Positions 1 through 46,788 of a DNA stretch of 46,788 bases are shown here, piece after piece (the first letter of the stretch is position 1; every line of letters starts with the position of its first letter). The notes beneath the pieces were generated by a model. It was not told where the DNA came from. It worked only from the letters and a program-made list of their open reading frames with translations, and made no database searches. The translations under genes were made by a program, and so were the position numbers. This DNA is from an uncultured Oscillospiraceae bacterium. GTDB lineage: Bacteria; Bacillota; Clostridia; Oscillospirales; Oscillospiraceae. The stretch is taken from the NCBI GenBank assembly GCA_947599875.1, contig CANQFV010000020.1, forward strand, positions 1 to 46,788, written 5' to 3'.

Positions 1-29
1 GTTTTCACGGATCTTTTTCTCCGGATGCC

Positions 30-58
30 TTTTCATTGGGAGAAAACGGTGGTATAAT
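30..58 (+). promoter_or_regulatory. Sigma-A-like promoter of the helicase gene
   Basis: A perfect -10 TATAAT lies at 53-58 and a partial -35 TTTTCA at 30-35, with a 17 bp spacer. The helicase start codon follows 24 bp downstream of the -10, after a G-rich ribosome site. Confidence 0.6.
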
Positions 59-82
59 GGGAAAAAACAGGGGGGTGGGAAA

Positions 83-2236
83 ATGGAATCCGTCTTGGAG
101 GGCTTAAATCAGGCCCAGCTCCGGGCCGTCACCACGACGGAGGGGTACGTCCGGGTCATCGCCGGGGCCGGATCGGGCAAGACCGGGGCGCTCACCCGCC
201 GTTTTGCCTACCTGGTGAACGAGGCGGGCATCCCCCCGGGGAACATCCTGTGCGTCACCTTCACCAACAAGGCCGCCGCCGAGATGCGCCAGAGGATCCA
301 CAACATGACCGGCGACGACGACACGGGCCGGATTTGCACCTTCCACAGCTTCTGCGTCTCCGTCCTCCAAGAGGACATCAACGCCGTGGGCTATCCCAAG
401 AGCTTCCTTGTCCTGGACAACGCCGACATCAACGAGATGCTGAAGATCGTGTATGAGGAGCGGAACCTGACCCTCCGGGACATGACCTTTCAGAACGCCC
501 GGGACATGATCGAGATGCTCAAGCTCGTTGAGCGGCCGGACTACTACCTGGACATGCTGGAGCTGTCTTTGGATCAGCTCCGGGACAAATACGCCAACGC
601 CGTGACGGCCAAGGACATCATCTTCTACGGCTACCTCTATCAGGAGAAGAAGTGCTTCGCCTTGGACTACAACGACCTTCTCCGCTTCACCTTGTACATC
701 TTCCGGGAGAATCCGGACATCCGGCGCAAGTGGCAGCAGCGCCTGGAGTACATTATGATCGACGAGTTCCAGGACATCGATGCCATCCAGTACGAGCTGA
801 TGGAGGTGCTGGCCGGCTTTCACAAGAACCTTTTCGTGGTGGGGGATCCGGATCAGACCATCTACACCTGGCGCGGGGCGGACATCAAGTTCCTCCTGGA
901 GTTTGACAAGAGATTCCCCGGCACAAAGACTATTATGATGATGGAGAATTACCGCTCCACCCCCCAGATCCTGGCCGCCGCCAACTCCCTCATCGACAAA
1001 AACGCCTCCCGGATCAAAAAGGATCTGATCCCCACCCTGCCGGCGGGGGAGTGCGTCCTGTGCCACGACGCCAAGACCGCCCGGGACGAGGCGGCTTTTA
1101 TCGCGGACAGGGCCAGCGCCCTCCACGGGGAGGGCGTCCCCTACCGGGATATGGCGGTGCTGTACCGCTCCCACTTCCTCACCCGGGAGATGGAGGAGGT
1201 GTTCACCGCCCAGGAGATCCCCTTCACCATCTACAGCGGCCTGCGTTTTTTTGACCGGCGGGAGATCAAGGACGCCCTGGCCTACCTGCGCCTCATCGCC
1301 CTGGGGGACGATCTGTCCTTTATCCGCGTGGCCAACGTGCCAAAGCGCAACCTGGGCCAGCGCCGGATGGGCTATCTGCGTCAGACAGCCGCGGAGGAGG
1401 GCCGCACGCTGTATGACACCCTGAAGGCCCACCTGGAGGACCCCATCTTCAACGGCACAAAGGCCCGGGAGCTGGTGAGCCTGGTGGAGAGCTTCTCCGC
1501 CTCCTACGCGGACAGGCCCATATCCGAGGTGCTTTCCGCCCTGCTCAACGCCTCCGGCTACGAGCGGATGCTCCGCACCGAGGGCAGCCAGGAGCGCCTG
1601 GACAACCTGGCGGAGCTGAAGCAGTCGGTGTACGACTACCAGGTCTCCGGCGGGGAGGAGACGACGCTGGAGAGCTATCTGGCCCATGTGGCCCTGTTTA
1701 CGAACCTGGACGCCGGCGACGCCGGGGATCGGGTGAAGCTTATGACTGTCCACGCCGCCAAGGGCCTGGAGTTCCCCTGCGTGTTTTTGGCGGGGATGAA
1801 CGAGGGGATCTTCCCCTCCAAGCGCACCAACACCCGCCGGAAGATGGAGGAGGAGCGCCGTCTGGCCTTTGTGGCCGTGACCCGGGCGCAAAAGCGCCTC
1901 TTTCTCACCTGGGCGGACGGGAGGAACCTGGACGGCTCGCCCCGTTACCCCTCCCGCTTTGTGCTGGACATCGACCGCAGTCTTCTGACGTACACGGCCC
2001 CTCCCCGGGAGGGCCTCATCCGGGAGGCCCGGGAGTACGCCTCCGCCTGGGAGCGGCGTTTGGCCCTGGACGAGACGGACGACCTGCTGCCGCCGGGTAC
2101 CGCCGTCCTCCACAGCGTCTTCGGGCGCGGCGTCGTGGAGGGGATCGACACGGAAAGACAGGCGTATGTTATCAAATTTGACGGAATACCCACCCCCAGG
2201 AGCATAGCCTTTCGGGCAAAACTGGAAAAACGATAA
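83..2236 (+). CDS. UvrD/PcrA-type ATP-dependent DNA helicase
   Basis: This 717-residue protein is a superfamily 1 helicase that unwinds DNA 3' to 5' in repair and replication restart. The motifs appear in order: Q-motif LNQAQ near residue 8, Walker A AGAGSGKT at 27-34, motif Ia VTFTNKAAAEM, Walker B DEFQD at 227-231, motif III GDPDQTIYTWRGA, motif V VHAAKGLEF and motif VI VAVTRAQ near residue 595. The C-terminus carries the VLHSVFGRGVV segment typical of the PcrA tail. The length is slightly short for PcrA, so a UvrD-like paralogue is possible. The ATG follows a strong G-rich ribosome site and a good promoter. It is transcribed alone, with galM about 110 bp downstream under its own -10 element. 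Confidence 0.93.
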   Translation: MESVLEGLNQAQLRAVTTTEGYVRVIAGAGSGKTGALTRRFAYLVNEAGIPPGNILCVTFTNKAAAEMRQRIHNMTGDDDTGRICTFHSFCVSVLQEDINAVGYPKSFLVLDNADINEMLKIVYEERNLTLRDMTFQNARDMIEMLKLVERPDYYLDMLELSLDQLRDKYANAVTAKDIIFYGYLYQEKKCFALDYNDLLRFTLYIFRENPDIRRKWQQRLEYIMIDEFQDIDAIQYELMEVLAGFHKNLFVVGDPDQTIYTWRGADIKFLLEFDKRFPGTKTIMMMENYRSTPQILAAANSLIDKNASRIKKDLIPTLPAGECVLCHDAKTARDEAAFIADRASALHGEGVPYRDMAVLYRSHFLTREMEEVFTAQEIPFTIYSGLRFFDRREIKDALAYLRLIALGDDLSFIRVANVPKRNLGQRRMGYLRQTAAEEGRTLYDTLKAHLEDPIFNGTKARELVSLVESFSASYADRPISEVLSALLNASGYERMLRTEGSQERLDNLAELKQSVYDYQVSGGEETTLESYLAHVALFTNLDAGDAGDRVKLMTVHAAKGLEFPCVFLAGMNEGIFPSKRTNTRRKMEEERRLAFVAVTRAQKRLFLTWADGRNLDGSPRYPSRFVLDIDRSLLTYTAPPREGLIREAREYASAWERRLALDETDDLLPPGTAVLHSVFGRGVVEGIDTERQAYVIKFDGIPTPRSIAFRAKLEKR

Positions 2237-2253
2237 AAGTACTGCAAAAATAC

Positions 2254-2281
2254 TGGATTTTTTCCGGAAAAGGAGTATAAT
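2254..2281 (+). promoter_or_regulatory. Candidate promoter of the epimerase gene
   Basis: A consensus -10 TATAAT lies at 2276-2281. The only -35 candidate at suitable spacing (TGGATT, 2254-2259, 16 bp) is poor. The start codon is 62 bp downstream. Confidence 0.35.
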
Positions 2282-2343
2282 TCAAATTCGGAAAGTGTAT
2301 TGGTGTAATTCATAAAACATATCCACAATCGAGGGGAAGGACA

Positions 2344-3375
2344 ATGATCACATCTGATATTTACGGGAAGCTCTCTGACGGGCGTGAGGTACGGCGGTTT
2401 ACCCTCGCCAATAAGAAGGGGGAGTACGTCCAGATCATCGAGTACGGCGCCATCATCCACGCCGTGTGCGTCCTGGACAGGAACGGCAACATCGCCGACG
2501 TGGTTCTGGGCTGTGAATCCGGTGAGCGGATCGAGGGCTTCGGCCGGGCCGGCCGGGTCATCGGCCGTGTGGCCAACCGGATCAAGCGGGGCAAATTCAC
2601 CATCGGGGAGCGGGAGTACTCCCTTGTGTGCAACGAGGGGAAGAACTTCCTCCACGGCGCCGGGGACGACTACGGCAAGAAGCTGTGGGCCGGCTCCATC
2701 GAGGGGGAGAGCGTGGTTCTCAAGTACATGGATCACGACACCGTGGGCTTTGACTGCGACGTGTCCGCCCAGGTTCGCTACCGGTTTGACGACTTCTCCC
2801 GCCTGACCATCGAGTACGACTTCACCGCCCTGGGCGACACCGTGATGAACCCCACCAACCACGCCTACTTTGACCTGAGCGGCGCCGGCGACATCCGCGA
2901 CCACGATTTGTGGATCGGCGCCACATACCGGGCGGAGAAGGACGAGGAGGGCATCCCCACCGGCGGCCTGATCCCCGTGCGGGGGACGGCGGCGGACTTC
3001 ACCTACCTGCGCTGCGTGCGGGAGGCCATGAAGTTTGACGACGGCAACTACTTCGGCGGCGGCCAGAGGACATACGACGAGTTTTACGTCCTTGATAAGC
3101 AGGAGTCCGGCAAGCCCGTGGCGGATCTGTACTCCTACAACGTGGGGCGCGGGATGCGCACCTACACCGACATGCCCGGCCTTGTTTTGTACACAGACCC
3201 CGGCACAAAGACCGAGACCGGCAAAAACGGCAGGGTCCTCGGCCCCTATTGCGGCATCTGCCTGGAGAGCGGCTTCATCCCCAACGCCGTCAACTGCCCG
3301 GAGTTTGCAAGCCCCGTCTTCCTCCAGGGCGCCAGCCTCCGCTCCACCACGGTTTACGAATTTTACACAAGATAA
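2344..3375 (+). CDS. galM: Aldose 1-epimerase (galactose mutarotase)
   Basis: The 343-residue product matches the aldose 1-epimerase family, which interconverts the alpha and beta anomers of galactose or glucose in the cytoplasm as the first step of the Leloir pathway. Diagnostic parts are the substrate-binding and catalytic His in NPTNHAYFDL (His near residue 173) and the C-terminal LESGFIPNA segment with the catalytic Glu near residue 308. Length is normal for the family. The ATG has a GGGAAGG ribosome site about 5 bp upstream. It is followed within 15 bp by a long perfect terminator hairpin. No other galactose gene is adjacent, so the physiological sugar is not shown by context. Confidence 0.92.
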   Translation: MITSDIYGKLSDGREVRRFTLANKKGEYVQIIEYGAIIHAVCVLDRNGNIADVVLGCESGERIEGFGRAGRVIGRVANRIKRGKFTIGEREYSLVCNEGKNFLHGAGDDYGKKLWAGSIEGESVVLKYMDHDTVGFDCDVSAQVRYRFDDFSRLTIEYDFTALGDTVMNPTNHAYFDLSGAGDIRDHDLWIGATYRAEKDEEGIPTGGLIPVRGTAADFTYLRCVREAMKFDDGNYFGGGQRTYDEFYVLDKQESGKPVADLYSYNVGRGMRTYTDMPGLVLYTDPGTKTETGKNGRVLGPYCGICLESGFIPNAVNCPEFASPVFLQGASLRSTTVYEFYTR

Positions 3376-3386
3376 AAAAACTGGCG

Positions 3387-3430
3387 AAAAAGGATTCCGG
3401 GTTCTCTGAAGAGAACCCGGAATCCTTTTT
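3387..3430 (+). terminator. Terminator hairpin after galM (module D of the composite repeat)
   Basis: Perfect 21 bp arms at 3387-3407 and 3410-3430 begin with AAAAAGGATT and end in AATCCTTTTT. The arms have an A-tract on one side and a T-tract on the other, so the hairpin can terminate in both directions. The outer bases and the GTTCTC/GAGAAC tip recur in the inverted copy at 4249-4290. Confidence 0.85.
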
Positions 3431-3449
3431 CTGCCAAGGGGGGACGTGC

Positions 3450-3577
3450 GGGAATATGCCCATGAATTCTGCGGAATTCATGGGCATATTCCCTGCTGCC
3501 GCGCCGCAGCGCACGCCCAAGGGCGCACGTTTGCGCGGCAAGAGGGATTTTTTGCGAGGCAAAGCCCCGCAAAAAAT
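3450..3577 (+). repeat. Composite hairpin repeat, copy 1 (modules A-B-C)
   Basis: Three hairpins stand in a row. Module A (3450-3493) has perfect 20 bp arms meeting at GAATTC-TGCG-GAATTC. Module B (3498-3539) is closed by GCCGCGC/GCGCGGC and holds an inner CGCCC/GGGCG stem. Module C (3547-3577) is ATTTTTTGCG/CGCAAAAAAT with a small inner GGC/GCC stem. The same order A-B-C, preceded by hairpin D and the linker GCCAAGGGG-ACGTGCGG, recurs after the LysM-like gene (34.4 kb) and after asnS (42.8 kb), and occurs inverted at 4.1 and 24.6 kb. Confidence 0.85.
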
Positions 3578-3770
3578 ATTTGGATTGGAGGGAGCGGAAT
3601 AGAGGATTGTCCGTTGATTGGAGGCTTTCACCCGGCGTTAAGACGGAAAACTTTAAAATTTGCCGTAGGGGCCGCCGCCCACGGCGGCCCATGTCGTTGA
3701 TTGAGGGCGGTATAATAAACGGGGAAAGGGCGGCGTCAAGCGTCGCCGGGAAGCCGGTGTGACAACAGCC

Positions 3771-3827
3771 AAAAAAGGGAGCAACTATAGATTGCCAGGC
3801 CGCAATCTATAGTTGCGCCTCTTTTTT
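3771..3827. terminator. Bidirectional terminator-like hairpin
   Basis: Fifteen-base perfect arms lie at 3781-3795 (GCAACTATAGATTGC) and 3802-3816, with a 6-base loop. They are flanked by six A on the left and six T on the right. It is much less GC-rich than its surroundings and is not next to a gene end, so its role is unclear. Confidence 0.6.
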
Positions 3828-3868
3828 GCCCCTGCCGGGTAGGCGCTCTGAGGCAGCCGGTGTGACAC

Positions 3869-3927
3869 GGGGACGGTTCTTTAGTCCCATCTCCGCACGG
3901 CTTCGATGTGACGAAAGAACCGTCCCC
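3869..3927. repeat. GGGGACGGTTCTTT inverted repeat, copy F1
   Basis: Left arm GGGGACGGTTCTTT at 3869-3882 and right arm AAAGAACCGTCCCC at 3914-3927 are perfect complements around a variable centre. The same element recurs at 3981, 18813, 34683, 34756 (degraded), 38067 (variant) and as a half site near 45243. Confidence 0.8.
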
Positions 3928-3980
3928 TTTGTCCCACCTCCTCAAAAGACGGGAAGTTCCTTCGTGAAAGGCGGGACTGA

Positions 3981-4027
3981 GGGACGGTTTTTTTGTCACA
4001 CCGCAGGTGGGACTAAAGAACCGTCCC
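3981..4027. repeat. GGGACGGTT inverted repeat, copy F2
   Basis: Left arm GGGACGGTTTTTTT starts at 3981 and right arm AAAGAACCGTCCC ends at 4027. The core GTCACACCGCAGGTGGGAC is the reverse complement of the core in the copy at 34683-34729, so the two copies are close relatives in opposite orientation. Confidence 0.8.
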
Positions 4028-4096
4028 TCTGTAACGCCGGGCAAAGACCTCCGAACAACGAAACAATCTCCCGTCCCGCTCTCCCCCAATCCAAAT

Positions 4097-4227
4097 ATTT
4101 TTTCCAAGGACATGTGCCTTGGAAAAAATCCCTCTTGCCGCGCAAGTGTCCAGTCCGCAGACTGGTCGCGCAGCGCGGCAGCAGGAAAGGCCCCCCTGGA
4201 ATTCAGCAGAATTCCAGGGGGCCTTTC
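4097..4227 (-). repeat. Composite hairpin repeat, copy 2 (inverted, C-B-A)
   Basis: Read on the plus strand, module C comes first (4097-4129, arms ATTTTTTCCAAGG/CCTTGGAAAAAAT). Then comes B (4137-4179, GCCGCGC/GCGCGGC closing an inner CCAGTC/GACTGG stem), then A (4184-4227, GAATTC-AGCA-GAATTC core inside GGCCCCC arms with one bulged base). The order and orientation mirror copy 1. The arms differ from copy 1 but remain self-complementary. Confidence 0.85.
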
Positions 4228-4248
4228 CGCACGCATCCCCTTGGCAGG

Positions 4249-4290
4249 AAAAGGATTTTGCGTTCTCGTCAGAGAACGCAAAATCCTTTT
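4249..4290. repeat. Module D hairpin of inverted copy 2
   Basis: Perfect 19 bp arms at 4249-4267 and 4272-4290 start AAAAGGATTTTGCGTTCTC, with loop GTCA. The ends and tip match the galM terminator at 3387-3430, but the middle four bases differ on both sides in a compensating way. It lies about 75 bp before the symporter start. Confidence 0.75.
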
Positions 4291-4364
4291 CCGCCAGCCT
4301 CTCTGTTCTGTTTTCCTCCCGCGAGAATAGGCTTTACCGGAACACATCGACGCGGGAGGGGAAT

Positions 4365-5753
4365 ATGCTTTCATCCATAGGAGCCGCGCTCTGGGGCGCG
4401 CCCACGGTGGCGGCCCTGCTGATCTGCGGCCTTGTTCTCAGCCGCCGGGCGGGCTTTGTACAGATCCGCTGTTTCGGCCTGGCCATCAAGACAAGCCTTG
4501 GCCGGATCTTTCGGCGCAGTGCCTCCCGCGGGGCCTCCCCGCTGGAGGCCGTCTGCACCGCCTTGGCCGGGACGGTGGGGACGGGAAACATCGCCGGCGT
4601 GGCCATCGCCCTGAGCCTGGGCGGGCCGGGGGCCGTTTTCTGGATGTGGGTGTCCGCCCTTGTGGGCATGGGCATCAAGTACACGGAGATCCGCCTGGCC
4701 GTGCAATACCGGGAGAGGCGCGGGGCGGAGTATGTGGGCGGCCCCATGTACACCGTAAAAAACGGCCTGGGGAAACGCTTTGCCCCCCTGGCCGCCCTCT
4801 TCGCCGTCTCCGGAGCCGTGGCCTCCTTCGGCGTGGGGAACATGATGCAGGTGGGCAGTATCCTGACCATGACCGGGGGAGACGGTCCCGTCCCGGCCTG
4901 GGCCGTCTGCGCGCTCCTGGCCGTGATGGTCTATCTCACCTGCCGGGGCGGCGCCGCGGGGCGGGGGAGAGCCGCCGCCATGATCGTCCCGGCAATGGCC
5001 CTCCTCTATATGGCCGGCGCGCTGACGGTGATCCTTGTCAACGTAAACCGCCTCCCGGAGGCCCTGGCGTCCATCTTCACCGGCGCCTTCTCGGGGAGGG
5101 CCGGCTTGGGCGCGGCCATGTCCGTGGGCTTCCGCCGGGGCCTCTTCTCCAATGAGGCCGGTATGGGCTCATCCCCCATCGCCCACGCCTCCGCCGACGC
5201 CCCGGATCCGGAGAACCAGGCCCTGATGGGCATCTTCGAGGTCTTCGTGGACACCATACTCATCTGCACTCTCACCGCCCTGATGCTCCTCACCGGCCTT
5301 CCCCGGCTGGAGGTGGGGACAATGGCCGGAGCGGAGGCCTGCGCCGCGGCCCTGGCCGGCGTATTCGGGGAGAGGGCCGCCGGCCTCTTTATGACCGGGG
5401 CGATGGGCCTCTTCGCCTTCTCCAGCATCGTGGGCTGGTCCCTCTATGGGGAGCGGTGTGTCCAGTTCCTGGCCGGGGACAGGGCGGCCGCCGCCTACCG
5501 GCTCCTGTTCGCCGCCGCCGCGCTCCTGCCGGCCTTTTTCCGCTTTACCGCCATCGTCGGCGTCTCGGACATCTTAGGCTTCTTTATGCTGGCTGCCAAC
5601 ATGACCTCCCTGATGCTCCTGACCCGCCGCGCCGGGCAGCCGCAGGGGAGATTAATTCACCCTCAACATCAATCTCCCGCCCATCTCCGCCCCGCCTCCG
5701 CCCCGGGCGGGAAACTGGTCGAAAAAGGAAGAAAAATGGAGAAAAATGTATGA
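4365..5753 (+). CDS. Alanine/glycine:cation symporter family protein (AGCS)
   Basis: The 462-residue product is a polytopic membrane protein of the sodium:alanine symporter family, which imports alanine or glycine with Na+ or H+. Family signatures are GTVGTGNIAGVAIALSLGGPG near residue 65, MWVSALVGMGIKYTEI, GGPMYTVKNGLG and FSNEAGMGSSPIAHA. About ten hydrophobic segments are visible. The start was set at 4365, where GGGAGGGG precedes the ATG, because upstream in-frame codons translate the palindromic repeats. The C-terminus is hydrophilic and Pro-rich. It stands alone between the repeat block and the 5771-5799 promoter. The substrate is assigned by family only. Confidence 0.9.
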   Translation: MLSSIGAALWGAPTVAALLICGLVLSRRAGFVQIRCFGLAIKTSLGRIFRRSASRGASPLEAVCTALAGTVGTGNIAGVAIALSLGGPGAVFWMWVSALVGMGIKYTEIRLAVQYRERRGAEYVGGPMYTVKNGLGKRFAPLAALFAVSGAVASFGVGNMMQVGSILTMTGGDGPVPAWAVCALLAVMVYLTCRGGAAGRGRAAAMIVPAMALLYMAGALTVILVNVNRLPEALASIFTGAFSGRAGLGAAMSVGFRRGLFSNEAGMGSSPIAHASADAPDPENQALMGIFEVFVDTILICTLTALMLLTGLPRLEVGTMAGAEACAAALAGVFGERAAGLFMTGAMGLFAFSSIVGWSLYGERCVQFLAGDRAAAAYRLLFAAAALLPAFFRFTAIVGVSDILGFFMLAANMTSLMLLTRRAGQPQGRLIHPQHQSPAHLRPASAPGGKLVEKGRKMEKNV

Positions 5754-5770
5754 GAATTTACAAGAATTTA

Positions 5771-5799
5771 TTGACTTTTACCGTGTGAAGTGGTAATAT
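5771..5799 (+). promoter_or_regulatory. Promoter of the E2-like/acyl-CoA synthetase operon
   Basis: A -35 TTGACT at 5771-5776 and a -10 TAATAT at 5794-5799 are separated by exactly 17 bp. The first start codon of the operon is at 5848, giving a leader of about 40 nt. Confidence 0.7.
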
Positions 5800-5847
5800 G
5801 AGAATCTGGAAAGGCAGATATTACCGCGAAGGGATAGGTTTGACGCA

Positions 5848-6720
5848 ATGAAACAGGAAAAAAGACGATTTGGCGACAGGAAGGACGGCGCACTCATCCG
5901 TGACCTGGATGCCATGCACTTTGTGGTGCCGCTTCTGTACCCCAACCGCTGTGACAACGAGGCGTACATTTCGGAGCGTATCGATCTGACGAATCTCAAC
6001 GCTTATTTGGCCCGGAAGAACGAGACGGAGAAGGAGTTCCCCTACACCCTCTTCCACGCCATTCTGACGGCGCTGGTGAAGACCGTGACCTTGCGTCCCA
6101 AGCTCAACCGGTTTATACAGAACAAGAATATGTACCAGCGCAACGAGGTCTCCGCCAGCTTTGTGGTGAAGAAAAAATTTGCCGACAACGCCGGGGAGGC
6201 CCTGGCCTTCATCCACGCCAAGGATGAGGACACCATCGACACCATCCACGAGACCATCCGCGGCCAGGTGATGTTCTGCCGCTCGGACAGCAAGGACCGG
6301 AGTACGGACAGCATGGAGTTCTTCACCAAGCTGCCCCGGTTCGTCTCCAAGACGGCCGTCCACTTTGTCACCTTTCTGGACCGCCACGGCTGGTGCCCCA
6401 GAGTCCTCATCGCCACAGACCCCTATTATGCCTCGGTGATCATCTCCAACCTCGGCTCCATCAAGCTGAAGTCCGGCTATCACCACCTGACCAACTGGGG
6501 CACCTGCTCCCTGTTCTGCATCATCGGGGAGAAGGGGATGAATCCGGTTTTCGCCCCCGACGGCAGCTATGAGATGCGCGAGACCCTGGATCTGGGCCTC
6601 ACCATCGACGAGCGCCTGGCCGACGGGTACTATTATTCTAAATCCATAAGACTTCTCAAGCACCTGCTGGAGAATCCGGAGCTGCTTGACAGGCCAGTTT
6701 CTGAGGAGGTCGATTTCTAA
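5848..6720 (+). CDS. E2/chloramphenicol-acetyltransferase-fold protein lacking the catalytic His
   Basis: The 290-residue protein resembles the catalytic domain of 2-oxoacid dehydrogenase E2 acyltransferases. The similarity is clearest in the C-terminal segment LTIDERLADGYYYSKSIRLLKHLLENPELL, parallel to the E2 consensus DHRxxDG...FLxxLKxxLExP. It has no lipoyl domain and no peripheral-subunit-binding domain. The catalytic His of the HxxxDG motif is replaced by Glu255, while Asp259 and Gly260 remain. Its stop codon overlaps the start of the acyl-CoA synthetase by one base (TAATG), so the two are translationally coupled. A role in handling the acyl-CoA or acyl-adenylate made by the partner is an inference. 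It could be a non-catalytic binding protein. Confidence 0.75.
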   Translation: MKQEKRRFGDRKDGALIRDLDAMHFVVPLLYPNRCDNEAYISERIDLTNLNAYLARKNETEKEFPYTLFHAILTALVKTVTLRPKLNRFIQNKNMYQRNEVSASFVVKKKFADNAGEALAFIHAKDEDTIDTIHETIRGQVMFCRSDSKDRSTDSMEFFTKLPRFVSKTAVHFVTFLDRHGWCPRVLIATDPYYASVIISNLGSIKLKSGYHHLTNWGTCSLFCIIGEKGMNPVFAPDGSYEMRETLDLGLTIDERLADGYYYSKSIRLLKHLLENPELLDRPVSEEVDF

Positions 6721-8459
6721 TGGGAGATGGAAAAGTCAAAACGCCTTGGCTGAAGAGTTTAGGTGACATGCCGTCACACCTGGAGTATTTTCAGGGTTCC
6801 CTGTACGAGCTGGTGGCAGGTGTGGCGGAGAAGTATCCGGACTATGTGGCCTTTGACTTTATGGGCAAGCCCACCACCTACCGGCGTATGCTGGAGATGA
6901 TCAACCAGTGCGCCAAGGCCCTGCGCACCATCGGCGTGCGTGAGGGGGACAAGGTGACCATCGCCCTGCCCAACTGCCCCCAGGCCGTGTTCATGTTCTA
7001 CGCGGTGAACCGCATCGGCGCCATCGCCAACATGATCCACCCCCTGTCCAGTGAGAACGAGATCCAGTTCTACCTCAACGAGTCAAAGTCCGTCACGGTG
7101 ATCACCCTCGACCAGTTCTACCACAAGATCGAGGCCATCCGGCAGAACACCGGCATCGTCAACGTCATTATCGCCCGGATCCGGGATGAGCTGACCCAGC
7201 CGTTGAAGACCGGCTACATGCTCACCGAGGGCCGGAAGATCCAGAAGATCCCCGCGGACGCCCCGGTGATCATGTGGAACGAGTTTATCCGCCTTGGCAA
7301 CGCCTGCTTCTGGAATTACAAGGTGGAGAAGAAGGCCGACGACCCCGCCGTCATCCTCTACTCCGGCGGCACCACCGGCACCACAAAGGGGATCCTGCTC
7401 ACCAACTACAACTTCAACGCCCTTGCCGCCCAGGTCATCGCCGTCAACCCCATGTTCCGTCCCGGGGACAAGATGCTGGCGGCCATGCCCGTTTTCCACG
7501 GCTTCGGACTGGGCGTGTGCATCCACACCATGCTGGCCAACGGCGGCCGGTGCCTGCTTGTTCCCCGCTTCACCCCCAAAAGCTACGGCAAGCTCATCGT
7601 CAAGGAGAAGTGCAACTTCATCGCCGGCGTCCCCACGCTGTTTGAGGCCCTTCTTCGCCTGCCCAGCATGGAGAAGGCGGATCTCAGCTCCCTGAAGGGC
7701 GTTTTCTCCGGCGGGGATTCCCTGTCTATCGAGTTGAAGAAGAAGATGGACAAGTTCCTGTACGACCACCACTGCGCCATTCAGGTGCGGGAGGGCTACG
7801 GCACCACCGAGACGGTCACCGCCTGCTGCCTGACGCCGCCCCACATCTACAAGGAGGGTTCCATCGGCCTTCCCTTCCCGGACACCTATATCAAGATCGT
7901 GAAGCCCGGCACCGACGAGGAGCTGCCCTACGGGCAGGAGGGGGAGATCCTTCTCTCCGGCCCCACGGTGATGCGGGAGTATATCAAGCACCCGGAGGAG
8001 ACGGCCCAGACACTGCGGAAGCACGACGACGGCCTGACCTGGGTCTATACAGGCGACCTGGGCCTTATGGACGAGGAGGGCTTCGTCTACTTCAAGGGCC
8101 GGGCCAAGAGGATGATCATCACCTCCGGCTACAACGTGTACCCCGCCCAGCTGGAGAACATCATCGACGCCTGCGAGCTTGTGCAGATGAGCTGTGTCAT
8201 CGGCGTCAAGGACGACTACCGGATGCAGCGGGTCAAGGCCTTCGTTATGCTCAGGCCCGGCGTCCCCGCCACGGAGGAGACGCGGGAGGCCATTCTGGCC
8301 CACTGCCGGAAGAATATCGCCAAGTACGCCATGCCCCGGGAGATCGAGTTCCGGGACGAGCTGCCCAAGACCCTGGTCGGCAAGGTGGCCTACCGGGTGT
8401 TGGAGGAAGAGGAGGCCGCCAAGACCGCCCCGGCTCCGGAGAACGGCGCCGCCCGTTGA
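6720..8459 (+). CDS. AMP-binding acyl-CoA synthetase (ANL superfamily)
   Basis: The 579-residue enzyme should activate a carboxylic acid with ATP to an acyl-adenylate and then form the CoA thioester. Visible motifs are the phosphate-binding loop YSGGTTGTTKG near residues 213-223, YGTTE near 360, YTGDLG near 443, the hinge segment YNVYPAQLE near 471 and the C-terminal lysine in PKTLVGKVAYR near 555. The start overlaps the stop of the E2-like gene. Chain length and substrate cannot be read from the sequence. The pairing with an E2-fold protein suggests a dedicated acyl-transfer step (inference). The C-terminal 15 residues are Ala/Pro-rich. Confidence 0.9.
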   Translation: MGDGKVKTPWLKSLGDMPSHLEYFQGSLYELVAGVAEKYPDYVAFDFMGKPTTYRRMLEMINQCAKALRTIGVREGDKVTIALPNCPQAVFMFYAVNRIGAIANMIHPLSSENEIQFYLNESKSVTVITLDQFYHKIEAIRQNTGIVNVIIARIRDELTQPLKTGYMLTEGRKIQKIPADAPVIMWNEFIRLGNACFWNYKVEKKADDPAVILYSGGTTGTTKGILLTNYNFNALAAQVIAVNPMFRPGDKMLAAMPVFHGFGLGVCIHTMLANGGRCLLVPRFTPKSYGKLIVKEKCNFIAGVPTLFEALLRLPSMEKADLSSLKGVFSGGDSLSIELKKKMDKFLYDHHCAIQVREGYGTTETVTACCLTPPHIYKEGSIGLPFPDTYIKIVKPGTDEELPYGQEGEILLSGPTVMREYIKHPEETAQTLRKHDDGLTWVYTGDLGLMDEEGFVYFKGRAKRMIITSGYNVYPAQLENIIDACELVQMSCVIGVKDDYRMQRVKAFVMLRPGVPATEETREAILAHCRKNIAKYAMPREIEFRDELPKTLVGKVAYRVLEEEEAAKTAPAPENGAAR

Positions 8460-8520
8460 TCTCACGGAAAAATCAGGGAGGCAATCAAGGAGGATCAGGC
8501 AGTCACGGAAAGATCGGATT

Positions 8521-8550
8521 TTATACCGGCATCGGAAGGAACCGGTATTA
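8521..8550. promoter_or_regulatory. Inverted repeat upstream of the TrpR-like gene (possible operator)
   Basis: TTATACCGG at 8521-8529 and CCGGTATTA at 8542-8550 form a near-perfect dyad of 9-base arms with a 12-base spacer. It ends just before the ribosome site of the TrpR-related gene. It could be an operator bound by that protein or an RNA hairpin. Confidence 0.45.
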
Positions 8551-8568
8551 TTTAAGGAGAAGAGAGAA

Positions 8569-8868
8569 ATGAATAAAAACACCAATCAGCCCAGAAATGA
8601 CGACCTCTACAAGGCCATTATGAAGCTGCAGACCGTTGAGGAATGTATGAAGTTCTTCGACGACCTGTGCAGCGTCTCAGAGCTGCGTGCGATGGAGCAG
8701 CGCTTCCTTGTGGCGGAGCTTCTCCATCAGGGGATGATCTACAACAACATCCTGGAGAAGACCGGCGCCTCCAGCGCCACCATCAGCCGTGTGAACCGCT
8801 CCCTGCGCTACGGAAACGACGGCTATGAGGTGGTGTTCCGGCGTATGCGGGAGGACGAGGAGAATTGA
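8569..8868 (+). CDS. YerC/YecD-family TrpR-related DNA-binding protein
   Basis: The 99-residue protein has the TrpR-like helix-turn-helix layout: MKFFDDLCSVSELRAMEQRFLVAELL followed by the recognition helix in TGASSATISRVNRSLRYG. This is the signature of the small YerC/YecD family of Trp-repressor-related proteins in Firmicutes. The start was set at 8569, where AAGGAGA precedes the ATG. A longer in-frame start at 8194 would run through the acyl-CoA synthetase. The stop overlaps the next gene by four bases (TTGA). The ligand is unknown. It may regulate its own transcript through the dyad at 8521-8550 (inference). Confidence 0.85.
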   Translation: MNKNTNQPRNDDLYKAIMKLQTVEECMKFFDDLCSVSELRAMEQRFLVAELLHQGMIYNNILEKTGASSATISRVNRSLRYGNDGYEVVFRRMREDEEN

Positions 8869-9614
8869 CTCCCTACGTCAGCCTTGCGCCCTTCTATGAC
8901 GAGCTTACGGGGGATGTGCCGTACCGGAGATTTGCGGACTTTTACCAGTCCCTTTTTACCGGGTACGGCGTGACCCCGCGCCTTGTGCTGGATCTGGCCT
9001 GCGGCACGGGCACCCTGACGCTGGAGCTGGCCCGGCGGGGCTATGAGCTGATCGGTGTGGACGCCTCGGCGGACATGCTCAGCGTGGCGCAGGAGAAAAC
9101 CCTGGAGGCCGCCCCGGCGGTCCCGCCCATCTTCCTCCAGCAGACAATGGAGGAGCTGGATCTGTTCGGCACGGTGGACGCCGCCGTCTGCTCCCTGGAT
9201 GGGATCAACTATGTGCCCGACCAGGCCCTTGACCGGGTCTTTGATCGTCTGCGCCTTTTTGTGGCCCCGGGAGGGGTCTTTATTTTCGACGTGAACACCC
9301 CGTCAAGGCTGGAGAGCCTGGACGGTCAGGTCTTTTTAGACGAGCGGGACGACGTGTACTGCGTCTGGCGCGGGGAGCTGGCGGAGGATCGCTCCTGCCT
9401 GCGCTACGGGATGGACGTCTTCTCCCTCCGGCCGGACGGCGCCTGGGACAGGGAGGGGGAGGAGCATGTGGAGTACATCCACACCGCGTCCCGCCTCACC
9501 CGGTGCCTGGAGTCCCACGGCTTCGGGGACGTCCGGATCTTTGGCGAGCTTCGCCAGGAGCCGCCGGAGGATGATGAGCAGCGGATCTTCATCGCCGCCA
9601 GGCGGATGGCTTGA
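8865..9614 (+). CDS. Class I SAM-dependent methyltransferase
   Basis: The 249-residue cytoplasmic enzyme has a Rossmann-type methyltransferase fold. Motif I is LDLACGTGTLTLELA near residues 43-57, followed by the acidic GVDASADML and a post-II region DAAVCSLDGINYV. The start is a TTG overlapping the TGA of the TrpR-like gene, with GGACGAGGAG as ribosome site, so the two genes are coupled. The family resembles small-molecule methyltransferases, but the substrate cannot be named. A stem-loop at 9648-9672 follows the stop. Confidence 0.85.
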   Translation: MTPYVSLAPFYDELTGDVPYRRFADFYQSLFTGYGVTPRLVLDLACGTGTLTLELARRGYELIGVDASADMLSVAQEKTLEAAPAVPPIFLQQTMEELDLFGTVDAAVCSLDGINYVPDQALDRVFDRLRLFVAPGGVFIFDVNTPSRLESLDGQVFLDERDDVYCVWRGELAEDRSCLRYGMDVFSLRPDGAWDREGEEHVEYIHTASRLTRCLESHGFGDVRIFGELRQEPPEDDEQRIFIAARRMA

Positions 9615-9647
9615 CCGGCAGGGGAGAGGGGGAGGAGCCGGACGCCT

Positions 9648-9672
9648 GGCGCTTTTTAGAGGAAAAAGCGCC
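9648..9672 (+). terminator. Stem-loop after the methyltransferase gene
   Basis: GGCGCTTTTT at 9648-9657 pairs perfectly with AAAAAGCGCC at 9663-9672 across a 5-base loop. There is no T-run after the stem, so it may be a weak terminator or a processing signal ahead of hslO. Confidence 0.5.
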
Positions 9673-9744
9673 GCCGGTTGATCCTCTATCGAACGGACGG
9701 ATAAAACCTCTCCGGGGTGCCGGAGATTCTTTTTGGAGGAAGCT

Positions 9745-10617
9745 ATGGATAAAATCGTGAGGGCGCTGTCGGGGGACGGACTTGTGAAAATCACCGCCGT
9801 GGATCTGACGGACGCCGTGGAGCGGGCCAGAAACATCCACCGCACCCTGCCTGTGGTGACGGCCGCCCTGGGCCGGGTCATGTGCGCCGCGTCCATGATG
9901 GGCAACGCCCTGAAAAGCGAGGGGGACAGTCTCACCCTCCGGATAAACGGCGGCGGCCCCGTGGGCACCGTCCTTGTGGTCTCTGACCACCTGGGAAACG
10001 TCCGGGGCTACGCCCAGAACCCCCAGGTGGACATCCCCCTGCGGGAGGACGGGAAGCTGAATGTGGGCGCCGCCGTGGGCCGGCAGGGGATGCTCACGGT
10101 GATCCGTGATATGGGCTTCGGCGAGCCTGTCAGCGGCAGTACGGCCCTTGTCAGCGGCGAGATCGCCCAGGATCTGGCCCAGTATTTTGTGGAGAGCGAG
10201 CAGATCCCCACCGCCTGCGCCCTGGGCGTCCTGGTGGATCGGGATCAGCACGTCCTGGCCGCCGGGGGCTATATCGCCCAGCTCCTGCCCGGGGCGGGGG
10301 AGGATGTGGCCGAGAAGCTGGAGGAGAACGTGGGAAGGGCCGGAAGCGCCACCTCCCAGCTTCTGTCCGGCTCGGTGGAGGATATGGCCCTGCGCGTCCT
10401 GGCGGGCTTTGAACCACGGATCGTGGAGACGGACCAGGTGTCCTACCGGTGCCTCTGCTCCCGCTCCCGCGTCCTGGCGGCCCTGTCCGGCGTGACCCGG
10501 GAGGAGCTGGAGACCATGCTCCGGGAGGACGGCAGGATCGAGGTCAAATGCCGCTTCTGCGACAGATCCTACGTCTTCACTGACGCCGATCGGGAGCTTT
10601 TGTTCAGAGATAAATAA
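9745..10617 (+). CDS. hslO: Hsp33 redox-regulated chaperone
   Basis: The 290-residue cytoplasmic protein is a redox-switched holdase that protects unfolding proteins during oxidative stress. The C-terminal zinc switch is complete: Cys236-x-Cys238 (YRCLC) and Cys269-x2-Cys272 (CRFC). The N-terminal domain reads through KITAVDLTDAVERA, SLTLRINGGGPVGTVLVV and GEIAQDLAQYFVESEQIPTA, all typical of the family. The start was set at 9745 because GGAGGA lies 6-7 bases upstream. A perfect terminator follows directly, so it is monocistronic or the end of the unit above. Confidence 0.95.
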   Translation: MDKIVRALSGDGLVKITAVDLTDAVERARNIHRTLPVVTAALGRVMCAASMMGNALKSEGDSLTLRINGGGPVGTVLVVSDHLGNVRGYAQNPQVDIPLREDGKLNVGAAVGRQGMLTVIRDMGFGEPVSGSTALVSGEIAQDLAQYFVESEQIPTACALGVLVDRDQHVLAAGGYIAQLLPGAGEDVAEKLEENVGRAGSATSQLLSGSVEDMALRVLAGFEPRIVETDQVSYRCLCSRSRVLAALSGVTREELETMLREDGRIEVKCRFCDRSYVFTDADRELLFRDK

Positions 10618-10623
10618 AATAAC

Positions 10624-10667
10624 CGGCCCCGGGAGCTTGAAGACAAGCCGTCCCGGGGCCGATTTTT
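10624..10667 (+). terminator. Rho-independent terminator of hslO
   Basis: CGGCCCCGGGA (10624-10634) pairs perfectly with TCCCGGGGCCG (10651-10661) and is followed by ATTTTTG and another T-run. Confidence 0.9.
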
Positions 10668-10686
10668 GTGTTTTTTTGCGAAGGGA

Positions 10687-10715
10687 TGTAAGGTTTTGCG
10701 TCCTGCCTGGTCTTA
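10687..10715 (+). promoter_or_regulatory. Possible ECF-sigma-type promoter
   Basis: TGTAAGG (10687-10693) and GGTCTTA (10709-10715) are 15 bp apart, roughly like ECF promoters with an AA-rich -35 and a GTC-type -10. This would fit autoregulation of the sigma factor gene 21 bp downstream. No second copy was used to test it. Confidence 0.25.
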
Positions 10716-10736
10716 TAGGGGAAAGGAGGTGGTAAC

Positions 10737-11240
10737 GTGACGCGATTTGAGGAGATCTACCGGGCTTATTTCAACGACGTGTACCGCTATCTCCGCCGCC
10801 TCTCCGGGGACGAGACCCTGGCCGGCGAGATCACAAGCGAGACGTTTTTCAAGGCCATGCGCGCCCTGGACAGCTTCCGCGGGGAATGTGACGTGCGGGT
10901 TTGGCTGTGCCGGATCGCGAAGAACTGCTACTACACCTATTTGAAAAAAGCCTCCCGCACGGAGGCCCTGGAGGACACGGCACTTTGGAGCCTGCCCTCT
11001 CCGGAGCCGGCTGCCGAGGAGCTGTGCATCCGCAGCGAGGAGGCCGCCGGGATCCGGGCGGCCCTGCACACCCTGCCGGATCCCTACCGGGAGGTGTTCA
11101 TGTGGCGGGTACTGGCGGAGCTGAGCTTTGCCCAAATCGGGGAGATCTTCGGGAAGACCGATAATTGGGCCTGCGTCACCTACCACCGGGCAAAAACCAT
11201 GATCAAACGCAGATTGGAGGAGCAAAACCGTGAAAAATGA
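10737..11240 (+). CDS. ECF-type RNA polymerase sigma factor
   Basis: The 167-residue protein has the two-domain layout of extracytoplasmic-function sigma factors. A sigma-2 region spans about residues 5-60 (EIYRAYFNDVYRYLRRL...ITSETFFKAM). A sigma-4 helix-turn-helix spans about 105-160 (LPDPYREVF...SFAQIGEIFGKTDNWACVTYHRAKTMIKRRL). The start is GTG, with AAGGAGG 6-8 bases upstream. The coding end overlaps the next gene by 11 bases, the normal arrangement for a sigma factor and its anti-sigma factor. The inducing signal is not visible. Confidence 0.92.
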   Translation: MTRFEEIYRAYFNDVYRYLRRLSGDETLAGEITSETFFKAMRALDSFRGECDVRVWLCRIAKNCYYTYLKKASRTEALEDTALWSLPSPEPAAEELCIRSEEAAGIRAALHTLPDPYREVFMWRVLAELSFAQIGEIFGKTDNWACVTYHRAKTMIKRRLEEQNREK

Positions 11241-12186
11241 GTGCAGTATTGTAAAAGACCTGCTTCCGCTGTACGCGGAGAAGATGGTAAGCGGCGACAC
11301 GGCGGCCTTTGTGGAGGAGCATTGTAAAAGCTGCGCGTCCTGTCAGGCGGCCTTGGACGGGATGCGGGAGACTGGCCCCCGGCCGGGGCCTGACGATCCG
11401 GCCCCTCTGCGGCCGCTGCGCCGGAGGCTGAAGGCCATGCGCGTACAGACCGTGGCCCTCACGGCCCTGTTTGTGACGGCCCTCCTTGTGTCCCTGGCCG
11501 CCGCGCTGGGGGCGCCCATCTACGCTCCGTATTCGCCGGAGCTTGTCACCGTGGAGCCCTATGGCCTCACAGGGGCGCTGGTGAGCTTTGGCGGTGAGGT
11601 GACTCACGTCTCCTACGACCTCCACGACGACCTGGAGGAGGGGGGCGTCCGCGTCTGCGATGTTGAGGCGTGGACCACCCTGTGGGATAAGTGGTTCCAA
11701 AAGGGGGGCGGGGGCCTGTCCACCGTGGTGCCCTCCGGCCAAAAGCCCATGCGCATCTACTACGTCCCCAATGACGCCAGCGAGAACATCTGCCTTGCCG
11801 TGTACGACCCCGCCGCCCAGCCATCTGTCCGCCCGGACGGCGAGACAAGGGGCGTCCTGACCCTCCCCAGATTGACCCTGGGCTATTACCTGATCCTGGC
11901 CTGCGCGGCCCTGGGGGTAGGGTGCGCCGCGTGGCTTATGACACGGAAAAAGCCGGACATCCGGGTTTGGGTGGAGCGCGCCTGCCTCTACCCCGTGGCG
12001 TATATCGTCAGTCACTGTCTCGTCACCGGCATAAACTGGGCGACCTACTCCATCTCTCGGGACTTCGCCTTCATTCTGGCCCTGTCCATCCTGTTGTACG
12101 GCGGACTCCTGCTCCTCCACAACGTGATTTTGCTGAAGATCCACCTGTCCGCCCCCGCCGCCCCGCCCCTTCCGCGGCGAGACTAA
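11230..12186 (+). CDS. Membrane anti-sigma factor with zinc-finger N-terminus
   Basis: The 318-residue protein starts with a putative anti-sigma zinc finger (CSIVKDLLPLYAEKM...VEEHCKSCASCQAAL, ligand-like His/Cys cluster at about residues 33-40). A transmembrane helix follows at about residues 75-97. An extracytoplasmic segment of about 115 residues comes next, then three more hydrophobic helices in the last 110 residues. It should hold the upstream sigma factor inactive at the membrane until a surface signal releases it. The start is GTG inside the sigma gene. The multi-helix C-terminus differs from simple one-helix RsiW-like proteins. Confidence 0.8.
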   Translation: MKNECSIVKDLLPLYAEKMVSGDTAAFVEEHCKSCASCQAALDGMRETGPRPGPDDPAPLRPLRRRLKAMRVQTVALTALFVTALLVSLAAALGAPIYAPYSPELVTVEPYGLTGALVSFGGEVTHVSYDLHDDLEEGGVRVCDVEAWTTLWDKWFQKGGGGLSTVVPSGQKPMRIYYVPNDASENICLAVYDPAAQPSVRPDGETRGVLTLPRLTLGYYLILACAALGVGCAAWLMTRKKPDIRVWVERACLYPVAYIVSHCLVTGINWATYSISRDFAFILALSILLYGGLLLLHNVILLKIHLSAPAAPPLPRRD

Positions 12187-12199
12187 TTGGAGTCCGCAA

Positions 12200-12850
12200 T
12201 TATAAAGCGCCCATCGCGGCGTCCTCTTCCGCGCTGTCCCGGTTTTTGACCGCTCCCACCGGACAGACCGCAAAGCAATTTCCACAGTGTAGACAGTGAT
12301 TTTGCCGGATATGGTAGGGCTTTCCCGGCTCAATGCACCGCTGGGGACAGTTTTTCAGGCACTTGCCGCAGGCGATGCAGTTGTCCAGGATGACATATCC
12401 CTTCTGCGTCAGGTTTCCCGCGCCGATGGTATAACGCTCCCGGAAGATGGGGTTGACGCCGAGATTGAAATATTCGATCTCGGCGTCCCGGATCTCAAAG
12501 ACGATCCCCGCCAGGCGCCGGGTGTCGCCGGGATAGACGTTGGAGAGATAGGGTTGCTCTGTAAAGATCGTGTCGATCCACTTGTCCTGCTCGTCCTCCG
12601 GGACGGGAAACGCCCTTGCCGACAGGCGGACCATCTCTTTATACTTGGTGTACCCAAGCACCTGCACGCGCCCGTCACGCAGAAGCTCCTGGCAGAAGGC
12701 TTTTCCCTTTGCGGTGAAGAAGATCATCCTGTCCGGCTCGTAGTGAATGGCGGAGATATTGCGGATCTGCGGCGCGCCGTCCCGGTCCACGGTGGCAAAG
12801 GCCAGTACGCCCACATATTCTAACTTCTTCAAACAAGTTTGCGCGTCCAC
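12200..12850 (-). CDS. Flavin-reductase-like (PNPOx fold) protein fused to a 2x[4Fe-4S] ferredoxin
   Basis: The first 150 or so residues of this 216-residue protein look like a pyridoxamine-5'-phosphate-oxidase-fold flavoprotein (GVLAFATVDRDGAPQIRNISAI...FFTAKGKAF). The last 60 carry two ferredoxin motifs: Cys158/161/164/168 and Cys186/189/192/196, each CxxCxxCxxxCP. It should pass electrons between iron-sulfur clusters and a flavin. The start is GTG at 12850, with GAGGTG upstream inside the end of the truncated nitroreductase. It is the last gene of the radical SAM cassette and may supply electrons to the maturase (inference). Confidence 0.85.
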   Translation of the reverse strand: MDAQTCLKKLEYVGVLAFATVDRDGAPQIRNISAIHYEPDRMIFFTAKGKAFCQELLRDGRVQVLGYTKYKEMVRLSARAFPVPEDEQDKWIDTIFTEQPYLSNVYPGDTRRLAGIVFEIRDAEIEYFNLGVNPIFRERYTIGAGNLTQKGYVILDNCIACGKCLKNCPQRCIEPGKPYHIRQNHCLHCGNCFAVCPVGAVKNRDSAEEDAAMGAL

Positions 12851-13039
12851 TTAAAACACCTCGTTTTCGGCACAGCAATCAGCATTACGGACACCAATAA
12901 TGAACCTGCGCTGGCCGCCTCCGGCACTTGGCGCCCAGATCCCCGCCTCAATGATTGTTTTCATATCCTCGCGGGAAATCTGTTTGCTCTGATACTTTCG
13001 GATGGAGCGGCGGGTTTTCATAAGCTCTAAAAGCTCCAT
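12851..13039 (-). pseudogene. Truncated nitroreductase-family protein
   Basis: Only 62 codons remain. They match the N-terminus of FMN-dependent nitroreductases (MKTRRSIRKYQSKQISREDM...IIEAGIWAPSAGGGQ), whose full length is about 170-270 residues. After IIGVRNADCCAENEVF the frame ends in TAA, and the next gene starts at the very next base on this strand. No remnant of the missing two thirds lies between them, which suggests an internal deletion. The ATG overlaps the stop of the radical SAM gene (ATGA), so it is still translated. A short functional peptide cannot be excluded. Confidence 0.7.
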
Positions 13040-14070
13040 CAGACGACCTCCTTCCAGCACTGCGGGTCGGCCGCGTAAAAATCCCCGCTCGTCCCCTTGG
13101 CCACGGCTGGACAGCCCCGGCAATAGGGGAGAAGCTCACACTTGCCGCATTTGATAAATTTATCATACTCCCGGTACTGCTCCATTTCGCATACCCACAC
13201 ATCCGCCAGCCGGTCGGTGAACACATTTCCCACCTTGCGTTCTGCTACGCGGCGGCAGGCGTACACATCGCCGGTGGGCAGGATGGTGATATGGCAGTTG
13301 CCGCAGTTACACCCGCCGTAGATCATGCCATCCTTTGCGTCTGCGGGAATTTTGAAAGTCCCGGTTTCATACTCGTAGAGCGTCCAGAGATGGTCTTTTT
13401 TGTTAAAATAAGTCCGGCAGCCCTCCGCCTCATACTCTTTGAATTTTTTATCACATATCGCCAGCAGTTCCCGGTACTCCTGCGGCGTCATGGAGGCGTC
13501 CAGATCGCCGCCGCTGGGAACATAGCGGGAAAAGGCAAATACGTTTGCTCCCGCAGCCACCACCGCGTCGATGATCCCCGGCACTTCCATGCGGTTCGTT
13601 CTCGATACCGTGGTCATGATGACGCTTCGCATCCCGGAGCGGTTGATGCAGCCGATTTTTTCTATGGTGCAGTCAAAGGAGCCGGGCTTGCGAAACCAGT
13701 CGTGGGTCTGACGGAGGCCGTCCAGGGAGAGCTGGTACTTCTCGCAGCCGAAGAATCTCATCTCCCGGCACACCTGGTCGTTTAAGTGGAACGGGTTGCC
13801 CATGATGGTGAACGGAATACTATGTTCTTTGAACAGCGCCAGCAGCCGCCAGAAGTCCGGGTGCAGGATGGGGTCGCCGCCGGTGAGGTAGAAATACGGC
13901 AGACGACCGTAGACCTCACAGAAGTCCAGACAGTTCCAGAAGGTGTCCTCCATCTGCGTCCAGGCCATGCTTGTAAGCTCATGGCACTTATCCCCGGAGA
14001 AGATGTAGCAGTGCTTGCACCGCTGGTCGCACTCGTCTGTTAAGTGCCATTGAAAGGAGAAGTATTGCAT
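13039..14070 (-). CDS. Radical SAM/SPASM peptide maturase
   Basis: The 343-residue enzyme has the radical SAM cluster motif CDQRCKHC (Cys14, Cys18, Cys21) and the GGDPILHP segment that follows it. The C-terminal SPASM/twitch-type region is Cys-rich (GGCNCGNCH, VYACRRV, CGKCELLPYCRGCP, DPQCW) and would bind auxiliary [4Fe-4S] clusters. Such enzymes install thioether or C-C crosslinks in ribosomal peptides. It lies 68 bp downstream of the ACG-repeat peptide gene and is coupled to the nitroreductase remnant. The ATG has a GGGGGA site 5 bases upstream. That the upstream peptide is its substrate is an inference from adjacency and Cys content. Confidence 0.9.
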   Translation of the reverse strand: MQYFSFQWHLTDECDQRCKHCYIFSGDKCHELTSMAWTQMEDTFWNCLDFCEVYGRLPYFYLTGGDPILHPDFWRLLALFKEHSIPFTIMGNPFHLNDQVCREMRFFGCEKYQLSLDGLRQTHDWFRKPGSFDCTIEKIGCINRSGMRSVIMTTVSRTNRMEVPGIIDAVVAAGANVFAFSRYVPSGGDLDASMTPQEYRELLAICDKKFKEYEAEGCRTYFNKKDHLWTLYEYETGTFKIPADAKDGMIYGGCNCGNCHITILPTGDVYACRRVAERKVGNVFTDRLADVWVCEMEQYREYDKFIKCGKCELLPYCRGCPAVAKGTSGDFYAADPQCWKEVV

Positions 14071-14116
14071 ACGCGTCCCCCAAATCTATGGTAAATCGAT
14101 AAACGATGATTTTCCG

Positions 14117-14134
14117 CGGCCCCGGTCGGGGCCG
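14117..14134 (-). promoter_or_regulatory. Hairpin between peptide and maturase genes
   Basis: CGGCCCC (14117-14123) and GGGGCCG (14128-14134) form a perfect 7 bp GC stem with loop GGTC on the plus strand. On the minus-strand transcript the stem follows the peptide stop and is preceded by an A-run rather than followed by T. It more likely stabilises the peptide mRNA or attenuates than fully terminates. Confidence 0.55.
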
Positions 14135-14138
14135 TTTT

Positions 14139-14363
14139 TCATTTGTCCCCGGCTCCGCAGGCAGTCCCGCAGGCGGCGGGCTTTTCCTCCGGCTTGCCGG
14201 CGGCTCCGCAGGCGGCGGGGGCCTCGGCGGGCTTGTCTCCGGCGCCGCAGGCAGAACCACAGGCGGCCGGCTTTTCCTCCGGTTTATCGGAAGCGCCGCA
14301 AGCTGCTCCACAGGCGGAGGGATTGACGTCCTCAGACCAGGAATAGAGATTTAATAGTGCCAT
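14139..14363 (-). CDS. ACG-repeat Cys-rich peptide, likely RiPP precursor
   Basis: The 74-residue product has a 16-residue leader-like start (MALLNLYSWSEDVNPS), then an Ala/Cys/Gly/Pro-rich body with seven Cys at 18, 22, 35, 39, 52, 65 and 69. The repeat unit is ACGxACGAxDKPxExPA, present in three full copies and one degenerate copy at 52-62 where the second Cys is missing. Each full unit has CxxxC followed by CxxxD. The ATG at 14363 has AAGGAGG eight bases upstream. It is the first gene of the minus-strand cassette, with the radical SAM maturase next. From memory, radical SAM target peptides with ACGX or CXXX repeats have been defined computationally. I could not check membership. The product and its activity are unknown. 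Confidence 0.82.
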   Translation of the reverse strand: MALLNLYSWSEDVNPSACGAACGASDKPEEKPAACGSACGAGDKPAEAPAACGAAGKPEEKPAACGTACGAGDK

Positions 14364-14437
14364 ACTGTTTGCCTCCTTGACGTATTCAGGGCTTCCCCTG
14401 TATTGCCATTCTAAGACAGCCCGGAAGGCGGCGCAAG

Positions 14438-14463
14438 TACGCACTATTTTGTGGGATACGCAC
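14438..14463. promoter_or_regulatory. Direct repeats in the divergent control region (candidate HxlR operator)
   Basis: TACGCAC occurs at 14438-14444 and again at 14457-14463, 19 bp apart. In addition, CAAGTA (14434-14439) is inverted as TACTTG (14475-14480), which overlaps the -35 of the regulator gene. The spacing would suit a winged-helix dimer between the two divergent units. Confidence 0.4.
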
Positions 14464-14477
14464 CTTTTTGTAACTAC

Positions 14478-14506
14478 TTGACGGGGGAGGAACGGCACAT
14501 TAAAAT
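14478..14506 (+). promoter_or_regulatory. Promoter of the HxlR regulator gene
   Basis: TTGACG at 14478-14483 and TAAAAT at 14501-14506 are separated by 17 bp. Each matches consensus at five of six positions. Confidence 0.65.
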
Positions 14507-14543
14507 ATAATGTAACATTCAATTTTTATGCGGGAGGCGTTTT

Positions 14544-14873
14544 ATGAAAACGAAAGCCGAACTCATCCCCGAATGTCCCGTGGCGACAACGGTTCAGCTC
14601 ATCGGCAACAAGTGGAAGCTCCTCATTATCCGGAACCTCCTCGACCGCCCCTGGCGTTTTAACGAGCTTCAAAAGAACCTGGAGGGGATCAGCCAAAAGG
14701 TGCTGACAGACAGCCTGCGGTCTATGGAGGCCGACGGCCTCATCACCCGCACCGTCTACCCGGAAGTCCCGCCCAGGGTGGAGTACGCCCTCTCGGAGCT
14801 GGGCGAGTCCCTGAAACCGATCCTGGACGCCATGAGAGCCTGGGGAGAGGATTACAGGGCATCAAAACAGTGA
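14544..14873 (+). CDS. HxlR-family winged-helix transcriptional regulator
   Basis: The 109-residue protein has the HxlR signature: an N-terminal ECPVATTVQLIGNKWKLLIIRNLL, FNELQKNLEGISQKVLTDSLR, and a wing region ending in YALSELGESLKPIL. The Cys at the start of the motif is often redox- or electrophile-sensing in this family. It is transcribed away from the peptide gene across a 180 bp region carrying direct repeats, which suggests it controls the peptide/radical SAM cassette (inference). A GGGAGG ribosome site precedes the ATG. A hairpin at 14928-14971 lies downstream. Confidence 0.9.
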   Translation: MKTKAELIPECPVATTVQLIGNKWKLLIIRNLLDRPWRFNELQKNLEGISQKVLTDSLRSMEADGLITRTVYPEVPPRVEYALSELGESLKPILDAMRAWGEDYRASKQ

Positions 14874-14927
14874 GATCTGTCAAACTCTTCCCGGATTTTC
14901 CGTGAAATATAAGGGCGAAAGTCCTCA

Positions 14928-14971
14928 CCACGAGGAAAGCGGCCTGCAAACGCAAGCCGCTTTCTTCGTGG
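14928..14971 (+). terminator. Terminator-like hairpin after hxlR
   Basis: Arms of 16 bases at 14928-14943 and 14956-14971 (CCACGAGGAAAGCGGC and its complement) contain one G-U-type mismatch and enclose a 12-base loop. There is no clear T-tract. Confidence 0.6.
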
Positions 14972-15030
14972 GACAAATGTGGAATAAATGGTTAACAGTC
15001 CTATCTTTCAAAAAGCTGTACGACAAGGTT

Positions 15031-15084
15031 GTCTCCACCAAAAAGAAAGACCTGCTTTCGCAGGTCTTTCTTTTTGGTGGAGAC
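15031..15084 (-). terminator. 25 bp perfect hairpin overlapping the 3' end of tRNA-Ala
   Basis: Arms at 15031-15055 and 15060-15084 are perfect 25-base complements around a 4-base loop that reads GAAA on the minus strand. The inner part (GACCTGC stem, then CTTTCTTTTT) is a normal terminator for the tRNA. The outer ten bases duplicate in inverse orientation the last ten bases of the tRNA gene, GTCTCCACCA. The nascent transcript could therefore pair the tRNA 3' end with the terminator instead of with the acceptor 5' strand. Confidence 0.8.
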
Positions 15085-15150
15085 GGACGGGATCGAACCG
15101 TTGACCTCCTGAATGCCATTCAGGCGCTCTCCCAGCTGAGCTACGCCCCC
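15075..15150 (-). tRNA. tRNA-Ala (anticodon GGC)
   Basis: Read on the minus strand, the 76-nt gene begins GGGGGCGTAGCTCAG and ends CGTCTCC-A-CCA. The anticodon arm is CCTGA-ATGGCAT-TCAGG with GGC in the loop, and the T arm contains GGTTCGATCC. The acceptor stem pairs with two G-U pairs. CCA is encoded. GGC reads the Ala codons GCC and GCU, which suits the high-GC codon use around it. Confidence 0.95.
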
Positions 15151-15170
15151 GGATTTCTCACAGCATGAGG

Positions 15171-15199
15171 ATTTTACCATAGTGTGGGACGATTGTCAA
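15171..15199 (-). promoter_or_regulatory. Promoter of tRNA-Ala
   Basis: On the minus strand a perfect -35 TTGACA (15194-15199) and -10 TAAAAT (15171-15176) are 17 bp apart. The tRNA starts about 20 bases after the -10. Confidence 0.8.
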
Positions 15200-15267
15200 G
15201 AGGTTTTTCGGATTTTTTTGAAAGAAGACCCGGCGCCCGCCAGACCTCCGATGATCCGCCGGCCCCC

Positions 15268-15996
15268 TCAACTCTCCAGCCAGTATTCCAGCCACTTGGT
15301 GCGCAGCTCCTCCACGGCCCGGCGGGAGGGGGCCAGGCAGCCGCCGCCCTTGAAATTGACGGCGCTCTTGTCGATGGAGGTGATGAGGCTCAGATTGACG
15401 CACCAGCTGGCCCCCACGATGGTGAAGCGCCTATCGCGGAGCAGCTCGGCGCAGGCGTCCCGGAAGGCCGACCGAATGGTCATCCCCTGGATCACACGCC
15501 CGTCGGAGGTGTAGTAGCACACGGAGCGGTTCTTCAGCTCCGCGTAAGTCAACTGGGAGAAGGGGAGGAACGCGTCCCCGGAGTTGGAGCGCACAATGAC
15601 GCCCCGGAGCCGCTCCTCCTGGGTGATGGAGACGGCGCGGCGCAGGACATCGTGGAGCTTCTCCGACTCCACGGGCTTTGTCAGATACTGAAAGGCCGAC
15701 ACGTCGTAGGACTCCAGCGCGTACTCGGTGGAGGAGGTGAGGTAGATGATCAGCCCCTCGTCTCCGGCGGCCCGCAGACGGTGCCCCAGCTCAATGCCGT
15801 TCATTCCCGGCATAAGCACATCCAAAAGATAGATATCCCGCCGCTCGCCGTTTAACTCACGGAGCATCTGGACGGGGGAGTTAAAGACCGACACGTTCAG
15901 ATCCTCCACCCCCTCGGAGCGGAAGAAGCTCACCACCTCCCAGCGCAGCTGGTCGGCGGCCTTGACGTCATCGTCACAAATGGTAATTTTCAGCAT
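15268..15996 (-). CDS. LytTR-family response regulator
   Basis: The 242-residue protein has a receiver domain (acidic DDD at residues 8-10, phospho-acceptor Asp59 in LLDVLMPGMNG, conserved Lys in YLTKPV near residue 107). A LytTR DNA-binding domain follows (LPFSQLTYAELKNRSVCYYTSDGRVI...RRFTIVGASWCVNL...KGGGCLAPSRR). It resembles AgrA/VirR-type regulators that respond to a membrane histidine kinase and often control peptide or surface genes. No kinase gene lies nearby, so it is an orphan here. The start was set at 15996, with GAAGGTG upstream. A longer frame would overlap glyA. Confidence 0.87.
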   Translation of the reverse strand: MLKITICDDDVKAADQLRWEVVSFFRSEGVEDLNVSVFNSPVQMLRELNGERRDIYLLDVLMPGMNGIELGHRLRAAGDEGLIIYLTSSTEYALESYDVSAFQYLTKPVESEKLHDVLRRAVSITQEERLRGVIVRSNSGDAFLPFSQLTYAELKNRSVCYYTSDGRVIQGMTIRSAFRDACAELLRDRRFTIVGASWCVNLSLITSIDKSAVNFKGGGCLAPSRRAVEELRTKWLEYWLES

Positions 15997-16079
15997 GGGA
16001 ACACCTTCGCTTCCAATGTGGATGATACTCCAACGCGCCGCCGGGCGAAATCCCGGTGGCGCGTGATGCGGATCAGAGA

Positions 16080-17333
16080 TCAATACAGGGGGAACCTGGC
16101 GCACAGATCGGTGATGATCTGTCTTGTCTCCTCCTGAGTGCCCTCAAAGTCGTGGGCCGTGGCGGCGATGCGGTCGGCGATGATGATCATCTCCGGCTCC
16201 TTAAAGCCCCTGGTGGTGACGGCGGGGGTGCCGATCCGGATGCCGCTGGTGACAAAGGGCTTCTCCGGGTCGTTGGGGATGGCGTTCTTGTTCACGGTGA
16301 TGTATACGCTGTCCAGGCGCTTCTCCAGAACCTTCCCGGTGACGCCGGTGCCACGGAGATCTGCCAGCATCAGGTGGTTGTCTGTGCCGCCGGAGACCAG
16401 GTTGATCCCCCGCTTCATCAGCTCGTTGGCCAGGACGGCGGCGTTGCGGACGATCTGCGCCTGATACTCCCGGAAGCCGGGCTTCAGCGCCTCGCCCAGG
16501 CACACGGCCTTGGCGGCGATGACGTGCATCAGCGGGCCGCCCTGGGTGCCGGGGAAGATGGCCTTGTTAAACTGCTTGCCGAACTCCGGATCCTGGGTGA
16601 GGATCATCCCGCCCCTGGGGCCACGCAGGGTCTTGTGGGTGGTGGTGGTGACCACATGGGCGTAGGGGATGGGGGACTCATGCTCGCCCGCCGCCACAAG
16701 TCCGGCGATGTGGGCCATATCCACCATGAGATACGCCCCCACGCTGTCCGCGATCTCCCGGAAGCGCTTGAAATCAATAGCCCTGGGATAGGCGGAGGCC
16801 CCGGCCACGATCAGCTTGGGGCTGTGTTTTCTGGCCAGCTCCTCCAGGGCGTCATAGTCGATCCGCCCCGTGTCGGAGGAGACGCCGTAGGGGACAAAGT
16901 TAAAGTATTTTCCGGAGAGATTCACCGGGGAGCCGTGGGTCAGATGTCCGCCCTCCGCCAGATTCATTCCCAGCACCGTGTCGCCGGGATTTAAAAGGGC
17001 GAAGTACACGGCAGTGTTGGCCTGAGCGCCGGAATGGGGCTGCACATTGGCGTACCCCGCGCCGAAAAGCTCACAGGCCCGCTGGATCGCGATGTTCTCC
17101 ACCTCGTCCACAAACTCGCAGCCGCCGTAATAGCGCTTGCCGGGGTAGCCCTCGGCGTATTTGTTGGTGAGAACGCTGCCCATAGCCGCCATAACGGCAG
17201 GGGAGACGTAGTTCTCACTGGCGATCAGCTCGATGTTTCGCTTCTGACGGCCAAGCTCACGCCCCATAGCCGCGCCCACGGCGGGGTCACGCTCGCTGAC
17301 CAGCCCGATGGAATCCAAAAGATCAGAATACAT
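16080..17333 (-). CDS. glyA: Serine hydroxymethyltransferase
   Basis: This 417-residue PLP enzyme interconverts serine plus tetrahydrofolate with glycine plus 5,10-methylenetetrahydrofolate. The PLP lysine is Lys234 in [14 protein letters not shown]. Other signatures are [32 protein letters not shown] near the N-terminus and [12 protein letters not shown]. Length is normal. A consensus promoter (17366-17394) lies 32 bp before the ATG. It stands as its own unit between the LytTR and DegV genes, all on the minus strand. Confidence 0.97.
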
Positions 17334-17365
17334 AGGAAATACCTCTGAAAAACTTATTCCCGCCC

Positions 17366-17394
17366 ATTATATCATCAGAAACCCGATAATTCAA
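17366..17394 (-). promoter_or_regulatory. Promoter of glyA
   Basis: On the minus strand, TTGAAT (17389-17394) and TATAAT (17366-17371) are separated by 17 bp. Confidence 0.75.
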
Positions 17395-17404
17395 GAAAAA
17401 ACCC

Positions 17405-18250
17405 CTATTTTCTCATGAGGATTATGCCCAGAGTTTTAGGCCCGCAGTGGTTGGAAATGGTGCATCCCGCCACGGCGTCGATCACCTCGTCGAAGGGGCA
17501 CGCCTGCGTCACCGCCTGCCTGGCCTCCTCCAGAAATTCAGGGGAGAAGCCGTTGGATTTTACAAAGAACATCCGTGTCCGGTCAAGCTCCTCCGGCCGC
17601 GCCAGCCGGTCGGCGATGTACCGCAGCACCACCTTTTCAATGGATCCCCGGTACTTACGCCCCACATCCATCTTTCCGTCGGCAAGCTCGATGCACGGCT
17701 TCAGATTCAGCAGATTGGCCCCCAGCGCCACAAGGGGGGAACACCGTCCGCCCGCCTTCAGGTAGTCCAGGGTGTCAATGACGAAGCTCACATCCAGCCG
17801 CTCCCGCTCCTCCTCCATCGCCGCCACGATCTCCTCCGGGGTCTTCCCGGCGGCGGCCATGTCGCAGGCGTCCAAAACAAGCATGGAGATGCCCACGGTG
17901 AGGTTCTTGGAGTCCACCACATAGACGCCCCCCACCTCCTGGCCGGCGATGCAGGCGTTCTGGTAGCAGGCGGACATGGACTGGGAGATGGTGAAGTGGA
18001 TCACGGCGTCGTATTCCCGGCGAAACTCCCGGAACTTCTCCAGATAATCCCCCACATTTACGGCGGCGGTGTTGCCCAGCTTGCCCCCGGCGGCCACATG
18101 GTCGAAGATGTCCTGGGCGGTGATCTCCACCCCGTCCCGCTTGGCCTCGCCGTCTATCACGATGTACAGGGGGAAAATATGTACATTGTATTTTTCCGCC
18201 AGCTCCACGGGCAGATCGCAGGTGCTGTCGGCAGTGATCTTGATCCTCAT
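17405..18250 (-). CDS. DegV family fatty-acid-binding protein
   Basis: The 281-residue protein matches the DegV family, which binds a fatty acid and acts as the FakB-type partner of fatty acid kinase in Firmicutes. Signatures are ITADSTCDLPVEL at the start, a central ISQSMSACYQNACIAG loop with the lipid-contacting Ser, and GGRCSPLVALGANLLNLKPCIEL. The start is the ATG at 18250, because GGGAGGACAGC just before it is a good ribosome site. No fakA kinase gene lies in the window. The stop lies only 11 bp from the glyA promoter. Confidence 0.9.
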   Translation of the reverse strand: MRIKITADSTCDLPVELAEKYNVHIFPLYIVIDGEAKRDGVEITAQDIFDHVAAGGKLGNTAAVNVGDYLEKFREFRREYDAVIHFTISQSMSACYQNACIAGQEVGGVYVVDSKNLTVGISMLVLDACDMAAAGKTPEEIVAAMEEERERLDVSFVIDTLDYLKAGGRCSPLVALGANLLNLKPCIELADGKMDVGRKYRGSIEKVVLRYIADRLARPEELDRTRMFFVKSNGFSPEFLEEARQAVTQACPFDEVIDAVAGCTISNHCGPKTLGIILMRK

Positions 18251-18389
18251 ATGCTGTCCTCCCAATGCGTCGTATTTCTCTAAAGCCGGCGGCGACCGCC
18301 GCCTTCCACCGGCTATAATAACACATTAACGAAGAAAAGGGTATTGGTTAAATGAACAAATTTTCAAAAAATGTACGGATTATGCCGTC

Positions 18390-18660
18390 ACAATGAAGAA
18401 GATACCCCCCCGGAGGGGGGAAGGGGGGCGTTCCCGGAGGGAAGGTGTCCGCCCGGAGGGCGGAGAGGGGGGCTTTCCCCGACGGGGGAATAAGGTGTCC
18501 GCCCGAAGGGCGGACGGGGGCGATTTACTTTCTCCTCTTTTGTGTTGACAAAAGAGGAGAAAGTAACAAAGAGGAGAAAAACAACCAGGGGGGATTTCGA
18601 TTTCCCCCCTGGACCCCCTTGAACCGACCAGTTAGGGGGCTGCGGCCCCCTACTGGAGAA
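18390..18660. repeat. Block of GC-rich hairpins between degV and rpmA
   Basis: Within the 800 bp gene-free stretch 18251-19052 this part carries two near-copies of GGTGTCCGCCC-GAAGGGCGGA (about 18443 and 18494). It has a 17 bp perfect hairpin (ACTTTCTCCTCTTTTGT at 18527-18543 against 18548-18564) and a CCAGGGGGGA/TCCCCCCTGG hairpin (18585-18612). Frames crossing it are low-complexity and not credible genes. Confidence 0.7.
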
Positions 18661-18812
18661 ACCCCCGGGGTGCTGCCCAGGGATGCAGGGGACGAATCGG
18701 TGTAAGCATCCACCCAATGGTGTGCCGCGCCCTTTGGACTGAGCTGGTGGGATGTCGGGGGCGGCCTCCCGGAGACGACACCCTCCTCCGTCTTTTGAGG
18801 AGGTGGGACAGC

Positions 18813-18870
18813 GGGGACGGTTCTTTTGTACCACCAGTGCGCACACTGGTGTGACTAAAGAACCGTCCCC
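18813..18870. repeat. GGGGACGGTTCTTT inverted repeat, copy F3
   Basis: Left arm GGGGACGGTTCTTT at 18813-18826 and right arm AAAGAACCGTCCCC at 18857-18870 are perfect. The centre contains a second hairpin, ACCAGTG-CGCA-CACTGGT. The right end runs straight into the 18-bp tandem array. Confidence 0.8.
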
Positions 18871-18960
18871 GTGTCCCACCCTGTTCCCGTGTCCCACCCT
18901 GTTCCCGTGTCCCACCCTGTTCCCGTGTCCCACCCTGTTCCCGTGTCCCACCCTGTCCCC
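18871..18960. repeat. Five tandem copies of an 18-bp unit
   Basis: The unit GTGTCCCACCCTGTTCCC is repeated five times with no spacer. The fifth copy has one T-to-C change. The unit matches the flank of the adjacent F3 element (CCGTGTCCCACC), so the array looks like a slippage expansion of that element's end. It is not a CRISPR, because there are no spacers. Confidence 0.9.
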
Positions 18961-18984
18961 GTTCCCCACCCAGCGCGGCAGCAG

Positions 18985-19026
18985 AAAGACCCGGCGTGAA
19001 TTCTAAGGAATTCACGCCGGGTCTTT
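18985..19026 (-). terminator. Terminator hairpin of rplU-rpmA (module A type)
   Basis: Perfect 19-base arms AAAGACCCGGCGTGAATTC (18985-19003) and 19008-19026 enclose loop TAAG, 26 bp past the rpmA stop. The GAATTC...GAATTC tip is the module A core of the composite repeats. On the left it adjoins CAGCGCGGCAGCAG, a remnant of module B. Confidence 0.75.
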
Positions 19027-19052
19027 TGTAGATGTTCCCTTGGTTTTTGCCT

Positions 19053-19316
19053 TTACTGCGCGTTCTCCTCGTAGACGGAGACCTGCTTGCGGCTGCGGTT
19101 CACATGCTCGTAGCGGACTTTGCCGGAGACCAGGGCATAGAGCGTATCGTCGCTGCCCTTGCCCACGTTCACGCCGGGGTGGATCGCGGTGCCGCGCTGG
19201 CGGACAAGGATGTTGCCGGCCAGAACGAACTGCCCGTCGGCGCGCTTGACGCCAAGACGTTTGGACTCGGAATCGCGGCCGTTCTTGGTGGAACCCATTC
19301 CTTTTTTATGAGCCAT
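19053..19316 (-). CDS. rpmA: 50S ribosomal protein L27, without N-terminal extension
   Basis: The 87-residue protein begins [15 protein letters not shown] and contains [15 protein letters not shown], the standard L27 core. Many Firmicutes make L27 with a 9-12 residue N-terminal extension removed by the protease Prp. This one begins directly at the mature-type end. A GGAGGTG site lies 9 bases before the ATG. It is 41 bp downstream of rplU in the same operon. Confidence 0.97.
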
Positions 19317-19357
19317 GAATATTACACCTCCGATATGTGGTATGGTTTACCGGTCAC

Positions 19358-19672
19358 TTACGCGTTAACGGCGTCGATGGTGACCTTGGTGTAGGGCTGA
19401 CGGTGGCCCTGCTTGCGCCGGTAATTCTTCTTGGGATGCATCTTGTAGACGATGATCTTCTTGGACTTACCGGTCTTTACCGCGGTGGCGGTGACGGACG
19501 CGCCGGAAACCAGGGGCTTGCCGATGGTAGCGGTGCCGTCGTCGTTGAAGATGGCCAGAACCTTGTCAAAGGTGACGGACGCGCCGTCCTCCACGTTCAG
19601 CTTCTCAACGAACACGGTGTCGCCGGGGTTGACGCGGTACTGCTTGCCACATGCCTCAATAATCGCTGTCAT
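19358..19672 (-). CDS. rplU: 50S ribosomal protein L21
   Basis: The 104-residue protein matches L21: the N-terminal [22 protein letters not shown] and the C-terminal [26 protein letters not shown] are diagnostic. The start was set at 19672, where AGAGGTG precedes the ATG. It is the first gene of the rplU-rpmA operon under a perfect promoter, with a leader of roughly 85 nt that may carry an autoregulatory structure (not verified). No gene lies between it and rpmA. Confidence 0.97.
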
Positions 19673-19762
19673 ATCTTTTTCACCTCTTATAATGTAGAGA
19701 CTCGCTCTCGCAGGCGTGCCCGGGGGCATCTTTTCAAAAGCTCAGCTCAAAGCGGCTTTCCC

Positions 19763-19791
19763 ATTATACCTTCCCATGCCGGAGTTGTCAA
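19763..19791 (-). promoter_or_regulatory. Consensus promoter of rplU-rpmA
   Basis: On the minus strand, TTGACA (19786-19791) and TATAAT (19763-19768) are both perfect and are separated by exactly 17 bp. Confidence 0.9.
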
Positions 19792-19831
19792 CATTTTTTT
19801 GCGTCTACGTCCCCATTTTCCCGGGAATTTG

Positions 19832-20284
19832 TCAGGAAAAATGCTTCACATAGACCCTTGACGGCTCCCCGTCCATATCCCTCATCTGGGTGAGATAGGT
19901 ACAGCCGTATTTTTCGTACAATCCCACATGATTTGTGGAGATGTACACCTGCTCCACATGCTGGGCCTTCGCCAGCCGCCGGATCTCCTCCAGCAGCAGC
20001 CCCACATAGCGGTGCCCCCGGTGCTGGGGGAAGGTGTACACGAACCCCATCCAGGGGGTCAGCTCCGTGGGCTGGATATCGTCCTTCTGCGCGTATGTGC
20101 AAAAGGAGATCAGCTCGTCGCCCTCCGTCAACAGCAGCACCCTGGAACCCTCGCCCACGGCGTTGAAAAAGGTCCCGTCCCGGAGCAGCTCATACAGATA
20201 CACCCCCGCGCCCCAGTCGCACCGGGAAAGCTCCCGAAGCCAGTGATCGCGCCGTTCACTCTCAAAGTAATTGATGATCTCCAT
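19832..20284 (-). CDS. GNAT-family N-acetyltransferase
   Basis: The 150-residue protein has a GNAT core: LISFCTYAQKDDI, MGFVYTFPQHRGHRYVGLLLEEI (the acetyl-CoA pyrophosphate loop, with QHRGHRYVG in place of the usual Q/RxxGxG/A) and VYISTNHVGLYEKYGCTYL. The acceptor is unknown. The start was set at 20284 because AAGGAG lies six bases upstream. Two earlier in-frame ATGs would overlap the S4 protein's end. It is the last gene of the minus-strand operon that starts near 24429. Confidence 0.8.
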   Translation of the reverse strand: MEIINYFESERRDHWLRELSRCDWGAGVYLYELLRDGTFFNAVGEGSRVLLLTEGDELISFCTYAQKDDIQPTELTPWMGFVYTFPQHRGHRYVGLLLEEIRRLAKAQHVEQVYISTNHVGLYEKYGCTYLTQMRDMDGEPSRVYVKHFS

Positions 20285-20325
20285 CCGATTCTCCTTATAA
20301 ATCATATCCTCATTCCCGGCCCGAT

Positions 20326-21069
20326 TCACCGGTAGATCCGCACGCTCACCCGCAGGCGCCCCTTTTTCGTTTCCCGCTGGATGCCCTCGTAGGCAAACCG
20401 CCCGTAATGGCGGACGGACACGATCTCCCCCGGCGTCAGCTCCGCCGACGGGCTGGCCGCCAGACGCCCGGAGATAAAGACCTGCTCCCCCTCCACCAGC
20501 TCCCGGGCCTCATTTCTGGACAGGCGGAACACCGCCGCCACGGCGGCGTCAAGGCGCTCCGACGCCACCACAAGCTCCGTCACCGGTGGGGGAGAGGACA
20601 GGGCCTCGGGGGCCGGGGACAGGGCGCAGGCCACGGTCGTGTGCCGCACGGAGGTGAGATTTTCGCAGATGAACCCGGCCACGCTGTCCAGACAGAAGAG
20701 ATACCCCTCGTTGTCCACAAGGGCGATGTCCCCCATCACCTCCCGCCGCAGTCCCAGGGACATGAGGGCGCCCAAAAAGTCCCGGTGCGTCAGGGGATCG
20801 GCGAATTTTTGCCGGACGGGGGCGATTTTGACGCACACCACCGGCGGGGCCTGGATGTAAGCGCAAAGCTCCTCCGACCCGAAGCAGGCCACCTTCCGTT
20901 CCGAGGCTTCAAGCCCCCCGAACAGGGTGAAGGGGCAGGCAAGCCTCAGCCGCAGCAGGGCGTCCTGCTGCGCCAGGGTCAAAAATTCGGAGAATACCCA
21001 GCACCCCCGGTCATACGCCCGGGAGGCCAGCTCCGTCATCCGGTTAATAAACAGCGCGTCGTTGTCCAT
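20326..21069 (-). CDS. ylmH: YlmH-type S4-domain RNA-binding protein
   Basis: The 247-residue protein matches the YlmH family of Firmicutes, which bind ribosome-associated RNA and are linked to rescue and cell division clusters. The central LTHRDFLGALMSLGLRREVMGDI is a family hallmark. The S4 domain follows at about residues 170-235 (ERLDAAVAAVFRLSRNEARELVEGEQVFISG). In many Firmicutes it lies in the ylm/divIVA cluster. Here it sits inside a flavin/isomerase operon and overlaps the Gx-transporter stop by one base. Confidence 0.85.
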   Translation of the reverse strand: MDNDALFINRMTELASRAYDRGCWVFSEFLTLAQQDALLRLRLACPFTLFGGLEASERKVACFGSEELCAYIQAPPVVCVKIAPVRQKFADPLTHRDFLGALMSLGLRREVMGDIALVDNEGYLFCLDSVAGFICENLTSVRHTTVACALSPAPEALSSPPPVTELVVASERLDAAVAAVFRLSRNEARELVEGEQVFISGRLAASPSAELTPGEIVSVRHYGRFAYEGIQRETKKGRLRVSVRIYR

Positions 21070-21572
21070 TACTGATCCCTCAAAATTTTAGAAAGCCCCG
21101 GCAGGCACGCCTGGGCCGCGAGACCTGTGAAAAGCCCGGCGATCACGCCGGAGACGGTGAGGACCGGCAGATAGACGGCGAGGGACGGAGTGGCCGTCAC
21201 CAGGATCGCCGCCCCCATCTGCCCGGCGTTGTGGGCAATGGCGGCAAAGACGGAGGCCACCCAGACCTGCCGCTCCGTCACGATCTTCTTCATAAGCAGT
21301 GTCACGGGAAAGGCCACGAGACTCCCGGCGAGGGAGTAGATCAGCGCCGAAGCGTTCCCGGAGAACACCGACCCCAACAGGATCCTGGCCGTCAGCACCG
21401 CCAGGGCGTCCCAGGGGCCCATGAGATACAGGGTGATCAGCGTGACGATGTTGGAAAGCCCCGCCTTTACCCCGGGCACGGGGATGAGATCGGGGAGCTG
21501 CAGCTCTAAAACAAAAATCGTCAGCGCCACGGCGGTGAGAACCGCGTCCCGCGCCATCCGTTTCAGCTTCAT
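21069..21572 (-). CDS. Gx transporter family membrane protein
   Basis: The 167-residue protein is almost wholly hydrophobic, with about five membrane helices. Its start (ARDAVLTAVALTIFVLELQLP) and the segment VPGVKAGLSNIVTLITLYLMG match the Gx-transporter family, historically labelled heptaprenyl diphosphate synthase component I. The fold resembles the substrate-binding S component of ECF transporters. With NusG-domain-II and ApbE genes beside it, it may take part in extracytosolic flavin or redox chemistry (inference). Confidence 0.8.
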   Translation of the reverse strand: MKLKRMARDAVLTAVALTIFVLELQLPDLIPVPGVKAGLSNIVTLITLYLMGPWDALAVLTARILLGSVFSGNASALIYSLAGSLVAFPVTLLMKKIVTERQVWVASVFAAIAHNAGQMGAAILVTATPSLAVYLPVLTVSGVIAGLFTGLAAQACLPGLSKILRDQ

Positions 21573-21576
21573 CCCG

Positions 21577-21948
21577 TCACCCCGCAGTCGTGTCAGGCCC
21601 CGCGCCGCCTGTGAGGCGGATCACCAGTCTGTGGGGCAGGCAGACGATGGGGGAGGCGGAGTCGGAGAGCCACCCGGCGTTCACGCACACTTGATCGGGG
21701 CAGTCGGCGGACTCCACCCGGATGCGCCCCGGTTCGATGAGGATCACGTTTACCCCCCGTGGCCCCTCCACCGTCAGGCGCCGGGGTTCCCGAACCCGGT
21801 CAAGATCCACCGTGTACCGCAGCGCCCCGTCGGAGTAGATCTCCGCCACATGTCCCGGCGCGGGACGGAGCCACAGCCAGACCGCCGCGGCCCCGGCCAG
21901 GAGCAGGATACACCCGATCACCGCGGCCCAGGTTCTCGTCTTAACCAC
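21577..21948 (-). CDS. NusG domain II-containing membrane-anchored protein
   Basis: The 123-residue protein has one N-terminal signal-anchor helix (AAVIGCILLLAGAAAVWLWL). A NusG-domain-II-like extracytoplasmic domain follows, with three Cys in SADCPDQVC and PIVCLPHRLVI. Such stand-alone domains occur beside Gx-transporter and ApbE genes in Clostridia. Its 5' end overlaps apbE by 8 bases, and the Gx gene follows 4 bp later. Function is unknown. A redox or metal role for the Cys is an inference. Confidence 0.8.
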   Translation of the reverse strand: MVKTRTWAAVIGCILLLAGAAAVWLWLRPAPGHVAEIYSDGALRYTVDLDRVREPRRLTVEGPRGVNVILIEPGRIRVESADCPDQVCVNAGWLSDSASPIVCLPHRLVIRLTGGAGPDTTAG

Positions 21949-22939
21949 GCCGTATCACCTTGACTTCCTTGCCGGCATACGTCCCCGACAGGGTGAAGCA
22001 GTCCTCCAGCCCCTCGGTTATGTAAACCTCACCCTCCCCGGTGACAAGCACCAGGTCAAAATCTCCACGGCTCCGCCAGAGGCGCTCCGCCGCGTTTTTG
22101 CCCATAACAAATACGGCGGTGCTGAGACCGTCGCACAGCAGTCCCTCCCGGCCCACCACGGTGACAGAGCTGAGACCGCTGTCAGCCGGATACCCGGTTT
22201 TCGGGTCGATGATGTGCCAGTAGACCTGCCCGTCCTGTTCAAAATACCGCTCGTACCCCCCGGAGGTGACGACCGCCGCGTCCCGAACCTCCAGGACGCC
22301 CAGATAGCTCTCCCCAAAGGGATCCCGCACTCCCACGCGCCAGGGGGACCCGTCGGGCTTGCTCCCCAGGGCGTACACGTTGCCCCCTAAGTTGATAAGG
22401 CCGCTTTTGGCCCCGCCCTCCACCCAGGCGTCCCGGATGGCGTCGGAGGCCAGCCCCTTGGCCACGCTCCCCAGGTCGATCATAGCCCCGTGCGGCAGGG
22501 AAACGGTGCCGGAGCTGACCGACACGCCGGTGTAGTCAACCCGCGCCAGAAGCTCCTTCAGCTCCTCCCGCCCCGGGATCCGGTACGTCCCGGTGGTAAA
22601 GCCCCAGGCCCGCACAACGGGGTAGACGGTGATGTCCAAGGCCCCGTCCGTTATCCGGCAAAGCTCCAGGGCCTCCTCCACAAGCTCCAGAGCCGTGGGA
22701 GAGAGCCGGGCGGATCCGGCGGCGTTCAGGGCGCTTATCTCGCTGTCCGGATCCGTGACGGACAAGGACTTCTCCAGCCCCTCTAAAATCTCCTGGGCGT
22801 CGTCCAGAAGCGCCTCGCCCCCGTAGACCCGCAGCTCCGAAACGGTGTCCATCGCGAAAACCGTCCGCTCCCGCGCCTGGGGGGCGCAGGAACACAGAAA
22901 AAGCGCAAGGAGCGCCGCGGCAATGGCCGCCCGCCTCAT
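21941..22939 (-). CDS. apbE: FAD:protein FMN transferase lipoprotein
   Basis: The 332-residue enzyme transfers FMN from FAD to Thr or Ser in a flavinylation motif of an exported target protein. A lipobox (LCSC, lipidated Cys18) places it on the outer face of the membrane. Family motifs are FAMDTVSEL, GALDITVYPVVRAWGF, IDLGSVAKGLASDAI, INLGGNVYALG, HIIDPKTGYPAD and DGLSTAVFVMG. No protein with an obvious FMN-binding domain is encoded in the window, so the target lies elsewhere or is not recognised. It overlaps the small membrane gene upstream by four bases. Confidence 0.92.
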   Translation of the reverse strand: MRRAAIAAALLALFLCSCAPQARERTVFAMDTVSELRVYGGEALLDDAQEILEGLEKSLSVTDPDSEISALNAAGSARLSPTALELVEEALELCRITDGALDITVYPVVRAWGFTTGTYRIPGREELKELLARVDYTGVSVSSGTVSLPHGAMIDLGSVAKGLASDAIRDAWVEGGAKSGLINLGGNVYALGSKPDGSPWRVGVRDPFGESYLGVLEVRDAAVVTSGGYERYFEQDGQVYWHIIDPKTGYPADSGLSSVTVVGREGLLCDGLSTAVFVMGKNAAERLWRSRGDFDLVLVTGEGEVYITEGLEDCFTLSGTYAGKEVKVIRRG

Positions 22940-23145
22940 TCCTCCGCCTCCGGCGTCTGGGAGGTCTCCTGGAGCCAGGGAATCTCCAGCTTCACGCCCT
23001 CGGAGGTGTACACAATATACCGCCTGAATCCGAAAAACACCGCCACGGCCAAAATCAGCAGGATGGCCGCCAGCACGAAGAACACCGTCAGCGCCGTCTT
23101 CAGCGGGCGGCGGCTGCGGTAGATACGAACCTCGCTGCGGCGCAT
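22936..23145 (-). CDS. Small single-pass membrane protein of unknown function
   Basis: The 69-residue protein has a basic N-terminus (RRSEVRIYRSRRPLK), one helix (TALTVFFVLAAILLILAVAV) and an outer tail of about 30 residues ending in acidic residues. Its stop overlaps the apbE start (ATGA), and its start lies one base past the rpiB stop, so it is firmly part of the operon. I do not recognise a family. It could be a scaffold or partner for the ApbE/Gx proteins. Confidence 0.7.
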   Translation of the reverse strand: MRRSEVRIYRSRRPLKTALTVFFVLAAILLILAVAVFFGFRRYIVYTSEGVKLEIPWLQETSQTPEAEE

Positions 23146-23146
23146 A

Positions 23147-23593
23147 TCAAAGCTCCCCGCGTTCGATATCGGTGAACATGTTCACCCGAACGGCGTGGCG
23201 TCCCCCCTCAAAGGAGTTGGACAAAAACGTGTCCACGATCTTCATGGCCAGCCCCTCGCCCACCACATTGGCGCCCAGGGCCAGCATATTGGCGTTGTTG
23301 TGCCGGCGCGTCATCTCGGCGGAGTAGCAGTCGGCGCATAGGGCGCAGCGTATGCCGGGCACCTTGTTGGCGGCGATGGAGATGCCGATCCCGGTCGTGC
23401 AGATCACGACCCCCATGTCGCACGTCCCGTCAGCCACGGCGTGGGCGGCCCTTGCCCCGAAGATGGGGTAGTGGCAGCTCTCCGTGGAGGTGGTGCCGAA
23501 ATCCACGGTCTTGTGGCCCAGAGCCTCCAGGTGCGCCTTGACCTTCTGCATCAGCGCGTAGCCGCCGTGGTCACATCCAAGAGCGATAACCAT
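23147..23593 (-). CDS. rpiB: Ribose 5-phosphate isomerase B
   Basis: The 148-residue enzyme interconverts ribose 5-phosphate and ribulose 5-phosphate in the pentose phosphate pathway. Signatures are IALGCDHGGYALM at the start, the catalytic Cys in VVICTTGIGISIAANK and RHNNANMLALGANVVG. The start is taken as ATG at 23593 from family alignment. A GTG at 23602 overlapping the stop of the PHP gene is an alternative. It follows the PHP gene by 5 bp. Confidence 0.93.
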   Translation of the reverse strand: MVIALGCDHGGYALMQKVKAHLEALGHKTVDFGTTSTESCHYPIFGARAAHAVADGTCDMGVVICTTGIGISIAANKVPGIRCALCADCYSAEMTRRHNNANMLALGANVVGEGLAMKIVDTFLSNSFEGGRHAVRVNMFTDIERGEL

Positions 23594-23598
23594 ATGAA

Positions 23599-24429
23599 TC
23601 ACATATCCTTTCCTATCCGGACAAATTCCGGCTTGTGATTTTTAAATAGACAGACGTAGGAAAACCCCAGAGACAGGAGAAGCTCATACCCCTCCCGCAC
23701 CCCCTGGCCGTAGTCCTGGGCCTGGTGAGCGTCGGAACCCACGGTGATGATCTCCCCGCCGCACTCCCGGTAGAGCTTTACCACCGCCGCCGGCGGCATG
23801 AAATCCGACAGCGCGTCCCTCAGGGCGGAGGTGTTCACCTCGATGCCCACGCCCCGCTCCACGCACAGGCGGAAAAGTTCCCGGAGCCGATCCTCAAAGA
23901 ACATGAGATCAAAGCCCTTTCCCTGCCTAGCCATGTACTTTTGCATATACCCGATGTGCCCCAGCACGTCGCACATGCCGGATGCGGTGAGGTTGATGTA
24001 CTCGTCGATGTACTTCTCCACCGCCGGCCGGAAGTTGTCAAAATCCTCCGGGTAGTTGAGGTAGTAGAAATCCCTGGCGCTGCGCAGGTTGTGGATGGAG
24101 CCGATGATGAAGTCGAACATGGGCTGACCGCAGACGATCCGCCCCTCCTCCGGCACATAGTGGGGGGAGCTGACCTCGCATCCCAGACGCAGGTCGATGC
24201 GCCCTTGGTACTTCTCCCGCAGGGCCAGAAACTCCCGCTCCATCCCCTCCCAGTCGTAGAAGGGCGGGAACTGGTCATAGGGCGCGTCCTGGTTGGCGTT
24301 TTCGTTGTGATTGGTGAGGCACAGATGGGTGACTCCGTTTTTTATGGCCCCCTGAACGGCCTCCTCCATCGTGCAGGAGGCGTCCGGCGAGTAGGGCAGA
24401 CAGTGGGTGTGATAATCGGCAAGAAACAT
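23599..24429 (-). CDS. PHP-domain phosphatase, histidinol-phosphatase HisJ-like
   Basis: The 276-residue protein has the PHP metal-binding layout: DYHTHCLPYSPDA at the N-terminus, LTNHNE, a GCEVSS segment, IGSIHNLRSARDF, a distant VNTSALRD and a C-terminal GSDAHQAQDYG. It is similar to HisJ-family histidinol phosphatases, but no other his gene is near, so another phosphomonoester may be the substrate. The start at 24429 is chosen because GGAGGGGATTTACC precedes the ATG. It is the first gene of an eight-gene minus-strand operon. Confidence 0.87.
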   Translation of the reverse strand: MFLADYHTHCLPYSPDASCTMEEAVQGAIKNGVTHLCLTNHNENANQDAPYDQFPPFYDWEGMEREFLALREKYQGRIDLRLGCEVSSPHYVPEEGRIVCGQPMFDFIIGSIHNLRSARDFYYLNYPEDFDNFRPAVEKYIDEYINLTASGMCDVLGHIGYMQKYMARQGKGFDLMFFEDRLRELFRLCVERGVGIEVNTSALRDALSDFMPPAAVVKLYRECGGEIITVGSDAHQAQDYGQGVREGYELLLSLGFSYVCLFKNHKPEFVRIGKDM

Positions 24430-24455
24430 GGTAAATCCCCTCCGTATACATAGGG

Positions 24456-24484
24456 AGTATACCACATCCGGGGAAAAATGAAAA
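24456..24484 (-). promoter_or_regulatory. Promoter of the PHP-rpiB-apbE-ylmH operon
   Basis: On the minus strand, -35 TTTTCA (24479-24484) and -10 TATACT (24456-24461) are 17 bp apart. This is the same -35 variant as at the helicase promoter. Confidence 0.6.
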
Positions 24485-24553
24485 GACATTTTAACACCCC
24501 AACCTAAAAACCCCATCAGGTTACGGAAAAATCCCCCGTTGACAGAGCAGCAG

Positions 24554-24833
24554 GACAGGCCCCTGGAATTTCGCAGAATTCCAGGGGCCTGTCAGTTTGT
24601 CAAAAAACTCAAGTTCAATATTTTTTCCGGCGACATGTGCGTCGGAAAAAATCCCTTATGTCACGCAAGTGTACGGCCCTCTGGGCCGTGCGCGCAGCGT
24701 GACGGCAGGGAAATTTCTCTGAATTTCGCAAAATTCAGAGAAATTTCCCGCACGTTCCCCTTTGCCGAAAAAGCCCGCAGGGCTTTTTCGACAGGCTGGC
24801 ATGCCCGTGAATTCCACAGAATTCACGGGCATG
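24554..24833 (-). repeat. Composite hairpin repeat, copy 3 (inverted, with extra A modules)
   Basis: The gene-free stretch 24430-24840 is filled by hairpins. In plus-strand order they are an A module (24554-24593), C (24620-24651), B (24660-24703), A (24708-24749), the linker reversed (CCGCACGTTCCCC), D (24766-24790, CGAAAAAGCCC/GGGCTTTTTCG) and a further A (24800-24833). Module B has changed its closing stem from GCCGCGC/GCGCGGC to GTCACGC/GCGTGAC, so both strands changed together. On the minus strand the block follows the GIY-YIG gene and could terminate it. Confidence 0.85.
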
Positions 24834-24840
24834 TTTCCTC

Positions 24841-25116
24841 TTATTCCTTATTGGGGTAAAAGGCCGCAGGCCTTTCTCCCCGGATAAGTCTTTCCTTTTC
24901 CTCATGGCTCATCCGCTTGAGCTGGATCTCCCTTTTCAGGGCGGAGGACTTGTCCGGCACCTCCTGGACGTACACCGGCTCCACCGGCAGGTGCGAGCGG
25001 GTGTATTTGCCCCCACGGCCGGCGCTGTGGGCCTTGAACCGGCGCTCCGGGTCGTTGGTGGAGCCGGTGTAGTAGCTCCCGTCGCCGCAACGCAGGATGT
25101 ACACATACCAGCTCAT
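24841..25116 (-). CDS. GIY-YIG domain protein (UPF0213/YhbQ-like)
   Basis: The 91-residue protein is a minimal GIY-YIG fold: YVYILRCGDGSYYTGSTNDPERRFKAH carries the paired Tyr, Gly and Arg residues, and HEEKERLI and PNKE close it. Small stand-alone members of this family are putative endonucleases without a firm role. Its ATG overlaps the stop of the lipoprotein gene upstream (ATGA). No homing element context is visible, so it looks like a chromosomal housekeeping version. Confidence 0.88.
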   Translation of the reverse strand: MSWYVYILRCGDGSYYTGSTNDPERRFKAHSAGRGGKYTRSHLPVEPVYVQEVPDKSSALKREIQLKRMSHEEKERLIRGERPAAFYPNKE

Positions 25117-26408
25117 GCGCCCAGCCGGGCAACAAACCCCGTGATCATCAGATACAACTCCGTTTCCGGCACCTCCGCCAGACTCCGTCTCTCCTGGGGA
25201 ACCGTCACCTGCCCCCCCTCCCGGAGGGTGATCTGAAGCGCGTTCCTGTCGCCCCGCTCCCCGGAATACCAGATGCCCTGATAGGCAATAGCGTCCTCGC
25301 CGGCGGTGAGCGTCCCCTCCAGGGCCAGATCCGTCACGTCGTTCCGGTGGGTGATGAAGGAGAACGTCCCGTCCTCATCCCAGGTCAAGAGCGTCTTTGT
25401 CTGCCCATCCCATGTGAGGGATATATCGTCGGACAGGATCAGCTCAAAGTGGAAATACGGCTCCACCGCAATGCTCACCAGCGTGCCGTCGTCGCCGTAA
25501 AATTCCGCCTCCAGGTACACGGTGGATCCGCCGTCCTCATATTCGCCGCTGACGTGCCACAGCTTCCCCTCCGCCACGGTGAAGGTGACATCCGCCCCCC
25601 TCCCGGCCTGACGCACGGCCTCCGCCGCGCTCTTCAGCTCCGGGGCAGGGGAGTGGACGGACAGATCCTCCAGGCACTTTGCCAGCGTCTGGGCGTCCAC
25701 CGCCCCCCGGAGGTTCACCCCCGTATAGGTCTTGTCCCCCCGGGTGATTGTTGCGTCCTCCGCCGAAAAGTCCAGCGTTGCGGCGAGACTTCTGGCAAGG
25801 CGCATCACCGTCTCCGTCCAGGTCTCCCGGTAGACGTGGACATCCGGCGGCGTGGCGTCCAAAATCCCGTCAAGCAGGGACAGCGTGTCCAGATCGATCT
25901 CCATAAGCTCCGCCAGGGCCGAGCCATCCAGCTGCTCCCGGAATTTTTTTGGTTCCAGCCCGAAATATCCGGACTCCCCGAACACATCGGGGCAGGACAG
26001 CCCCACAAACTCCGGGGAGTAGGTGAAGCTGAAATTCAGCTCCCCCTCGGGGACGGAGGCGTCGATCTGCGCCGTGCCGTCCCGCTTGTCGTACAGGAGC
26101 ATCCCCGTGACGCTCCCGCCCCGTTCCCCCTGCTTGTCCGGCCAATCCAGGGTGAAATCCGCCGTCAGGTGGGAATACTCCGCCGCCTGGGCCAGGGCAT
26201 ACGCCCGGGACGCCTGAAAACGGGCGGTCAGATCCCGCTCCGTCACGCCAAGAGCGTCCGTGAGCATCGCCGCGTAGTCCGGATCGGCGCCGTCCGGCTG
26301 CTGAGGCCCGTCAGGCGGCAGGGGAGACTCCCCCCCGTCGCACCCGCCGGTGAGGGCGAGGGCCGCGGCGGCCAGCAGAAGAGCTAAAATTCGGCGGAAA
26401 GCTTTCAT
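25113..26408 (-). CDS. Large lipoprotein of unknown function
   Basis: The 431-residue protein has a signal peptide (FRRILALLLAAAALALTGGC) whose Cys23 fits a lipobox. A Pro/Asp/Gly-rich linker and about 370 residues of mostly beta-rich sequence follow, with many alternating hydrophobic and charged strands. I recognise no catalytic motif. It is transcribed 6 bp after the DHHW protein gene and before the GIY-YIG gene, inside a surface-modification operon. An extracytoplasmic role linked to that system is an inference. Confidence 0.8.
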   Translation of the reverse strand: MKAFRRILALLLAAAALALTGGCDGGESPLPPDGPQQPDGADPDYAAMLTDALGVTERDLTARFQASRAYALAQAAEYSHLTADFTLDWPDKQGERGGSVTGMLLYDKRDGTAQIDASVPEGELNFSFTYSPEFVGLSCPDVFGESGYFGLEPKKFREQLDGSALAELMEIDLDTLSLLDGILDATPPDVHVYRETWTETVMRLARSLAATLDFSAEDATITRGDKTYTGVNLRGAVDAQTLAKCLEDLSVHSPAPELKSAAEAVRQAGRGADVTFTVAEGKLWHVSGEYEDGGSTVYLEAEFYGDDGTLVSIAVEPYFHFELILSDDISLTWDGQTKTLLTWDEDGTFSFITHRNDVTDLALEGTLTAGEDAIAYQGIWYSGERGDRNALQITLREGGQVTVPQERRSLAEVPETELYLMITGFVARLGA

Positions 26409-26414
26409 GGAAGA

Positions 26415-27533
26415 TCACCTCATGATCATAGCGGTGTTGAGAACCAGGGTGGAGTTGATAAACAGCACGTCGGAGCCGGGCTTGAAGGTCACATAATTGC
26501 CCAGATAGGAGCTGGCCGCGTAGCGCAGGTCGATGACCGTGATCTTGGCATAGGCCCCGGTGAACAGGGGCGCCAGGGAGGAGCCGAAGGAGTCCCGGAA
26601 GATGTACAGCTCCCTGTCCGTGCGGGCGTTGGGACACTGGATCTCGATAATGGACTGGGTCCCGCCCAGGAACACGTCGTAGCCGTCCATCCCCTCGAAT
26701 TTGCTGAGGGTATAGATCCCCTCATCGCTCTCCTGAAGGACGCCGGAGCTGCTCATGCAGGATACCTTTGCCGCGTCCGTGTACGGGCTTGTCAGATAAG
26801 TGAGGCTCTCCGGCTTTACCGGCATGGCCGCCTGCTGGAGATAGACCCCGTAGAAGGGGGACAGCTCATGGGGCGTATATTCCCCCTCCGGGGTAATATA
26901 CTCGCCCATGCCCATCGCGTTCCCCAGCTTCTGCACCGTGTCAAAAAGCCTGGCCTGGAGCCAGTGGGTATCCGTGCGGTAGTATTTGCTCAGATCCAGA
27001 GTGTCCAGGATGTCGATGTACTGCGCCCCCTGGACGTCCGACTTCATAATGTCCAGAAGCCGGTCGTAATCCAGATGGGGATAGATGGTGTCCTGGGTGA
27101 AGTAGCTCTTGTCCGGTACAACGGAGAAATACACGTTGCAGTCGGCAAGCACGGTGGAGATCAGGGAGTTATAGAGCCTGGCCGCGTACCGGATCTGGGT
27201 CTCGTCCGTCTTTGTCTCGGTTTTGAAGATGATGCCGTCCCGCATCCAGTAGCCCTTGGAGTCCAGCTGCCAGAGGCCGTAGAAGCGGAAGAGGGCGTTT
27301 GTCTTCCGGAATCCCTCCCTCATGGGGAACTGATCCAGGAAATAGGACTCCAGCTCGTCGGAGAACTCCCGATTGAAGACGGCCTTGGCCGAGACCTCCG
27401 GGAGCTGCTTCAGCTCCCGCCGCTCGGCGTCGCTGACGGCCTTGTCGGGGAGGATGAGCTGCGCCGCGCCCAGGCCGAAGATCAGCAGGGCAAAGACGGC
27501 GACGATCAAAATATATCTGGCTTTTTTCATCAT
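26415..27533 (-). CDS. DHHW-family (AlgJ/AlgX-like) extracytoplasmic acetylation protein
   Basis: The 372-residue protein has one N-terminal signal-anchor helix (YILIVAVFALLIFGLGAA). Its SGNH-like outer domain holds a TDTHW motif matching the DHHW family signature and a RDSFGSS segment resembling the nucleophile block. Such proteins work with a partner MBOAT protein to O-acetylate surface polysaccharides. The MBOAT gene directly upstream in the same operon supports this. The start is one of two adjacent ATGs after AGGAGGG. The polymer being acetylated is not identified. Confidence 0.87.
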   Translation of the reverse strand: MMKKARYILIVAVFALLIFGLGAAQLILPDKAVSDAERRELKQLPEVSAKAVFNREFSDELESYFLDQFPMREGFRKTNALFRFYGLWQLDSKGYWMRDGIIFKTETKTDETQIRYAARLYNSLISTVLADCNVYFSVVPDKSYFTQDTIYPHLDYDRLLDIMKSDVQGAQYIDILDTLDLSKYYRTDTHWLQARLFDTVQKLGNAMGMGEYITPEGEYTPHELSPFYGVYLQQAAMPVKPESLTYLTSPYTDAAKVSCMSSSGVLQESDEGIYTLSKFEGMDGYDVFLGGTQSIIEIQCPNARTDRELYIFRDSFGSSLAPLFTGAYAKITVIDLRYAASSYLGNYVTFKPGSDVLFINSTLVLNTAMIMR

Positions 27534-27543
27534 GCGTCCCTCC

Positions 27544-28935
27544 TCAGAACCTGAAGTACAGGAACGGGTTGAAGCTCCCGTTGATGATCAGCGCCGTGGA
27601 CACGATAAGCAGCGCCGCCGTTGCCACAGGCTCCAGCACCGTCTTGGGCGCGTCGCCCAGCTTCTGATACAGCAGCTTCGGGATGGGCGTGGCGCCGATC
27701 ATCGCCAGCACGATGGGCACGGCGTAGCTTCTCAGGTAGTACACAGCCTCGCCGGACACCAGGGGGATCCCTCCGGCGCCGAACAGGCCGCCGATATCAG
27801 CCGCCACACCCTTGAGGCCCGCGGCGTTGAAGATCACAAAGCTGATGACCACCGTGAACAGCACATAGATGTGGCTGACAAACGACGGCGCCTTCTCCAG
27901 GAGCTTCCCCAGCCACAGCTTCTCGATGATCAGCAGCACGCCGAACATCACGCCCCACAGGACGAAATTCCACTCCGCCCCGTGCCACGCGCCGGTGAGG
28001 ATCCAGACAATGGCGATATTCCGCAGCCATTTGAGCTTTGTGGTGCGGTTGCCCCCCAGGGGGATGTACACATAGTCCCTGAACCATCCGCCCAGGGTCA
28101 TGTGCCAGCGCCGCCAGAACTCCGTGATGGACTTGGAGATATAGGGGTAATTAAAGTTTTCCGGGAACTTGAAGCCGAACATGGAGCCAAGTCCTATGGC
28201 CATATCGGAGTAACCGGAGAAGTCGAAGTAGATCTGCAGGGCGTAGGCCACGGCGTACAGCCAGTAGAACAGCACCGACTTGTCCCCGGAGTCCCGAAAG
28301 ATCTGGGTAAGCTCGCCCATGATGTTGGCGATCATCACCTTTTTCCCCAGACCGAAGACGAAGCGCCGGATCCCCAGGGCCAGCCCCTCCAGGGAGTGGC
28401 GGCGATCCTCCAGCTCCGCCGCCACATCCACATACCGAACGATAGGCCCGGCGATGAGCTGGGGGAACAGGCACACAAAGGTGGCCATCGTCCCCAGATC
28501 CTTCTGGGCGTGGGCGCGTCCCCGGTACACGTCAATGGTGTAGCTCATGGTCTGGAAGGTGAAGAAGCTGATGCCGATGGGCAGGGGAACGCCGGTCTTG
28601 GGGATGGAGGTCCCCAGTATGGCGTTGACCGTGCCGATGAGAAAATCAGTGTACTTGAAAAAGCCCAGCATCCCAAGGTTGATGACGATGGAGGATATGA
28701 GGGCGATCTTAGCCTTGCGATCCCCCCGGTGTTTCTCTATGTAGATGCTGTGCAGCCAGTCGGAGATGGACGAGAAGATCAGCAGCAGCACATAGACAGG
28801 CTCCCCGAAGAAGTAGAAGACCAGGGAGGAGACCAGCAAAACATAGTTTTTTGCCCGGACGCTTGGCGCCAGAAAGTAGAGGAGCAGCACGACGGGCAGA
28901 AAAGCGTATAAAAAGGTAGCTCCCGAAAACAGCAT
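27544..28935 (-). CDS. MBOAT-family O-acyltransferase (AlgI-like)
   Basis: The 463-residue membrane protein has about ten helices and the MBOAT signature NFNYPYISKSITEFWRRWH, followed by LTGAWHGAEWNFVLWG with the catalytic His. AlgI/DltB-like proteins move acetyl or D-alanyl groups across the membrane to an extracytoplasmic transferase, here most likely the DHHW protein encoded next. The start was set at 28935 on the basis of AAGGAG seven bases upstream. There are no dlt genes, which favours polysaccharide acetylation over teichoic acid D-alanylation (inference). Confidence 0.93.
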   Translation of the reverse strand: MLFSGATFLYAFLPVVLLLYFLAPSVRAKNYVLLVSSLVFYFFGEPVYVLLLIFSSISDWLHSIYIEKHRGDRKAKIALISSIVINLGMLGFFKYTDFLIGTVNAILGTSIPKTGVPLPIGISFFTFQTMSYTIDVYRGRAHAQKDLGTMATFVCLFPQLIAGPIVRYVDVAAELEDRRHSLEGLALGIRRFVFGLGKKVMIANIMGELTQIFRDSGDKSVLFYWLYAVAYALQIYFDFSGYSDMAIGLGSMFGFKFPENFNYPYISKSITEFWRRWHMTLGGWFRDYVYIPLGGNRTTKLKWLRNIAIVWILTGAWHGAEWNFVLWGVMFGVLLIIEKLWLGKLLEKAPSFVSHIYVLFTVVISFVIFNAAGLKGVAADIGGLFGAGGIPLVSGEAVYYLRSYAVPIVLAMIGATPIPKLLYQKLGDAPKTVLEPVATAALLIVSTALIINGSFNPFLYFRF

Positions 28936-28960
28936 GGTGTTTCTCCTTATCAACAGCTAT

Positions 28961-28985
28961 GGGAGGCCCCGCTGCGGAGCCTCCC
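28961..28985 (-). other. Stem-loop between lipoprotein and MBOAT genes
   Basis: GGGAGGC at 28961-28967 pairs with GCCTCCC at 28979-28985, with further partial pairing inside. There is no T-run, so it may be a processing or attenuation element within the operon. Confidence 0.5.
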
Positions 28986-29006
28986 AATAGGTTTTTACCG
29001 GGGATC

Positions 29007-29522
29007 TCAGGCGTTGAAGGCGTCGATGAAGGCCTGGGCGTCCAGACCTAGCTCGGCCTTGGAGGTCATCACAAAGAGGATAAGCCCGTCCTTCACGGCG
29101 GAGGCCACGGAGTCAGCCGTCATGCAGATCATCCAGTTGGGGTTGGCGTTGCTGTCCAGGTCGGCCTTCAGCTTGTTGATGTCCGTGCCCTCAGCCGGCT
29201 GGATCAGCAGTACAACGTGGGCCTGGCCCATTATGGGCTGGTTGACGGCGATCTTGGCGCCGGCGGGGACGTCCATGTTGCTGAACCAGTTCTTGAAGAG
29301 GCCGTCGGTCTCAAAGCCGTTCTCCTTCAGGGCAGCGAAGGAGGTGGTCTCCACCATCATCTCGCCGGTCTTGCCTTCGCAGATAGCGGAGAGCTTCTCC
29401 ACCAGCTGTTCGTCCGTAAGGTTGGAGGCGGCGTCCTTGTCCGCCTTGTTGTTGTCACCGCCACAGGCGGCCAGGGCCAGGACGAGGATCGCGGTCAGTA
29501 CCAGAGCAATTGCCTTTTTCAT
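29007..29522 (-). CDS. Small lipoprotein, paralogue 1
   Basis: The 171-residue protein starts with a lipoprotein signal (MKKAIALVLTAILVLALAAC, Cys20) and an Asn/Lys/Asp-rich linker. The mature domain of about 125 residues is shared with the next gene upstream: both contain LVEKL/LVDKL, ANPNWM/ANPRWM and AVKDGLILFVMTS/AVKDNLILFVMSS. I do not recognise the domain. The stop is about 70 bp before the MBOAT start. It may be a surface partner of the acetylation machinery (inference). Confidence 0.82.
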   Translation of the reverse strand: MKKAIALVLTAILVLALAACGGDNNKADKDAASNLTDEQLVEKLSAICEGKTGEMMVETTSFAALKENGFETDGLFKNWFSNMDVPAGAKIAVNQPIMGQAHVVLLIQPAEGTDINKLKADLDSNANPNWMICMTADSVASAVKDGLILFVMTSKAELGLDAQAFIDAFNA

Positions 29523-29580
29523 TTTTTGATCTCCTTTTTTCCTTTTGTTATTTTTGAATATATGCAACCCTTATCGGGGG

Positions 29581-30450
29581 TCAACCGTTAAAAGCCGCCA
29601 CCAGGGCGTCCGCGTTCTCGGTGGAGGACATGACGAAGAGGATCAGGTTGTCCTTCACGGCCGTCTGAACCGACTGGGCCACGGCGCACACCATCCAGCG
29701 GGGATTGGCGTTGTCCATAAGCTCCTTGGCATACGCCTGAGCGTCCACGCCCTGGGGGGCCTCGATGAGCATCACAATGTGGGCCGGGGGCGCCATCTGC
29801 AAAAGGTTGGTTGCCACCCGCATCCCCTCGGTGTACTGGAGCTTGCCGTCAAAATAGTTGGCAAAGGCCGCGGAGCTGCGCAGCGACTCGGTGAAGGAGC
29901 CGGAGACGATCCCCTGGCACAGGGCGTCCAGCTTGTCCACCAGATCGCCGGCATCCGTCACCGGCACCTCCGGGGCCTCATCCTGGCCCGATCCGCCTAT
30001 GCCGCCAATGCCGCCGATCCCACCGGGGAATCCGGGAACAGGGGTAGTGGGCCGACCGCCCTCCTCATCGGGGTCCTCCCCGTCGTCGGGTGTATTCCCA
30101 TCCTCAGGCTTGTCCCCATCGTCAGGCGTATTCCCATCCTCGGGCTTGTCCCCGTCGTCGGGGGTATTTCCATCCTCGGGCTTGTCCCCGTCCTCAGGCG
30201 CATTCCCATCCTCGGGCTTTTCCCCGTCGTCGGGTGTATTCCCATCCTCGGGCTTGTCCCCGTCGTCAGGGGTATTTCCATCCTCAGGCTTTTCCTCCTC
30301 GCCGGGGTTGTCCGCCTCTTCACCGGGGTTTTGGTCGCCTGACTCCTCCGGGGGGTCGGACGGATCGGCCCCGCCGTGCTTTTCCGCCGCGCAGGCGGCA
30401 AGGGACAGCGCCAGAGCGGCGCAAAGGATCCATGCGGCAATTTTTCTCAT
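29581..30450 (-). CDS. Lipoprotein with 12-residue acidic repeats, paralogue 2
   Basis: The 289-residue protein has a lipobox (SLAAC, Cys20) and an acidic linker. Six tandem copies of KPEDGNTPDDGD/E occupy residues 54-125, followed by a Gly/Ile stretch (GGIGGIGGIGG). The C-terminal domain of about 120 residues is shared with the gene that follows. The repeat should form a long extended spacer that holds the domain away from the membrane, through the peptidoglycan. It is the first gene of the surface operon. Copy number of such repeats often varies between strains. Confidence 0.85.
   Translation of the reverse strand: MRKIAAWILCAALALSLAACAAEKHGGADPSDPPEESGDQNPGEEADNPGEEEKPEDGNTPDDGDKPEDGNTPDDGEKPEDGNAPEDGDKPEDGNTPDDGDKPEDGNTPDDGDKPEDGNTPDDGEDPDEEGGRPTTPVPGFPGGIGGIGGIGGSGQDEAPEVPVTDAGDLVDKLDALCQGIVSGSFTESLRSSAAFANYFDGKLQYTEGMRVATNLLQMAPPAHIVMLIEAPQGVDAQAYAKELMDNANPRWMVCAVAQSVQTAVKDNLILFVMSSTENADALVAAFNG
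30076..30291 (-). repeat. Six 36-bp tandem repeats inside the lipoprotein gene
   Basis: The 216 bp stretch encodes six 12-residue units in frame. Third-position differences between copies show it is not a fresh duplication. It has no spacers and is not a CRISPR. Confidence 0.9.
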
Positions 30451-30648
30451 CTTTTTCCGATTCCTTTCCTCGGGCCGTTAACCGGCCCACGTCTATTAGA
30501 CTGCGGATCGGAGTAAAATGTTCCCTGCCGCGGCAATCTTTTTTTGCCTGCACTCGCGCTGCGGATTATTTTACCATATTCAGGTACGTTTGTCAAACCC
30601 GGAACACGCCTCCGGGCACAAAAATCCCCGGCAAAAAAAGAATAGTTA

Positions 30649-30677
30649 TTTACAAATGGACGCCGGGGGATTAAAAT
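30649..30677 (+). promoter_or_regulatory. Promoter of malQ-glycosidase operon
   Basis: TTTACA (30649-30654) and TAAAAT (30672-30677) are 17 bp apart. Each has five of six consensus bases. The malQ start is 50 bp downstream. Confidence 0.65.
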
Positions 30678-30727
30678 GAGATCAAGAGCGGCCTATTAAG
30701 GCGGAACGTGTAAAAAGGAGGAAGAAA

Positions 30728-32194
30728 ATGAGAACATGCGGGTTGTTGATGCCCTTGGCGTCCCTGCCGTCCATGCACGGGGTAGGCGGCCTGGGGAAAG
30801 AGGCGTATAGGTTTGTGGACTTGGTGTCGCAGGCCGGGGTGGGCATCTGGCAGATCCTCCCCTTGAACCCCCTGGGGTACGGCAACTCCCCGTATCAGCC
30901 CCTGTCGTCCTTCGCGGGGGATGAGCTGTACATAGATTTGGACTTCCTCTACCGGGACGGCTATCTCACCAAAAAGCCGGAGGAGATATCCCCCCAGGTG
31001 CGCAGCCGCGTGGACTATACGGCCGCCAGGGCGCATAAGGAGAAGTACCTGCGCCTGGCCTTTGAGCGGTTCACCCCGGACAAGATGTACAAGAGATTCA
31101 TCCAGTACACCTGGGTCCGCCCCTACGCCGTCTTTTCCGCCCTGAAGGCCCAGAACGGCCTTCGCAGCTGGGTGGAGTGGCCGGAGGACCAGAAGAACTG
31201 GATCCTGGACGGGGAGTACGACATCTCCCCCCTGAAGACAGAGATCGCCTACCGCATGTTCCTCCAGTACATTTTCTACCGGCAGTGGGTGGCCCTGAAG
31301 AAGTACGCCAACGCCAAGGGCCTGCAGATCATGGGGGACATCCCCTTCTATGTGGGGCTGGACTCCCTGGACGTGTGGGGCAGCCGGGAGAACTTCCTGA
31401 TCAACGGGGACGGCGTGCCCTCCGTGGTGGCCGGCGTGCCGCCGGATTTCTTCAACGAGGACGGCCAGCGCTGGGGCAACCCCATTTACAACTGGGAGTA
31501 CCTGCGTCAAACCGGGTTCAAATTCTGGATCGACCGCCTGCGCTGGGCGTCGAATCTCTACGATATCGTGCGCATCGACCACTTCCGCGCCTTTGACACC
31601 TACTGGGTGATCCCCGCGGAGTGTCCCACCGCCCGGGTGGGGGAGTGGAAGGAGGCCCCCGGTTACGAGTTTTTTGACGAGCTTTTCCGCCAGCTCCCGG
31701 ATATCCACATCGTGGCGGAGGATCTGGGGGATCTGCGCCCCCAGGTGCTGGAGCTGCGGGATCACTACGGCCTTATGGGCATGAACGTGGCCCAGTTTAC
31801 CTTCATGGACCCCAACCAGCCCATCCAGAAAAATCAGCTTGTCTACACCGGCACCCACGACAACCAGACCGTGAGCGGCTGGTACCACGACAAGCGAAAG
31901 AAGGAGCGGATGGCCATCTCCGCCTTTTTGAAGGACTACGGCGCCCCCCGGGAGCTGATCTGCCACAAGCTGGTGAACTTCGTGATGCGCTCTCAGGCCG
32001 ATTACTGCATCATCCCGGTGGCGGACATTCTGGGCGCGGACGACAAGGCCCGCATCAACACGCCCGGCACGCTGGGCAGTCCCAACTGGGAGTGGCGGCT
32101 CAACAACTACCTGGGGCTGGCCAATCAGCTCCCGGCCCTCCGTGCCATGATCAGAAAGACAAACCGTGGGGTGGACAGTGGAAACCTGGCTTGA
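30728..32194 (+). CDS. malQ: 4-alpha-glucanotransferase (amylomaltase, GH77)
   Basis: The 488-residue cytoplasmic enzyme disproportionates maltodextrins by moving glucan segments between chains. GH77 landmarks are WQILPLNPLGYGNSPYQ near the N-terminus, DIPFYVGLDSLDVWG, the nucleophile block VRIDHFRAF, the acid/base block VAEDLG and GTHDNQT. Length is normal for bacterial enzymes. A strong AAGGAGG site precedes the ATG. Its 3' end overlaps the GH13 gene by 29 bp, so the two form a glycogen or maltodextrin operon. Confidence 0.95.
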   Translation: MRTCGLLMPLASLPSMHGVGGLGKEAYRFVDLVSQAGVGIWQILPLNPLGYGNSPYQPLSSFAGDELYIDLDFLYRDGYLTKKPEEISPQVRSRVDYTAARAHKEKYLRLAFERFTPDKMYKRFIQYTWVRPYAVFSALKAQNGLRSWVEWPEDQKNWILDGEYDISPLKTEIAYRMFLQYIFYRQWVALKKYANAKGLQIMGDIPFYVGLDSLDVWGSRENFLINGDGVPSVVAGVPPDFFNEDGQRWGNPIYNWEYLRQTGFKFWIDRLRWASNLYDIVRIDHFRAFDTYWVIPAECPTARVGEWKEAPGYEFFDELFRQLPDIHIVAEDLGDLRPQVLELRDHYGLMGMNVAQFTFMDPNQPIQKNQLVYTGTHDNQTVSGWYHDKRKKERMAISAFLKDYGAPRELICHKLVNFVMRSQADYCIIPVADILGADDKARINTPGTLGSPNWEWRLNNYLGLANQLPALRAMIRKTNRGVDSGNLA

Positions 32195-34076
32195 GAGCGT
32201 GTACTCCGACGGATCGGAGTATTTTGTCAGCTCCCCGTCGCCGGCCCTGGGCGAGACGGTGCGGGTGCGCCTGCGCCTTTTAGACCGCGCCCCGGTGCGC
32301 CATGTGCTGCTGCGGAGCCTCCATAACGGCCTCCAGGAGTTTCAGGAGATGGAGAAAACCGCCGTCCTCCACGGCCTTCGCTATTACGAGGCCCCCCTCC
32401 GGATGACGGAGAACCGCGTAAGCTACCAGTTTTACCTGGTCACGGACGACGCCGTCTGGTATTACACCCAGCGGGGCGTCACCTCCTGGATGCCGGATCA
32501 CACCTATAATTTCACCCTGCTGGCCGACTACGTCCAGCCGGAGTGGGTGAAGGACGCGGTGTTCTACCAGATCTTCCCGGAGCGCTTTTTCAACGGCGAC
32601 CCCGCCAACGATGTCCGGGATAACGAGTACGCCCTGGACGGCTTCGGGAGTATCCGGATGCCCTCCTGGGACGCCGCCCCCCTGGACTACAGCCGGGGGA
32701 GGTGCATGGACTTTTACGGCGGGGATCTGAACGGCATCCGGGAGAAGCTGCCGTACCTCAAGAACCTGGGCGTCACCTGCCTGTACCTCAACCCCATCTT
32801 CACCGCCCCCTCGGTGCATAAGTACGACTGCGTGGACTTCTTCCATGTGGACCCCCACCTGGGCGGGGACAAGGCCCTGGCGGAGCTGACGGAGGCGGCC
32901 CACCGCATGGGGATCCGGGTGATTTTGGATATCTCCATCAACCACACCGGCGCCCAGCACATGTGGTTTAACCGGGACGGCGTCTTCTTCCCCAGAACAT
33001 CCGGGGCGTATAACAACCCGGACAGCCCTGAGCGGGCGTATTACTTCTTTGACGAAAAGGGCCGCCCCCACTACTGGTGCGGCGTGGAGAGCCTGCCCAC
33101 CCTCAATTACACCTCCCAGGCCCTGCGGGACGTGATCTACCGGGATAAGGACGCCGTATTGCGCAAGTGGCTGAAGTCCCCTTACTGCATTGACGGCTGG
33201 CGCTTTGACGTGGCGGACACCTTCGCCCGGAACGACCGGGTGCAGCTGGCCCACACCCTCTGGCCGGAGATCCGCCGTGCCATCCGGGAGGAGAACCCCC
33301 AGGCGTACATCCTGGCCGAGGACTGGGGGGACTGCGCCCAGTACCTCCAGGGGGATGAGTGGGATTCCCCCATGAACTACTTCGGCTGCGCCAGGGTGAT
33401 CCGCTCCTTCCTGGGCCAGGCGGACAGGCACCTGGGGCGCCTCCCGCAGCTCCGGGGCCTCCGGCTCAAAATGACCGGCCAGGACGTGCGGGAACGGGTT
33501 CTCCAGCACCTGGCCAAGCTGCCCTTTGTCATCCAGCAGAACCAGTTTAACCTTCTGGACAGCCACGACATCGACCGCTTTCACAATGACCCCGCCGTCA
33601 CGCCGGACATGGTTCGGGCGGCGGTGATCTTCCAATTCATGCTCACCGGCGCCGCCAGCATCTACTACGGCGACGAGGTGGACATCGGCGGAACACTCGG
33701 CTCCAACGAGGGCTGCCGCTGGCCCATGCCCTGGCGGGAGAATATGGAGTCCGGGGCCGGCTTCCGCCTCCACCGCACCATGTGCGCGCTGAAGGCCGCC
33801 CACAGGGCCCTGTCCCGCGGCGGGATGAAATTCCTCTACGCCTCCGGGCCGGTTTTCGCCCTGTCCCGCTTCACGCCGGAGGAGGCGTTCGTCGCGGTGT
33901 TCTCCAACAGCGACAGGGCCGAGTCAGTCCCCATCCCCTTTGCGGCGGTGGGCGCCGCCGGGCCGGGGGAGGAGATCTTCGGCGAGAACCCCCACGCCCT
34001 CCCCGGGGAGGACGGATGCACGTTCGTCACCGTGCCCCCCTGCGGGGCGCTGCTGCTCCGGTGCCCCATGCTGTGA
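32166..34076 (+). CDS. GH13 alpha-glycosidase (neopullulanase/maltogenic amylase-like)
   Basis: The 636-residue protein has an N-terminal beta domain like CBM34 (about residues 1-115). The GH13 barrel follows: MDFYGGDLNGIREKLPYLKNLG, DISINHTG, the nucleophile block GWRFDVADTF, the acid block LAEDWGD and LDSHDIDRF. It should hydrolyse cyclodextrins, pullulan or short maltodextrins in the cytoplasm, since no signal peptide is seen. The start is uncertain: GTG at 32166 inside malQ is used, and a GTG at 32178 is possible. Neither has a strong ribosome site, which suggests coupled translation. Confidence 0.9.
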   Translation: MGWTVETWLESVYSDGSEYFVSSPSPALGETVRVRLRLLDRAPVRHVLLRSLHNGLQEFQEMEKTAVLHGLRYYEAPLRMTENRVSYQFYLVTDDAVWYYTQRGVTSWMPDHTYNFTLLADYVQPEWVKDAVFYQIFPERFFNGDPANDVRDNEYALDGFGSIRMPSWDAAPLDYSRGRCMDFYGGDLNGIREKLPYLKNLGVTCLYLNPIFTAPSVHKYDCVDFFHVDPHLGGDKALAELTEAAHRMGIRVILDISINHTGAQHMWFNRDGVFFPRTSGAYNNPDSPERAYYFFDEKGRPHYWCGVESLPTLNYTSQALRDVIYRDKDAVLRKWLKSPYCIDGWRFDVADTFARNDRVQLAHTLWPEIRRAIREENPQAYILAEDWGDCAQYLQGDEWDSPMNYFGCARVIRSFLGQADRHLGRLPQLRGLRLKMTGQDVRERVLQHLAKLPFVIQQNQFNLLDSHDIDRFHNDPAVTPDMVRAAVIFQFMLTGAASIYYGDEVDIGGTLGSNEGCRWPMPWRENMESGAGFRLHRTMCALKAAHRALSRGGMKFLYASGPVFALSRFTPEEAFVAVFSNSDRAESVPIPFAAVGAAGPGEEIFGENPHALPGEDGCTFVTVPPCGALLLRCPML

Positions 34077-34136
34077 CACCCCGGCTTCGCCCGGCATAGG
34101 ATGCTCCAGACGCGCAGGCGTCAACTGATTAGGAAG

Positions 34137-34382
34137 ATGACCGTGTTTACCTATACCGTGCAGAGGGGCGAGAGCGCCCGGTCTGTGGCGTGGAAGTTTA
34201 TGGTCTCCCAGGCCGCCCTGACCCGGGAGAACGAGACCCCCTTTTACGAGGGGCAGAAGGTCACAGTTCCCGTGTGCATCCTGACCCTCCCCCCGTCAGC
34301 CGGGCAGAACCGGGCGGACTACTACCAGGTCCCCCCGTCAGCCATCGTGTCCCGCCCCGGCACCGAAAACATCATATTTTGA
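34137..34382 (+). CDS. Small LysM-like domain protein
   Basis: The 81-residue product contains one LysM-like unit, YTVQRGESARSVAWKFMVSQAALTRENETPFYEGQKVTVPV, followed by a Pro/Ser-rich tail. No signal peptide is visible, so a peptidoglycan role is unclear. The start was set at 34137 (ATG after a weak TAGGAAG). An ATG at 34101 would add 12 residues. It lies 60 bp after the glycosidase and is followed at once by a repeat block. Confidence 0.65.
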   Translation: MTVFTYTVQRGESARSVAWKFMVSQAALTRENETPFYEGQKVTVPVCILTLPPSAGQNRADYYQVPPSAIVSRPGTENIIF

Positions 34383-34388
34383 GCTGGC

Positions 34389-34616
34389 TTGGAAGGCCGC
34401 AGGGGCACGCTGGCGAGGGAAGCTTTTAGCGGACTTCCCACCCTGGCGGTAACCCCTGCGGCCTTCCAATGCCAATAGGACGCGTGCGGAAAAGCCCCCT
34501 GGAATTCTGCGGAATTCCAGGGGGCTTTTCCTGCTGCCGCGCTGCGCGACCAGTCTGCGGACTGGACACTTGCGCGGCAAGAGGGATTTTTTGCGAGGCA
34601 AAGCCCCGCAAAAAAT
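34389..34616 (+). repeat. Composite hairpin repeat, copy 4 (D-A-B-C)
   Basis: A long D-type structure comes first, with 17-base perfect arms TTGGAAGGCCGCAGGGG (34389-34405) and 34453-34469 enclosing a GGGAAG/CTTCCC inner stem. Then come the linker, A (34488-34531, 20-base arms around GAATTC-TGCG-GAATTC), B (34536-34578, inner CCAGTC-TGCG-GACTGG) and C (34586-34616, GCGAGGCAAAGCCCCGC tip). Module E follows to about 34680. The stretch 34383-34917 has no credible gene. Confidence 0.87.
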
Positions 34617-34682
34617 ATTGGAATTGGGGGAGCGGGTCGGGGCAGTTTCCGTTGATTGGAGGCCTTGACCCGGCGCTACAGA

Positions 34683-34729
34683 GGGACGGTTCTTTAGTCC
34701 CACCTGCGGTGTGACAAAAAAACCGTCCC
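34683..34729. repeat. GGGACGGTTCTTT inverted repeat, copy F4
   Basis: GGGACGGTTCTTTAGTCCC begins at 34683 and AAAAAAACCGTCCC ends at 34729, with CACCTGCGGTGTGAC between. It adjoins module E just as copy F2 does at 3981-4027, in opposite orientation. Confidence 0.8.
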
Positions 34730-34755
34730 TCAAGTCCCGCCTTTTACGGAGGCCT

Positions 34756-34888
34756 GGGGACGGCATACCGGGGCCCCACGCAATTATGATTGCGTGGGGA
34801 GAGGAGGAGCAAAGCCCGCGCCTGAGCCGTCACGCTCGCGTGGCGGCGAGGTTAAGCGGCTCTCGCGACGACGAAAGGAACCGTCCCC
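34756..34888. repeat. Degraded F element with inserted hairpin
   Basis: GGGGACGG at 34756-34763 and CCGTCCCC at 34881-34888 face each other across 117 bp. That interval holds a perfect 11 bp hairpin, CCCCACGCAAT (34774-34784) against 34789-34799. It ends 30 bp from the mutY stop. Confidence 0.6.
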
Positions 34889-34917
34889 GTGTAACACCTG
34901 CCCCCGTAGAGGCATCC

Positions 34918-35967
34918 TTATGCCTTTTTCGCCAGCCTCTTCCAAAATTCAAATGCCGACGGAATGGCGTCCTCCTCCCGCACTTCCCGGGGCGTCCGCC
35001 ACACATACGGCCCCGCCTCCGCGCCGCAGGCGACGAGGAAGCCCCGCATCCGCCACTCCACATGGGTGAAGAGATGCTTTGCCTCCCCGCAAGGCTCTAT
35101 GGACATTGGCTCCAGCTCAGAGAGCATTGGCCCCAGCTGCTCCGCCGTCAAAAATCCCTCCAGATTGGGAAACTCCCACATCCCGGCCAGAAGCCCCGTC
35201 TCGGGCCTGCGCCGCAGGGCGTACTTCCCGCCGCACCGGAGGAGGAGAACCGTCCGCTCCTCCACCCGCCGGGCCTTTTTGGGCAGACGCACAGGCAGCT
35301 GCGCCGTCTCACCCCGCTCCCGGGCAAGACACAGCGCCGCCAGGGGACAGCTGCTGCACCGGGCGGCTCCCTTGGGCAGGCAGACCGTCTCCCCCAGCTC
35401 CATCAGCCCCTCGGTGAGGGCGCCGGCGTCCCGGCCGGAGGGGTAGAGCTTCCGCAGAAGCTCCCGCATCTCACCCCGCGTCCGGGGATTCAGGGCGTCG
35501 TCCCGCCGCGCCGTGAGGCGCAGCAGCACCCGCAGTACGTTGCCGTCCACCGCCGGTTCCGGCTCCCCGAAGGCGATGGACGCCACGGCCCCCGCCGTGT
35601 AGTCCCCGATCCCCGGCAGATCACGGAGCGCCCGATAATCCCGGGGCAGCTCCCCGCCGTACTGCTCCACAAGCACCCCGGCGCACTTGCGCAGATTCCT
35701 GGCCCGGCTGTAGTAGCCAAGCCCCTCCCAGAGCTTTAACAGCTCCTCCTCCGGCACATCTGCCAGCGCCCTCACATCCGGGAGCCGCTCCATAAACCGG
35801 AGATAGTAGGGGATGATCGCCTCGATCCGCGTCTGCTGGAGCATGACCTCCGAGATCCAGACGGCGTATGGCGTGGGATGCTCCCGCCAGGGTAGGGGAC
35901 GCCGGTTCTCCCGGTGCCACCGGAGTACCTCCGGTATGGCGTCAGCCACTCTCTGAGATTCCTTCAC
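34918..35967 (-). CDS. mutY: A/G-specific adenine glycosylase
   Basis: The 349-residue enzyme removes adenine mispaired with 8-oxoguanine. The glycosylase domain has PYAVWISEVMLQQTRIEAI with the catalytic Glu, the helix-hairpin-helix LPGIGDYTAGAVASIAFG and the catalytic Asp in AVDGNVLRV. The [4Fe-4S] cluster loop is CLPKGAARCSSCPLAALC. A C-terminal NUDIX-like recognition domain is present (ALRRRPETGLLAGMWEFPN). It stands alone on the minus strand between repeats and pckG. Confidence 0.95.
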   Translation of the reverse strand: MKESQRVADAIPEVLRWHRENRRPLPWREHPTPYAVWISEVMLQQTRIEAIIPYYLRFMERLPDVRALADVPEEELLKLWEGLGYYSRARNLRKCAGVLVEQYGGELPRDYRALRDLPGIGDYTAGAVASIAFGEPEPAVDGNVLRVLLRLTARRDDALNPRTRGEMRELLRKLYPSGRDAGALTEGLMELGETVCLPKGAARCSSCPLAALCLARERGETAQLPVRLPKKARRVEERTVLLLRCGGKYALRRRPETGLLAGMWEFPNLEGFLTAEQLGPMLSELEPMSIEPCGEAKHLFTHVEWRMRGFLVACGAEAGPYVWRTPREVREEDAIPSAFEFWKRLAKKA

Positions 35968-36057
35968 CCCGCCGCCTCCTTTTGCGGAAAAATCAGACGC
36001 CCGCGCCGCCCCAGGCGGCCTGCGGAAAAATTCAATGCCGGCTTTTCACAAACCGTG

Positions 36058-36091
36058 AAACTCGGAGACGCCTTGCGGTATCTCCGAGTTT
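36058..36091 (-). terminator. Hairpin after pckG
   Basis: AAACTCGGAGA (36058-36068) pairs perfectly with TCTCCGAGTTT (36081-36091). The 12-base loop and the position 11 bp past the pckG stop fit a terminator, although the T-run is short. Confidence 0.65.
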
Positions 36092-36101
36092 CGGAAAAAG
36101 T

Positions 36102-37874
36102 TTATTTCAGGTTGTTCTCCAGAGTCTCCAGGTTCTCCTCCAGCTCGTGGGGGAGCTTGCCCTCGCCGACCTCATCGAAGAACTTGCGGATGTCGGCGGC
36201 CTCGTCCTTCCAGACCTCCTTGTCGATGGTGAGAAGATCCTTCAGCGTCTCGGGGCTCACCTCGTCCTCGATGCCCTCCAGATTGATGTCCTCGGGCCTG
36301 GGCATGTAGCCGATGGGGGTCTCCACGGCGTCCACCTCGCCGGCGCAGCGCTTCAGGATCCACTCCAGAACACGCATGTTGTCGCCGAAGCCCGGCCACA
36401 GGAAGTGTCCCTCCTCGTCGGTGCGGAACCAGTTGACGTGGAAGATCTTGGGGAGCTTGGTAACCCGCTTATCGTGGCCCATGTCGATCCAGTGCTGCCA
36501 ATAGTCGGCCACATGGTAGCCGATGAAGGGCCGCATGGACATGGGGTCGCGGCGAACCACGCCCACGGCGCCGGTGGCTGCGGCAGTCGTCTCGGAGGCC
36601 ACGGTAGCGCCTACAAACACGCCGTGATTCCAATCCCGGGACTGATAGACCAGGGGAGCGGTGCGGGCGCGGCGTCCGCCGAAGAGCATGGCATCCAGGG
36701 GCACGCCCTGGGGATTATCAAACTCCTTGGAGAGGCAGGGGCAGTTGCGGGCCGGAGCGGTGAAGCGGGAGTTGGGATGCGCGCCCTTGGAGCCGTCGGC
36801 CGGATCCCAGGGCTCGCCCTTCCAGTTGAGAGCGTCCTTGGGGGGATTCTTGTCCATGCCCTCCCACCAGACGGTTCCGTCCGGCTTCAGTACCACGTTG
36901 GTGAAGATGGTGTTCTTCTTGGTGGACATCATGGCGTTGGGGTTGGATTTCATGGAGGTGCCGGGGGCCACGCCGAAGAAGCCGTTCTCCGGGTTCACGG
37001 CCCACAGACGCCCGTCGGGGCCGGGACGGATCCAGGCGATGTCGTCGCCCACGGTCCAGACCTTGTAGCCCTTCTTCTGATATCCCTCGGGGGGGATGAG
37101 CATGGCAAGGTTGGTCTTGCCGCAGGCGGAGGGGAAGGCGGCGGAGATGTAATGCACCTCGCCGTTGGGGAACTCCACACCCAGGATCAGCATATGCTCG
37201 GCCATCCAGCCCTCGTCACGGCCCAGGCAAGAGGCGATGCGCAGGGCAAAGCACTTTTTGCCAAGAAGCACGTTTCCGCCGTAGCCGGAGTTGACGGACA
37301 TGATGGTGTTCTCCTGGGGGAAGTGGACGATATACCGCTTCTCGGCGTCCAGATCCGCCTTGGCGTGAAGACCCTTGATGAAATCGGGGCTGTCGCCCAG
37401 GGCGTCGTAAACGTCAAGGCCAACTCTCGTCATAATGGCCATAGACACCACGACGTAGATGGAGTCGGTAAGCTCAATGCCGTATTTGGCGAAGGGGGAA
37501 CCCACAATGGACATGGAGTAGGGGATGACATACATGGTGCGGCCCTTCATAGCGCCGTCATAGATCCCGTCCAGGAGCTTGTGCATCTCCTTGGGGTCCA
37601 TCCAGTTGTTGGTAGGGCCGGCGTCCTCCTTCTTCTCACAGCAGATAAAAGTGCGATCCTCCACACGGGCCACGTCGTTCAGGGCGGAGCGGTGATACAC
37701 GCACCCGGGAAGCTCCTCGCCGTTGAGCTTTACAAGCTCCCCGGTCTTGTAGGCCTCCTGGCGAAGCTCCTCCAGCTGCTCCTCGGAGCCGTCGATCCAC
37801 ACGATCTTGTCGGGCTTGGTGAGAGCGGCCATCTGGTCGATCCATGTGAGGACTGCCTTGTTTTTGGTGTACAT
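36102..37874 (-). CDS. pckG: Phosphoenolpyruvate carboxykinase (GTP)
   Basis: The 590-residue enzyme interconverts oxaloacetate and PEP with GTP/GDP. In anaerobes it often runs toward oxaloacetate for succinate or for anaplerosis. The active-site loop is SAAFPSACGKTNLAML with the reactive Cys251 and the P-loop Lys253. Other GTP-type signatures are NSGYGGNVLLGKKCFALRIAS and FGGRRARTAPLVYQSRDW. The start at 37874 follows AAGGAGG by nine bases. A longer in-frame start at 37919 would cross the promoter. Confidence 0.96.
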   Translation of the reverse strand: MYTKNKAVLTWIDQMAALTKPDKIVWIDGSEEQLEELRQEAYKTGELVKLNGEELPGCVYHRSALNDVARVEDRTFICCEKKEDAGPTNNWMDPKEMHKLLDGIYDGAMKGRTMYVIPYSMSIVGSPFAKYGIELTDSIYVVVSMAIMTRVGLDVYDALGDSPDFIKGLHAKADLDAEKRYIVHFPQENTIMSVNSGYGGNVLLGKKCFALRIASCLGRDEGWMAEHMLILGVEFPNGEVHYISAAFPSACGKTNLAMLIPPEGYQKKGYKVWTVGDDIAWIRPGPDGRLWAVNPENGFFGVAPGTSMKSNPNAMMSTKKNTIFTNVVLKPDGTVWWEGMDKNPPKDALNWKGEPWDPADGSKGAHPNSRFTAPARNCPCLSKEFDNPQGVPLDAMLFGGRRARTAPLVYQSRDWNHGVFVGATVASETTAAATGAVGVVRRDPMSMRPFIGYHVADYWQHWIDMGHDKRVTKLPKIFHVNWFRTDEEGHFLWPGFGDNMRVLEWILKRCAGEVDAVETPIGYMPRPEDINLEGIEDEVSPETLKDLLTIDKEVWKDEAADIRKFFDEVGEGKLPHELEENLETLENNLK

Positions 37875-37917
37875 GCGAACAAACCTCCTTGTAGAGATAC
37901 AATTTTCTCTGTATATC

Positions 37918-37947
37918 ATTCTACACGAAACGGCGGCTTTTTTTCAA
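37918..37947 (-). promoter_or_regulatory. Promoter of pckG
   Basis: On the minus strand, TTGAAA (37942-37947) and TAGAAT (37918-37923) are 18 bp apart. The leader to the start codon is about 40 nt and contains AGAGA...TCTCT as a small dyad. Confidence 0.6.
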
Positions 37948-38066
37948 CGTCACACATGACAAATTCTTACCGGGCAAGATCAATTTTTTGATGTAGTTTA
38001 CTTTAGAGAAGCGTTTCTCCGATGCACCGGAGACAGGGCAAAACGCCCGCAGGGGAAACTGAGTAG

Positions 38067-38135
38067 GCAGGACACGGGGACGGTTTTTTTGTCCCACCGG
38101 CCTGCGCAGACGTATCCCGTCCCCGTGTCCTGCCC
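38067..38135 (-). repeat. F-type inverted repeat at the end of rsmA
   Basis: Perfect 18-base arms GGCAGGACACGGGGACGG (38067-38084) and 38118-38135 flank TTTTTTTGTCCCACC and a GCCTGCGCAG centre. The arm contains the GGGGACGG core of the F family but is longer. It touches the rsmA stop codon, so it may terminate that transcript. Confidence 0.75.
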
Positions 38136-38992
38136 TAAATCCTCCTCTCGATTTGCCTTGTCAGGGCGGCGAAGGCCGCCATATCCAGCGCCTCGCCCCG
38201 GACTCCGGCGGGCAGCCCCGCGTCCAGGACGGCCCGGGCCGCCTCCGCCTTGTCCAGTGCCCCGGAAAATCCCGCCGCCAGGGCGTTTTCCAGCGTCTTT
38301 CGCCGCTGATTGAAGGCCGCACGGACTACGCGGAAAAAGAGCTGCTCATTCACCTTTTCCGCCGGCCTCTCCCGGCGCGTCAGGCGGATGACGGAGCTTG
38401 TCACCCGCGGACTTGGCTGGAAGCACTGGGGCGGCACGTCGAAGAGCCGCTCCGGCACGGTGTAAAAATTCACATAGATCCCAAACGCCCCGTAATCCGC
38501 CGTCCCGGGCCTGGCGCAGATGCGCATCGCCACCTCCCGCTGGATCATCACGGTGATGCTCCCAAAAAGCCCGGAGCCGATGAGCTTTGTGAGGACGGGG
38601 GAGGTGATGTTGTACGGCAGATTGGCGCAGACGGCGGGGGAGAGACCCGGGAAGTATTCCTCTACCAGGGCCGCCACGTCGGCCTTCATCACATCCTGCC
38701 GCAGGACAGTGAGATTCTCAAAATGCCCCACCGTCTCCCGCAGCACCGGCACCAGCCGCTCATCCACCTCCAGCGCCACGACCCGCCCCGCCCGCAGGCA
38801 AAGCTCCTGGGTCAGGCACCCCACGCCGGGGCCGATCTCCAGCACCCCCGTGTCCCGGCCGGCGCCGGACTCCCGGGCGATCCGCTCCGGCACACGCGGA
38901 TCGATGAGAAAATTCTGTCCCTTGGACTTCTGAAACGTAAACCCGTGTCTGGCCAGCAGGGCGCCGACTTCCTTTATATCGCAAAGCTCCAT
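38135..38992 (-). CDS. rsmA: 16S rRNA (adenine1518/1519-N6) dimethyltransferase
   Basis: The 285-residue enzyme dimethylates the two adjacent adenines of helix 45 in 16S rRNA during small-subunit maturation. Signatures are GQNFLIDPRVPERIA, the SAM motif EIGPGVGCLTQEL and the catalytic ANLPYNITSPVL. A C-terminal helical domain follows (VVRAAFNQRRKTLENAL). It lies 87 bp downstream of the G5/3D protein gene, the same neighbourhood as in other Firmicutes, where yabE, rnmV and ksgA adjoin. The rnmV gene is missing between them here. Confidence 0.95.
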   Translation of the reverse strand: MELCDIKEVGALLARHGFTFQKSKGQNFLIDPRVPERIARESGAGRDTGVLEIGPGVGCLTQELCLRAGRVVALEVDERLVPVLRETVGHFENLTVLRQDVMKADVAALVEEYFPGLSPAVCANLPYNITSPVLTKLIGSGLFGSITVMIQREVAMRICARPGTADYGAFGIYVNFYTVPERLFDVPPQCFQPSPRVTSSVIRLTRRERPAEKVNEQLFFRVVRAAFNQRRKTLENALAAGFSGALDKAEAARAVLDAGLPAGVRGEALDMAAFAALTRQIERRI

Positions 38993-39033
38993 AAAACCCC
39001 TCCGGTGCGTGATACACCCATCTTAACACAAAT

Positions 39034-39060
39034 CCCCTCCGGGCACAATGCCCGAAGGGG
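39034..39060 (-). terminator. Hairpin between the G5/3D gene and rsmA
   Basis: CCCCTCCGGGC (39034-39044) and GCCCGAAGGGG (39050-39060) pair with one mismatch around a 5-base loop, 19 bp past the upstream gene's stop. The following T-run on the minus strand is weak. Confidence 0.55.
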
Positions 39061-39079
39061 AACCGAATTACATGAAATA

Positions 39080-40315
39080 TTAGTCCAGCACATACACCGT
39101 GGCCTGGCGGACGCCGAACTGGCGGCACTCCTCCTCCGTCTCAAAGAAGAGGTCAATAATATCGCTGCCTGGCGTATCTCCCACCACCGCGGGGCCGTAG
39201 GTGTATTTCCCGTCGTTGGTGACTATGTAGACCCGCGTTCCCCGGGGCAGGGTGGAGGGCAGGGCCGCCACGATCCCCACCTGGACCGGCACGCCGGAGG
39301 AGGTCATGCTCCCGGCGGCGTAGGAATAGGCCGTGGCCTTCATACTCACCGTCTTGGAGTAGGACAAAGTCTCGCCCGTGGACGTGGTCACCGTCCCGCC
39401 CTGATCCGTCACGGTGTGATTGTTCTTCGCGCCGGATCCCGTATTTCCTGTGGACGTGTCCGCTTTAGTCTCCGTTTTAGTCTCCGTTTTAGTCTCCGTC
39501 TTGGTATCTGTCTTGGTATCCGTCTTGTTGCCGGTGCCGGTATCCGTGTTTTTATTTGTATTGGTATTGGAACCGGTGTTCGTATTCGTATTTGTCTTGG
39601 TATCCGTCTTCTTGGTGGAGGTGGTTGTCTTGGCCGGGGCCTTCGTCCCTCTGGCGATCACCTGGGCCACAGGCTCCGTGACCGTCTCCTCGCCCACCTG
39701 CTCCCTGGAATCCTCCACACCGTCAATGTACTTTACCCGGTAGATCAGCTTCTTCTCGCCGTCCGCCCCCTGGGTCAGGGTCTTCTCCTTTCCCTTCTCA
39801 AGGGAGCTGTCGTCCTTGTACTGGGTGGCAAAGGGCACGCTCACCCGTTCCTCCGCCTCGCCCCAGGTCACACGCCGGATGGTCACCTCCAGCCCGTCCG
39901 TGACAGGCGTCTCCGGGCTCCGGGAAATCAGATCCTCCTCGCCCAGGCCCACCTCCATCGCGTCCAGCAGCTGGCCCACATTTCCGCCCGACGCCCGGAC
40001 ATGCCTCTCCTCGCCGTCCACGTTCACCGTGACATCCAGCGGATCAAAAAGCCGCACAGCCGTGTACGACCCCTCATCCGTCACCTCGCAGATGTAGTCC
40101 TCCGTCTCATATCCGCACTGCCGCACAAGCTCCTCCACGTCGGCGGCGGGGGAGGCGGGGATCACGGAGACATCCGCGCCGTGGCAGACCAGATAATACT
40201 CCGGCTCGTCGGCCATATCGGCGGAGAAGGACAGCCCCAGCGCCATCGCGGGTATCACCGCCGCGGCCGCCAGAGCCATTGCCGCCGCTTTTTTCAACCG
40301 GCGCCTGTCTCTCAT
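39080..40315 (-). CDS. G5 and 3D domain cell-wall protein (YabE/RpfB-like)
   Basis: The 411-residue protein has a signal-anchor helix (AAAMALAAAAVIPAMALGLSF) and ubiquitin-like DUF348 region(s) (VRLFDPLDVTVNVDGEERHV...GLEVTIRRV). A G5 domain follows (VSVPFATQYKDDSSLEKG...VAQVIARGT), then a Thr/Lys/Asn-rich linker of about 80 residues with TKTE repeats. The C-terminal 3D domain (MKATAYS...PRGTRVYIVTNDGKYTYGPAVVGD...DIIDLFF) carries the catalytic Asp residues of MltA-like lytic enzymes. It should cleave or remodel peptidoglycan outside the cell. The start was set at 40315 (AAAGGAGG upstream). A perfect sigma-A promoter drives it. Confidence 0.9.
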   Translation of the reverse strand: MRDRRRLKKAAAMALAAAAVIPAMALGLSFSADMADEPEYYLVCHGADVSVIPASPAADVEELVRQCGYETEDYICEVTDEGSYTAVRLFDPLDVTVNVDGEERHVRASGGNVGQLLDAMEVGLGEEDLISRSPETPVTDGLEVTIRRVTWGEAEERVSVPFATQYKDDSSLEKGKEKTLTQGADGEKKLIYRVKYIDGVEDSREQVGEETVTEPVAQVIARGTKAPAKTTTSTKKTDTKTNTNTNTGSNTNTNKNTDTGTGNKTDTKTDTKTETKTETKTETKADTSTGNTGSGAKNNHTVTDQGGTVTTSTGETLSYSKTVSMKATAYSYAAGSMTSSGVPVQVGIVAALPSTLPRGTRVYIVTNDGKYTYGPAVVGDTPGSDIIDLFFETEEECRQFGVRQATVYVLD

Positions 40316-40379
40316 GGGGATCCTCCTTTCCCAGCTTCGGACAAAGGTAACAAAAGGTAACAAAATCATTACAATCCGG

Positions 40380-40408
40380 ATTATAGCCCTAAAAAGCCCC
40401 TGTGTCAA
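40380..40408 (-). promoter_or_regulatory. Consensus promoter of the G5/3D gene
   Basis: On the minus strand, TTGACA (40403-40408) and TATAAT (40380-40385) are both perfect, with a 17 bp spacer. The leader contains two direct copies of TTTTGTTACC (about 40346-40365). Confidence 0.88.
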
Positions 40409-40586
40409 GAACTATTTTCCGCGAAAACACCCGATATCCCCGTCTACACGGGATTTTCCGTAAAAATTTCAAAAAATTGTTGTAAAAACCGCCGGAATAT
40501 AATAAAATAAATACTTGGGCGTGTGACCGTATGGCCTGCGGGCCGGCGCGCCGGCAGAGAGATTTACCGCTTACGGGTGTCGAGAT

Positions 40587-41354
40587 ATGAAAAGAACGCT
40601 TCGGGCGGGGCTGACCGCTCTTTTATTCCTTTTGCTTTTGACCTCCTGCGGCTCCGGCGGCGGGAACAAGGTTTACGAGGTCTCCGACATGGCCGGGAAG
40701 ATCGTGGGCGTGGTCTCCTACACCACCTCCGCCGGGTATATCGCCCGGTTTGGCGAACCGGTGGAGATCCGCTATTTTGACGACGCCGCCCAGCTGAAGG
40801 CCGCTCTGAAGGCCGGCAGCATCGACTGCGCCCTGGCAGACCCCACGGTGAGCCGCCGCCTCACCCGGGGCAGCTTCAGCCTGCGCCGCCTGGACGACAT
40901 GTTCGTGGACTGCGACTACCGCCTGGCCGTCTCCGTGGAGAACCGGGAGCTGCTGGCCAATCTGAACACCGCCCTCCGGAGCCTCTCCGCCGACGGCACC
41001 GCGGATCGCATCGTGGACGCCTGGCAGAGCGGGGAGCAGGCGTCGGAACACACCCCGGACCCGGACCGCACCCCCATCACCGTGGCCATCGACCCCACCT
41101 TCTACCCCTACGCCTACTATGACGGGGAGGGGGAGCCCGCGGGGCTGGAGATCGACATTGTCTGGGCCGTCTGCGACAAACTGGGCCTGACGCCGGAGTT
41201 TGTGGCCGCCCAGCCCGGGATGCCCCTGTATCTGGCGGAGATCGGCAAGACCGCCTTCGCCATCGGCCGGATCTCCCTGGATCCGGACAATGAGGCCGTG
41301 AGCTTTACGGACGCCTATATGCACTGCGACGAATACGTCGTGGTGAGGAAATAG
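40587..41354 (+). CDS. Solute-binding-like lipoprotein with reversed lobe order
   Basis: The 255-residue protein has a lipobox (LLTSC, Cys21). Residues about 33-145 resemble the second lobe of an amino-acid-type binding protein ([70 protein letters not shown]). Residues about 158-255 resemble the first lobe ([38 protein letters not shown]...[22 protein letters not shown]). In ordinary family members the order is the opposite. No permease or ATPase gene is adjacent, so it may be an orphan sensor or binding protein. A TATAAT at 40498-40503 is the likely -10. The ribosome site is weak, and a 14-base palindrome GCCGGCGCGCCGGC precedes it (40542-40555). Confidence 0.8.
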
Positions 41355-41395
41355 CAGTAAAATCAAAATGCGCCCTGGGCGCGGGAAGGATCACT

Positions 41396-42817
<1,422 letters not shown>

Positions 42818-42825
42818 ACCTGGCT

Positions 42826-43051
42826 CAAAAGGCCCGAGGGCCTTTTGATGCCAAGGGGACGTGCGGGAAATTTTACTGATTTTTGCGAAATTCAGTAAAA
42901 ATTTCCCTGCCGCCGCGCTGCGCGACCAGTCTGCGGACTGGTCACTTGCGCGGCAAGAGGGATTTTTTCCGACGCACATGTCGCCGGAAAAAATGTTTAG
43001 ATGTGGAGCTTTTTCAAAAATTTTTTTGCGAGGCAAAGCCCCGCAAAAAAT
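42826..43051 (+). repeat. Composite hairpin repeat, copy 5 (D-A-B-C-C)
   Basis: Hairpin D after asnS is CAAAAGGCCC/GGGCCTTTTG (42826-42847) and can act as its terminator. The linker GCCAAGGGGACGTGCGG follows. Next come A (42865-42907, one base bulged), B (42912-42954, inner CCAGTC-TGCG-GACTGG), C with a CCGACGCACATGTCGCCGG tip (42962-42994) and a second C with a GCGAGGCAAAGCCCCGC tip (43020-43051). The second C ends 36 bp before the AAA ATPase start. Confidence 0.87.
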
Positions 43052-43087
43052 ATTGGATTGGGGATTTTTGCATTTTGAGGAGACAGT

Positions 43088-44197
43088 ATGGCGGATAAGA
43101 AGAGGGAGCCTAAGACATACGGCATGAATATCGACTTCAACGCCTTTAATCTCCGCCCGGCGTCCTCCTATCTGGACGACCTGAAGCGGCTGAAAAACGA
43201 GCTGAGCGCCACCCTCGCCGGCGCGGGGACAAAGCCGGTGAACATGGAGCCGCTGCAAAGCTCAATGGACGAGGCGAAGAAGGCCGCCGACGACCTGCTG
43301 CGGGAGATGGAGGCGGGGGAGGGCGCCCTGGGGCCTGCCGCCCCCAAGACCCAGGCGGAGGAGAGTCCGGAGAAGCCGGATCTGGACAAGCTCCTGGCGG
43401 AGCTGGACAGCCTTGTGGGGCTGGAGGAGATCAAGAAGAACGTCCGGAGCCTCATAAACCTGGCCAAGGTGCGCAAGCTCCGGGAGGAACACGACCTGCC
43501 CACCCCGGCCATGAGCCTGCACCTGGTGTTCATGGGCAACCCCGGCACCGGGAAGACCACGGTGGCCCGGCTCATCGCGCAGCTCTATTACGCCATCGGC
43601 GTCCTGTCCCGCGGCCAGCTTGTGGAGGTGGACCGCTCCGGCCTTGTGGCGGGTTTTGTGGGCCAGACGGCCATCAAGACGGACGAGGCGGTGAAGCGCG
43701 CCATCGGCGGCGTCCTCTTTATTGACGAGGCCTACTCTCTGGCCGCCAACACCGGCGAGAACGACTTCGGCCGGGAGGCCATCGAGACGGTGCTGAAGGG
43801 CATGGAGGACAACCGCAGCGACCTGGTGGTCATCGTGGCGGGGTATGAGGAGCTGATGGAGCGGTTCATCGCCTCCAACCCCGGCCTTGCCTCCCGTTTT
43901 AACCGGTACTTCGTGTTTGACGACTACTCCGGGGAGGAGCTGTACAAGATTTTTCTCTCCATGTGCGAGAAGAACAAATACATCCTGACCGTGGAGGCCC
44001 AGGAGTTTGCCCGGGCCTACTTCGCCCGGCTTTACGAGAGCCGCGGGGAGAACTTCGGCAACGCCCGGGATGTGCGCAACGTGTTTGAGAACGTGATCTC
44101 CGTCCACGCGGACAGGGTCGCCCAGACATCGGATATTGACGAGGAGGATCTGACCCTGATTTTGCAGGAGGATCTGGAGACAGCCTCCGGGATGTGA
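43088..44197 (+). CDS. AAA ATPase, SpoVK/CbbX-like
   Basis: The 369-residue protein has a variable N-terminal region of about 100 residues with coiled-coil character. One AAA module follows: Walker A MGNPGTGKTTVARL near residues 148-160, Walker B GGVLFIDEAYSLA near 206-218 and the arginine-finger region NPGLASRFNRYFVFDDYS near 268-285. This spacing and the FDDYS ending are typical of the CbbX/SpoVK group, hexameric remodelling ATPases. No RuBisCO or sporulation gene is beside it. The DEDDh exonuclease gene follows after 33 bp. GAGGAG precedes the ATG. Confidence 0.88.
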   Translation: MADKKREPKTYGMNIDFNAFNLRPASSYLDDLKRLKNELSATLAGAGTKPVNMEPLQSSMDEAKKAADDLLREMEAGEGALGPAAPKTQAEESPEKPDLDKLLAELDSLVGLEEIKKNVRSLINLAKVRKLREEHDLPTPAMSLHLVFMGNPGTGKTTVARLIAQLYYAIGVLSRGQLVEVDRSGLVAGFVGQTAIKTDEAVKRAIGGVLFIDEAYSLAANTGENDFGREAIETVLKGMEDNRSDLVVIVAGYEELMERFIASNPGLASRFNRYFVFDDYSGEELYKIFLSMCEKNKYILTVEAQEFARAYFARLYESRGENFGNARDVRNVFENVISVHADRVAQTSDIDEEDLTLILQEDLETASGM

Positions 44198-44230
44198 ACC
44201 CGGAATTTACGAGAGAGGCGGTGAGACGGC

Positions 44231-45145
44231 GTGATCGTGCTTGATTTGGAATTTAACAGCGGCTGGTACAGCGTGAACATGGAGGAGATCCTTCAGATCG
44301 GCGCGGTGAAAATCGACTACCCCGGCGGCCCCATCAAGAGCGCCTTCAACGCCTACATCCGCCCCAGCGTTCACAAGCGCCTGTCGCCCATCGCCCGGCT
44401 CCTGCCGGAGGTGCAAAGCTCGATGGACAGCCCCCTGGACTTCCGGCAGGCCTTCGCCCTGTTTTTGGACTGGGTGGGGGACGAGCGGGTCTGCGCCGAG
44501 TGGGGGAGGAACGACGTGCGGGTGCTTTTCAAAAACGCCTGTTACTGGGGCCTGGAGGCCAAGCTCCCGGACTACTGCGTGGATCTGCAAACCGCCTTTG
44601 GCAGGACGGTGGACGCCAAAAACGGCCTGCCCCTCAGCCGCGCCGTGGAGTATTGCGGCATCCCGGACTCCTTCGTGTTCCACGACGCCCTGAACGACGC
44701 CATGTATACCGCCCTTGTCACCCGGTACATAGACGAGGGAACCCTAAAAGACTGCGCCTTCGCCCTGACGGAGCGGGACATCCACCCCGTCATCCCCCCC
44801 AAACAGCCCAAGAAGAACCAGACCCGCAGCGGCCCCTTTGACTCCCGGAAGCAGGCCCTGTCCAGCCGCTCCAGCCGCCGCGTCGCCTGCCCGGAGTGCG
44901 GGACCGTCCTTTGCGTAAACGAGTGGGCCACCCAGGACGGCACCGTCTTCTATGCCCGCTGCTCCTGCGGCGGCCACAAGTTCATCCGCCGCCTGAGGAT
45001 GATGGAGGCACCCGACGGCCGCTTTTGGACGTATACCGACACCATCAGCTGGTCCAGCGACAATGTGAAGCTCCTGAGCGCGGCGCAAAATTACGCCCGC
45101 CACACCTGCGCCCCCGACAAGCCCCCCAGAAGACGCAGGAGATAA
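44231..45145 (+). CDS. DEDDh 3'-5' exonuclease-like protein with C-terminal zinc ribbon
   Basis: The 304-residue protein starts IVLDLEFN with the metal ligands Asp5 and Glu7. It has AEWGRNDVRVL as the middle Asp motif and VFHDALNDAMYTA with His151 and Asp156, matching a DEDDh exonuclease like DNA polymerase III epsilon or RNase T. The last 85 residues hold CPECGTVLCVNEW and YARCSCGGH, a likely zinc ribbon, and a basic tail (RRRRR). It could trim DNA or RNA ends. The substrate is unknown. The start is GTG at 44231, 33 bp after the AAA gene, so the two may be one operon. Confidence 0.82.
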   Translation: MIVLDLEFNSGWYSVNMEEILQIGAVKIDYPGGPIKSAFNAYIRPSVHKRLSPIARLLPEVQSSMDSPLDFRQAFALFLDWVGDERVCAEWGRNDVRVLFKNACYWGLEAKLPDYCVDLQTAFGRTVDAKNGLPLSRAVEYCGIPDSFVFHDALNDAMYTALVTRYIDEGTLKDCAFALTERDIHPVIPPKQPKKNQTRSGPFDSRKQALSSRSSRRVACPECGTVLCVNEWATQDGTVFYARCSCGGHKFIRRLRMMEAPDGRFWTYTDTISWSSDNVKLLSAAQNYARHTCAPDKPPRRRRR

Positions 45146-45186
45146 TAGGGCAGGGGAGCGGGAAAAGCTGAAAAGTAGAAAAAAGA

Positions 45187-45214
45187 GGCGGAGAGGCCGT
45201 TTGGCCTCTCCGCC
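45187..45214. terminator. Hairpin between exonuclease and pilin-like genes
   Basis: GGCGGAGAGGCC (45187-45198) and GGCCTCTCCGCC (45203-45214) are perfect 12-base arms around GTTT. An A-run lies to the left. It sits between convergent genes and could end the minus-strand transcript. Confidence 0.7.
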
Positions 45215-45242
45215 GCGCTGTTTGATTGCAAGCAATGATACA

Positions 45243-45262
45243 AAAGAACCGTCCCGGTGTAT
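45243..45262. repeat. Half F element
   Basis: AAAGAACCGTCCC followed by GGTGTATCAC is the right half of the GGGACGGTT family. No left arm is found nearby. It touches the stop codon of the pilin-like gene. Confidence 0.55.
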
Positions 45263-46758
45263 CACTTGACAATTACGTTTAGGGTAATAGTTCCGCCGCC
45301 ATTCGGCCTGTACGGATTGCCCCATGTCACAGCTATAGTACCACCACTTTCACCAACGATTATCTTAATGCCGTTTTCACTTCTGCCTGCGGATGTCACC
45401 CCCCCACTAACACTGTATGTCTCACCATTGGGGGGAAGTTGATTTACCGTAACAGTAATTGTGCTGTTGGGCGCCATTATTACTTCGCCGGAATAAGGGT
45501 TATCGCCTGTCAGGGTTAAACTGGAGCCATCCTTAGTATAGGCAACCTCCTGCGGTGCATCATTACCACTTCCATCCCTCGGATTAGCTTCTATCGGGGA
45601 GACGCTGTTCTCATCCCAAACAAGAGCGCCGTTTACCTTTTTTACATTGATTATCACGACGGAGCCTGTTGCCTTCGCTGCAAGTTCTTTGATTATGCTC
45701 AAATCCGTCTTTCCCGTGAGTACGTTGCTCACCATCGGCACATAGGGGTCTAGCTCCGCGAGGAAGTCATCGTCTGAGTATGTATCGCCGAGATTCTTTT
45801 GGGCTTCTGCCGCCGCCTCCATGAGACCCAGATACGCCCGTGCGTCAGCCTCGGCCTGGGATGTGACGTATTTCTTAGCAAGCGTTTCGAGTTCTGCTTT
45901 AACGTCCGTATCAGTACACCAGCCTAATTCCATAAACTTGTCGTCCGTTTTAAACTGATACTCAGCCATATAGTCCTCAAGCACTTTTTGCGCCTCGGGT
46001 GAGATAGACGGTTGACGCTTTGCATAGCTGACAAAAGAATGCTTGGTGGCAAGGTTTAAGGCCATTCCGCTAAGGCTGGGGTCGGTGGCTCTATTTTTCC
46101 ATGTTGAAATAACGGTATTATCATCGAACCCCTCGGCGTTATAATGATCCACAATCAATTTGACGATGGAGTTTTTATCTCCTTCGCCGATTTTACTCTG
46201 AATTTCAGGGACTGCGCCACTGTTGATCATCGTTATAAGCGTTTTGAATCCGTCCCAGTATTCCTCCATATCCTCTGCAAAGGCGGCGGACACGCCCTTA
46301 GTCGGATCCTTCAGGTTTTTTGTATATTCTGCAATCTGAGAGCCATCAAGGCCCAAACCCGCAAACACTTTCATATTTGCGGTGCCGCTCCACTTGCCGT
46401 AGCTCAGCTTTGTGCTGGCAAGACCGCCCTCACCAAGGGCGTCCTCAAGTGCGTTTTTCAGCGCCGCAGTGTTTTCGTTGTTTAATCCGGCGGCATCGGT
46501 CTTGTCAGTGGATATGACAACCATTGCGCCGCCGTTTTCCCCGAATAAGCTCGAGTCCGCGTAGTCTGCTAACTCCAGCGCGTGCATGATTTCCCCCACC
46601 GTCTGCTTATCCAGCCCCTTCTTGGTGTGTTCGATGTACCCCGTGTAGGCCACCGCTCCCACGGCGGACAGGATCGCTAAGATCGCGATCACGACGATCA
46701 GCTCCACCAGCGTGAAGCCCCTGTTTTTGCTCTTTTCTGTTGAAGAATTTTGTTTCAT
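45262..46758 (-). CDS. Large pseudopilin-like protein
   Basis: The 498-residue protein begins with a type IV prepilin signal: a basic leader ending RG, then FTLVELIVVIAILAILSAVGAVAYTGY with Glu at position +5. About 360 residues of mixed helical sequence rich in Lys/Asp/Ala follow. A C-terminal beta domain of about 100 residues (SSLTLTGDNPYSGEVIM...GTIAVTWGNPYRPNGGGTITLNVIVK) resembles an Ig-like or repeat fold. It should be processed by a prepilin peptidase and anchored in a pilus or secretion pseudopilus. No pilus assembly gene lies in the window, but they could lie beyond the right edge. GGAGGGCAGAC precedes the ATG. The DNA is visibly less GC-rich than its neighbours. Confidence 0.82.
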   Translation of the reverse strand: MKQNSSTEKSKNRGFTLVELIVVIAILAILSAVGAVAYTGYIEHTKKGLDKQTVGEIMHALELADYADSSLFGENGGAMVVISTDKTDAAGLNNENTAALKNALEDALGEGGLASTKLSYGKWSGTANMKVFAGLGLDGSQIAEYTKNLKDPTKGVSAAFAEDMEEYWDGFKTLITMINSGAVPEIQSKIGEGDKNSIVKLIVDHYNAEGFDDNTVISTWKNRATDPSLSGMALNLATKHSFVSYAKRQPSISPEAQKVLEDYMAEYQFKTDDKFMELGWCTDTDVKAELETLAKKYVTSQAEADARAYLGLMEAAAEAQKNLGDTYSDDDFLAELDPYVPMVSNVLTGKTDLSIIKELAAKATGSVVIINVKKVNGALVWDENSVSPIEANPRDGSGNDAPQEVAYTKDGSSLTLTGDNPYSGEVIMAPNSTITVTVNQLPPNGETYSVSGGVTSAGRSENGIKIIVGESGGTIAVTWGNPYRPNGGGTITLNVIVK

Positions 46759-46788
46759 GTCTGCCCTCCTGATGTTCTTTCCCGGAGG

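Follow-up and report, generated by a model that had tools for sequence, protein, structure and literature searches.

An ACGX-repeat peptide and its radical SAM maturase in a redox-gene cassette of an uncultured Oscillospiraceae bacterium

Layout and family membership of the cassette

The window (the whole stretch of DNA analyzed here, 46,788 nucleotides from an uncultured Oscillospiraceae bacterium) contains a five-gene cassette between positions 12200 and 14873. Its genes and predicted elements are as follows:

12200..12850, minus strand: fusion of a PNPOx-type flavin domain and a 2[4Fe-4S] ferredoxin, 216 aa, GTG start (PF01243, PF00037, PF12838)
12851..13039, minus strand: nitroreductase remnant, 62 aa (PF00881 positions 2-38 of 167 only; comparison with locus L094)
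13039..14070, minus strand: radical SAM/SPASM maturase rSAM_ACGX, 343 aa (TIGR04340, 581.8 bits, cut-off 400)
14116..14135, minus strand: predicted hairpin in the peptide-maturase spacer (called as a terminator-like stem on the plus strand)
14139..14363, minus strand: ACGX-repeat precursor peptide gene, 74 aa (TIGR04341, 71.2 bits, cut-off 28)
14386..14402, minus strand: predicted hairpin close to where the peptide mRNA should begin (leader folding)
14408..14436, minus strand: putative peptide promoter, -35 TTGCGC, 17 bp, -10 TAGAAT (read from the sequence; missed by a consensus scan)
14431..14482, no strand: candidate HxlR operator lying between the two divergent -35 hexamers, with boxes GTTACAAAAAGGTGCGTA and ACAAAATAGTGCGTAC in tandem (from sequence)
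14544..14873, plus strand: divergent HxlR/DUF24-family regulator, 109 aa (PF01638, 113.7 bits, cut-off 20.8)

A preliminary description of this DNA had recognized the architecture of a radical-SAM RiPP system: a peptide gene first, then a SPASM-type maturase and redox genes, with an HxlR regulator facing away. An open reading frame check and profile matches bear this out and find every named part in its place. The peptide starts with an ATG at 14363-14361 and stops at 14141-14139 (minus strand); the strong ribosome site ascribed to it is an AAGGAGG Shine-Dalgarno sequence at 14378-14372 with a spacer of 8 nt. The proposed comparison with precursor HMMs returned TIGR04341, far above its cut-off, and no other NCBIfam model matches the peptide at E up to 1. 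Pfam searches of the five cassette genes likewise agree that no exporter or protease gene is among them.

Peptide and maturase genes are adjacent, separated by 68 nt, and both products exceed the curated NCBIfam cut-offs for the ACGX system, the maturase being the only copy above the TIGR04340 cut-off in the whole genome. By these profile scores the pair is a new member of that catalogued system. The peptide had been called unusual; the cassette is real, but the peptide and maturase families are already in NCBIfam as TIGR04341 and TIGR04340. The window copy differs from the NCBIfam system in having lost most of its nitroreductase and in being unlinked from genes for a macrodomain and a SirTM-type ADP-ribosylating sirtuin. 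Searches of an open-licence library turned up no publication on the ACGX system. Within the cassette no metal-handling gene was identified, and an Rfam search at E up to 1 placed no match within 12200-14873.

Gene content, family membership, conservation, selection and linkage, given here and below, are computed results. Maturase loci were pooled (n = 104; at least 450 bp of upstream DNA in 96, less in 8), and the window's own copy (L001) is part of the pool, as are near-duplicates, among them L003/L094, L025/L092, L031/L097 and L047/L095. Named loci are the best 80 of 250 ranked by similarity to the window maturase, and 55 of the 80 come from ‘Lapin’ (presumably rabbit gut) MAGs; the counts are therefore no random sample. 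A well-flanked subset of the named loci comprises 57 with at least 5 kb downstream; for HxlR, 57 have at least 1.7 kb upstream. The host of the window is itself a gut bacterium.

The peptide and the chemistry of its maturase

The window peptide consists of a short leader, MALLNLYSW, followed by seven ACG units that hold all seven of its Cys residues. Of the 96 maturase loci whose upstream DNA reaches 450 bp or more, all 96 have a peptide ORF containing two or more CG units; a peptide is also visible at three of the eight with less, although the peptide ends early in a few relatives. The co-occurrence check proposed for the pair thus gave a peptide beside every testable maturase and no instance of its absence. 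This adjacent-gene pairing (96/96), together with the fact that NCBIfam treats both families as one ACGX system, makes it highly improbable that the product is a plain Cys-rich thiol- or metal-binding peptide beside a radical SAM enzyme with another substrate, even though CX3C doublets could bind metal unmodified.

The peptide is under purifying selection: pN is smaller than pS in 28 of 28 same-length pairs (which are not independent), with a median ratio of 0.152. Across 90 distinct peptides 544 of 571 Cys stand in an ACG context and 562 are followed directly by Gly. The number of repeats is less constant, with 2 to 10 Cys per peptide. Stop codons (n = 99) are TAA in 74, TGA in 23 and TAG in two; there is no sign of selenocysteine, the TGA of the window coming after the usual last unit.

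Many SPASM peptide maturases serve exported peptides, and varying repeat number would suit an exported antimicrobial or signalling RiPP to which the redox genes are incidental. However, the five cassette genes include no exporter, protease or immunity gene (the neighbors in relatives being annotated only in part), the very short leader of the window peptide lacks a double-Gly site, and HxlR and flavin/Fe-S redox genes are constantly coupled to the cassette. We therefore regard export as unlikely.

The maturase has Radical_SAM (PF04055) and SPASM (PF13186) domains above cut-off, and the cysteines of its CX3CX2C motif (C14, C18 and C21) are invariant among 28 aligned maturases. Its AlphaFold model is weak (mean pLDDT 60); the best solved Foldseek matches to it (BlsE, SkfB, SuiB, anSMEcpe and PqqE) support no more than a radical SAM/SPASM fold. 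By model score the nearest characterized relative is the thio(seleno)oxazole RiPP maturase SbtM (TIGR04082), an enzyme that likewise acts on Cys. The SbtM model matches all 28 aligned ACGX maturases and is the runner-up for each of the six that were tabulated (146-190 bits, against 98-151 for third place), while in the outgroups it ranks third (L142, by 0.7 bit), seventh (L143) and eighth (L144). The window enzyme nevertheless scores only 146.1 bits, far below the cut-off of 350, and aligns to profile positions 198-515 of 516, leaving the first 197 unaligned. Since none of 299 phylum genomes has an SbtM over cut-off, this kinship rests on model scores and not on a joint tree.

According to PMC11002830, SbtM removes four hydrogens and forms a thiooxazole. 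The preliminary description had expected a loss of 2 Da per crosslink; a loss of 4 Da per Cys is at least as likely, and the smaller loss is one of two live chemistries. It would follow if the same module made ranthipeptide-like thioethers (Cys-Asp, in CX3D motifs), giving a string of small rings and no thiol-rich buffer. PapB, according to PMC9413430, joins Cys and Asp in CX3D motifs with a loss of 2 Da, and ACGX peptides show in part the repeated CX3D spacing of such ranthipeptides (freyrasin): Asp stands at +4 of 304 of the 364 eligible Cys, that is, those not first in a CX3C doublet. Against this, the +4 residue is Cys rather than Asp in 207 of all 571 Cys, and in the window peptide only three of seven have the Asp. 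Moreover, Asp at +4 (84%) is kept no better than Lys at +5 (83%) and less well than Ala at -1 (96%) or Gly at +1 (98%), and the PapB model (NF047865, cut-off 340) gives 54.2 bits for the window maturase, 49-62 for five of the six tabulated enzymes and 73 for the other (L096). Thioether formation is thus a possibility to be taken seriously, though a doubtful one.

A further parallel to the ACGX peptides is offered by the captophorins (bufferins, oxazolin and fontiphorin), described in PMC12668002 as multi-repeat xCG peptides tied to both oxidative and metal stress; the thiooxazoles of those with EGKCG repeats bind Cu. Captophorins are made by MNIO enzymes, occur mainly in Pseudomonadota and most commonly repeat EGKCG, whereas the ACGX system uses a radical SAM enzyme and occurs in Clostridia-type genomes. 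Pfam searches of the five cassette proteins turned up no MNIO domain.

Control region and redox genes

A divergent HxlR gene is present in 56 of the 57 loci whose upstream DNA extends to 1.7 kb or more (among the best 80 of 250). The window protein combines an HxlR domain with an N-terminal Cys, as do HxlR/DUF24 redox regulators; this residue, Cys11, is its only Cys, and among 78 distinct segments matched to HxlR, 77 contain exactly one. It scores below the NCBIfam cut-offs for the redox regulators RrpB (123.6 against 175) and RrpA (90.4 against 185). According to PMC6943732, HypR, YodB and CatR of B. subtilis, which belong to this regulator family, use an N-terminal Cys to sense HOCl, quinones and diamide; the nitroreductase YodC belongs to these regulons, and B. 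subtilis HxlR itself controls aldehyde detoxification.

The control region had been described as repeat-bearing, and two tandem operator-like boxes were indeed found there, with a similar pattern in 56 of 79 intergenic regions. At up to three mismatches the only genomic match to the first box is the cassette itself, which speaks against a regulon sharing the operator; outside the cassette an operator-like palindrome was seen in one of 35 SirTM stretches (L187). RNA folding covered the 41 of 79 regions that fit the search pattern: all 35 distinct leaders are predicted to form a hairpin of at least four pairs (median z -3.58 against mononucleotide shuffles), although RNAalifold on their alignment gave no structure and a common fold was rejected. 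Among the 85 of 99 peptide-maturase spacers that measure 46-179 nt, the other 14 being outside this range, 76 have z < -1.5 against mononucleotide shuffles.

The redox genes are more changeable. Judged against the full gene of L094, the 62-aa nitroreductase, already recognized as truncated, is a deletion remnant with most of the gene missing. In most relatives the slot after the maturase holds a full nitroreductase or, instead, a quinone reductase (a match to one or the other in 55 of the 57 well-flanked loci), and a PNPOx-ferredoxin match is found in 47 of the 57 with at least 5 kb downstream (both among the best 80 of 250). This fusion had been proposed as an unusual electron-transfer partner. 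The fusion is there, but PNPOx-ferredoxin-like proteins also occur near SirTM in six of 34 stretches without the cassette, and this, with the switching slot, weakens the case for a dedicated partner; stress detoxification would explain the redox genes at least as well.

Macrodomain and SirTM neighborhood, and a possible function

The preliminary description overlooked the wider neighborhood evident in relatives. A macrodomain (presumably of the zinc type), a SirTM, or both lie near 44 of the 57 loci that have 5 kb or more of downstream DNA (among the best 80 of 250), in 42 cases downstream on the same strand. Cultured relatives that carry the linked operon include Butyrivibrio sp. INlla14 and XPD2002 (loci L068 and L078). 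The link is missing from the other 13, close relatives included, and from the window: whole-genome searches place its macrodomain/SirTM pair on contig C1 and the cassette on contig C20. The unlinked SirTM still groups with ACGX-linked SirTMs in a tree (support 91/91, under the 95/80 mark). Entry 5a3a, recorded as a SIR2 family protein, we take to be S. pyogenes SirTM.

Of 15 ACGX genomes 13 have a SirTM, compared with 51 among the 185 other genomes (Fisher p 8.7e-6, taking genomes as unrelated). The converse does not hold: 51 of 64 SirTM genomes lack an ACGX maturase, so SirTM is independent of it. Nor does the linkage mark a clade, since its distribution on the maturase tree takes 12 changes against a shuffled mean of 11.9.

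No SirTM target other than GcvH is known. The window genome has no GcvH match (PF01597, E up to 0.001), and in the family sampled GcvH is missing from 53 of 64 SirTM genomes. These comprise 10 of 13 with ACGX and 43 of 51 without, so genomes with ACGX do not stand out in lacking GcvH, and the proposal that the peptide takes its place is weakened. No equivalent Cys-rich peptide was convincing by eye in SirTM stretches without ACGX. In staphylococci and streptococci, the extended SirTM operon (GcvH-L, LplA2, Zn-Macro, SirTM, OYE and LLM) resembles the surroundings of the cassette's relatives in joining a macrodomain and SirTM with oxidoreductases; it differs in that a Cys-rich peptide and a radical SAM enzyme take the place of lipoyl carrier and ligase, and in the window genome, without GcvH, the macrodomain/SirTM pair is off the cassette contig. 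According to PMC4518038 and PMC11490716, SirTM and Zn-Macro have a modulating part in oxidative-stress responses elsewhere.

We lean, with little more than even confidence, towards an intracellular, HxlR-controlled radical-SAM RiPP module for thiol-redox or electrophile stress. Here we infer that redox stress is the trigger, that the peptide is abundant, how it is modified and that it binds metal or electrophiles, as well as the role of ADP-ribosylation and any peptide-SirTM contact. The single N-terminal Cys of HxlR would govern the divergent promoter; the strong ribosome site would make the peptide, its gene flanked by predicted mRNA hairpins, abundant. The radical SAM/SPASM enzyme would then modify the Cys of the ACG repeats, probably converting each, with its preceding residue, to a thiooxazole in the manner of SbtM. 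The product may be a multivalent peptide of soft thiols, a buffer against electrophiles, against oxidants or against a soft metal, for instance Cu(I), while the flavin/Fe-S partners (nitroreductase or quinone reductase, and PNPOx-ferredoxin) would clear or reduce those same stressors. The SirTM/macrodomain pair, which lies near the cassette in most relatives but apart from it in the window genome, may tune the response by reversible ADP-ribosylation.

A bolder proposal, and a long shot, is that the peptide is an anaerobe's radical-SAM version of a captophorin-like multi-thiooxazole and also a redox carrier, ADP-ribosylated by SirTM and freed by the macrodomain, that replaces lipoyl-GcvH-L. If true, SirTM would have a target besides GcvH-L and a RiPP would be under ADP-ribosyl control. 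Given that 53 of 64 SirTM genomes lack GcvH, the linked operon supplies concrete candidates.

ACGX is a named family that is chemically unexplored. The neighborhood evidence gives the pair a testable function, in redox or electrophile stress together with SirTM and the macrodomain, and makes it a test of whether anaerobes build thiooxazole peptides by radical SAM chemistry.

The cassette and its family

The cassette lies at 12200-14873, and its location and parts are confirmed as the preliminary description gave them:

12200-12850, minus strand: PNPOx-ferredoxin fusion
12851-13039, minus strand: nitroreductase fragment
13039-14070, minus strand: radical SAM/SPASM maturase
14139-14363, minus strand: ACGX-repeat peptide gene
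14544-14873, plus strand: HxlR regulator, divergent from the other four genes

NCBIfam models identify the peptide as TIGR04341 target_ACGX (71.2 bits against a cut-off of 28) and the maturase as TIGR04340 rSAM_ACGX (581.8 bits against 400). The ACG-repeat peptide first picked out from the sequence is real; NCBIfam names both key proteins, so it is already part of a known system. Full-text searches of open-licence literature returned no paper for the ACGX names and TIGR accessions, for SirTM (the ADP-ribosylating sirtuin) combined with radical SAM, or for radical SAM, RiPP, macrodomain and sirtuin jointly. The window cassette adds a partly decayed copy to a RiPP system that has a name but whose chemistry is unexplored. 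A tRNA-Ala (ggc) at 15075-15150 on the minus strand, just past hxlR, is a possible insertion landmark.

Scanning species genomes yielded 250 maturase relatives that were confirmed, and the best 80 of them were retained. Counting the window genome, 15 of the 200 genomes from its family carry a relative, and a maturase over cut-off is present in 9 of 398 genomes drawn phylum-wide. Two ACGX loci (L060, L066) sit on contigs labelled Prevotella and Succinivibrio; mis-binning of these MAG contigs is likely, since the L060 SirTM groups with Butyrivibrio on the SirTM tree.

The peptide and its predicted modification

Within a pool of 104 loci, all 96 having at least 450 bp upstream carry an ORF for the peptide that contains two or more CG units. 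Start and stop were present, by our rule, in 96 of the 99 loci where the peptide was seen, and [MVL]ALx[NDHQ][LI]xx[WV] opens 86 of these 96 peptides. In every one of 28 same-length pairs pN was below pS (median ratio 0.152). Peptides of L005, L017, L020 and L028 stop early after CGA, possibly through frameshifts within the GC-rich repeats.

The 90 distinct peptides contain 571 Cys, 544 within ACG and 562 with Gly next; from one Cys to the next the distance is mostly 12 (219) or 3 (207) residues. The flanking residues are almost fixed (A-1 96%, G+1 98%), which fits a modification local to Cys. SbtM is the second-best NCBIfam model for the maturases of the window, L133, L139, L140, L096 and L091 (146-190 bits), followed by heme b synthase or TIGR04053 models (98-151 bits), and it matches 28/28 members of maturase alignment A1. 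It likewise leads those models in the more distant L141; among the outgroup maturases it drops to third place for L142 (a 0.7-bit margin), to seventh for L143 and to eighth for L144. SbtM substrates are described, in a passage of one review (PMC11002830), as losing four hydrogens to form a thiooxazole, and a thiooxazole is our tentative reading of the ACGX product. A thioether is a slightly less probable product: Asp at +4 of Cys (304/364) would fit a CX3D thioether, though the 207 Cys that are the first of a CX3C doublet have none.

The L141 maturase (L141:1480-3177; 462 aa, 240 bits to rSAM_ACGX, 190 to SbtM) stands ahead of a peptide that has a Cys-rich tail and, by eye, a Nif11-like leader; the two may form a sister RiPP system. 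Another radical SAM relative, L160 (G371:C4:136547-137551), has one in-frame TGA per the search table.

Redox genes and regulation

The slot after the maturase was scored in 89 loci whose downstream sequence reaches at least 2.3 kb, seven further loci being too short. A complete nitroreductase fills it in 60 of these, a quinone reductase in 20 and a broken nitroreductase in seven (the window included); two have neither gene. Nowhere among 96 loci do both enzymes occur together downstream. Other nitroreductases are encoded nearby in 9 of 22 quinone-reductase loci, and one locus (L065) has a nitroreductase upstream. Slot content changed six times on the maturase tree by a quick method, at least five by branches with support reaching 95/80. 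Among the named loci (best 80 of 250) with at least 5 kb downstream, 47/57 have a PNPOx-ferredoxin match.

AAGGAGG stands 8 nt ahead of the peptide ATG. Promoters are predicted for the peptide (TTGCGC-17-TAGAAT, by sequence; not in the consensus scan) and, on the other strand, for hxlR (TTGACG-17-TAAAAT, listed by the scan). Two tandem operator-like boxes lie between the divergent -35 hexamers, a pattern found in 56/79 regions; the first box occurs once in the genome at up to three mismatches. HxlR has one Cys (residue 11), and exactly one is also present in 77 of the 78 distinct segments matched in relatives. According to PMC6943732, HypR, YodB and CatR of B. subtilis use an N-terminal Cys to sense HOCl, quinones and diamide, with HxlR responding more specifically to aldehydes.

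The leader pattern fitted 41/79 regions, and each of the 35 distinct leaders folds into one hairpin (median z -3.58 against mononucleotide shuffles); RNAalifold found no common leader structure. With the same control, the gap ahead of the maturase had z < -1.5 in 76/85.

Linkage to ADP-ribosylation genes

SirTM or a macrodomain occurs in 44 of the same 57 named loci, both in 39, and one or both lie same-strand downstream in 42. By our estimate from SirTM counts and genome size, the chance of a SirTM in a random 13-kb stretch is well under 1%. In L028 the macrodomain exceeds the cut-off of NF003163 protein-ADP-ribose hydrolase, and the adjoining sirtuin matches solved chain 5a3a (7.6e-71). A divergent SirTM (L082:2786-3625), at 41% identity and on a very long branch, has PNPOx-ferredoxin on one side and ferredoxin-nitroreductase on the other.

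Cassette-free SirTM stretches number 34; five come from ACGX genomes, and contig ends truncate several. By our count 24 of them contain a macrodomain, 10 an HxlR and six a protein resembling PNPOx-ferredoxin. L164 runs HxlR, small PNPOx-type protein (by eye), macrodomain, SirTM; L174 has a similar set plus further genes. A redox/ADP-ribosylation set therefore occurs independently of the peptide; in ACGX loci the peptide and maturase genes are added to it.

The SirTM tree has 88 rows, 53 ACGX-linked. One 52-row clade (97/99) is made up of 46 of these, five unlinked rows and the SirTM of the window genome, which itself sits in a nested group of 29 rows, 27 of them linked (91/91, below our 95/80 support level). 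The ACGX label changes 13 times against 27.7 in shuffles (0/500 as low), at least nine by well-supported branches. In the window genome SirTM and macrodomain lie on another contig, C1; this suggests, without proving, that cassette and pair were once together and then parted. A second radical SAM protein (L103:6655-7584, window genome) immediately precedes the macrodomain/SirTM, and, by eye, L004 and L012 carry these three genes after their ACGX cassettes.

The only known SirTM target is, according to PMC11490716, GcvH-L. GcvH gave no match in the window genome, 100% complete by record, and is absent in 10/13 genomes with ACGX and SirTM and in 43/51 with SirTM alone. The ACGX peptide is only a candidate SirTM target in the window's family.

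Relatives of the window cassette tie the ACGX system to redox stress and ADP-ribosylation. The family assignment is ordinary; the interest lies in this link, which is testable.
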